Virus record (IMG/VR): IMGVR_UViG_3300025098_003247
Location: 1-36,387 of that record
Origin: a virus
DNA: 36,387 nucleotides
Direction: 5' to 3' (one strand)
The notes beneath the pieces are model-generated. The model did no database searches. It was not told the origin of the DNA and saw only the letters and a list, made by a program, of their open reading frames with translations. Positions within the stretch are counted from its first letter, which is position 1; each line of letters opens with the position of its first letter. A program made the translations under genes and the position numbers. Below, piece after piece: positions 1 to 36,387 of the stretch.

Positions 1-179
1 CCAATGCCCTTTAATTTACCTAGTAATTTTTTTCTTTCTGCGGCTACCCTTGCACCTGAAACGGCACCAACTGCCTCAGAAAATGCTTTGGAAGTTTCTT
101 CTACTTTTTTCGTTTTTGCATCGAGACCGTCACTAAAACTTTGTACAGGTGTTGGATTATGTCCTTTCTTTTCTGTCAT
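1..179 (-). CDS. Unknown protein downstream of gp5, partial (C-terminus beyond left edge)
   Basis: The ATG at 179 is read leftwards and the frame stays open to the window edge, giving about 59 residues that begin MTEKKGHNPTPVQSFSDGL. A strong GGGAGG Shine-Dalgarno overlaps the TAA stop of the gp5-like gene, with only one base between that stop and this ATG, so the two are translationally coupled in the baseplate operon. The visible part is polar and helix-prone, rich in Lys, Glu and Ala (for example KKVEETSKAFSEAVGAVSGA). No domain is recognised and it does not look like a PAAR tip protein, which would be one expectation for this position. A small baseplate or tail-associated protein is an inference from location only. 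Confidence 0.7.
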   Translation of the reverse strand, partial: MTEKKGHNPTPVQSFSDGLDAKTKKVEETSKAFSEAVGAVSGARVAAERKKLLGKLKGI

Positions 180-180
180 C

Positions 181-1821
181 TTAACCTCCCAAATATCCGT
201 CTGGTGAATCAGCATCGTTAGGACCTAATTCATCATCATAATCTTCTTCTGTCATAGAAGACTGTTGGTGTGCCATTGCATCTGATTTAAAATGATTTAA
301 ATAAGGTTCTGCAGTAGGCATGGTTGTTACTATAGATTTAACAGTAGAACCTTTTTCCCTACCTGACGCATTTTCTGTTGTAGTATCTGGCATTAAATCA
401 TCGGAATCTCCAAAATCAGGAGTTTTACTAGACCAGTCGTCATGTTTGTTTGTTGATATTGCACTACCTGATAAGGCTGGTAATGCCGGCATACCTGGTA
501 TGCCTCCAGGAGAATTTAGTAAGACTGGAAGTCCTGCTAAACTAATAGGTGCTGTACTAGTTAAATTTATCCCTAATGAAGAATTTAAATGGATACCACC
601 TAATGCAGACATCATTTTAATTCCACCTGCACCTGCAAATATATCTACGCCAGTTGTTCCACCTGTAATCGCTGATCTACCTGCGGCACTTATATCTATA
701 TCTCCTCCTACTGATGTAAGTTGGGCACTCTGTCCAGAGTATATAGATGTTTGTGCAACACTTTCAAATCTTAAGTTACCACCATACCCTAATGATGGAA
801 GTCCGGGAATAGGCTGTAAGCCAACATACTGGTCACCATCACCAGTTGCTGTATCTCCTGCGGCTTTAATATTGACATCACCACCGGCTTCTATATTTAC
901 ATTTCTATCTGCTCTTAAATTAAAATTTCCTTTAGAGCGAATATCTACTGACCCTTCTCCAAATATTGTTATCCCGCCTGCTTGATCTAATTCCATCCAG
1001 GCTTTACCGCTCTTGTTAATGAAGTAAATTATTCCTTCATTATCATCTAGTAGAATTTGATTACCACCACCTGTTCTCAATCTTATATTTTTGCTGGCAC
1101 CGTTTTGATCACCGTCGTCCATTACAAATTGATGTCCTGCACCTCTGTTGCCAGGCAATGCCGGACCGTCTCCTGTGGGTGGTTTTATATTACCCGGTGT
1201 TAATATTCCAAACACACTACTAGGAGATTCTCTTCTAGATGTACTTGAGGATGCTCCTCTAACGTTGTCGCCCAGTAATCCTTGCTCGTAAATAGGTCTT
1301 GCATAATCTAAGTGTGCCGGCCTTAATACATCTGTTCCTTTACCAGGATTTTCATTATCAAATTTGTTCTTTTCACTTACTGGTAATTTATACCCTAGTT
1401 TAGAGTAGTTAAAGGGAGATCCTGCCACACCCGGCACCATAAATGCACGATCTTCAGGAAATAAACAACTTACTATAACTCCGTATTTTAAATTTCCTTG
1501 CCCAAATGCTACTACAACCTGCGTTCCTGCATCAGGCGGAACCATCCACATACCATATGATTTTCCAGACCCCCTGTGGTCATCTTTCATATTTACATTT
1601 TCATTTGCATAGTTTGTACCACCTGCAAATGGAGAGGTCCAGATACAATTAAATGTTGCCATTTCTCTATCGTTTGAGCCTTTAGGATTTTTTCTTCTTT
1701 TATGTAGTGCTGGAATATATACTTTAAGCCTACCGTTCATATCTGGGTCTTGTGCAGATACGACTTCACCGAAATAAATTCCGTCTGTTACATGTTGTTC
1801 TCTTGTATATCTGTGTGCCAT
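181..1821 (-). CDS. gp5: gp5-like baseplate central spike, OB-fold and beta-helix, no lysozyme domain
   Basis: This 546-aa protein should form the trimeric central spike that punctures the host envelope. Residues about 12-110 carry an OB-fold of the gp5/VgrG type (DPDMNGRLKVYIPAL, then GTQVVVAFGQGNLKYGVIV). The middle holds the conserved GNRGAGHQFVMDD and IRLRTGGGNQILLDD strands. Residues about 270-340 are short beta-helix repeats (GSVDIRSKGNFNLRADR, NVNIEAGGDVNIKAAGD) like the gp5 needle. T4 gp5 has a lysozyme domain between OB-fold and needle; here that space is a Pro/Gly/Ser-rich linker with no lysozyme-like catalytic stretch. The last 100 residues are polar and low-complexity. It follows the hub-position gene by 6 nt in the same operon. 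Confidence 0.85.
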   Translation of the reverse strand: MAHRYTREQHVTDGIYFGEVVSAQDPDMNGRLKVYIPALHKRRKNPKGSNDREMATFNCIWTSPFAGGTNYANENVNMKDDHRGSGKSYGMWMVPPDAGTQVVVAFGQGNLKYGVIVSCLFPEDRAFMVPGVAGSPFNYSKLGYKLPVSEKNKFDNENPGKGTDVLRPAHLDYARPIYEQGLLGDNVRGASSSTSRRESPSSVFGILTPGNIKPPTGDGPALPGNRGAGHQFVMDDGDQNGASKNIRLRTGGGNQILLDDNEGIIYFINKSGKAWMELDQAGGITIFGEGSVDIRSKGNFNLRADRNVNIEAGGDVNIKAAGDTATGDGDQYVGLQPIPGLPSLGYGGNLRFESVAQTSIYSGQSAQLTSVGGDIDISAAGRSAITGGTTGVDIFAGAGGIKMMSALGGIHLNSSLGINLTSTAPISLAGLPVLLNSPGGIPGMPALPALSGSAISTNKHDDWSSKTPDFGDSDDLMPDTTTENASGREKGSTVKSIVTTMPTAEPYLNHFKSDAMAHQQSSMTEEDYDDELGPNDADSPDGYLGG

Positions 1822-1827
1822 TTTACT

Positions 1828-4800
1828 TTACTCTGTTGGTGTTCCTGAGCGTTGTTCTTCTTGTTTCTTATAGTATTCTGCTCTACTTTCGTTCCAGGCC
1901 TTTTGTGCTTTATAATTTTCAAAATCTTCTAAATTCTGTGTTCCGGTTCTTTTAATTGTTTCTATTTTAGAAAATTCATATAATTTGTTCTGTGCCATAT
2001 TTAACTCTTGTGTAAACAATCCTCCGCTGAAATTGGATGTACATCTATACACCAGATAAACTCCACTTAGTGTATAATTTATACTGCCATAATCAAATAA
2101 ACCGGTATTGTTATCTTCGTCATCTAAATCAAAATCTAGTTTTCTAGGTGCTTCCATTACAAAGAAAATATCTTGTGTCTTTTTTGTAAAATCAGGCTGA
2201 CCGTCGCTTTCTTTACGGACGTCATAAAACACATCGTTGCCTAACCAATAAGGGTCTCCCCTAACAGATAGATCCATCATTTGTGTAGACGCCGCATTTG
2301 TATATTGTCTCATTAAATGACTCATTGTTGTTGACCTAATGGAGTTTCTTTCTTCCGGTGCAGATTCAACAATATTAGATACTTCTACTGTATCTAATTT
2401 AGGCTTAACTATATTTTGAAATTCTTCTCCAAGTTGCTCATTGTCAAGTGACTTGTAAAATTCCGCCGCCATGTCATTTCCTTCCAGTCCCATAACTAAT
2501 GCAGAAGCATATATGTAAGGAGACACTACAGTTAAATCATTACTTAAATCGGTCAATAACTCTGTAGTTTCTGTTGGTACCGGGTCTTCACTATTTTCTG
2601 TGGTTCTAGTGTAACCAGATAATATTGCATCTCCTACGTCATCCATAGCCAAACCACTCGCAAATTCTTTTAGGTATTCTTGGTCTTCTATATTTGTTGT
2701 TCCCCTTACACTTCCAAATTCATTTACATAATTTTTTTCTTGCACTAATCTAGAAATGTCTTCTGAAGAGTATCCGGCGAATTCTGCAAATTTTTCAAAT
2801 TCTACATCACTAAGTCCTTTGAGAGTCTCAAAAATTCCACCTGCTTTTTTATCTTTACTTAAGATATCGTTTACACCTTCACTATCATTTGTATTTTGTG
2901 CATTTTCTTCTTCTTTTAATGCAGATGCTGTGGCTACACCAGACTGTTGAGCATAGTCTCCAAATCCAAATGCTGGTATATTTAATGCATAAGCCTCATC
3001 AAATGTTAAGGACAAATCCAATATTTGCGTGTTAAGTCCTGTATAACTATAGTAGTATTCTTTTTGTATGGACATTGAGTCTAACAGAGTTGAAATTTCT
3101 TTTAATGTTGGATTTTTAATTTTTTCATATTCTTCTTCAAATATAATCATGTTTGGATTACTAGTATAAGACAACACTGGTCTTACATGAAAGTATTCAT
3201 CGTAAGAACCCTTTTTTTCGTCCCAACTTTGTTCTGAAAAATCTACAAAGTGATCTGTATCTAATGTAAGCCACCTTGAATATGCACTATCAACAGTTTT
3301 AATGTCTTTCTCATTGTAACCTCCAGGTTTAATTCTAATTGCTTTATTAACAAAATCTTCACTGAGGGATAAAACTAAATATATACAATCTTTGATATGA
3401 GTACCAGCGGGAATGTTAATTGAAATTAAAGGATCTGAATAAACGGCTTTACCATTAATAGTTTTTTCTACTTCTTCAGTAATTGATATATCTCCCCTAG
3501 CACCATTAACATTGATGCTGTCGTTTATTGATCTACTAACATCATATTCAACAATTACCGGTCCACCAGCGGCGTCGTCTTCAACTGACTGCTGATCTGT
3601 TTGGGTTTGCCAATTCAACACTTTTTCACCAGTGTCAGTTAATTTTGTAATTGAACCTGATTTTGCGAATGTTTCTAATAAACTATAATCCTTTAATAAT
3701 GCATCAGAAATCGTATCTGGTGTCATTTTAATAGGATCACCTTCTTTACAAGCAAAATTTGATATAAACCCGTCTAAAAATAATTTAAACTCTTCGTTCG
3801 TCTTTTTATCTACCGGGTCGTCTAAATCTTCAAAATCTTTATTAAAGGCATATTCCAATCCATACCATTCTTCGGCTGGTGTTGTAGCATCAGTACCAGT
3901 GTCAGTGACTTCATCTCCTGAAGCACCGGCATCAGGATCTTGTGAATTATCCGGTGTTGTATCAGAAGTACTACCTGGTTGTACTGGATGTAGCCCACCT
4001 AACAGTTCTGATAGGGTTCTGCCTTTTATAGTGTGAGCAGTCTTTAAATGTAATCTATCTCTACCGCCTGTTTTCTGTCTATATGCACTAACATTATAAG
4101 TGGCTCCTTCTGCACTTATTTCCATATCATATGTTACACCGCCTAATTCAAAATACATTTCTGTAGGAACTTTGGATGCATCTCCGTCTGCATCTGAAGG
4201 AAATCCAAGAGGTATTCTTTCAGGCTTGCCATCTACTTCAGAATCAATTGGAACACCGTCATGTGCAGATGCATCTGGATATCCAGCAAATTCCAATTGT
4301 AAAAACATTCCAGGTAATGTTGATATTGGTTTATTATATCCGCAATATCGCTTTGCTTCTGCTATTCTATCTAAAAGAGATATGGAACCGGGTTCTGTAA
4401 GTTTAAAGTCTACTTTTAATGGTATAACATCACTGTCTAGACCATTAAATGTTTGTATAGTAACGTCGTCTATTCCTATATCAGTAGTTCCTGTTTGTGC
4501 TATAATTACATAATCTTGAGGGTTAGGTTTTGTAAGTGTCCTGTGTTTTACAAATGTGCTTTCTTTAGGTGTATCTTCTCTTGCTTCGTCGGAGTCACCT
4601 GAATCTTTACCTGCACCATCCTTTGGTCCAGTCTGTTGTTGGTATTCGGCTAATTTATTTCTTTTTAACATATACAAGGTAAAAACATACTGTGGAGTAT
4701 AGTAGCCGTCTAATATGTTTCCTCGTACTTTATTTCTTAAAAATTTAGAGTACACATTCTTTTGATCATTTATAGTTTCATTATTTTGTTTGTCGTCCTT

Positions 4801-5073
4801 GTGATTGTCCAATTCTGCTAAACCGGCCATGGCTCTAAAATGATTCAAATCGTCTAATTCATCTTGATTAAACTCATCAGTTGTTCTATTACTGTAACTT
4901 TCTATTCGCTTTTCAATGTCTTCAAAAGTCGGACTGCCTCCTTCGTAAAGGTCAAACTGATCAAAAAATCTTTTACCCCAATGTGTTTTGATTCTATATT
5001 CACTATTTGGAACGTCACTTTTATAAATGCCGTAATCTTTGTCGCCTGCTTGATTTTCGTTTACTGAAGACAT
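1828..5073 (-). CDS. Large baseplate hub-position protein (possible gp27 analogue)
   Basis: A 1081-aa acidic protein lying between gp53 and the gp5-like spike. Its N-terminal third has a beta-rich segment (YVIIAQTGTTDIGIDDV, GSISLLDRIAEAKRYCGY, GMFLQLEFAGYPD) and its C-terminal 130 residues contain DLSVRGDPYWLGNDVFYDV and FSGGLFTQELNMAQNKLYEF. Those last motifs resemble the strands that end phage tail-hub proteins of the gp27/gpD fold. Neighbourhood fits as well, since T4 gp27 is the trimer that seats on the gp5 OB-fold. It is much larger than T4 gp27 (391 aa); the middle (about 380-900) is Asp/Glu-rich and not recognised. The ATG at 5073 follows a GAGG Shine-Dalgarno. A hub role is a moderate-confidence inference; another baseplate structural role is possible. 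Confidence 0.6.
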   Translation of the reverse strand: MSSVNENQAGDKDYGIYKSDVPNSEYRIKTHWGKRFFDQFDLYEGGSPTFEDIEKRIESYSNRTTDEFNQDELDDLNHFRAMAGLAELDNHKDDKQNNETINDQKNVYSKFLRNKVRGNILDGYYTPQYVFTLYMLKRNKLAEYQQQTGPKDGAGKDSGDSDEAREDTPKESTFVKHRTLTKPNPQDYVIIAQTGTTDIGIDDVTIQTFNGLDSDVIPLKVDFKLTEPGSISLLDRIAEAKRYCGYNKPISTLPGMFLQLEFAGYPDASAHDGVPIDSEVDGKPERIPLGFPSDADGDASKVPTEMYFELGGVTYDMEISAEGATYNVSAYRQKTGGRDRLHLKTAHTIKGRTLSELLGGLHPVQPGSTSDTTPDNSQDPDAGASGDEVTDTGTDATTPAEEWYGLEYAFNKDFEDLDDPVDKKTNEEFKLFLDGFISNFACKEGDPIKMTPDTISDALLKDYSLLETFAKSGSITKLTDTGEKVLNWQTQTDQQSVEDDAAGGPVIVEYDVSRSINDSINVNGARGDISITEEVEKTINGKAVYSDPLISINIPAGTHIKDCIYLVLSLSEDFVNKAIRIKPGGYNEKDIKTVDSAYSRWLTLDTDHFVDFSEQSWDEKKGSYDEYFHVRPVLSYTSNPNMIIFEEEYEKIKNPTLKEISTLLDSMSIQKEYYYSYTGLNTQILDLSLTFDEAYALNIPAFGFGDYAQQSGVATASALKEEENAQNTNDSEGVNDILSKDKKAGGIFETLKGLSDVEFEKFAEFAGYSSEDISRLVQEKNYVNEFGSVRGTTNIEDQEYLKEFASGLAMDDVGDAILSGYTRTTENSEDPVPTETTELLTDLSNDLTVVSPYIYASALVMGLEGNDMAAEFYKSLDNEQLGEEFQNIVKPKLDTVEVSNIVESAPEERNSIRSTTMSHLMRQYTNAASTQMMDLSVRGDPYWLGNDVFYDVRKESDGQPDFTKKTQDIFFVMEAPRKLDFDLDDEDNNTGLFDYGSINYTLSGVYLVYRCTSNFSGGLFTQELNMAQNKLYEFSKIETIKRTGTQNLEDFENYKAQKAWNESRAEYYKKQEEQRSGTPTE

Positions 5074-5076
5074 ATA

Positions 5077-5379
5077 TTACCTCGAAAATATATCTTTAAT
5101 GGAATCCGATGAAGGTAGTTTAATTTTAGTTCCTGCTTTAAAGTCTCTGATTGGGTCTTTTAATTTGTCTAAATTTCTCATAGAAAATACCCACCATAAC
5201 CTGGATGATTCATATAATTTGTATGCAAGTAAATCTGGTCTTTGATCGAACTCTTGTGTGATTACAAAATCTTCATCGTAAATTGATGTGGGGATATTAG
5301 GAATAGTATTTACATCTAAAAACTTGTTTCCTATTAATTGGCTTGTTGTTATAAAGGACTGTTTATTATATCTAGCCAT
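5077..5379 (-). CDS. gp53: Baseplate wedge protein gp53-like, LysM-type C-terminus
   Basis: This 100-aa protein matches the short gp53 form seen in marine T4-like phages. The segment RPDLLAYKLYESSRLWWVF, followed by LKDPIRDFKAGTKIKLPS, is the classical gp53/LysM-like module (YxLYxSSRLWWVF, then DPxxDFxAGTxIxLP). In T4, gp53 joins wedge sectors into the baseplate hexagon; T4 gp53 is longer (196 aa), so this is a compact version. Its ATG overlaps the TAA of the gp48 gene by one base (TAATG), and its stop lies 3 nt before the next start codon, so gp48, gp53 and the hub gene form one coupled unit. Confidence 0.8.
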   Translation of the reverse strand: MARYNKQSFITTSQLIGNKFLDVNTIPNIPTSIYDEDFVITQEFDQRPDLLAYKLYESSRLWWVFSMRNLDKLKDPIRDFKAGTKIKLPSSDSIKDIFSR

Positions 5380-6290
5380 TAAACGAATCCTCCTTTATAT
5401 CCCTTTCCAGATCTTAAATCATCTAAGTCAAATTTCTTTCTTAATTTTTTAGGTGTATAGTTAGGTGTTAAGTTCACCATAACGTTCATTCTTGTAGGTA
5501 CATAAGTTGTTTCTGTTCCTTCACCACCGCCAACATTTGTAACAACCGGAACATAATCACAATCTTCAGGTAACTGTATAGAATAGTCGTTTATAATAAC
5601 TGGTACTTTGTTAAAGCCGTGTTCTCCCAAATATTCAAATATTAATGTAGGAGGAGGTGTACCATAAGTTTGTTGAACAACCGACTTCTCACCGAAATAA
5701 CTCTTTGTTGCTGTCTTTAAAAAATGCATCATTGCTAATAAGTAATGGCCATCAAACATGTCGTTAGCATAAAAATCTGCCTGTACAGGCAGTGAAGGAG
5801 GAGTACTATTCATATATGTGTATATAGGATAGTTAGAACCATGTAGTTGTTGTGCATTATAGTTTGCAACACCTGATAAAAATATCTGTGGTGTAACTTG
5901 CCAAACCAAACCACCTGTTGCTTTAAGTGGTGCTAGTAAAGAACTTTTAGAATCTCCGTCCTCGCCAGCCATACCGTATATTTGATTCATTCCACCATTT
6001 TTAGGACGAAGTCTTGCTCTCCAATCAAAGTTTGAAATGTCACCATTTGTTTCTGAGCCACTATCATTTATTTGTATTTGTCCAGAGGCTGATGTTGCCG
6101 CCGCTAATTCCTGTGCTTTTTTAATTCTTTCTTCTACATGAATTTTACTAGTTCCGGTATCGTAAGGACCGAACCCTTCTTTACCCATTAAATTCCAAAA
6201 TATAGATTGTACCCTAGGGTCTAACCCTGATACTTTTTCACTAATTTTGTTATTTAAAAAACTGTTTACACTCTTTTGAAAGAACGACAT
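5379..6290 (-). CDS. gp48: Baseplate tail-tube cap protein gp48-like
   Basis: A 303-aa protein, first gene of the leftward baseplate operon. The opening (SFFQKSVNSFLNNKISEKV), the WRARLRPKNGG segment, and the C-terminus with YLGEHGFNKVPVIINDYSI, MNVMVNLTPNYTPKKLRKKF and a final Gly-rich GKGYKGGFV are characteristic of the gp48/gp54 tube-cap family, where the P-x-Y-x-P tail motif follows tube-like beta strands. In T4, gp48 sits on the hub and starts tail-tube polymerisation. The ATG at 6290 has an AGGAG Shine-Dalgarno and lies 19 nt from a late promoter motif, giving a very short leader. gp54 is the main alternative assignment. Confidence 0.7.
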   Translation of the reverse strand: MSFFQKSVNSFLNNKISEKVSGLDPRVQSIFWNLMGKEGFGPYDTGTSKIHVEERIKKAQELAAATSASGQIQINDSGSETNGDISNFDWRARLRPKNGGMNQIYGMAGEDGDSKSSLLAPLKATGGLVWQVTPQIFLSGVANYNAQQLHGSNYPIYTYMNSTPPSLPVQADFYANDMFDGHYLLAMMHFLKTATKSYFGEKSVVQQTYGTPPPTLIFEYLGEHGFNKVPVIINDYSIQLPEDCDYVPVVTNVGGGEGTETTYVPTRMNVMVNLTPNYTPKKLRKKFDLDDLRSGKGYKGGFV

Positions 6291-6308
6291 ATTAATCTCC
6301 TGTGTATA

Positions 6309-6316
6309 TATTTATC
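6309..6316 (-). promoter_or_regulatory. Late promoter (GATAAATA) for the gp48-gp53-hub-gp5 operon
   Basis: The minus strand reads GTGATAAATATATACACAGG just upstream of the AGGAG of the gp48-like gene. It differs from the T4 late -10 element TATAAATA only at the first base and is identical to eight other sites in this window. Initiation about 6-7 nt downstream would leave a leader of roughly a dozen bases. Confidence 0.8.
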
Positions 6317-6363
6317 ACATTCATTAAAACTATTGTTAATTAATAAAAGTGGCTAAATATACA

Positions 6364-6391
6364 TTGACAATACGCAATAGTTGTGTATAAT
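6364..6391 (+). promoter_or_regulatory. Consensus sigma70 promoter for gp55-gp47-gp46
   Basis: A perfect TTGACA (6364-6369) and a perfect TATAAT (6386-6391) are separated by 16 bp, and the start codon of gp55 follows 40 bp later. This is a host-RNA-polymerase promoter with no late motif, so the late sigma factor and recombination genes are expected early or middle in infection. Confidence 0.85.
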
Positions 6392-6430
6392 ACTAACAAT
6401 ATAAATGAATTATAATTTTGAGGAGAGTTA

Positions 6431-7300
6431 ATGGCACAGCCTAAAAAAGTAAATTATCTTAATAATAAAGATATTCTAAAAGAAATCCATAAAAGTAAAA
6501 TGACATACTGTTATGTTACAGATGAAATGTATGCAAAGTATGATGTTATTTTGCAAGATGTGAATAAAATTAATAGAAACAGTATTAAATTAGCAAGAGA
6601 AAATCGTGCTTCTTTAATGCAGTCAATTGGTTACCAAGCCGCAATGGCTGATCATGATCCTAAGGATTATAAAAATAAACCAAAACAGAAAGAGTTTGCA
6701 GTTGACCCAAAAAGTATTCCACAGGAAGAATTAGTATTCCGTGTAATGACCATGGAGCATATTCCAGATGAACCAGGAAGGAAAAGAATTCCTAAAAATG
6801 AAGCAGAAACTAAAGCAAAGGTAAACTTTCCTTCTTTTAAACATTATGCTTATGTAAATGGTGAAGTAACTGAAGTTGCAAGAAGTCACTGGCAGGGAAG
6901 TTTAAGCAATGGTCACTTTAGTGTTGATCATGGTAAGATCACTAATAAGTTAGGTACAATGTTTTTAAAACTAGTTGAAAGGTATAGTCACAGAGCAAAC
7001 TGGAGAGGCTACACTTATGTAGACGAAATGCGTGGACAAGCATTGGTTCAACTTAGCCAAATAGGCCTACAGTTTAATGAAGCAAAATCTGATAACCCGT
7101 TTGCATATTATACTGCCGCAGTAAATAATAGTTTTACTAGAATTTTAAATTTAGAAAAACGAAATCAAATGATTAGAGATGACATCCTTATAGAACAAGG
7201 ACACCTACCTAGTTATGGCAGACAGATTGCTCATGAAGAAGAAATGAGACAGATAAGAGAAGCGGCAGAAACATCTGCACAAAGTGATATAAACGATTAA
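6431..7300 (+). CDS. gp55: gp55, sigma factor for late transcription
   Basis: The 289-aa product is the phage sigma factor that redirects host RNA polymerase to late promoters, normally with gp33 and the sliding clamp gp45. Recognition rests on its second half: HWQGSLSNGHFSVDHGKIT, WRGYTYVDEMRGQALVQL, SDNPFAYYTAAVNNSFTRIL and EKRNQMIRDDILIEQGHLP. The WRGYTYVDEM/NPFAYYTAAV block is the sigma region-2-like core of gp55 proteins. T4 gp55 is 185 aa; the extra length is mostly the N-terminal about 90 residues, which are Lys-rich and not recognised. GAGGAG precedes the ATG. It heads an operon with gp47 and gp46 behind a consensus sigma70 promoter. Its likely targets are the GATAAATA elements listed here. 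Confidence 0.9.
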   Translation: MAQPKKVNYLNNKDILKEIHKSKMTYCYVTDEMYAKYDVILQDVNKINRNSIKLARENRASLMQSIGYQAAMADHDPKDYKNKPKQKEFAVDPKSIPQEELVFRVMTMEHIPDEPGRKRIPKNEAETKAKVNFPSFKHYAYVNGEVTEVARSHWQGSLSNGHFSVDHGKITNKLGTMFLKLVERYSHRANWRGYTYVDEMRGQALVQLSQIGLQFNEAKSDNPFAYYTAAVNNSFTRILNLEKRNQMIRDDILIEQGHLPSYGRQIAHEEEMRQIREAAETSAQSDIND

Positions 7301-7302
7301 TT

Positions 7303-8319
7303 ATGGCCCAACTGTTTAAGACAGCGGCCTGCTTTACGGATATACATTACGGATTAAAGCAAAACAGTCGCTTACATTTAGAAGACTGCCACAGGTATGT
7401 GGACTGGTTTATAGCAGAAGCAAAAGCCAGAAATGCAGAAACTTGTATATTTCTAGGTGACTGGAGTCACCATAGAGCAAGTATAAGTGTTGCAACAATG
7501 AATGCATCTATTAAAGATCTTAAAAAACTTAATGATGCATTTGAAACTGTTTACTTTATAACTGGTAATCACGATCTTTATTACAAAGATAAACGAGATA
7601 TGAATAGCATAGAATATGCTCGTGACCTATCAAATTTTGTAATGGTTGACGACATGTTTGAACAAGACGATGTTGCAATTATTCCATGGCTTGTTGGAGA
7701 TGATTATAAAACAGTTTCTAAAATGCAATGCAAATATATGTTTGGGCATTTTGAATTACCCTACTTTAAAATGAATGCAATGGTAGAAATGCCTGATCAC
7801 GGTGGCATTAATGATAAAATGCTAAGTGGGCCTGAATATGTGTTTAGTGGACATTTCCATAAACGACAATATAAAAATAATATACATTATATAGGAAATG
7901 CATTTCCACATAATTACGCAGATGTTAGAGATGACGAACGTGGTGCTATGTTCTTAACATGGGGAGAAGAACCACAATATGTTAATTGGACAGAATGTCC
8001 AAAATACAGAGTATTTTCTTTAAAAGAATTATTAGATGATCACCAAAACTTATTGGATGAATACACTTATGCTAGAGTAAAACTTGATATTAGCATCAGT
8101 TACGAAGAAGCAAACTTTATTAGAGAGAAGTTTGCAGAACAATATAATGTAAGAGAACTTCAACTTATTCCTGTAAAAGAAGAGGAAGAGTTTGAAGGAG
8201 GAGAAGTACTGTTTGAAAGTGTAAATCAAATTGTACTTGCACAATTAGACACAATAGAATCAAATACAGTCAACAAAGAAACGTTGGTTGATATTTATAA
8301 CAGCATAGACACCGAATAA
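7303..8319 (+). CDS. gp47: gp47, recombination endonuclease subunit (Mre11-like)
   Basis: A 338-aa calcineurin-type phosphoesterase that partners gp46 as the phage Mre11-Rad50 complex, resecting DNA ends for recombination-dependent replication. Metal-binding motifs appear in order: FTDIHYG (D13, H15), LGDWSHHR (D53), TGNHDLYY (N89, H90) and, further on, MFGHFELPY and FSGHFHKRQ. Length equals the T4 protein (339 aa). The start lies 2 nt after the gp55 stop, and its TAA shares one base with the gp46 ATG (TAATG). No key residue is missing. Confidence 0.93.
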   Translation: MAQLFKTAACFTDIHYGLKQNSRLHLEDCHRYVDWFIAEAKARNAETCIFLGDWSHHRASISVATMNASIKDLKKLNDAFETVYFITGNHDLYYKDKRDMNSIEYARDLSNFVMVDDMFEQDDVAIIPWLVGDDYKTVSKMQCKYMFGHFELPYFKMNAMVEMPDHGGINDKMLSGPEYVFSGHFHKRQYKNNIHYIGNAFPHNYADVRDDERGAMFLTWGEEPQYVNWTECPKYRVFSLKELLDDHQNLLDEYTYARVKLDISISYEEANFIREKFAEQYNVRELQLIPVKEEEEFEGGEVLFESVNQIVLAQLDTIESNTVNKETLVDIYNSIDTE

Positions 8320-10085
8320 TGTTAAAAATAAAAAACGTATCAGCAAAGAATTTTATGAGTGTTGGCAACAACACACAGGCAGTTAATTTTGATAACTGTC
8401 AACTTACTCTTGTACTAGGTCACAACTTAGATATGGGTGGTGATGGTAGCAGAAATGGTACTGGTAAAACTACTATTATAAATGCATTAAGTTATGCTCT
8501 TTATGGAGACGCCTTAACAAACATTCGTAAAGACAATCTCATAAACAAAACAAACGGTAAAGGTATGATTGTTACTGTAGAGTTTGAGATAGAAGGAAGA
8601 GCATATAGAATAGAACGTGGAAGACGACCTAATGTGTTAAGACTACTTGTAAACGGAGAAGATGCATTTACAGAAGAACAACAAGGCGACAGCAGAGAGA
8701 CACAGAAAGAAATCGAAAAGATTATTGGCTTCCCACATAATATGTTCAAACATTTAATTGCGTTGAATACATACACAGAACCTTTTCTTAGTATGAGGGC
8801 GAACGATCAAAGAGACATGATCGAACAACTATTAGGCATTACTGAACTTAGTTTAAAAGCAGAAATACTTAAAGAAAGAATGAAGTTTACAAAAGAAGCA
8901 ATTAAGGAAGAAGAGATTACGATTAATGCAATTAATACTAGCAATGAGCGTATAGAAAAGAATATACAAGAAATAGAAAGCAGAAGTAGAGCATGGGAAA
9001 AGAATAAGGAAGATAAAATTATATCTTTGGGAGAAGAGATAGTTGCTCTGGAAACTATTGATATTGACAAAGAGTTAGAAAACCATAAACTACTGGGTGA
9101 CCTTAAAGAACAACGTGCAAATTTACAAGTATTAACATCAGAAGAAAAACGTATTGCAACTAGTTTAAAAAGAAGTACAAAGAAACTAGAAGATTTAAAA
9201 TCCTCTTTGGAAAGTGCAAAAGCAGGAATATGTCCAACATGTGAACAAGAAACTGCCCATTTAGATACACATGAACAATACACTAAAGATCTTATAGATG
9301 ATATAGACAAAGAGGAAATATACTTTTCAGAACTAGAAGAAAGGAATAACGAAATAAATGAAGGTCTAAGTGACTTCGAAAATATAGAAGAAGACCCGGT
9401 TGTATTTTATAATACTTTGGAAAAGGCGTTACAACATAAACATAATGTTGAAACTATGAAAACACAATTAGAGGAAAAAGCCTTAGAAGAAAACCCATAT
9501 ACAGACCAAATAGATTCCTTACAAAAAACAGGAATACAAGAAGTTAATTTTGATAAAATGAACGAACTTACATTTTTGCAGGAACATCAAGACTTCCTAC
9601 ACAAACTTTTAACAAGCAAAGACAGTTTTATTCGTAAAAAAATTATAGATCAAAATATTGCATATCTAAATCATAGACTTGCATATTATTTAGACAAGTT
9701 AGGATTACCACATGATGTAAAATTTGCAAGTGATCTGGGTGTGGAAATTACAGAATATGGCAGAGATTTAGACTTTGATAATCTAAGTAGGGGAGAACGA
9801 AACAGACTAATCCTGGGTTTAAGTTGGGCATTTAGAGATATGTATGAAAGTTTAAATAGGCCTATGAATCTTATGTGTGTTGACGAATTAATTGATAGTG
9901 GAATGGATAGTATGGGTGTTGAAAATGCATTAGGCATTTTAAAGAAAATGCATAGAGAACAAAGTAAAAACATTATGCTTATCTCACACAAAGAAGAACT
10001 AGTAGGACGTGTTAATAATGTATTAACAGTCGTGAAAGAAGGCGGATTTACAGCATACAATACCGACACAGAGTATGTTAATTGA
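8319..10085 (+). CDS. gp46: gp46, recombination endonuclease subunit (Rad50-like ATPase)
   Basis: A 588-aa SMC/Rad50-type ATPase. The N-terminus has Walker A GSRNGTGKTT (about residues 43-52). A long coiled coil (about 170-440) is broken by the zinc hook CPTC (C305, C308). The C-terminal lobe has the ABC signature LSRGERNRLILGL near residue 489 and Walker B LMCVDELIDSGMDS, then an LISHKEEL switch-His segment. It pairs with gp47 immediately upstream; T4 gp46 is 560 aa, so this is full length. The last 11 nt overlap the next gene. Confidence 0.93.
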   Translation: MLKIKNVSAKNFMSVGNNTQAVNFDNCQLTLVLGHNLDMGGDGSRNGTGKTTIINALSYALYGDALTNIRKDNLINKTNGKGMIVTVEFEIEGRAYRIERGRRPNVLRLLVNGEDAFTEEQQGDSRETQKEIEKIIGFPHNMFKHLIALNTYTEPFLSMRANDQRDMIEQLLGITELSLKAEILKERMKFTKEAIKEEEITINAINTSNERIEKNIQEIESRSRAWEKNKEDKIISLGEEIVALETIDIDKELENHKLLGDLKEQRANLQVLTSEEKRIATSLKRSTKKLEDLKSSLESAKAGICPTCEQETAHLDTHEQYTKDLIDDIDKEEIYFSELEERNNEINEGLSDFENIEEDPVVFYNTLEKALQHKHNVETMKTQLEEKALEENPYTDQIDSLQKTGIQEVNFDKMNELTFLQEHQDFLHKLLTSKDSFIRKKIIDQNIAYLNHRLAYYLDKLGLPHDVKFASDLGVEITEYGRDLDFDNLSRGERNRLILGLSWAFRDMYESLNRPMNLMCVDELIDSGMDSMGVENALGILKKMHREQSKNIMLISHKEELVGRVNNVLTVVKEGGFTAYNTDTEYVN

Positions 10086-10866
10086 TGTTAATTTAGGTCA
10101 TAATAAAGAAGTTACACTAACTTATGAACTGTACGACAATGCAGTTACACACCTGTTTTATAATCGTATTAGCAATCAACCAAACGAAGTAGTAAGCAGA
10201 AACGAATTTTATAACTTCGGTGAATCACAACAAGATATTACACAAGAACTAAATGGTATAATAGATGATTTAAGACATTTGGTGCCTGACCTTATAGGCG
10301 ATGATAATGTAGAAAATTTAAATCAGTTGCACATTAATTTTCCTGACAACGAAAAGAAATATGCAAACAATCCAAAAGTATTTGCATTATTAAGAGACTT
10401 TAACAATAGAATACATCATTTAGAACGATTACAAAAACAAATCAACAATACCAGTATGCTATTTACTGTGGATAATGATCCAGGTATAGACTTACCAGAA
10501 GAAGCATACAGTATGTTTACTCCTAACAAACAGTTTGGAGAAATGTACATGAACTATCCTCACGTTGGTAAACATTTTATGGAATTATTTTACGACCAAG
10601 ACACAGACATTCCACAAGAACAAATAATCCTCACACATAAAATGGCTAGTGGATTATACTGCTGGTTTGGTAATGACATGCAAGTTAGTAATCGTATGCA
10701 AATGGATATGTTTAAATTTTTTTGTAGCATACAAAATAAAATACCATATGAGTGGGGTGATCCTAAACTTGCTATAGGATATCTGCCGCTTGGCAAAGTT
10801 ACGCATGAGATAGATTTAAATGCAGTAAGCCAAAACAAATATCTACATAGTTGGGTATGTAGGTAA
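10075..10866 (+). CDS. Conserved-looking phage protein of unknown function
   Basis: A 263-aa protein starting 11 nt inside the end of gp46 and reading in another frame, so it is translationally coupled to the recombination genes. No domain is recognised. It is rich in Asn, Asp, His and aromatic residues, has no signal peptide, membrane span or low-complexity stretch, and includes segments such as HFMELFYDQDTDIPQEQII and ASGLYCWFGNDMQVSNRMQ. The Shine-Dalgarno is poor, as expected for a coupled start. A role alongside recombination or replication is suggested only by position. Confidence 0.75.
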   Translation: MLIDVNLGHNKEVTLTYELYDNAVTHLFYNRISNQPNEVVSRNEFYNFGESQQDITQELNGIIDDLRHLVPDLIGDDNVENLNQLHINFPDNEKKYANNPKVFALLRDFNNRIHHLERLQKQINNTSMLFTVDNDPGIDLPEEAYSMFTPNKQFGEMYMNYPHVGKHFMELFYDQDTDIPQEQIILTHKMASGLYCWFGNDMQVSNRMQMDMFKFFCSIQNKIPYEWGDPKLAIGYLPLGKVTHEIDLNAVSQNKYLHSWVCR

Positions 10867-10888
10867 GTATTTTAGAACATAAAAACGG

Positions 10889-10916
10889 TTGACATATTGT
10901 GCTTTTGTGCTATACT
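10889..10916 (+). promoter_or_regulatory. Sigma70-like promoter for the KOW-like / SWIM pair
   Basis: TTGACA (10889-10894), a 16-bp spacer and TATACT (10911-10916) precede the ATG at 10950. The -10 lies inside the longest possible reading frame (from 10899), which decides for the downstream start codon. No late motif is present. Confidence 0.75.
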
Positions 10917-10949
10917 AATAGCATATTTAATAAAACTAAGGGAGTTAAT

Positions 10950-11207
10950 ATGTCATTAAATGAAATAAAACAAGAAGTTCTTAGAGGTAATTTCACTACT
11001 TCTGATCTACAATCTTTAATATCTTACACAAGAACTGTTATGGAAACACAAACCAAAGCAACCTTAAATGTAGGTGATAATGTATTTGTAGTACAAAAAA
11101 CAAAACGTACACCTGGTGTAATTAAGAAAGTAAATATTAAACGTTGTGTTGTTGATATGCAAGGTAGCAGTTATAATGTTCCACTTAGCATGATAGAAGT
11201 CGCTTAA
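10950..11207 (+). CDS. Small SH3/KOW-like phage protein
   Basis: An 85-aa protein. An upstream ATG at 10899 in the same frame is rejected because a promoter lies between the two; the ATG at 10950 has GGGAG six bases before it. An N-terminal helical half (NEIKQEVLRGNFTTSDLQSL) is followed by a small beta barrel, LNVGDNVFVVQKTKRTPGVI then CVVDMQGSSYNVPLSMIEV, with the alternating pattern of KOW/SH3-like domains that often bind nucleic acid or protein. Similar small proteins are common in marine myophages without a known job. It overlaps the next gene by one base (TAATG). Confidence 0.75.
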   Translation: MSLNEIKQEVLRGNFTTSDLQSLISYTRTVMETQTKATLNVGDNVFVVQKTKRTPGVIKKVNIKRCVVDMQGSSYNVPLSMIEVA

Positions 11208-11545
11208 TGATTGAAATATTACAAGAAGTAACTGACTGGGGAAAGTACAAGGTAAACAATGGAGTTTATCATGTAAGTTCCTCAGGTAGACTTGTAGGTT
11301 ATCAAGTTGATCAAGATTCTGAACTCCAAGTTCTTAAAGTTCCTAGCACACAATTCAGTAAAGCAAGACGTAAGTTTGTGAAAATTGGCGAAAGGGAAGA
11401 AGAACTGGAAAGTCATATAGTAAAAATACAAGGTTCTAAAGGTAATGTTTATTTGCTGGACACTAAAAAGAATACTTGCACATGTCCTGGTTATACTTTT
11501 AGAGGTAACTGTAAACATATTAAAGAACATTTACAAACAGTTTAG
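11207..11545 (+). CDS. SWIM zinc-finger protein
   Basis: A 112-aa protein whose C-terminus carries a SWIM-type zinc finger: CTCPGYTFRGNCKHI gives CxC...CxH ligands (C-T-C, then C-K-H about ten residues on). SWIM fingers bind DNA or proteins and occur in recombination-associated proteins such as Shu2/Sws1; a DNA-related role here is plausible but unproven. The N-terminal 75 residues (VTDWGKYKVNNGVYHVSSSG) look beta-rich and are not recognised. It shares one base with the upstream KOW-like gene, making a two-gene early operon, and its stop codon is part of a terminator hairpin. Confidence 0.8.
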   Translation: MIEILQEVTDWGKYKVNNGVYHVSSSGRLVGYQVDQDSELQVLKVPSTQFSKARRKFVKIGEREEELESHIVKIQGSKGNVYLLDTKKNTCTCPGYTFRGNCKHIKEHLQTV

Positions 11546-11561
11546 GTCCTACGGACCTTTT
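11544..11561 (+). terminator. Intrinsic terminator after the SWIM gene
   Basis: AGGTCC and GGACCT form a 6-bp stem with a TAC loop followed by TTTT. It overlaps the TAG stop of the SWIM gene. The loop is short and the U-tract modest, so it may be weak. Confidence 0.55.
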
Positions 11562-11595
11562 CAAACTACATTCAATCGTTTCGTTTCACTCAACT

Positions 11596-11619
11596 CTTTC
11601 ATTTGTTTGAAAGTTTTTT
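11596..11619 (+). terminator. Second hairpin plus U-tract
   Basis: CTTTCA / TGAAAG with a TTTGTT loop is followed by six T. A competing longer-range pairing exists, with TTTCAAAC at 11559-11566 matching GTTTGAAA at 11605-11612. Tandem termination would shield the convergent minus-strand operon. Confidence 0.5.
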
Positions 11620-12029
11620 AAAAGACCGTTATCATGTATGTTGAAGCCATAACTCACCTATAAAAGGTGAGAAAGGTGTCATCATGTGATGTCTTCGCCT
11701 TCTTAACTTCGGGTGCTATTAGGAACCGGTGAGCCTTTTGTCCCCATACACTACCGTCACGAATCTCACGGAAGCCATATAACCTTAGTAAGTTTAGTTA
11801 TATAACTTGTAGGTTGCTTTTTCTCATTGCCTACATCCTTTTAATACTGTTTAACGTGTGTTTGTATCTTTGCCGCTATACATCTCTAGAGTCCCGCACC
11901 AGGATTACTGGATTGTCAAAGAGTCCGATTAAATATGCCTCGGTAGAGCCGGTGTATAGTCCTATGTGTGCCTTGTTTTGACTTAACGTCTGTGATGTGC
12001 CATGATGTGTTCTTATCAGCAAATAGTTA
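11620..12029. ncRNA. Gene-free interval, possible structured RNA
   Basis: Between convergent genes there is no ORF worth calling, yet the stretch is not plain AT-rich filler. Hand counting gives about 42% G+C for 11641-12000, reaching about 50% in 11701-11760, above the AT-rich genes around it. Several stems are visible: CTCACC/GGTGAG (11653-58 with 11666-71), TGTAGG/CCTACA (11808-13 with 11830-35), and GTATAG/CTATAC (11954-59 with 11876-81) enclosing CCAG/CTGG (11899-902 with 11908-11). A possible minus-strand promoter is at 12012-12041. I match it to no known RNA family and cannot fix its strand or ends. It carries neither a tRNA nor a tmRNA signature. Confidence 0.3.
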
Positions 12030-12041
12030 TCAACTTGTCAA
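12012..12041 (-). promoter_or_regulatory. Possible sigma70-type promoter firing into the gene-free interval
   Basis: On the minus strand TTGACA (12036-12041), inside the last codons of the GIY-YIG gene, is followed after 18 bp by GATAAG (12012-12017), a 4-of-6 match to TATAAT. The transcript would run through 12005-11620, where there is no gene. The -10 is weak. Confidence 0.35.
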
Positions 12042-12449
12042 TGCTTCTTTAAGGATTTCTGAGCCGCCTACCCTTACATTGATTATTCCGTTATAATAAT
12101 CGTCAGTAAGTAATACCTTTCTTTCAAACTGTTCTTGTGCTTCTAAGTAACTTGCAACACCTCTACTAGGACAAAAGTGCAATATTTCTCTTGTAAAAGA
12201 GTCTTCTCCTAGTTCTATCACATCTGCTTTTAAATGATCGTTACTACCCCAATATGTTTTCCAGTCGCTTTCTTTCGTACCACGACGTTTATTTTTTCTG
12301 CCTTTTAATGGCGGTTTAGTAGTTTTAAATTTTGCTAACTTTTTACCAACATACTTTCTGTTGTTTGTTAGGTTAGTGATAATATATACGAAGGCTTCGC
12401 ATTCTTCTGGAAGTTCGGTAATTTCTTTGTTATTATATAACCAAGACAT
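12030..12449 (-). CDS. GIY-YIG endonuclease, small SegE-like type
   Basis: A 139-aa GIY-YIG nuclease-fold protein. FVYIITNLTNNRKYVGKK (residues 20-37) holds both halves of the signature (VYI, YVG). Next come a basic segment with RRGTKESDWKTYWGS, REILHFCPS, and YLEAQEQFE with the expected catalytic Glu. This SDWxxYxGS form is common in T4-like phages, either free-standing homing endonuclease-like or of unknown use. Its ATG overlaps the stop of the upstream 65-aa frame by one base (TAATG), so it belongs to the gp26 operon. No intron is seen around it. Activity is not guaranteed; several such proteins are uncharacterised. Confidence 0.75.
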   Translation of the reverse strand: MSWLYNNKEITELPEECEAFVYIITNLTNNRKYVGKKLAKFKTTKPPLKGRKNKRRGTKESDWKTYWGSNDHLKADVIELGEDSFTREILHFCPSRGVASYLEAQEQFERKVLLTDDYYNGIINVRVGGSEILKEALTS

Positions 12450-12646
12450 TAGAGTTCATCTGTTACAGTTTTGCCTGCTTTTTGTTTAAGCATATTTTCT
12501 AGTGTTTTACCTAATAAAGTTCTTTGAGGAGTTGACATATACCAAACATCGTTCCATGCAATTGAGCCTCCGCTATAAATCACAAGTTCACAAATATTTT
12601 TTTCTAGGGCGTCTGTTTCTTTTTTCAGCCTCCCAAGATATGCCAC
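12449..12646 (-). CDS. Small tail/baseplate assembly protein in the -1 frame after gp26 (gp51-like position)
   Basis: As a free ORF it is 65 aa from a GTG at 12646 with no good Shine-Dalgarno. However, its frame is open upstream, without a stop, back into the end of gp26. There the slippery heptamer T_TTT_TTC would allow a -1 shift giving the junction NFF-HRFLAQSEPEEIVAYL and a fusion of about 365 aa. The C-terminal part (NDVWYMSTPQRTLLGKTLE) resembles the short helical segment of tail assembly chaperone partners. In T4 the functional neighbour of gp26 in hub assembly is gp51, but sequence similarity is not evident to me. It overlaps the GIY-YIG gene by one base. Confidence 0.6.
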   Translation of the reverse strand: MAYLGRLKKETDALEKNICELVIYSGGSIAWNDVWYMSTPQRTLLGKTLENMLKQKAGKTVTDEL

Positions 12647-12669
12647 AATCTCTTCTGGCTCTGATTGAG

Positions 12670-13545
12670 CTAGGAAGCGGTGAAAAAATTTACAGGATTA
12701 AAGTTCACCTCAGATTCAAATATGTATGGTTCTTCTGGTGAGCCTCCACATTCTTCTTTCTCACATCCTACTTCCATTTTTTTATTAATACCAACATTAG
12801 AAATTTCTTCTATAAATGTTTGTATTTCACTTCCAACTGCTCTATCACAGTTTTCTAAAAATTCTTTAATTTGTTTTTTATCTGAAACAACAATAGTATC
12901 TTCGCCTTCTTTAATAGTTACATCTTTAACACTATCAACCATAAGCTCAAAGTTTAAACTTGCTAATTCTACAAAGTTTTCGTTAAAAGCACGAATTCTA
13001 TCTACTTCGTCTGGGATATCTGCAATTGATTGTAAACTTCTAGTAGTTCTAAAATTAGCAATACCTGCCTTTACAGCAGATTTATAACTAAAAGGTTGTA
13101 CACTAATTAATAATCCTGATGCAGTTGTGAACTGATAAGATTCTTTTAAATTAGTCATTGTGGTTAAAACACCTTCAACACTCAATACACTTGTAATTTG
13201 TTCTTCACATTTATCACATACTGCTTGTACCTCAATATCATCTCCAAAGGTTGCGCCTTGTATTGCAACCAATAAAGCATCTACATCGTTGCTAAAAAGT
13301 GCCATTGCATTTTTAATGCTTGGTACACAACTTTCTATTACTTGTATCACAGCATCACCGTTTAAAAGTGCGTCTGGATTTTTCATAATCAATTCGTCTT
13401 TTGCCGTCATTGGAAGGACTGCATGTTCTTCAATAGATGTATCTAAAACATCATTTGAATAATAATCTCCCCCACTTGGTAATCCTGTATATAATTTTGG
13501 CGTTCTAAAGTGTCCTGCTAACGGATTACTTGTTTGTTTTGCCAT
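12670..13545 (-). CDS. gp26: gp26-like baseplate hub / tail assembly protein
   Basis: A 291-aa protein of the gp26 family of T4-like phages. The opening (FRTPKLYTGLPSGGDYY, SIEEHAVLPMTAKDELIM, NPDALLNGDAVIQVIESCV) matches the family's N-terminal pattern. A CDKC pair (mid-protein) and CEKEEC plus Gly-Gly near the C-terminus look like a zinc site. T4 gp26 is 208 aa. In T4 it is needed for hub assembly; gene position beside the tape measure and the frameshift signal also fit a tail assembly chaperone. The ATG has AGGAG nine bases upstream. It leads a leftward late operon with the 65-aa frame and the GIY-YIG gene. Confidence 0.75.
   Translation of the reverse strand: MAKQTSNPLAGHFRTPKLYTGLPSGGDYYSNDVLDTSIEEHAVLPMTAKDELIMKNPDALLNGDAVIQVIESCVPSIKNAMALFSNDVDALLVAIQGATFGDDIEVQAVCDKCEEQITSVLSVEGVLTTMTNLKESYQFTTASGLLISVQPFSYKSAVKAGIANFRTTRSLQSIADIPDEVDRIRAFNENFVELASLNFELMVDSVKDVTIKEGEDTIVVSDKKQIKEFLENCDRAVGSEIQTFIEEISNVGINKKMEVGCEKEECGGSPEEPYIFESEVNFNPVNFFTAS
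12682..12688 (-). other. Putative programmed -1 ribosomal frameshift site (T_TTT_TTC)
   Basis: In the gp26 reading frame the codons AAT TTT TTC ACC GCT TCC TAG end the gene. T TTT TTC is a canonical X_XXY_YYZ heptamer, and A_AAT_TTT just before it also fits. After slipping back one base, translation reads CAC CGC TTC CTA GCT CAA... with no stop until 12449. A small hairpin GCTC-AATCA-GAGC starts 11 nt downstream (12670-12658). Frameshift use is inferred, not shown. Confidence 0.6.
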
Positions 13546-13570
13546 AGTTAAAACTCCTGTTAATTACTCT

Positions 13571-13578
13571 GATAAATA
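13571..13578 (+). promoter_or_regulatory. Late promoter (GATAAATA) for the tape-measure gene
   Basis: CTGATAAATATACT on the plus strand, 69 nt before the ATG at 13648. It faces the minus-strand late promoter at 13604-13611. Confidence 0.75.
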
Positions 13579-13585
13579 TACTAGA

Positions 13586-13600
13586 GTAGTATTGTACTAC
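13586..13600. repeat. Short dyad between two facing late promoters
   Basis: GTAGTA-TTG-TACTAC is a perfect 6-bp inverted repeat with a 3-bp centre. It lies between the two convergent GATAAATA elements and spans the predicted transcription starts of both. Confidence 0.7.
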
Positions 13601-13603
13601 AAG

Positions 13604-13611
13604 TATTTATC
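13604..13611 (-). promoter_or_regulatory. Late promoter (GATAAATA) for the gp26 operon
   Basis: The minus strand reads GTGATAAATACTTG. Transcription would run left through the plus-strand late promoter to the gp26 ATG at 13545. Confidence 0.75.
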
Positions 13612-13647
13612 ACAGTTAAATACGCATATAATATAAGTTGGTAATTT

Positions 13648-16221
13648 ATGGCAGACAAAACATCAGGACAGAACTTTACAGCATCGATTAATTCTCTTGA
13701 TGGGGCAGGGGGTTCGTATTCTGCCAATTTGCCTCCCTATGTGTTAGATAAAACAGTTAGAGATGTTATGGAGGGTCTTGTAACAGCAATATCTGAATCT
13801 GATACTGAAAATAAAAAAGGTTTAAAAGAATTAGCCAAACTGTATAAAGAATCACTGGACACTCAAAAGAAAGGTAATGAGACCAATGAAAAAAATGCAG
13901 AAGATTTAAACAAAACGATGTCTGAGGCGGAAAGGCTCGCAAAACAAAGACAAGATGAATTAATCAAATCTTTAAACCAACAAAAGGCAGATAGAGAAAA
14001 GTACGAAGAGGAGATTGGCCAAGCATTTGCTAAAGGGGCCACAAAGGGCGGACGATTTGCTGGAGATTTAATTGTTAGTGCAATTAAAGGAATTGCAGTA
14101 GTATTTGGTACATCAGTTGGTATAGTGGGAAGTGCATTTTCTAATCTAGGTAATAGTTTAAGAACACTCACTGATACCGGTCAGGCATTTGGAGACCAAT
14201 TAGGTACAGGAAATAATGCTACAGAACAAAATATTATATTATTAAATAGAATGGGTCTAACAACAGAACAAGCAGTTGCATCACTGGAAACATATTCAAG
14301 AGCAATGAGTACGTTGGGACAAACAAACCTTGCAAATCTAAGCAGAAGTTTTTTAGAACTTACACGAGGTGGTACCGATTTAGGTGTAACATTAGAAGAA
14401 GCAACTGAACTATTCTTACAAGATCAAGAATTTAGAGCTCGTACATTAAACAAAGACAAAATAGATACAAGCATTACAGCTCAACTTACTCAACAAAGTA
14501 TACAAAATTTAAGGGGATTCTCTGCCATACTTGGACAAAGTACAGATGCATTAAGGCAAACAGCGGCAAGTGTGATGGAATCTAATAAGTCCTTTATAGG
14601 TTTTACGAATTCCTTAAATACTCCTAATGCTACAACATTAAATACAGTAGCAAAAGATTTAGTTGCAGGACTTGTTGCGGTGTTCCCTGAGAGTGGTGAA
14701 GCATTAGGTGATGCATTACTAACTGTTTCTGGTACAGGTGTTAGTGCAATTAGTGATTTTGCTAACATGCTAATACCTTTAGGTGGTAATTTAAATAGTG
14801 CATTCCAAAATTTAGCAAGTGATTTAAGATCAGGTAGTTTAGGCGTAGAAGATGTTCCAAATGCAATACAAGATTTAGTTGATGCCGCTGACCTCAATAA
14901 GGATCAGTTAGAACAACTAAGTGTTATAGCAGGATTGCAAGGCCACCCTATGCAGGAAACTGCAAGTATAATTATTACAATGCAACAAGAAGCAAGTGTG
15001 GCCAGAGAAAGATTGCAAAAACTTGCAAGTAGTACAGGAATGCAAATTTCAGAAGTACAAAAAATAACAACTGGATTTGATAATATTATAAAAAGTGTTC
15101 GTGGTGGTTATAGTGGATTATTAAATTCGATTCCTGTAGAAATGTCAAAAGAAATGGGAAGTAGTTTTGATGCTTTATTCGATGTATTTGTTGGCAAAGA
15201 AGGCGGAGTTAGTGTTCTTAATAGTGCCTTGGGTAAGGCAGGAAAAGATATAGGAGCCGCATTAGCAAATACACTTAAAGAACTTGCCCCAGACGGAGAT
15301 TATGGTAAACTTATTACTAATATAGTTGAAGGCTTAGTTAAACTTACTACCTACATTATAGAAAAAGTTCAAAGAATAATCAGTGCTTTAAGTAAAGATG
15401 GAGAATTAGATATAGGTGGAGCAATAAGCACGTTTATAGGAGAATTCATAGGCTTATTCATGGAAGGTATGAAGATTGCATTGACCAATCTTCCTTGGGG
15501 TACGTTATTACCAATAGCGGGTATTCTTTTACTTTTTGTAGGTGTGACAGCCGCAATAACAGGATTCTTTCAGGCGGCGGCCTTTGCCGCAGGTCAGGCA
15601 TTTGTTGCGGCGGCGGCCATGAGTGCCGGAGGAGGATTTGTTGGTCCAATGCCTGGTGGCGGAAAAGGAAAAGGATTCCTTAAAAGAATGGGTGGTATGG
15701 CATCTCGTGCTACACCATATCTTGCAGGAGCCTACGTTTTAAAAGATGGATATGATATAGTTTCTGGTTCAGATGGTGGAGCAACCGGCGAGAACATTGG
15801 CGGACTTGCTGGAGGCGGTACAGGAGCATTAATAGGTGGTATCATAGGCTCAGTAATTCCTGGATTAGGCACGGTCATTGGTGCGTCTATAGGTGCTGGA
15901 ATTGGTAATTTAATTGGTGGTTCAATAGGAAGAAATAGGGACGAAAAAGAAAAAACCAAGAACTCACAAAGGGTTTCCAATATTACATCACCTAATTTAG
16001 CAGGTCCAACAACAAGTACTTTAAATGTACGATACTTAGAACAAATGACCAATCCTAATGGTAGTGGTAGTGGTCCACTAAGTGTATCTGAAATCAATAA
16101 ACTAGACCAAGAATCTACAGAAACTAAAGCATTAACTCTTATCTTAGCAGAAAATAAAAGACTTAATAGACAAATAACAGAAATAATTACTTCAGGTCTT
16201 AAGACTAAGACAGTTGTCTAA
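13648..16221 (+). CDS. Tail tape measure protein (gp29-like)
   Basis: An 857-aa protein that should set tail length and help DNA pass the inner membrane. Residues about 50-125 are a charged coiled coil (EKNAEDLNKTMSEAERLAKQ). Hydrophobic and Gly/Ala-rich stretches follow, at about 135-165 and about 605-665 (LLPIAGILLLFVGVTAAITG, then Ala-rich runs). A glycine-zipper segment (about 705-760, GALIGGIIGSVIPGLGTVIG) is typical of membrane-active tape measures. T4 gp29 is 590 aa, so this predicts a longer tail if length scales. It sits next to gp26, in the classic position for a tape measure beside tail assembly chaperones, although here the two are divergent. Confidence 0.65.
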   Translation: MADKTSGQNFTASINSLDGAGGSYSANLPPYVLDKTVRDVMEGLVTAISESDTENKKGLKELAKLYKESLDTQKKGNETNEKNAEDLNKTMSEAERLAKQRQDELIKSLNQQKADREKYEEEIGQAFAKGATKGGRFAGDLIVSAIKGIAVVFGTSVGIVGSAFSNLGNSLRTLTDTGQAFGDQLGTGNNATEQNIILLNRMGLTTEQAVASLETYSRAMSTLGQTNLANLSRSFLELTRGGTDLGVTLEEATELFLQDQEFRARTLNKDKIDTSITAQLTQQSIQNLRGFSAILGQSTDALRQTAASVMESNKSFIGFTNSLNTPNATTLNTVAKDLVAGLVAVFPESGEALGDALLTVSGTGVSAISDFANMLIPLGGNLNSAFQNLASDLRSGSLGVEDVPNAIQDLVDAADLNKDQLEQLSVIAGLQGHPMQETASIIITMQQEASVARERLQKLASSTGMQISEVQKITTGFDNIIKSVRGGYSGLLNSIPVEMSKEMGSSFDALFDVFVGKEGGVSVLNSALGKAGKDIGAALANTLKELAPDGDYGKLITNIVEGLVKLTTYIIEKVQRIISALSKDGELDIGGAISTFIGEFIGLFMEGMKIALTNLPWGTLLPIAGILLLFVGVTAAITGFFQAAAFAAGQAFVAAAAMSAGGGFVGPMPGGGKGKGFLKRMGGMASRATPYLAGAYVLKDGYDIVSGSDGGATGENIGGLAGGGTGALIGGIIGSVIPGLGTVIGASIGAGIGNLIGGSIGRNRDEKEKTKNSQRVSNITSPNLAGPTTSTLNVRYLEQMTNPNGSGSGPLSVSEINKLDQESTETKALTLILAENKRLNRQITEIITSGLKTKTVV

Positions 16222-16241
16222 TTCAATATCCCACAAAATAG

Positions 16242-16270
16242 TTGACAACTCCTGATAAATAGTGTAATAT
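16242..16270 (+). promoter_or_regulatory. Overlapping sigma70-like and late promoters for gp20
   Basis: A TTGACA (16242-16247) is followed by TAATAT at 16265-16270 (17-bp spacer), and the late element GATAAATA (16254-16261) lies inside that spacer. The gp20 ATG follows at 16291 after AAGGA. The portal gene may therefore be transcribed both before and after gp55 takes over. Confidence 0.6.
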
Positions 16271-16290
16271 ACTATTAAGGAAATTAATAA

Positions 16291-18015
16291 ATGAGTTGGA
16301 AAAAATACTTTACATCTGTTGATAACAGTGGACTACCACTTAATGTTCAAAGCAACAATTCTGAACGTGGTGTCGGCGCCGCAACCAGCAGATATGCCAG
16401 TTGGCTACCTGAAGTATATGCAGGAAGTCCTAATAGACTTATGCGATATATCCAGTACGATCAAATGGATAACGATTTAGAGATTAATGCCGCTCTTGAT
16501 ACTATTGCAGAATTTGGTACACAGGAAGATGATTATGGTGGATTACCATTTGAATTAAACTATACAACTGATCCAACTGATACAGAACAAAAGATATTAA
16601 GTAAAACATTAACTCAATGGTGTAGACTCAACGAATTACATAAAAGAGCATTTAGAATATTCCGTAGTACTATAAAATACGGTGATCAATTCTTTATTAG
16701 AGACCCTGAAACATTTAAATTATACTGGACAGATCCTGCAAATATAGAGAAAGTTGTAGTAAACGAATCTGATGGTAAAAAAATTGAAACATATTTTGTT
16801 AAACAATTAGCACCTAACTTTGAAGAACTTATAGCAACTAATCCAGCGGCTCTACATAGTAGACCTTATGGAGGCGGACAAGGATTAAATGCGGCAATGA
16901 GCTCTGTAAACAGTCAAGCAGGTAATTATATGACTGGAGCAATAGATGGTGTTGATCAAGGTGTTCCTGTAGATGCAGAACATGTTGTACATGTAAGTTT
17001 AACAGAGGGCATGGACCATAGTTGGCCTTTTGGAATTAGTATTCTAGAGCCTATATTTAAAGTATTTAAACAAAAAGAATTATTAGAAGACTCTATTATT
17101 ATATATAGGGTACATAGAGCACCTGAAAGACGTGTGTTTATGATTGATGTTGGTAATATGCCACCTCACAAAGCAAGACAGTATTTAGAACAAGTCAAAT
17201 ATGAAGTACAACAAAAACGTGTGCCTAATAAGAAGTCAGACGGCACTAGTGTTGCAGATTCGGCCTATAACCCTATGAGTATGTTAGAAGACTACTTCTT
17301 TGCACAAACGGCAGACGGTAGAGGTTCTAAAGTTGATACTTTACCAGGCGGTGAAAACCTAGGACAAATAGACGATTTAAGATACTTTAATAATAAACTA
17401 TTAAGAGGACTAAGAGTTCCAAGTTCTTACTTACCAACTGGACCAGAAGACGGAAGTAGTGTTTATAATGACGGTAAAGTTGGTATTGCATATATTCAAG
17501 AATATAGATTTGCTAGATATGTTGAAAGACTGCAAAAGCAAATACAAGAAGATATGGATACAGAGTTTAAAATGTTTTTAAAACACAGAGGTATTGAGAT
17601 AGATTCCTCAGAGTTCTTTATTACATTTAATAAACCAATGAACTTTAGTTCTTATAGAGATTTACAATTAGATACAGAAAGAGCGAATTTGTATAACACA
17701 TTGGCCGCTAGTCCACACTTAGCAAATCAATTTAAAATGAAGAAATATCTCGGTTTATCAGAAGATGAAATGAAAGATAATGAAGCATTATGGCGTAAAG
17801 AGAACGACTATAGAAAATTTGTTGACGATTCTAAGAATATGGATTTAAGAAATATCGGAGTAAGACCTGATTCAGATGCGGCGGTAAATTTAGATACTGA
17901 GTTAGACCCTGCGGCAGTTCCTGGAATAGAAGATGCTCCAGAAGGTGACTTAGGCATAAATACTGATGTACCTGGTACTGGAGCAGAAGTTCCACCTGGT
18001 ACTACGGAGATATAA
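16291..18015 (+). CDS. gp20: gp20 portal vertex protein
   Basis: A 574-aa portal protein, the dodecameric ring through which DNA is packaged and ejected and on which the prohead starts. Family blocks visible in order: YIQYDQMDNDLEINAALDT, TIKYGDQFFIRDPETFKLYW, HRAPERRVFMIDVGNMPPHK, QKRVPNKKSDG, NPMSMLEDYFFAQTADGRGS, VDTLPGGENLGQIDDLRYF and LRGLRVPSSYLPTG. Length is close to T4 gp20 (524 aa) and cyanophage portals. The C-terminal 50 residues are acidic and Pro/Gly-rich. Its TAA shares a base with the next ATG (TAATG). Confidence 0.95.
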   Translation: MSWKKYFTSVDNSGLPLNVQSNNSERGVGAATSRYASWLPEVYAGSPNRLMRYIQYDQMDNDLEINAALDTIAEFGTQEDDYGGLPFELNYTTDPTDTEQKILSKTLTQWCRLNELHKRAFRIFRSTIKYGDQFFIRDPETFKLYWTDPANIEKVVVNESDGKKIETYFVKQLAPNFEELIATNPAALHSRPYGGGQGLNAAMSSVNSQAGNYMTGAIDGVDQGVPVDAEHVVHVSLTEGMDHSWPFGISILEPIFKVFKQKELLEDSIIIYRVHRAPERRVFMIDVGNMPPHKARQYLEQVKYEVQQKRVPNKKSDGTSVADSAYNPMSMLEDYFFAQTADGRGSKVDTLPGGENLGQIDDLRYFNNKLLRGLRVPSSYLPTGPEDGSSVYNDGKVGIAYIQEYRFARYVERLQKQIQEDMDTEFKMFLKHRGIEIDSSEFFITFNKPMNFSSYRDLQLDTERANLYNTLAASPHLANQFKMKKYLGLSEDEMKDNEALWRKENDYRKFVDDSKNMDLRNIGVRPDSDAAVNLDTELDPAAVPGIEDAPEGDLGINTDVPGTGAEVPPGTTEI

Positions 18016-18212
18016 TGAGACTAGTAGAATTTTACAATCCTGAATTTGACGAATTCGTTAAAAGAAACGAAGAGGATTCTAGGTCTCCTAAACTTACATT
18101 AGAAGCATTAGGTAAATTAAGAAAAGCAAAAGAAATTAAACGTGCAGAAGATTTGGAACATGCAAAGTTCCAAAAAGTAATGTATGCTAACCCTACACAG
18201 GCAGGTATTTAA
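18015..18212 (+). CDS. Small charged prohead protein (gp67-position)
   Basis: A 65-aa protein coupled to the portal gene by a one-base TAATG overlap. It is rich in Lys, Arg and Glu (SPKLTLEALGKLRKAKEIKR) and probably helical, ending KVMYANPTQAGI. The pattern L-T-L-x-x-L-x-K-L followed by a VMYANP-type end recurs in small genes after gp20 in marine T4-like phages. In T4 this slot holds gp67, an 80-aa prohead core protein. Equivalence is inferred from position, not from clear sequence identity. Confidence 0.65.
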   Translation: MRLVEFYNPEFDEFVKRNEEDSRSPKLTLEALGKLRKAKEIKRAEDLEHAKFQKVMYANPTQAGI

Positions 18213-18228
18213 AGTTTTATACTAGTTT

Positions 18229-18402
18229 ATCCTTTTTAAGGATTAAATAAATATAATAGTAAAATACATCAATTTTGATCAAAATGATCAGATTCACACC
18301 GTTTTTAACATAAAAACACAACATACCACTAAGTACTAAACAAGCAGTATCACGGATGACTATATCTGTGACCTGTAAAATAATTTTCAAATGGAGACCA
18401 CA
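18229..18402 (+). promoter_or_regulatory. Leader of the acidic core gene: variant late promoter, palindrome and hairpin
   Basis: The 190-nt gap holds AATAAATA at 18246-18253 (a one-base variant of the late motif), a small hairpin ATCCTT-TTT-AAGGAT (18229-18243), a 14-bp palindrome ATTTTGATCAAAAT (18272-18285), and a hairpin TCACGGAT-GACTAT-ATCTGTGA (18350-18371) with one G-U pair about 30 nt before the start codon. If transcription starts at the variant motif, the last two lie in an mRNA leader of about 140 nt. Confidence 0.45.
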
Positions 18403-19194
18403 ATGTCAGAATCAAGAAACAAATTAGAAGAAATTCTTGAACTTCTCCTTGCTGAAGAGAATGAAAAAGCAGAAGAAATGCTTCATGAGTATGTTGTTGC
18501 AAAAGCAAGAGCTGAATATGAAAACATTTTAGATGAAGATTCATCAGCAGATGCAGAAGAAGTTGAAGAAGCAACTGAGTCAGAAGAAGAAGCAGTTGAG
18601 GAATCAGAAGAATCAGAAGAAGAAGCAGTAGAAGAAACTGCTGAAACTGAAGAAGAAGCAGTAGAAGAAGAAATCGATCAAACTGCATCTTTAGAAGATG
18701 AAATTAGAGCTGATGAAGAAGAAATCGAAGCAGATACTTTTGAAGCAGACGAAGAAGAAGACGAGCCAAAAGAAGAAGGCGACTTAGAAGATAAAGTCGA
18801 CGATCTTGAGGACGAACTTGAAGAATTAAAAGCAGAATTCGAAAAATTGTTAGCAGACGAAGAAGGCGACATGGAAGACGGCGAAGAAGCAGAAATGGAC
18901 GCAGACGAAATGGGCGACGAACTTGATCTAGAATCAGTTGAATATGATCTAGACGAAGAAATTGCTGATTCTGAAGAAGTTGTTGAAGAAGCAACTAAAC
19001 TTTCAGATAAAGTTGCAGATCCAAAAGGCGGAGACGAAGATTCTAAAGATGGTATGAAAATGCCAGCACCTACTAAAGTTGGTAACGACGTTAAAGCACC
19101 AGTTATAAATGACGGTAGCGATGGCGTAAAAGGCGAATCTGCTAAAGATCACACACCATCAGACAACATTAACGTTGAACCTAAAAAGGCGTAA
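18403..19194 (+). CDS. Highly acidic prohead core protein (gp67/gp68-like role)
   Basis: A 263-aa protein dominated by Glu and Asp. The ATG at 18403 is preferred over the in-frame ATG at 18391 because GGAG lies correctly before it and the upstream one has no ribosome site. Residues about 1-45 form a helix (NKLEEILELLLAEENEKAEE), about 50-180 are Glu-rich repeats (several EEAVEE units) with a coiled-coil segment KVDDLEDELEELKAEFEKL, and the C-terminus is a Lys/Pro tail (MPAPTKVGNDVKAPV). Position between portal and gp21 protease and the extreme acidity fit a prohead core protein of the gp67/gp68 kind, degraded by gp21 during maturation. No sequence-level family is recognised. Confidence 0.7.
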   Translation: MSESRNKLEEILELLLAEENEKAEEMLHEYVVAKARAEYENILDEDSSADAEEVEEATESEEEAVEESEESEEEAVEETAETEEEAVEEEIDQTASLEDEIRADEEEIEADTFEADEEEDEPKEEGDLEDKVDDLEDELEELKAEFEKLLADEEGDMEDGEEAEMDADEMGDELDLESVEYDLDEEIADSEEVVEEATKLSDKVADPKGGDEDSKDGMKMPAPTKVGNDVKAPVINDGSDGVKGESAKDHTPSDNINVEPKKA

Positions 19195-19219
19195 GTCTTT
19201 TTACTGATAGGAGTAAACA

Positions 19220-19843
19220 ATGGCCAATAAACTATACGAATATTTAAGTCCTGAGCAATCTGGAGTCCAGGTAATGGAATCCAAAGATGGTAAAGACTTA
19301 TTTATGGCTGGTTTATTCATTCAAGGTGATGTAAAAAACCAAAATGGTAGAGTATATCCCAAGGATGAGATACAAAAGGCTGTTGATAGTGTAAAGACTC
19401 GTTTGTCAAAAGGCGAGACTGTGATGGGTGAGTTAGATCACCCTGAAGAATTACAAATAAATTTAGACCGTGTTAGTCATATAATTACTGACATGTATTG
19501 TGAAGATGCAAACGGTCTTGGAAAACTTAAAATTATAGATACACCGATGGGTAATATAGCAAGAGCATTATTAACTGCAGGAGCAAATCTTGGTGTAAGC
19601 AGTAGAGGTAGCGGAAATGTCGGCGGAAGTGGACAGGTCAGCGACTTTGATATTGTAACAGTGGACATTGTGGCACAACCAAGTGCACCTGATGCCTATC
19701 CAAAAACTATATATGAGAGTTTATTTAATATGCGAGGCGGCGCTCAAATGTTTGAGACTGCTTCTGCATTAACACATGATAAAAGTGCAGAGAAACACTT
19801 GATGAAAGCAATCACTGGTTTCATCAACGAATTAAAAATATAA
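19220..19843 (+). CDS. gp21: gp21 prohead core protease
   Basis: A 207-aa serine protease of the T4 prohead family (herpesvirus-assemblin-like fold), which cleaves scaffold and capsid proteins before packaging. Conserved blocks: NQNGRVYP, GELDHPEE containing catalytic His74, ITDMYCEDANGLGKLKII, LGVSSRGSG with the nucleophile at S127 or S128, and DIVTVDIVAQPSAPDA with the third acidic residue region. Length matches T4 gp21 (212 aa). AGGAG precedes the ATG; gp22 starts 13 nt after its stop. Confidence 0.93.
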   Translation: MANKLYEYLSPEQSGVQVMESKDGKDLFMAGLFIQGDVKNQNGRVYPKDEIQKAVDSVKTRLSKGETVMGELDHPEELQINLDRVSHIITDMYCEDANGLGKLKIIDTPMGNIARALLTAGANLGVSSRGSGNVGGSGQVSDFDIVTVDIVAQPSAPDAYPKTIYESLFNMRGGAQMFETASALTHDKSAEKHLMKAITGFINELKI

Positions 19844-19856
19844 GTAGGAGACTACT

Positions 19857-20969
19857 ATGACAGTGAATTTTACAGAACTACTTGAGAACGCGGAATTAAC
19901 AGAAGATGTTAAGTCTGCTCTTCAAGAAGCCTGGGAAGGTAAAATTTCTGAAGCAAGAGAAGAACTTACTGCGGAACTTAGAGAAGAGTTTGCACAGCGA
20001 TACGATCATGACAAAAGTCAAATCGTAGAAGCAGTTGACAACTTTATTTCTGAAAAAGTTGAAGCAGAAATTTCCGCTATTGCAGAAGAAAAAACTGCCC
20101 TAGCAAGTGATCGAGTAAAGTATCACAAAGCAATTAGTGAGCACTCTAAAGTACTTGATAAATTTGTAACTGAAATGGTTGCAAAGGAAGTTAAAGAACT
20201 TAGAGCAGATAGAGATAGAACTAGTGAGCATGTTGCAAAATTAGATAATTTTGTAGCAGAGCAATTAGCAACTGAACTATCTGAGTTCCACGAAGATAAA
20301 AAATCTTTAGTAGAACAAAAAGTTAAAATGGTAAGAGAAGGCAAGAAGCAATTAGCAGAAGCCAAGAAAGACTTTATTAAGAAAGCCGCAGACAAAGTTG
20401 AAAACGTTGTTAATGGTGTAATTGTTAATGAAGTTAAATCTTTCCGTGATGATATTACTAAAGCTCGTGAAAATGACTTCGGTCGCAGAATTTTTGAAGC
20501 ATTTGCAAATGAATTTGGCATGAGCCACTTGAATGAAGCAAAAGAAATCAAGAAAATACAAAAACAAATTACTGAAATGGAATCAAGACTTAATGAATCT
20601 AAGCAAGAAATTGCTGAGAAAGACGAAGCAACTAAACTTGTAGAGTCTAAATTAAGGATTGCACAAGATCAAATGAATCGTAAAGAAACATTAAATGAAC
20701 TTATGGCACCATTAGGTAAAGAGAAGAAAGAAATTATGTCAGACTTACTTGAAAGTGTTAAAACTGAGAAACTGGAAGAGTCCTTTAACAAGTACTTGCC
20801 TTCAGTTTTAGATGGTGAAACACCAAGAGCAAAGAAGACATTGTCAGAATCCGTTGTCAGTGAACACACTGGCGATAAGGCGACTGTTATTACAGAAGCC
20901 GATGACAAGAGTGCGGATGATGTAGTAGAAATAGATATGATCCGTAAACTAGCCGGACTTTCAAAATAA
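19857..20969 (+). CDS. gp22: gp22 major prohead scaffold protein
   Basis: A 370-aa, almost wholly helical, highly charged protein located between the protease and the major capsid protein. Long coiled-coil stretches cover most of it (for example EEKTALASDRVKYHKAISEH and KKIQKQITEMESRLNESKQE). Scaffold-type ends are seen: an N-terminal NFTELLENAELTEDVKSAL and a C-terminal VVEIDMIRKLAGLSK. It contains candidate gp21 cleavage sites of the L-x-E type (LQE before A near residue 23, LSE before S near the C-terminus). T4 gp22 is 269 aa, so this core protein is longer. AGGAG lies upstream of the ATG. Confidence 0.88.
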   Translation: MTVNFTELLENAELTEDVKSALQEAWEGKISEAREELTAELREEFAQRYDHDKSQIVEAVDNFISEKVEAEISAIAEEKTALASDRVKYHKAISEHSKVLDKFVTEMVAKEVKELRADRDRTSEHVAKLDNFVAEQLATELSEFHEDKKSLVEQKVKMVREGKKQLAEAKKDFIKKAADKVENVVNGVIVNEVKSFRDDITKARENDFGRRIFEAFANEFGMSHLNEAKEIKKIQKQITEMESRLNESKQEIAEKDEATKLVESKLRIAQDQMNRKETLNELMAPLGKEKKEIMSDLLESVKTEKLEESFNKYLPSVLDGETPRAKKTLSESVVSEHTGDKATVITEADDKSADDVVEIDMIRKLAGLSK

Positions 20970-20984
20970 ATTAGGAGTTAAAAA

Positions 20985-22130
20985 ATGGCGAACTTATTTG
21001 AAAGCAACTGGTCAGCAACTAAAGATGCTTTGCTTGAAGGCTTATCTGGAAACAGAAAATCTTCTTTAGATGTCGTCCTCGAAAATACAAAGAGACATTT
21101 GTCAGAGGCCGCAACAGCAGGTGCCACAGGTGCTGGTTCAGTAGCAACATTAAACAAGGTTATGTTACCTTTGATTAGAAGGGTTATGCCTTCCGTAATC
21201 GCAAACGAACTAGTTGGTGTACAACCAATGACTGGCCCAGTAGGGCAAATCCATACACTAAGAGTCAGATATTCTGAAACTGGTGGTGGAGCAACAGCAG
21301 GTGATGAGGCTTTAAGTCCTTTCAAACTTGCTTCTACATATGCTGGATCTCCAGACGCTACAGCGGCGGCTGAGGGTAACCCAGGTAGAAAAATGAGCAT
21401 TCAAATCTTAAAAGAAACTGTTGAAGCGAAAACCAGAAGGTTATCAGCAAGATGGACTTTTGAGGCGGCTCAAGATGCAGAATCTATGCACGGCGTTGAC
21501 GTTGAAGCAGAAATTATGCAGGCATTAGCACAAGAAATCGTAGTTGAAATCGACCAAGAAATTATCGGTTCACTAAGAACTCTTGCTGGCGCAGGTACAA
21601 CACTTGACTTTACAGCAAATACAGTAACTGGAACACCTACATACGTTGGTGACAGACATGCTATATTGGCTATTGAGATCAACAGAGCGGCTAACAGAAT
21701 CGCGGCTAGAACAAGACGTGGTGCTGGTAACTATATCGTTGTATCACCTGAAGCATTGACAATCCTACAAAGTGCGTCAACTTCAACATTCGCAAGAACA
21801 ACAGAAGGTTCATTTGAAGCACCTACAAACACTAAGTTTGTTGGAACTTTAAACGGAACAATCAAAGTATTCGTAGATAACTATGCGGCTGACGGTACTA
21901 AAGTACTAGTTGGTTACAAAGGATCAAGCGAAACTGATGCTCCAGCATTCTATTGTCCTTATATCCCATTAATGAGCACAGGCCCAGTAATGGACCCAAG
22001 CACATTTGAACCAGTAGTGTCATTTATGACAAGATATGGTTACAAAGAACTTACTAACACAGCAAGTTCATTGGGTAACGCGGCAGATTACGTTGATGCA
22101 ATTACATTGTCCAACGTTGCATTCCAGTAA
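20985..22130 (+). CDS. gp23: gp23 major capsid protein
   Basis: A 381-aa HK97-fold major capsid protein. Landmarks: LIRRVMPSVIANELVGVQPM, GPVGQIHTLRVRY, KMSIQILKETVEAKTRRLSA, RWTFEAAQDAESMHGVD, EIVVEIDQEIIGSLRTL, NRIAARTRRGAGNYIVVSPE, CPYIPLMSTGPVMDPSTFEP and SFMTRYGYKEL. It is clearly shorter than T4 gp23 (521 aa) and than typical cyanophage gp23, mainly through less sequence around the insertion region. The N-terminal delta segment has two T4-type gp21 sites, LLE18 before G and LSE41 before A; the latter is the likely maturation cut. TTAGGAG precedes the ATG and a strong terminator follows. Confidence 0.96.
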   Translation: MANLFESNWSATKDALLEGLSGNRKSSLDVVLENTKRHLSEAATAGATGAGSVATLNKVMLPLIRRVMPSVIANELVGVQPMTGPVGQIHTLRVRYSETGGGATAGDEALSPFKLASTYAGSPDATAAAEGNPGRKMSIQILKETVEAKTRRLSARWTFEAAQDAESMHGVDVEAEIMQALAQEIVVEIDQEIIGSLRTLAGAGTTLDFTANTVTGTPTYVGDRHAILAIEINRAANRIAARTRRGAGNYIVVSPEALTILQSASTSTFARTTEGSFEAPTNTKFVGTLNGTIKVFVDNYAADGTKVLVGYKGSSETDAPAFYCPYIPLMSTGPVMDPSTFEPVVSFMTRYGYKELTNTASSLGNAADYVDAITLSNVAFQ

Positions 22131-22171
22131 GCCTTAAAAGACTTATTAGAACAGTTTCTAACCGAAACATT

Positions 22172-22200
22172 AAAAAGGACTCTCAGGAGTCCTTTTTTTT
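22172..22200 (+). terminator. Strong intrinsic terminator after gp23
   Basis: AGGACTC / GAGTCCT form a perfect 7-bp stem with a TCAG loop, extended by A-U pairs and followed by eight T. It ends the head operon just before the next late promoter. Confidence 0.92.
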
Positions 22201-22222
22201 GACTGGTATTTCATAATACATT

Positions 22223-22230
22223 GATAAATA
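22223..22230 (+). promoter_or_regulatory. Late promoter (GATAAATA) for the riboswitch cassette
   Basis: ATTGATAAATAATATTG, 22 nt before the first aptamer. Transcription starting 6-7 nt downstream would place both aptamers wholly in the 5' leader. Confidence 0.78.
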
Positions 22231-22251
22231 ATATTGTAATGCAAATTACAT

Positions 22252-22309
22252 CGTTCATTCACTCTAAATGTAGCAGTGGACGGAAGTAGTCAATTCTGAC
22301 GAAGGAACG
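22252..22309 (+). promoter_or_regulatory. Glutamine riboswitch aptamer, copy 1 (glnA / Downstream-peptide type)
   Basis: Three stems meet at a junction. P1 is CGTTC (22252-56) with GAACG (22305-09). P2 is CACT-CTA / TAG-C-AGTG around an AATG loop (22260-22278). P3 is GTCA / TGAC with an ATTC loop (22289-22300). The junction has the conserved GACGGAAGTAG on one side of P3 and CGAAGGAACGC on the other, the loop-E bearing core of the glutamine-binding RNA class. Identification is from memory of that consensus. Confidence 0.83.
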
Positions 22310-22316
22310 CCACATT

Positions 22317-22377
22317 CGTTCATCGCCACTCTAAATGTAGAGCGACGACGGAAGTAGGTAATAGAACCGAAGGAACG
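22317..22377 (+). promoter_or_regulatory. Glutamine riboswitch aptamer, copy 2
   Basis: Same architecture. P1 is CGTTC (22317-21) with GAACG (22373-77); P2 is CTCTA / TAGAG around AATG (22329-22342); P3 is GGT / ACC around AATAGA (22357-22368). Compared with copy 1 the P3 and lower P2 stems change on both sides and stay paired, while ACTCTAAATGTAG, GACGGAAGTAG and CGAAGGAACGC are unchanged. That covariation supports a selected RNA fold. The ribosome site of the small ORF follows within 14 nt. Confidence 0.85.
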
Positions 22378-22397
22378 CATCTTTGTAAAAGGAGATG
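22378..22397 (+). promoter_or_regulatory. Possible ribosome-site sequestering hairpin (expression platform)
   Basis: CATCT (22378-82), directly after P1 of aptamer 2, can pair with AGATG (22393-97), partly masking the AAGGAG Shine-Dalgarno (22389-94). Competition between this pairing and the aptamer would give translational control. The sign of the response cannot be told from sequence. Confidence 0.45.
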
Positions 22398-22399
22398 AC

Positions 22400-22564
22400 A
22401 TGACTAATCAAACAGCACTTATTAAACGTGCAGTCAAACTAGCCTTAAGAAGAGAACAAAGAAAATCTGTTATGCAGGAAAAAATGTTTCCCCGCTCTGT
22501 AACTAGACCGGAAAGGAAATCTGATTTACCTTTATATATAACAGATAATCCGTTTTATCCTTAA
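22400..22564 (+). CDS. 54-aa basic peptide under glutamine riboswitch control
   Basis: A short ORF from the ATG at 22400, five bases after AAGGAG. It encodes MTNQTALIKRAVKLALRREQ, a Lys/Arg-rich middle, and the ending DLPLYITDNPFYP. It has twelve Lys/Arg against five Asp/Glu. The first 30 residues look like a basic amphipathic helix. It sits alone between late promoter plus riboswitches and a terminator. Glutamine riboswitches of the Downstream-peptide type lie before short ORFs, and in cyanobacteria one controls a small basic glutamine-synthetase inactivating factor. A comparable role, modulating host nitrogen metabolism during late infection, is attractive but is inference; I see no certain homology to those factors. 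Confidence 0.8.
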   Translation: MTNQTALIKRAVKLALRREQRKSVMQEKMFPRSVTRPERKSDLPLYITDNPFYP

Positions 22565-22574
22565 GGTATAAAGA

Positions 22575-22601
22575 AAAAGGCATCTTTAAGGTGCCTTTTT
22601 T
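22575..22601 (+). terminator. Intrinsic terminator after the 54-aa ORF
   Basis: GGCATC-TTTAA-GGTGCC (one U-G pair), with an A-run before and six T after. It closes the riboswitch cassette. Confidence 0.88.
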
Positions 22602-22629
22602 CTGAGTGGATTTTCTTTTGCATAATATT

Positions 22630-22637
22630 GATAAATA
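22630..22637 (+). promoter_or_regulatory. Late promoter (GATAAATA) for the 1307-aa fibre gene
   Basis: TATTGATAAATAGTCTT, 36 nt before the ATG at 22674, directly after the preceding terminator. Confidence 0.78.
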
Positions 22638-22673
22638 GTCTTATAGAAAGTTAATTCCATAGGAACATATTAA

Positions 22674-25600
22674 ATGGCAACAAGAAAAACGTACATCAAC
22701 AGTGACGAAGAATTAGTCATAAAAGGCGCCCTGACGATAGAGGGCAATGTTACTCAGATAGAGACTACTGAAACAATTAATAGATTACAGACTGATCAAT
22801 TTATTATAAATTCAGATGGTGATGCAACAACGGCCGCCTTAACACTAAACGGTACAGGTTCTGACCAAGCCACTATGAGTTATAATACCACAAATGGAAT
22901 CATACAATTTAATAAAAATATTACTGCTACTAACTTTACAGGAAATGTAATTGGACAAAGTGCTTCAGCAGAAAAGTTTACAAGTGCAGTTACAGTAGCA
23001 TTGACAGGAGATGTTTCAGGTAGTGCAACATTTATAGGAGCAGGTAATACGGCTTCTATTGCCACAACAATACAACAAAATTCAGTAGCATTAGGTACAG
23101 ATACAACAGGTGATTATGTTGCTGGACTAACTGGTGGTAACGGACTTACAGTAGTAGGCTCCGGTTCAGAAGGTGCAACTCCAGTTGTAAATATGGATGC
23201 AACAGGAGTAACTGCCGCAAGTTATGGAAGTGCTTCAGCAGTATCTACATTTACAGTAAACGGATTAGGACAATTAACAACAGCCGCAACAACACCAATA
23301 CAAATTGCAACATCTCAAATTACAAGTTTAGAATCTGTAGTTAAAGCATATTTTAGTGCAAACGACACAGGTGGTGACGGTAGTCTATCTTACAGTAACG
23401 GCGTATTTACATATACAGGTCCAAGTGCAGGAGAAGTAAGAGCTCATTTAAGTGGTGGCACAGGTATTACATATAATAGTACGAGTGGCGTAATTTCCAC
23501 AACAGATGCAGATATAGTTCACGATAATTTAAGTGGGTTTGTAGCAAACGAACATATTAATCACGGAAGTGTAAACTTAACAGCAGGTGACGGTTTAAGT
23601 GGCGGTGGTGATATTACGTCTTCAAGAAGTTTTGCTGTAGATAATACGGTTGTAAGAACAACTGGCTCACAAACTATATCTGGAAATAAAACATTTAGTG
23701 GTAATCAAACATTTACAGGTGATGTAGATTTAAGTGGAGCAGGTGATGTTTCAGGATTTACAGTTGACGGTGACTTAGTTGTTACAGGTACAATGACAGT
23801 TACAACTGTTAATGCCACAACAGAAACAAATTCAGTTATTACTGCATCAAGTTTAACACTTAGAGATGGTGCAAGTTCTAACGCAGATGCACAAATATTT
23901 GTAGAAGGTAATTACAGTGGTAATTTCCCAAATTTAAAATGGAACAGTTCAGGTAATAGATGGCAATTTAGTAATAATGGTGTAGCATATAACGATATGT
24001 TATTACTATCAGATATTACAGGTGGCGCAGGTTTAACCTTTGGTTCAGGCGATATAGCAGTTGGTCAAGGATATGGTATCACTGTAAATGCTGATACTGT
24101 AGAAACTAATAATTCACAAGTTAGAGCATTGTTCAGTATTTCAAATGCAAGTGGCGATGGTGCATTAGCATATGATAATAGTACAGGTGTTATTACTTAC
24201 ACAGGTCCAAGTGCTAGTGAAGTTAGAGCTCATTTAAGTGTAGGTACAAATACAGGCGACGGTGATTTCACATACAATGATGCAACAGGTCAAATGCATT
24301 ATGCAGGACCAACATCAAGTGTTTATAGAACTGCTTTACAAAGTGGTGACGGAATAGATTACATACAAGGTAACGGTAATATCAGAGTTGATAGTACAGT
24401 AGTAAGAACGTCGGGTAATCAAACTATATCAGGTACAAAAACATTTAATGGAGCATTATCAGTTCCTGGTACTGCAAGTACAACAGCAAATGCAATATAT
24501 ACAGAAAGTGGAGAAGCATTTATTTATGTAGGTGGACAAGCAAAGAAAATTACACCCACAGCAAGTGTAGGAACAGTAGCAAGTGTTGGTTCAGGTGACA
24601 TTAACTTATATGCAGGAAAAACAACAGTTGCAAATGTTGATACACATGGTGTTAAGAGTATTAGTAATGGTGCATACGCAACATTATCAGAAGGAAGTAA
24701 TGTTGTAACAGTTGATGCAAATATTAGTGCAATTAGAAGTGCATTTAGTGGTACAGGAAGTATTAATTACAATGCTGGTACTGGTGTATTTAGTTTTACT
24801 GATGCAGATAGGACTGATGCAACAATAAGGGGATTATTTAGTGCAGGTGGTTCTTTAAGTTATGACAGTAACTCCGGTAATTTCTCATTTACAGAAAGAA
24901 CAGATTCAGAAGTAAGAAGTTTATTTACCGGAACAGGACTTATATCATATAACAATGGTTCAGGAACATTTAGTACAACAGCAGATAATTATTCAAGTTG
25001 GAACTTTAATACAGATACAAATAGTGCCGCTGGAATAGGTTCAGGACAAACCCTTACATTCACTGGTGGAACAGGTGTTAATGTTACACATAGTGGACAA
25101 ACAATTACAATTACAAATACTAATTCTGCAGACATTGACGCCGTTACTGCAGGTAATGGTTTAACAGGTGGTGGCTCTCAAGGTACTGTTTCCCTAGCCG
25201 TTGGTGCAGGAGATTTAATAGATGTAAATTCAACTTCCGTAAATGTTGATTTAACAGAATTAACTGATATGACACAAACGTTTGCTGGTGTAGATGAATT
25301 TGTTGTATTAGATAATGATTATACTGGTAATACATTAAACTATTCAGTACAACGTAGAAAACGTGCAGAAGAGATTGGATTAAGCAAGTTTGATAATGAT
25401 GCAGGATTTGGAACAATAACAGGCGTAACAGCAAGTACAGGATTAACAGGTGGTGGAAGTACAGGAAGTATAAGTTTGGCTTTGGCAACGGCAGGTGCTG
25501 GTGCTGGTACATATGGCTCTACAGATGATAATAGTAAAATAGATCAAATCACATTAGATGCTTACGGTAGAGTTACAAGTATTTCTACAGGACCAAGTGG

Positions 25601-26597
25601 TGATATAAGTCGTGTTAATATTACAGCAGGTGCTGGTTTAACAGGTTCAGCAGATACTACAACAGGTACTCATACACAAACATTATCAGTTGTACAAGCA
25701 ACATCATCAGCATTTGGTGGTGTAAAAGTTGGATATTCAGAAAACGGTAAAAACTATCCAGTTGAATTAGATAGTGGTAAGATGTATGTAAATGTTCCAT
25801 GGGTTGATACCAATACAGATACTAATACAACATATACTGCTGGAACAGGATTAAGTTTATCTGGTACAACATTTAATGTTGGAGGTTTAACATTAAGTGA
25901 ATTGGCTTCCGGTAGTTATCAAACTTCCTCGTCCTTTTCAACTAACGGGTTTTACGATACTGATGGTAAAATACTTACATCAGCGGCAGTAAATGATTTA
26001 ATATTAAGTAAAGGATACGGTGATATTTCTGCTGTACTTACTGCAAATGGCTCTGGATTAAATGGTGGAGCGGCAAGTGGTAGTGTAAACTTAACTATTG
26101 ATCTTACAGATACAAATATATTTACTAGTACAAATACAGTAAGTAAGGCTGTAGTCAGAGACACTAATGGTAATTTTGCCGCAGGTACAATTACAGCAAC
26201 AGCCACACAGGCTCAATATGCTGACTTGGCTGAGAACTATGTAGCAGACGAAAGTTATGAACCAGGAACTGTTTTAGTAATTGGCGGACAACACGAAGTA
26301 ACTGTAACAGAAGAAGCAGGAAGTTATAAAGTAGTAGGTGTTGTATCAACAGACCCTGCACATTTAATGAACGTAGACTGTGAAGGCGAACATGTAGTAG
26401 CAGTAGCATTACGTGGTAGAATACCATGTAAAGTTATTGGTAATGTGAATAAAGGCGATGTGCTTGTTGCAAGTGATACTCCAGGGTATGCAATGGTAGG
26501 TGCTATGTCACATACATTAAGTCCATTGCAAATAGTTGGTAGATCATTAGAAACTAAAACAGATGCGATGCCTGGTATTGTTGAAATCATAGTTTAA
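22674..26597 (+). CDS. Long repetitive tail fibre / virion appendage protein
   Basis: A 1307-aa, Gly/Ser/Thr/Asn-rich, beta-structured protein. The N-terminus (KTYINSDEELVIKGALTIEG) resembles virion-attachment ends of marine phage fibres. The body repeats units such as GDGSLSYSNGVFTYTGPSA followed by EVRAHLS, and NEHINHGSVNLTAGDGLSGG with DITSSRSF, typical of long tail fibres. The C-terminal about 125 residues (ADLAENYVADESYEPGTVLV, STDPAHLMNV, LRGRIPCKVIGNVNKGD) form a module shared with the 1050-aa fibre downstream, probably an assembly or tip domain. It has its own late promoter. Which host structure it binds cannot be told. Confidence 0.85.
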   Translation: MATRKTYINSDEELVIKGALTIEGNVTQIETTETINRLQTDQFIINSDGDATTAALTLNGTGSDQATMSYNTTNGIIQFNKNITATNFTGNVIGQSASAEKFTSAVTVALTGDVSGSATFIGAGNTASIATTIQQNSVALGTDTTGDYVAGLTGGNGLTVVGSGSEGATPVVNMDATGVTAASYGSASAVSTFTVNGLGQLTTAATTPIQIATSQITSLESVVKAYFSANDTGGDGSLSYSNGVFTYTGPSAGEVRAHLSGGTGITYNSTSGVISTTDADIVHDNLSGFVANEHINHGSVNLTAGDGLSGGGDITSSRSFAVDNTVVRTTGSQTISGNKTFSGNQTFTGDVDLSGAGDVSGFTVDGDLVVTGTMTVTTVNATTETNSVITASSLTLRDGASSNADAQIFVEGNYSGNFPNLKWNSSGNRWQFSNNGVAYNDMLLLSDITGGAGLTFGSGDIAVGQGYGITVNADTVETNNSQVRALFSISNASGDGALAYDNSTGVITYTGPSASEVRAHLSVGTNTGDGDFTYNDATGQMHYAGPTSSVYRTALQSGDGIDYIQGNGNIRVDSTVVRTSGNQTISGTKTFNGALSVPGTASTTANAIYTESGEAFIYVGGQAKKITPTASVGTVASVGSGDINLYAGKTTVANVDTHGVKSISNGAYATLSEGSNVVTVDANISAIRSAFSGTGSINYNAGTGVFSFTDADRTDATIRGLFSAGGSLSYDSNSGNFSFTERTDSEVRSLFTGTGLISYNNGSGTFSTTADNYSSWNFNTDTNSAAGIGSGQTLTFTGGTGVNVTHSGQTITITNTNSADIDAVTAGNGLTGGGSQGTVSLAVGAGDLIDVNSTSVNVDLTELTDMTQTFAGVDEFVVLDNDYTGNTLNYSVQRRKRAEEIGLSKFDNDAGFGTITGVTASTGLTGGGSTGSISLALATAGAGAGTYGSTDDNSKIDQITLDAYGRVTSISTGPSGDISRVNITAGAGLTGSADTTTGTHTQTLSVVQATSSAFGGVKVGYSENGKNYPVELDSGKMYVNVPWVDTNTDTNTTYTAGTGLSLSGTTFNVGGLTLSELASGSYQTSSSFSTNGFYDTDGKILTSAAVNDLILSKGYGDISAVLTANGSGLNGGAASGSVNLTIDLTDTNIFTSTNTVSKAVVRDTNGNFAAGTITATATQAQYADLAENYVADESYEPGTVLVIGGQHEVTVTEEAGSYKVVGVVSTDPAHLMNVDCEGEHVVAVALRGRIPCKVIGNVNKGDVLVASDTPGYAMVGAMSHTLSPLQIVGRSLETKTDAMPGIVEIIV
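24181..24237 (+). repeat. 57-bp exact repeat shared between two fibre genes (copy 1)
   Basis: These 57 bases recur without a mismatch at 30495-30551 in the other long fibre gene, encoding the same GVITYTGPSASEVRAHL peptide. Flanking DNA differs on both sides. Confidence 0.9.
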
Positions 26598-26619
26598 ACT
26601 ATATAAAACTCCATAAAAA

Positions 26620-26627
26620 GATAAATA
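26620..26627 (+). promoter_or_regulatory. Late promoter (GATAAATA) for the 317-aa fibre gene
   Basis: AAAAGATAAATACTATTG, followed by a leader of about 95 nt before the ATG at 26729. Confidence 0.78.
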
Positions 26628-26633
26628 CTATTG

Positions 26634-26728
26634 AACGGATAAGACTGTGCCGACAAATGGCATAGACAAGGGTTCGTAAGGCATGGTGTCCTTATTACAA
26701 CTCCTTGAACTAACCGGGAAGTAAATTA
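26634..26728 (+). ncRNA. Possibly structured 5' leader of the 317-aa fibre gene
   Basis: Stem A pairs ATAAGAC (26639-45) with GTCCTTAT (26688-95, one bulged C). A hairpin TGCC-GACAAAT-GGCA (26648-62) nests inside it. Stem B pairs CAAGGGTT (26667-74) with AACTCCTTG (26699-707, one bulged T). A and B interlock like a pseudoknot. No known class is recognised. Confidence 0.35.
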
Positions 26729-27682
26729 ATGGCGATATTTGGTAATTTCAAAGGAACTACCGTATCTGAATTTCAAATAGGAAAATCTGGTTCAGGTAGT
26801 AAAATTTCCACGGGTACTATACCGAGTGCAGACATCTCTGCGGGTGATATATACATTGATAGTTCTAATTCAACTTTACAAGTCTATGACGGCGCTTGGA
26901 AAAATATCGGATCAACATTACCGGAACTGAACGTAGATTCCGGAACACTTTTTGTAGATTCTACAAACGACACAGTCTCTATCGGTTCAACAAGTTCAAA
27001 TGAAAAACTATTCGTAAATGGTAGTTTAAGATTAGGAACAAACCCAACAATAAAATTTAGTGGTGCATATCTAGATGTAGCACACAGTAATGGAACTGCT
27101 ACCCAATTAAGAGTAAGAGATAACAGTTCCGGATCAGACCCAATTTTTAAAGTATACAATGCTAGTAATAGTGCAGAAGTATTTAAAGTACAAGGTGGAA
27201 CAACAACTGTAACAGGCGATATTGCAATATCAGGTAACATTACAGGTGCAGATACAGATAACTTATCAGAAGGCACAACTAATGTATATTTTACAACAGC
27301 AAGAGCAAATAGTGCCATAGATGCAAAATTAACTGGCGACATTACGTTTGGTAATGTTACGGCTCAAAGTGTTAATACAGGTGTAGTTGAAGGAGTTGTA
27401 TTTCAACCAATAACAGATTATGGAACTATTACAACATCAGCAAACATAACAATTGATTATGGTGCAGTAAATGAAGCAGGAACAGTTCCTGCAATTGGAG
27501 ACTTTGAATACATATCAGATATATTTGGTCCAACAGGAGATAGTTTTCTAGTTGCTTCATTACCAAGTGCGGCACAACCAGGACAAATGATTTATGTCAG
27601 TGATGAAACTGGCGGTTCAGTTATGGCATTTAGTGATGGCAGTAACTGGAGAAGGATAACAGATAGAGCAGTAGTAAGTTAA
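26729..27682 (+). CDS. Fibre / appendage structural protein
   Basis: A 317-aa beta-rich virion protein. It opens FGNFKGTTVSEFQIGKSGSG and contains one copy of the NLSEGTTNVYFTTARANSAI repeat that the 1050-aa fibre carries about ten times. It ends with the module LPSAAQPGQMIYVSDETGGS and SDGSNWRRITDRAVV, a frequent C-terminal cap in marine phage structural proteins. It starts after GGGAAG and a structured leader, and the next gene begins 19 nt after its stop. Short fibre or connector between appendages are both possible. Confidence 0.75.
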   Translation: MAIFGNFKGTTVSEFQIGKSGSGSKISTGTIPSADISAGDIYIDSSNSTLQVYDGAWKNIGSTLPELNVDSGTLFVDSTNDTVSIGSTSSNEKLFVNGSLRLGTNPTIKFSGAYLDVAHSNGTATQLRVRDNSSGSDPIFKVYNASNSAEVFKVQGGTTTVTGDIAISGNITGADTDNLSEGTTNVYFTTARANSAIDAKLTGDITFGNVTAQSVNTGVVEGVVFQPITDYGTITTSANITIDYGAVNEAGTVPAIGDFEYISDIFGPTGDSFLVASLPSAAQPGQMIYVSDETGGSVMAFSDGSNWRRITDRAVVS

Positions 27683-27700
27683 TTTTAAACAGGAACACAC

Positions 27701-29134
27701 ATGCCAAGAGCAAAAAAGACTGCAACAGATAAAAAAGCAGTCACAAAAAAGAAGGTTACAACACCGAGTACAGAAGTAGATGCAAAAAAGTTGAAAGCAA
27801 CTCTTAAAAAAGAACTTAAAAAAGAGATGCAAACGGCATTAGAAGAAGCATTGTTAAGTATAGAAATAGATATACCTGAACAATCAACAGATGCTTTTGT
27901 AGATATGGATTTACTAAGGGAAGAAATAAGAAAAGAAGTTGAATTTGAAATCCGTAAAAAAGAAACAACGGAAAAACATAAAGCAGAAGCGACACTTACT
28001 AGAAGTGAATTATCCTTAACAGGAGAAAAAACGTATAAGTTTATTTCAGATTTAGATGGGTTTGCAGTAAAAGAAGAAAAACATACTATTCTTAGTGCAA
28101 ACAAAACAGGTGCAGTAGGATTTGGATTGAGAGCACCTAGGACAGTTGGTGTGGGTAGTGCCCACTTTAGAGCAAACTATCCTAGTGAAGCATCAATACC
28201 TTCAACAGGTAAAAATAGTACGAGAGGACTAATAGTAGAGGGAGACGGAGACGATAATAATTCGTACATTTTAAGGGCATTAAGTAGAGGAAATAGACAA
28301 GGATTAAATTTAACAAGTAAAGGTAATTTAACACTAGGTGATATGAATAATGATGAACTTAGTAGACTTAAAATTGTAAATAATGAGTACGATAATATAG
28401 GTTTAAATTTAATTAATAAGAGTAAATATTTTTCAGGAACTTCTCTTGATATAAGTGCAGAAGGACCAGAAGGCAGACAGTTTAATTTTATAAACTGTAA
28501 GTCAAGAACAGAAGATAATAAATTAGGAATTCCACAATTTAGAGTAGATGGGGAAGGAACAATTTATACAGAGACAGGTGTATTTTCAAATAGAACAGGG
28601 TATGGAGAACTATTTGAATGGGCAGATGGTAACAAAAAGAACGAAAACAGAAACGGGTTTTGTGTTGCAACAGATGAAAGGGGACTATTAGTTCCTGCAA
28701 CAGAAGAAGATAACGTTATTGGAGTAGTTACAGAATCAGCCGCAATAGTTGGAAATGCTTTTTGGAATACCTGGAAACACAAATTTTATTACGGTGAAGA
28801 TAAAGAACCTGCTAAAGTAAAATATAAAATTGTTGAATGGATGGACGATGTGGGTGTACTACATAGTTACTATTTAAATGCTTTAGACAAGGAGTTTGCT
28901 TTACCAGAAAATGCTATTATATATGAGACAGATGAAGAAGGCTCAGATATGAAGTACAAACAAATGAATGATATGTTTGATCCAATGACAGAATATCAGG
29001 ATAGACGAGATAGAGGATGGGCAGTTGTTAGCATGATTGGTACTACCAATTTATGGAAAGGACAAATTGTTAATCCAAATTGGATAAAGGTCAGAGACAT
29101 TAGTGATGACTTAGAACAATGGATTTTAAGGTAA
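27701..29134 (+). CDS. Appendage protein with C-terminal Peptidase_G2-type chaperone domain
   Basis: A 477-aa protein. Residues 1-30 are a Lys-rich tail (PRAKKTATDKKAVTKKKVTT). Residues about 30-95 form a charged helix likely to coil. A beta-rich middle follows (ANKTGAVGFGLRAPRTVGVG). From about residue 300 come YGELFEWADGNKKNENRNGF, LVPATEEDNVIGVVTESAAI, VGNAFWNTWKHKFYY and YQDRRDRGWAVVSMIGTTNL, the pattern of the Peptidase_G2 / intramolecular-chaperone domain known from phage neck-appendage proteins, which trimerises the fibre and then cuts itself off. Whether the catalytic residues are intact cannot be judged by eye. It is cotranscribed with the 317-aa gene. Confidence 0.75.
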   Translation: MPRAKKTATDKKAVTKKKVTTPSTEVDAKKLKATLKKELKKEMQTALEEALLSIEIDIPEQSTDAFVDMDLLREEIRKEVEFEIRKKETTEKHKAEATLTRSELSLTGEKTYKFISDLDGFAVKEEKHTILSANKTGAVGFGLRAPRTVGVGSAHFRANYPSEASIPSTGKNSTRGLIVEGDGDDNNSYILRALSRGNRQGLNLTSKGNLTLGDMNNDELSRLKIVNNEYDNIGLNLINKSKYFSGTSLDISAEGPEGRQFNFINCKSRTEDNKLGIPQFRVDGEGTIYTETGVFSNRTGYGELFEWADGNKKNENRNGFCVATDERGLLVPATEEDNVIGVVTESAAIVGNAFWNTWKHKFYYGEDKEPAKVKYKIVEWMDDVGVLHSYYLNALDKEFALPENAIIYETDEEGSDMKYKQMNDMFDPMTEYQDRRDRGWAVVSMIGTTNLWKGQIVNPNWIKVRDISDDLEQWILR

Positions 29135-29136
29135 AT

Positions 29137-29144
29137 GATAAATA
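29137..29144 (+). promoter_or_regulatory. Late promoter (GATAAATA) for the 1050-aa fibre gene
   Basis: AAATGATAAATACAATAAAG, 3 nt after the stop of the G2-domain gene and 44 nt before the ATG at 29189, which is preceded by AGGGG. Confidence 0.78.
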
Positions 29145-29188
29145 CAATAAAGATTATTTGCTATACAAACAAATTTTAGGGGTAAAAA

Positions 29189-32100
29189 ATGGCAACAGCA
29201 ATTCAAAGGAGACGAGGTACTACTAGCCAACACAGTTCATTTACTGGGTTAGCAGGTGAGATCACGATCGATACAGATAAAAATACGGTCGTAGTACATG
29301 ACGGCTCACAAGCAGGTGGTTATCCACTAGCAAAATATACAGATGTTTCTGCACTAGGTGGTGCCGACATTACTGACGTTGTAGCAGGATCTGGTTTAAC
29401 AGGTGGTGCAACAAGTGGTAGTGCAACAATTAGTTTAAACTATGAAAACTTAGCAGGTAACTTAGTACCAAGTGCAAACAATACTTACAGTTTAGGTACT
29501 TCAAGTAGTGTTTGGAAAGATGTATTTGTTGGACCAGGATCATTATATGTTAACGGACAACAAGTTATTTCAGATAATTCAGGTACAATTACTATTGGTG
29601 CTGATACTAACCAAAACATTAGTATTGTTACAGCAGGTTCAGGTGATGTAGAAATTACAACAGGCGGCCAGATTCAACTAAAATCAGATGTTGTTTTAAG
29701 TGCTGGTAAGACAATTAGTACAGCAGGTGGTGGTGCTACTACACAGGGTGGTAACATCAACATGGATAGTAACAATATTAACAACTTGGACGATCCTGTA
29801 GCGGCACAAGACGGTGCAACAAAGGCATACGTTGATGCACAGATCCTAACAAAAGACAATACAGACGAAATTACAGAAGGTTCAAGTAACTTATATTACA
29901 CAAATGCAAGAGCAGATGCTAGAATTACAGCGGCATTAATTGACGAAGACAACATGGGTTCTAATAGTGCTACTAGATTGCCTTCACAGCAATCAGTTAA
30001 AGCATACGTTGATTCTTCAGTGGCGGCCAAAGATGCATTAAGTGAACTAAGTGGTGATTCAGATGATATTACAGAAGGTACAACTAACCTTTTCCATACA
30101 TCAGCAAGAGCACAGACTGAGGCCAACGTTGCAATTGGTAACAATACAACAACAAACTTAGACGAAGGTACAAATTTATACTTTACAAACGCAAGAGCAG
30201 ATGCTAGAGTAGATGCAGGATTTAGTGCTAAAGATACAGATAATTTAAGTGAAGGAACAAATAGCCTTTACTTTACTAATGAAAGAGCCCAAGATGCTGT
30301 AGGTAGCATAATGACAGGTTCTGGTAATATATCTGTAAATTATAATGATGCAGGTGGTGTTATAACAATTAGTGAAACATTAACTACAACAGATATAACA
30401 GAAGGCGATAATCAATATCATACATCAGCAAGAGCAAGAGCGGCAATTAGTGTTACTGATGCAGGTGGCGACGGTTCATTAGCATATAATAGTGGTACAG
30501 GTGTTATTACTTACACAGGTCCAAGTGCTAGTGAAGTTAGAGCTCATTTAACTGCTGGTGACGGATTAGATGTTTCTAGTGGTGAATTTGCAGTAGATAA
30601 TACTATTGTTAGAACTACAGGTGCTCAAACTATTGCAGGTGCTAAAACATTTAGTAATGATGCTATATTTAATGGTAACTTAACTATTAATGGTACGCAA
30701 ACAGTTGTTAATACAGAAACCCTTACTGTAGATGACAACATTATTATTCTAAACAATAATGCATCAGGTACTCCAACTGAAAATGCTGGTATCCAAGTTA
30801 ATAGAGGTACATCAGCAGACGTCACATTAAGATGGGGCGAAAGTACAGATACTTGGGAATTTACAAATGACGGTTCTACATACTATGCATTATCAACAAG
30901 CACAAGTGATTTAGCAGAAGGCTCAAATCTTTACTTTACTAATGCAAGAGCAGATGCCAGAATAGCGGCGGCTAATACAGATAATTTAAGTGAAGGTTCA
31001 AGTAACTTATATTACACAAATGCAAGAGCAGATGCTAGGGTAGATGCAGGATTTAGTGCTAAAGATACTGATAATTTAAGTGAAGGTTCAAGTAACTTAT
31101 ATTATACAGATTCTAGAGCAGATGCCAGAGTGGCGGCGGCAACAGGTGCAAACCTAAGTTTAGCAAATAAAGACACTGATGATTTAGGTGAAGGTTCAAC
31201 TAACCTTTATCATACATCAGCAAGAGCAGATGCTAGATTTGATGTTAAGATGGCAGCGGCTGTTACAGACGACTTAGATGAAGGTTCAAGTAATTTATAT
31301 TATACAGATGCTAGAGCTCAAGCGGCAATAACAGGTGGTACTGCAATTACAGTAAGTAGTGGTGCAGTAAGTGTTACTGCTGGATCAATTGGTGCTACAC
31401 AACTTGCATCAACAGGTGTTTCAGCGGCAACTTACGGTGATGCTGATAGTGTTGCACAATTTACAGTAGATGCAGACGGACGTGTTACAGCGGCAAGTAG
31501 TGTTGATATTGCTATATCCAGTGATGCAGTTAGTGGATTGGCCACATCAGCAACAGTAGATACAACAAGTGCAAGTAATATTAGTTCAGGTACTTTAAAT
31601 AGTGCTAGACTTCCTGACTTAGCAGTTAGTGACTTTGCAGGAGCGTCTATACAGTTAGGCACAGAATCATTTAGTGATAGTGACTCAGTACTTATGACAG
31701 CGGCGGCAATTCAAGATAAAATTACAAGTTATGGTTATACAACTACAACAGGTGATATTACTGGAGTTACAGCAGGATCAGGTCTTACAGGAGGTGGTTC
31801 TAGTGGTGGAGTTACACTTAATGTAGGCGCAGGTTCATATATGACTGTTAATGCAGACGATATTGCAGTTGATGCCACATCGGCCAATACAGCAAGTAAG
31901 GTTGTAGCAAGAGATGGTTCAGGTAACTTTAGTGCAGGAACAATTACTGCAACGGCAACGAACGCTCAATATGCTGACTTGGCTGAGATATACAAAGGTG
32001 ATTCAGATATTGAACCAGGAACAGTTGTAGTGTTTGGTGGTGAATTTGAAATAACAGAATGTGAAGAAGACTCAAGTCATGCAGTAGCAGGTGTTATATC

Positions 32101-32341
32101 AACAGACCCAGCACACTTAATGAACGCAGAAGCAGAAGGCTCTCCAGTAGCATTAGCAGGACGTGTACCATGTAAGGTAACAGGTCCAGTTGCTAAAGGT
32201 GACTTAATGGTTAGTTCAAGTGTCCCAGGACATGCTAAAGCAGATAACAATGCATCAGCAGGTAGAATAATTGGTAAAGCAATTGAAGCCAAAGAAGGTG
32301 ATGATAACGGAGTTATAGAAGTTTTAGTAAACATGATGTAA
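29189..32341 (+). CDS. Long tail fibre with tandem LxEGxxNLYxTxARA repeats
   Basis: A 1050-aa fibre. The N-terminus (AIQRRRGTTSQHSSFTGLAG, EITIDTDKNTVVVHDG) is the classic virion-proximal module of marine myophage fibres. Between about residues 230 and 715 lie about ten copies of a repeat centred on L-x-E-G-S-S-N-L-Y-Y-T-N-A-R-A-D-A-R, several nearly identical in DNA as well. The C-terminal about 125 residues (ADLAEIYKGDSDIEPGTVVV, STDPAHLMNA, LAGRVPCKVTGPVAKGD) are paralogous to the end of the 1307-aa fibre. Together these suggest two related fibre chains sharing an assembly or tip domain. It has its own late promoter and a strong terminator. Confidence 0.87.
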   Translation: MATAIQRRRGTTSQHSSFTGLAGEITIDTDKNTVVVHDGSQAGGYPLAKYTDVSALGGADITDVVAGSGLTGGATSGSATISLNYENLAGNLVPSANNTYSLGTSSSVWKDVFVGPGSLYVNGQQVISDNSGTITIGADTNQNISIVTAGSGDVEITTGGQIQLKSDVVLSAGKTISTAGGGATTQGGNINMDSNNINNLDDPVAAQDGATKAYVDAQILTKDNTDEITEGSSNLYYTNARADARITAALIDEDNMGSNSATRLPSQQSVKAYVDSSVAAKDALSELSGDSDDITEGTTNLFHTSARAQTEANVAIGNNTTTNLDEGTNLYFTNARADARVDAGFSAKDTDNLSEGTNSLYFTNERAQDAVGSIMTGSGNISVNYNDAGGVITISETLTTTDITEGDNQYHTSARARAAISVTDAGGDGSLAYNSGTGVITYTGPSASEVRAHLTAGDGLDVSSGEFAVDNTIVRTTGAQTIAGAKTFSNDAIFNGNLTINGTQTVVNTETLTVDDNIIILNNNASGTPTENAGIQVNRGTSADVTLRWGESTDTWEFTNDGSTYYALSTSTSDLAEGSNLYFTNARADARIAAANTDNLSEGSSNLYYTNARADARVDAGFSAKDTDNLSEGSSNLYYTDSRADARVAAATGANLSLANKDTDDLGEGSTNLYHTSARADARFDVKMAAAVTDDLDEGSSNLYYTDARAQAAITGGTAITVSSGAVSVTAGSIGATQLASTGVSAATYGDADSVAQFTVDADGRVTAASSVDIAISSDAVSGLATSATVDTTSASNISSGTLNSARLPDLAVSDFAGASIQLGTESFSDSDSVLMTAAAIQDKITSYGYTTTTGDITGVTAGSGLTGGGSSGGVTLNVGAGSYMTVNADDIAVDATSANTASKVVARDGSGNFSAGTITATATNAQYADLAEIYKGDSDIEPGTVVVFGGEFEITECEEDSSHAVAGVISTDPAHLMNAEAEGSPVALAGRVPCKVTGPVAKGDLMVSSSVPGHAKADNNASAGRIIGKAIEAKEGDDNGVIEVLVNMM
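30495..30551 (+). repeat. 57-bp exact repeat shared between two fibre genes (copy 2)
   Basis: Identical over 57 bases to 24181-24237, about 6.3 kb upstream, in the same orientation. Confidence 0.9.
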
Positions 32342-32355
32342 ACCAAAACAAATTT

Positions 32356-32385
32356 AAAAGGAGCATTAAGGTGCTCCTTTTTTTT
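32356..32385 (+). terminator. Strong intrinsic terminator after the fibre region
   Basis: AAAAGGAGCA / TGCTCCTTTT, a 10-bp perfect stem with a 6-nt loop and a U-tract. Confidence 0.92.
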
Positions 32386-32410
32386 GACTAAAAATATTGG
32401 CTCTAGAAGT

Positions 32411-32418
32411 GATAAATA
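32411..32418 (+). promoter_or_regulatory. Late promoter (GATAAATA) for the membrane-protein / curli operon
   Basis: AAGTGATAAATACTAGC, 31 nt before the ATG at 32450. No other promoter is evident before 35326, and every following junction overlaps or nearly abuts, so the curli genes appear to be late phage genes. Confidence 0.8.
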
Positions 32419-32449
32419 CTAGCAAGAGTAACACACAAACGAGAATAAT

Positions 32450-32746
32450 ATGGAAGATATCTTTAATTTGATAGCCGAGGTAGGAGCACCAATCGCCGGA
32501 AGTATGGCAATGGGCTTTTTTATCTTTTTAGTAATTAAACAAATAATGGAAGGTATCGTAGATCAGGTTAAGACTCTTACGATTTTTTGTAAAAGTTTAG
32601 AAGCCAGAGCAAGTACAATGAGTAATGAAATGATGAAGATTGATTTACTAGTTAGTAGTGCTTTAGAATTAAGACCTGATATAGAAAGAATTGCTCGTGC
32701 AGAAAACTTTGTTGAAGACGGCAAGGTTGATGCAAGGAGAGATTAA
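32450..32746 (+). CDS. Small single-span membrane protein A (holin-like candidate)
   Basis: A 98-aa protein with a short N-terminal segment, one membrane span at about residues 13-35 (IAGSMAMGFFIFLVIKQIM) and a charged helical cytoplasmic or periplasmic tail. It aligns with the next protein: IAEVGAPIAGSMAMGFFIFL against ISDFGFPVVMTVGLGYFIYF. The layout resembles small phage membrane proteins of the YvrJ/BhlA kind, some of which act as holins, but no enzyme for peptidoglycan lies next to it. Other roles, such as an inner-membrane partner of the curli exporter, are open. It overlaps the next ATG by one base. Confidence 0.75.
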   Translation: MEDIFNLIAEVGAPIAGSMAMGFFIFLVIKQIMEGIVDQVKTLTIFCKSLEARASTMSNEMMKIDLLVSSALELRPDIERIARAENFVEDGKVDARRD

Positions 32747-33039
32747 TGGACTTAGGACAAATAATTTCTGACTTTGGTTTTCCAGTTGTAATGACTGTAG
32801 GACTTGGTTACTTCATTTATTTTATATGGAACTTTATTGGCGAACATATAGATCCTGCGTTAGAAGATATGCATTTTGCTCTAATTAGAGTAATAGATAA
32901 AACTCGTATGTTGGATCAAGATATGATACGTTTACAACAGAAAGTAAATGTAGTGTTGGAATATAAAGCAACACAAAAAATACTAGAGCAAGCCAGAATG
33001 AAAGAGGCTCTAGAAAAACAGGAAGGGAAGAAGAAATGA
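32746..33039 (+). CDS. Small single-span membrane protein B, paralogue of A
   Basis: A 97-aa protein with a span at about residues 9-31 (FGFPVVMTVGLGYFIYFIWN) and a long amphipathic, then Lys-rich helix (LQQKVNVVLEYKATQKILEQ, ending KQEGKKK). The one-base TAATG start and the 4-base ATGA overlap with csgF tie it into the operon. Similarity to protein A suggests duplication and perhaps a hetero-oligomer or a holin/antiholin-like pair; this is inference. Confidence 0.75.
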   Translation: MDLGQIISDFGFPVVMTVGLGYFIYFIWNFIGEHIDPALEDMHFALIRVIDKTRMLDQDMIRLQQKVNVVLEYKATQKILEQARMKEALEKQEGKKK

Positions 33040-33527
33040 AATTAATATTACCAGTTACATTTTTATTAGCAATTTTTAGTTTTAGTGTACAATCAGACGA
33101 AATTAAATTCAAATTTAAAAATCCTAGTTTTAGTGGTGCAGGAACAGGAGCTCATTATTTAACTATTGAGAATCAGGAAAAGTCACGTAAGGATAAAATT
33201 AAAGCAGATATAGAAGCGGCACTAAAGGCGGCTGAACGAGCAGATCAAAACAGCACGATCAATAAATTTATTAGAAATTTGGAGAGTAGGATTTATTCAC
33301 AAATTTCTAAAGGATTGGTTGACAGTATGTTTTGTGATCCTGCAACAGTAATCAGTTGTACAGGGTCAACAAGTGGAGCATTTGATATTGAAGGTAACAC
33401 AGTGACTTATGAAGTTATAACAAATGCAGATGGTTTAGAGGTAATAAAACTTACTATTGTAGACCCAGATGGATCAATAACAACAATAGAAATACCAATT
33501 GGTATAGGACAAATAGCAGGCGGATAA
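33036..33527 (+). CDS. csgF: CsgF-like curli assembly factor
   Basis: A 163-aa secreted protein. Residues 1-20 are a Sec signal (LILPVTFLLAIFSFSVQS), with cleavage before DE. The mature start IKFKFKNPSFSGAGTGAHYL is the CsgF hallmark (FxxxNPxFGGxxxxGxxLL), the segment that inserts into the CsgG barrel and forms the second constriction. A Lys/Glu-rich helix follows (about 48-75) and then a beta C-terminal domain (TVTYEVITNADGLEVIKLTI, DPDGSITTIEIPIGI). Typical bacterial CsgF is about 138 aa. It overlaps the upstream gene by 4 nt and precedes csgG by one base, the usual csgF-csgG neighbourhood. Confidence 0.85.
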   Translation: MKLILPVTFLLAIFSFSVQSDEIKFKFKNPSFSGAGTGAHYLTIENQEKSRKDKIKADIEAALKAAERADQNSTINKFIRNLESRIYSQISKGLVDSMFCDPATVISCTGSTSGAFDIEGNTVTYEVITNADGLEVIKLTIVDPDGSITTIEIPIGIGQIAGG

Positions 33528-33528
33528 T

Positions 33529-34554
33529 TTGACTAAAAATATTTTAATAGCACTAATAGGTGTTTTATATTTGAGTGGTTGTGCCAGTATCGCTATTCCG
33601 GGCGATGAGATGTGCCAAACGGATTTTCTTGAGTGTGTTGAAGAACCCAAGAAAGTAGAACTACCCACATATAGAAAATTACGATATTTGCCACCGGCAG
33701 AAGTTATGCCTGTGGTTGCCATATATCAATTTGGTGATGGCACAGGACAAAGAAAAAGTCAAGACGGAGTTGCTAGTTTTAGTACAGCAGTTACGCAAGA
33801 CGCAAAAAGTTTATTAGTAGACGCTCTAAAGGCGGCAGGTTCAGGTAGTGATGCCAAAGGAACTTGGTTTAGAGTAGTTGAAAGAGGACTAGGTTTAGAT
33901 AACTTAGTTAGAGAAAGACAAATAGTTCGAAGTACTAGATCCGAAACTGCCAAGCAGAACGGATTAGAGGAGTTTCAAGAACTACAGCCAATGTTATTTG
34001 CTGGTATGATATTAGAAGGTGGTGTTATAGGATACGACACTAATATTGAATCAGGAGGTACAGGGGCAAGATATTTGGGTATTGGGACAACAAACCAATA
34101 TCGAAGAGATAGCATAGTTATATCATTAAGAGCCGTTTCCACACTCACAGGCGAAGTGATATTAAATGTGCAAACACAAAAGACTGTTTTAAGTTCAGGA
34201 CAAGCAGGAGACGTATTTAGATTTGTAGATATGGATACTCGTTTGTTAGAACTTGAAAGCGGTATGACACAGAATGAAAGTGTAACATTTGCAGTTAGAT
34301 CAGCGATCGAGGCCGCGGTGTTAGAACTTATTAAGCAAGGTGATGAAAGAGGATATTGGAAGATTGTTTATCCTGAGGATTGGGACCAACAAGTTGCAGA
34401 ACAAGAACAAGCATACTGGTTGAGTCTCAAAGATGCAGGCAATCTTACTGACGAGGAAGATGAAGAACAGTACTCTAAAGACCCAAATGATTTACCTTTG
34501 TGGAAACGCATTCTTTTAAAGAATGATAATAAAACCAATATTGGAGAAAAATAA
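33529..34554 (+). CDS. csgG: CsgG-like outer-membrane curli secretion channel (lipoprotein)
   Basis: A 341-aa lipoprotein starting at TTG (33529), one base after the csgF stop. Its Shine-Dalgarno is weak, so translation is probably coupled. The lipobox LSGC puts the lipidated Cys at residue 18. Family blocks: PVVAIYQFGDGTGQRK, FSTAVTQDAKSLLVDALKAA, WFRVVERGLGLDNLVRERQI, AGMILEGGVIGYDTNIESGG, GTGARYLGIGTTNQYRRDSI and LRAVSTLTGEVILNVQTQKT. In bacteria CsgG forms a nonameric outer-membrane pore that passes unfolded curlin. The C-terminal about 50 residues beyond GYWKIVYPEDW are an acidic extension. All core barrel and periplasmic regions appear present. Confidence 0.92.
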   Translation: MTKNILIALIGVLYLSGCASIAIPGDEMCQTDFLECVEEPKKVELPTYRKLRYLPPAEVMPVVAIYQFGDGTGQRKSQDGVASFSTAVTQDAKSLLVDALKAAGSGSDAKGTWFRVVERGLGLDNLVRERQIVRSTRSETAKQNGLEEFQELQPMLFAGMILEGGVIGYDTNIESGGTGARYLGIGTTNQYRRDSIVISLRAVSTLTGEVILNVQTQKTVLSSGQAGDVFRFVDMDTRLLELESGMTQNESVTFAVRSAIEAAVLELIKQGDERGYWKIVYPEDWDQQVAEQEQAYWLSLKDAGNLTDEEDEEQYSKDPNDLPLWKRILLKNDNKTNIGEK

Positions 34555-35357
34555 TGAAGATAATTAAAAACTTAGCGGTTGGTATCTTCGCATTAATAGG
34601 ACTTATGTCCAACCCAGTAATTGCTGATGATAACGAAGTGTTAATAGATCAAGAAGGTGATAACCTTGTATTAACAATTTTACAAGCAGGAACAGGTAAT
34701 ACTGTATCTGGTAATAGTTCAGCATCAACAGACTTAATACTTACTGGTAATAATATTATATTAGACCTTATACAAGACGGTGACAACAATGATTTCTTTG
34801 GTGCACTTGTTTTAGATGGTTCAGGATCAAGTGTTTTAGATTTTTACAATCTAGGAGATGGTAACATTTTTGATTTTGATGTAGGTGATAATAGTGCCGA
34901 CAATGCTGATATGCTTTCAAGCATTCAGGGTGACGGTAACATATTTGACATAGGTATAGGTGAAAATGCCAGTGCAGAAGGTTTAAACTTTGATTTAGTA
35001 ATACTAGGTGACAGAAACGATTTCGACTCATCTTTTGCTAATGCTAAAGTTTGGGCGGCGGCTGGAACAGGTGACACTTGTGGAACAAACTGTACAGGTA
35101 CAAGTACAATGGTAGGTATCTTAGTTGATGCTGACAACGTTGTATGGAACTTTGATATTACAGGTGATGACAATGACTTTGCTACTAAGCAAAGCGGTAA
35201 CAGTGATCACAGTTTAACATTAGACCTGACAGGTAGTGATGGTGATTTCCAGTTCACTCAGGATATGACTACAACTTGTAACCCTGCATGTCACGGTATT
35301 ATTAATGTCGAGTTAGACAGCGAAAATGCTTCAGTTAGTATTAAACAAACCGACTAA
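34554..35357 (+). CDS. Curlin-like secreted repeat protein (CsgA/CsgB-like)
   Basis: A 267-aa protein coupled to csgG by a TAATG overlap. Residues 1-24 are a Sec signal ending VIA before DDNE. The mature part has imperfect curlin-type repeats with the pattern Q/D-x-G-x-x-N: VLIDQEGDNLVLTILQAGTG, LIQDGDNNDFFG, FYNLGDGNIFDFD, SSIQGDGNIFDIG, VILGDRNDFD and FDITGDDNDFATKQSG. These predict stacked strand-turn-strand units like an amyloid or beta-solenoid. It is strongly acidic and has two CxxxC pairs (C176/C180 and C242/C246) that ordinary CsgA lacks. It is the natural substrate candidate for the adjacent CsgG/CsgF. Amyloid formation is inferred from repeat pattern only. Confidence 0.78.
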   Translation: MKIIKNLAVGIFALIGLMSNPVIADDNEVLIDQEGDNLVLTILQAGTGNTVSGNSSASTDLILTGNNIILDLIQDGDNNDFFGALVLDGSGSSVLDFYNLGDGNIFDFDVGDNSADNADMLSSIQGDGNIFDIGIGENASAEGLNFDLVILGDRNDFDSSFANAKVWAAAGTGDTCGTNCTGTSTMVGILVDADNVVWNFDITGDDNDFATKQSGNSDHSLTLDLTGSDGDFQFTQDMTTTCNPACHGIINVELDSENASVSIKQTD

Positions 35358-36387
35358 TCTTTTAGTCGCAGTTTTACTAATTGTAATAGGAAACGTTTAT
35401 GCCGCCGAACCAATCGGCGGCATAATTGAACAAAGTGGAAAAAAAGGCAACATATTTCGCCTTTCAGGTGAAGAACTAACAGCAACGTTAGAAACAGACA
35501 TAGTAAGTTTTGACGAAGTTGAAACAGAAAACGGCAGGCTAAAAATACAGTTTGTTGACGAAACCCAGGTTAGTTTAACCGAACATACATATATGGAAAT
35601 AGACGAGTATGTGTATGACCCAGATCCAAGTAAAAGTAAAATGGCAATGAACTTTGTACAGGGTACAGCCAGATTTGCCACAGGTGGATTAGGATTAGTT
35701 CCAAAAGAAAATATAGTTATACAAACTCCTACTGCTACAATCGGTATTAGGGGAACAGATTTTACTACCACAGTTGATGAACTGGGTAGAAGTTTAGTAA
35801 TATTACTACCAGATGCTGATTGCAATGATGCAGTTAGATTAGAAGAAGGGTGTAGACCCAGTGGTAGTATAACAGTTACTAATGACGGCGGAACAGTAAC
35901 ATTGGAAGAAGCCTTTCAGGCTGTAATGGTGAGTACGTTTGAACAAGCACCAACGCAACCTGTAATATTAGTAGACTTGGATTTAAATCAAATAGACAAT
36001 ATGTTTATTGTAAGCGAACCAAAAGAAATAACAGTAGCAAAAGAAGAACAAATACAAGAACTAAAAGGCGACGGTGGACTATTAGACTTTGACGGTTTAG
36101 ACAAGGACCTTTTAGAAATTGAAGATTTGGGTAAAGCCGCAGAGCGAGAATTAGAATTTACAGAATTAGATATTAATTTTTTAGATGTCGACTTTCTAAG
36201 AGATTTATTAGAGGTTATGGAAGAAGCAGATGCTTTAGGTAGCAAAGAAGAGACTTCTTCTGGGGATAGACTAGTAGATAGAGCATTTGGATTACAACCT
36301 GATAACCAGTTTAATATTATACCTGACTTAGATGGTAAGGTATTCTTTTTAAGACAAGGTAATAATTATGTTAGTTTAAAAATAAAA
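35326..36387 (+). CDS. Secreted FecR-domain protein, partial (3' end beyond right edge)
   Basis: The frame from the ATG at 35326 stays open for 354 codons to the window end; the ATG overlaps the end of the curlin-like gene by 32 nt in another frame. Residues 1-26 are a signal peptide (hydrophobic LLVAVLLIVIGNVYA, then AEPIGG). A FecR domain follows at about 30-150: GRLKIQFVDETQVSLTEHTY, MNFVQGTARFATGG and the signature TPTATIGIRGTDF (134-146). The rest is acidic and Leu/Asp/Glu-rich (LDFDGLDKDLLEIEDLG). Secreted FecR-domain proteins without a transmembrane anti-sigma part are often surface or envelope proteins. Placement suggests a function with the curli-like export system. Confidence 0.8.
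   Translation, partial: MLQLVLNKPTNLLVAVLLIVIGNVYAAEPIGGIIEQSGKKGNIFRLSGEELTATLETDIVSFDEVETENGRLKIQFVDETQVSLTEHTYMEIDEYVYDPDPSKSKMAMNFVQGTARFATGGLGLVPKENIVIQTPTATIGIRGTDFTTTVDELGRSLVILLPDADCNDAVRLEEGCRPSGSITVTNDGGTVTLEEAFQAVMVSTFEQAPTQPVILVDLDLNQIDNMFIVSEPKEITVAKEEQIQELKGDGGLLDFDGLDKDLLEIEDLGKAAERELEFTELDINFLDVDFLRDLLEVMEEADALGSKEETSSGDRLVDRAFGLQPDNQFNIIPDLDGKVFFLRQGNNYVSLKIK

Follow-up and report, generated by a model that had tools for sequence, protein, structure and literature searches.

How did two adjacent tail-fibre genes of a marine bacterial virus come to carry the same 57 bases, letter for letter? The DNA analysed here, hereafter the window, is the whole stretch of 36,387 bases, and the features under discussion are collected in Table 1. 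Fibre 1 contains BppL_N repeats (Pfam PF18338), with PHROG families phrog_22593/19602 at its C-terminus, and has no match to any solved structure. Fibre 2 combines Mtd_N with BppL_N (Pfam), and its N-terminus resembles Bordetella phage Mtd (a PDB match confined to residues 1-76, E 5e-16). Protein searches returned partial matches only, mostly to cyanophages, and these fell chiefly in the C-terminal domain of fibre 1 and the repeat-rich middle of fibre 2. The target of a diversity-generating retroelement is an Mtd C-type lectin variable domain, accompanied by a nearby template repeat and a reverse transcriptase; fibre 2 was considered as such a target because of its Mtd-like N-terminus, and a Pfam scan of 15 window proteins, part of the ORFs of a fragment, showed no reverse transcriptase.

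Table 1. Coordinates of the fibre genes, their repeat copies and related features in the window
Feature	Position	Strand	Remarks
Fibre gene 1	22674..26597	+	1307 aa; repeat copies A and B; ORF call
Fibre gene 2	29189..32341	+	1050 aa; repeat copy C; ORF call
57-bp exact segment, copy B	24181..24237	+	fibre 1; encodes sTGVITYTGPSASEVRAHL
57-bp exact segment, copy C	30495..30551	+	fibre 2; identical to copy B
Full repeat unit around B	24135..24245	+	repeat family D10; 88% likeness to 30449-30559
Full repeat unit around C	30449..30559	+	repeat family D10
Diverged copy A	23394..23462 (about)	+	fibre 1; contains left edge (23420) of divergent mosaic tract
Mosaic tract	23420..23652	+	68/233 differences from G001, flanks nearly identical
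Probable full transferred patch	30477..30551	+	75/75 identical to copy B of G001
C-terminal domain, fibre 1	26133..26406	+	72% DNA likeness to fibre 2 31886-32159; repeat family D3
C-terminal domain, fibre 2	31886..32159	+	repeat family D3, common to fibre 1
Metallophosphoesterase and SbcC-like ATPase genes	7303..10085	+	Metallophos, AAA_23 (Pfam); phrog_77; candidate exchange machinery

The identity between copies B and C is exact, as originally predicted, and constitutes the longest exact direct repeat of the window (among those of at least 18 bp), the runner-up of 47 bp lying within fibre 2. Both copies sit in the same codon phase, at codon 502 of fibre 1 and codon 435 of fibre 2, numbered from 0. 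The surroundings had been described as diverged, and this holds beyond the longer repeat, where about 5-18 of every 30 bases are identical per block at the same offset; the pair itself, however, is embedded in a unit on the scale of 111 bp. Directly flanking the 57 bp, 55/90 bases are alike upstream and 29/90 downstream. The related segment near 23404-23455, the diverged control of the original prediction, has likewise diverged; the edge of a mosaic tract falls inside this copy, A. The degenerate motif ACNGGNCC...GARGTNMGNGCNCAYYT occurs three times in the window and in 0/100 shuffles. The exact 57-mer was found in one further IMG/VR record, G001 (IMGVR_UViG_3300048115_000621), a relative 97% identical to the window, in a search that may omit records very near the window.

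The 57 bp lie within GGDGSLAYNS-TGVITYTGPSASEVRAHLS, a repeat unit that is widespread in fibres. Purifying selection on the protein or on the DNA, acting without recombination, has to be weighed as a means of keeping the copies identical. The amino-acid core is strongly conserved, its commonest form, TGVITYTGPSASEVRAHL, recurring in 28 of 245 copies. Those same 245 copies, however, comprise 238 distinct 54-nt DNA cores, and at positions with identical amino acids the codons match at a rate of 0.45 between contigs and 0.55 within loci; moreover, no two motif copies are identical within G001, G003 or G004. The synonymous variation contradicts the simple form of selection, and we regard this explanation as highly improbable. 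The chance that two independent synonymous encodings of 18 codons agree is 4.3e-7 if codon use is taken from 11 genes of the window, and 5.0e-6 if it is taken from the two fibre genes. Motif pairs identical at 54/54 positions number 2 of 178 within one locus (that of the window, and one in contig L128 whose members are separated by 102 bp) and 4 of 29,691 between contigs, two of which pair the window with G001. On these comparisons, amino-acid constraint, frozen DNA and independent codon choice are all poor explanations of the 57-bp identity.

Comparing the segments across strains revealed a conflict between the tract in copy C and its flanks. The C tract is 75/75 identical to copy B of G001, 96% identical to the window's own B and 92% identical to the B of G004, the one contig recovered when relatives were sought through the gene at 27701-29134. 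For the flanks of C, the nearest sequences are instead those of fibre 2: on the left that of G004 (79% over 137 nt), on the right that of L238 (84% over 147 nt) or again that of G004 (86% over 121 nt, and with a longer query 82% over 306 nt). The tract thus resembles a paralogue more than its orthologue while the flanks do the reverse, the best match being the paralogue of the close relative G001 and the second best the window's own. With G001 B as donor, informative sites are B-type at 15/15 positions inside the tract and 26/114 outside, and a run of 15 such sites was reached in 0/20,000 shuffles. If the donor is taken to be the window's own B, the corresponding counts are 15/18 and 24/111, with a run of 11 (1/20,000 shuffles), and with G004 B the run is weaker (144/20,000). 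A Fisher p of 4e-9 for the tract is optimistic because its bounds were picked from the match, a bias that weighs less on the run test. A tree of the 76-nt tract, built from 13 named copies and the 15 most similar others of a deduplicated survey with loci of the same contigs excluded, places C in a clade with the B copies (support 67/76, not starred), and the tract is too short for it to decide; grouping C with the G004 orthologue was not rejected by the AU test (the tree held to that grouping was 0.31 log units better, p 0.54). A 99-nt identity matrix of the motif copies was ungapped and understates the likeness of units that differ by two codons.

Recent recombination between the fibre genes is well supported by the sequence comparisons, with the C tract nearest to locus B of G001 and the C flanks matching the fibre 2 of other phages; the original prediction stands in this respect, though not for gene conversion specifically as opposed to a double crossover, nor for the exchanged pieces as host-range modules. 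Since C matches G001 B throughout and its flanks resemble other phages' fibre 2, B-type sequence, 75 bp or more of it, would have moved into fibre 2 once the lineage had parted from that of G004. We interpret the 57-bp identity as very probably what is left of a short patch of ectopic recombination, in which the fibre-1 B version replaced the matching stretch of fibre-2 C. A few later base changes at the left end of the window's own copy B would then have cut the exact match from 75 bp down to 57 bp. Copy B retains B-type sequence and B flanks in both the window and G001. The patched state of C is known from a single record, the sequences of the near relatives G001, G002, G003 and G005 all stopping short of fibre 2.

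Replacement of an existing unit has to be distinguished from a recent duplication of the whole unit into fibre 2, an idea that draws on the permuted and duplicated middle parts of fibre 2 among several relatives. In the fibre-2 orthologue of G004, however, a motif copy occupies the corresponding position, and the sequences to its left and right are homologous to those around C; within C, the opening part of the unit (30442-30476) is mainly of fibre-2 type rather than B type. Together these observations make duplication quite unlikely. The G004 copy has exact stretches of 32 and 31 bp in common with a further copy of its own gene; it may itself have been replaced, and so is an imperfect proxy for the ancestor. 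Position 30211 of G004 had been taken as the orthologue of copy C and was replaced by the positional orthologue, 31819, after a protein-level search.

Merging of B reads into C during assembly is a further concern, as the exact repeat exceeds short k-mers and the record is a metagenome contig. Nevertheless, copy B is bordered left and right by B-type sequence, not only in the window but also in four relatives, and copy C of the window is likewise enclosed by C-type sequence, just as it is in G004; a mis-join is unlikely because all of these flanks are of the correct type. C also bears a G001-type left end, AATAGTGGT, which is absent from the window's own B, so that reads of that copy cannot have been its source, although such an end could come from reads of a G001-like strain present in the sample. 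An artefact of this kind seems very improbable.

Fibre 1 is itself mosaic, with divergent tracts that have sharp edges; one of them begins inside motif A. Compared with G001, the window differs at 16/4191 positions upstream of fibre 1 and at 248/3924 in the gene; 202 of the 248 fall in seven tracts totalling 606 bases, and no tract lies upstream. Compared with G003, eight of nine divergent tracts lie in fibre 1. The tract that begins in copy A is nearest to G002 (92.7%), the near-identical record G005 aside. At the B locus of G002, B flanks (89%, 85%) enclose a motif that is yet of A type, not B type, and that falls in a starred clade with A copies (97/96, bootstrap values that are rough according to the program). 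Similar patches recur elsewhere: L204 contains exact patches of the unit of 62 and 50 bp, shared between different open frames at distances of 6.2 and 5.5 kb, respectively; in L165, a 50-bp patch is shared between different open frames 7.9 kb apart. Under the best assignment of flanks, no contig held a direct B × C crossover product. A looser pairing of flanks also listed G002 as C-left and as A-left with B-right.

Such lineage exchange in fibre 1, most visibly in the G002-like tract, lends weight to a more specific account of the patch, namely that the donor was fibre-1 B of a co-infecting G001-like phage. It is consistent with the match of C to G001 B, which is complete where that to the window's own B is not. 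The same pattern would arise, however, if C had been copied from the ancestral B before the window's B changed, and the two donors look alike because G001 is so close to the window upstream of fibre 1. We consider the external donor a substantial possibility, short of even weight, within the preferred reading of a recombination patch, which leaves the donor open.

In the mechanism that we consider most likely, a DNA end of one repeat unit would pair with another unit via short homology while the DNA is being replicated, strand invasion perhaps being aided by a T4-type phage recombination system, and the invading end would copy a few dozen bases and then return. The donor could lie in the same genome or in a co-infecting phage. 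The same pairing without return would exchange entire adjacent modules, and could generate the mosaic, permuted fibre genes of the relatives. The candidate exchange genes listed in Table 1 resemble the T4 gp47/gp46 recombination nuclease; no RecA/UvsX match was found in the 36,387-base fragment.

What the patch encodes is a repeat unit that we read as a probable shaft or connector rather than an identified receptor-binding tip. The predicted structure of the unit and right flank (171 residues, 17 sequences; pLDDT 66, pTM 0.27) is of low confidence, with two local strands (31-35, 40-44) and a short turn, and is too poor for a fold search. A DNA search with 24135-24300 gave no match among 50,697 isolate phage records, nor did a literature search by the amino-acid strings of the unit. 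In several contigs, fibre modules are joined around the unit in differing combinations. We tentatively suggest that the TGVITYTGPSASEVRAHLS unit might be a standing recombination connector of marine phage fibres, spread over many fibre genes and phages, patch-homogenised within genomes and serving as the place where modules of differing type break and rejoin without loss of the reading frame. If the unit is a true hot spot, it would help to explain how fibres of large marine phages are remodelled faster than by point mutation. Donor type, recipient and bounds can all be given for this locus, which makes it a clean example from nature of a recombination patch, tens of bases long, between different fibre genes; it also points to a widespread repeat unit around which fibre modules combine differently.

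The finding fits a known phenomenon, fibre mosaicism by short-homology recombination. In the sections drawn on here, studies of adhesin domain duplication in the tail fibres of phage T4 (Tetart 1996) and of Xanthomonas phages OP1/Xp10/Xop411 (PMC2248197) likewise describe short coding repeats that vary in number or arrangement, but these duplications lie inside one gene and are tied to host range, whereas the present patch lies between two genes and is known from sequence alone. Enterococcus phage EfV12-phi1, as excerpted (PMC6365445), also rearranged a putative fibre gene in frame, through 1.8-kb tandem units during laboratory coevolution rather than a patch of ~75 bp between genes in nature. 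Schizotequatrovirus vibrio phages are similarly large marine phages whose fibre-locus divergence at receptor-binding hot spots is attributed to recombination; in the cited portions of that report (PMC12028318) the events are inferred along core genes, and patches between paralogous fibres are not among them. The host recognition cluster of pelagimyophages and cyanomyophages, according to the passages used (PMC7029224), is likewise a variable structural region with several fibre genes, and Mtd and YadA domains are reported among its structural proteins, but it forms a large variable island as against patches of tens of bases here. Finally, the relevant part of the work on T4 UvsX minihomology recombination (PMC8262927) shows that a T4-type phage can recombine at very short identity; there, the recombination forms deletions after Cas cleavage, and fibre repeats do not feature.

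Two separate fibre genes share an exact direct repeat of exactly 57 bp, the window's longest, as copy B in fibre 1 and copy C in fibre 2, with equal codon phase, confirming the original prediction of an exact identity between them. It is enclosed by a fibre repeat unit (GGDGSLAYNS-type) of about 111 bp. The surroundings had been described as diverged, and beyond this unit the genes are indeed dissimilar at that offset, but the unit itself is 88% alike between the copies. A third unit, copy A in fibre 1, has diverged, as had been noted. One other IMG/VR record, the relative G001, carries the exact 57-mer.

Coordinates of repeat copies, mosaic tracts, the probable transferred patch and other domains in the window
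Feature	Coordinates	Remarks
Copy A unit, fibre 1	23394-23462	
57-bp repeat, copy B	24181-24237	
57-bp repeat, copy C	30495-30551	
Probable transferred patch, copy C	30477-30551	
Mosaic tract in fibre 1	23420-23652	versus G001; starts in motif A, stops at next repeat type (TVVRTTGSQTIS)
Tract versus G003	20583-20664	outside fibre gene
Mtd-like (Bordetella phage) N-terminus, fibre 2	29189-29416	PDB 1yu0, E 5e-16
Internal exact repeat, fibre 2	29876-29922; 30992-31038	47 bp, another unit (EGSSNLYYTNARADAR), 1.1 kb apart
Fibre C-terminal domains	26133-26406; 31886-32159	DNA 72% alike, 25-bp exact stretch; related domains in Pseudomonas, Campylobacter, Agrobacterium and Sinorhizobium phages
Protein with Peptidase_G2 autoproteolytic domain	27701-29134	single IMG/VR relative in the search made, G004
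Protein with curlin-repeat match	34554-35357	weak, just below Pfam cut-off

Chance codon agreement was rejected as the cause of the identity, since 18 codons encoded twice independently would agree with a probability of 4.3e-7 under the codon use of 11 window genes or 5.0e-6 under that of the two fibre genes. At the protein level the motif recurs often in fibre-like genes of IMG/VR contigs: a degenerate DNA scan of IMG/VR gave at least 120 stretches, a sample selected for the motif, and a relaxed search gave 309 hits from 176 sources. After duplicate removal, the 245 remaining copies contain 238 different 54-nt cores; the motif DNA varies freely, with the protein conserved, so constraint is a poor explanation of the identity. 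Moreover, comparing the segments across relatives revealed no identical copies within G001, G003 or G004, which also counts against constraint. In the relaxed survey of 237 loci (the window's own L002-L004 dropped and the window added), 54-nt identity occurs in 2 of 178 same-locus pairs versus 4 of 29,691 different-contig pairs, two of these 4 being the window paired with its near relative G001. The phages carrying the motif are probably mostly marine, because fibre 2 matches cyanophages and pelagiphages; this reading draws on those matches, not on sample labels.

The B locus can be followed in several relatives, of which G001 is 96.7% identical to the window over the 9.3 kb of its record, G003 94% over 7.6 kb, G002 87% and G004, which carries both fibre genes, 77-89% in the longest blocks; G005 (99.98%) stops at 23603, short of B. 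The patch in copy C matches the B copy of G001 at 75/75 positions, the window's own B at 96% and that of G004 at 92%. Its flanks, by comparison, most closely match fibre 2 of G004 and of the surveyed contig L238, and the orthologue that occupies the position of C in G004 carries a different motif that is shorter by two codons. At sites where the B of G001, taken as donor, and this orthologue differ, C is of B type at 15/15 within the tract and 26/114 outside; none of 20,000 shuffles produced a run of 15. Taking the window's own B instead gives 15/18 and 24/111 (1 of 20,000 shuffles), and taking that of G004 gives 12/15 and 24/74 (144 of 20,000). Recent recombination between the fibres, as originally proposed, is well supported by these comparisons. 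A tree of the 76-nt tract (support 67/76, AU p 0.54) is too short to prove or reject the grouping. We infer a transfer from B to C, given that G001, G003 and G004 all have B-type sequence at their B loci and the fibre-2 orthologue of C in G004 does not; the B locus of G002 is the exception. The C of G004 has short exact stretches in common with a second copy of the same gene and may itself have been altered, weakening the comparison.

The best-supported mechanism would be homologous exchange of a short patch between repeat units, with a donor that could be either the same genome or a co-infecting phage. T4 UvsX is described as pairing 3-4 nt after breaks, and classical recombination is said to require about 50-150 nt (PMC8262927); given these lengths, the 111-bp unit, 88% alike, would be a plausible exchange partner. 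Both the exchange event and the recombination enzymes are inferred.

The fibre genes are mosaic. Upstream of fibre 1 the window and G001 differ at 16 of 4191 bases, versus 248 of 3924 within it, and 202 of these 248 differences fall in seven tracts totalling 606 bases. In the tract beginning in motif A, the window is 92.7% like G002, and the parts of the gene around it are nearly identical to G001. A tract in the comparison with G003 stops at 23648. The motif is not the sole junction, since most other tract edges lie outside it and one G003 tract lies outside the fibre gene. In several relatives fibre 2 keeps its ends, with the middle permuted, duplicated or replaced. Five contigs join C-type sequence left of the motif to A-type right; no direct B x C junction was found under the best flank assignment, flank matches of any sort being present in 109 records from at most 81 contigs, and a looser pairing also lists G002, combining B-right with C-left and with A-left.

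The process recurs beyond the window. The B locus of G002 has B-type flanks (89% and 85%), yet its motif groups with the A copies (starred clade, 97/96, a rough bootstrap), and identity between G002 and the window drops at this point. Among 149 contigs (the window and the 148 left non-redundant from 198 sources measuring 8 kb or more), exact direct repeats of at least 57 bp and more than 1 kb apart occur in 9 including the window, which is therefore unusual but not unique; 19 have repeats of at least 40 bp, and 95 have none of at least 22 bp. Among 20 sources inspected in detail, unit patches connect separate open frames in the window as well as in L204 (62 and 50 bp), L165 (50 bp) and, at a smaller size, L159 (33 bp), and lie inside one frame in L024, L128, L202 and G004. 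The patches of L204 and L165 stop abruptly, with flanks alike at 30-62 of 90 bases. Among these sources, six of the longest repeats belong to other kinds (L127, L171, L187, L191, L194, L195). Each of L171, L191 and L195 has a pair of different open frames, separated by about 9.1-9.4 kb, with several exact stretches of 35 to 105 bp in common; this further family looks recently exchanged or duplicated.

The linear IMG/VR virus record of 36,387 bases carries T4-type genes (gp23-like capsid, portal, SbcC-like protein) and further matches to Metallophos, AAA_23 and T4 baseplate; the best isolate matches of the portal are PA5oct-type Pseudomonas phages (53%). Fibre 1 contains BppL_N repeats, and beyond its N-terminus fibre 2 has no match to the remainder of Mtd. 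A downstream-gene search led to a relative, L245, in the 250,519-base record G013 (best segment 88% identity), which suits this phage group better as a reference than the 36-kb fragments do. A RecA-family gene is present in that record, and none was found in the window or in two other fragments.

It is well established that fibres vary through repeats and recombination, with reports of domain duplication in T4 and Xanthomonas phage fibres (PMC2248197), tandem duplication in an Enterococcus phage fibre (PMC6365445), receptor-gene recombination hot spots in vibrio phages (PMC12028318) and a variable host recognition cluster in marine myophages (PMC7029224). The patch in the window adds a well-bounded new case of this kind.
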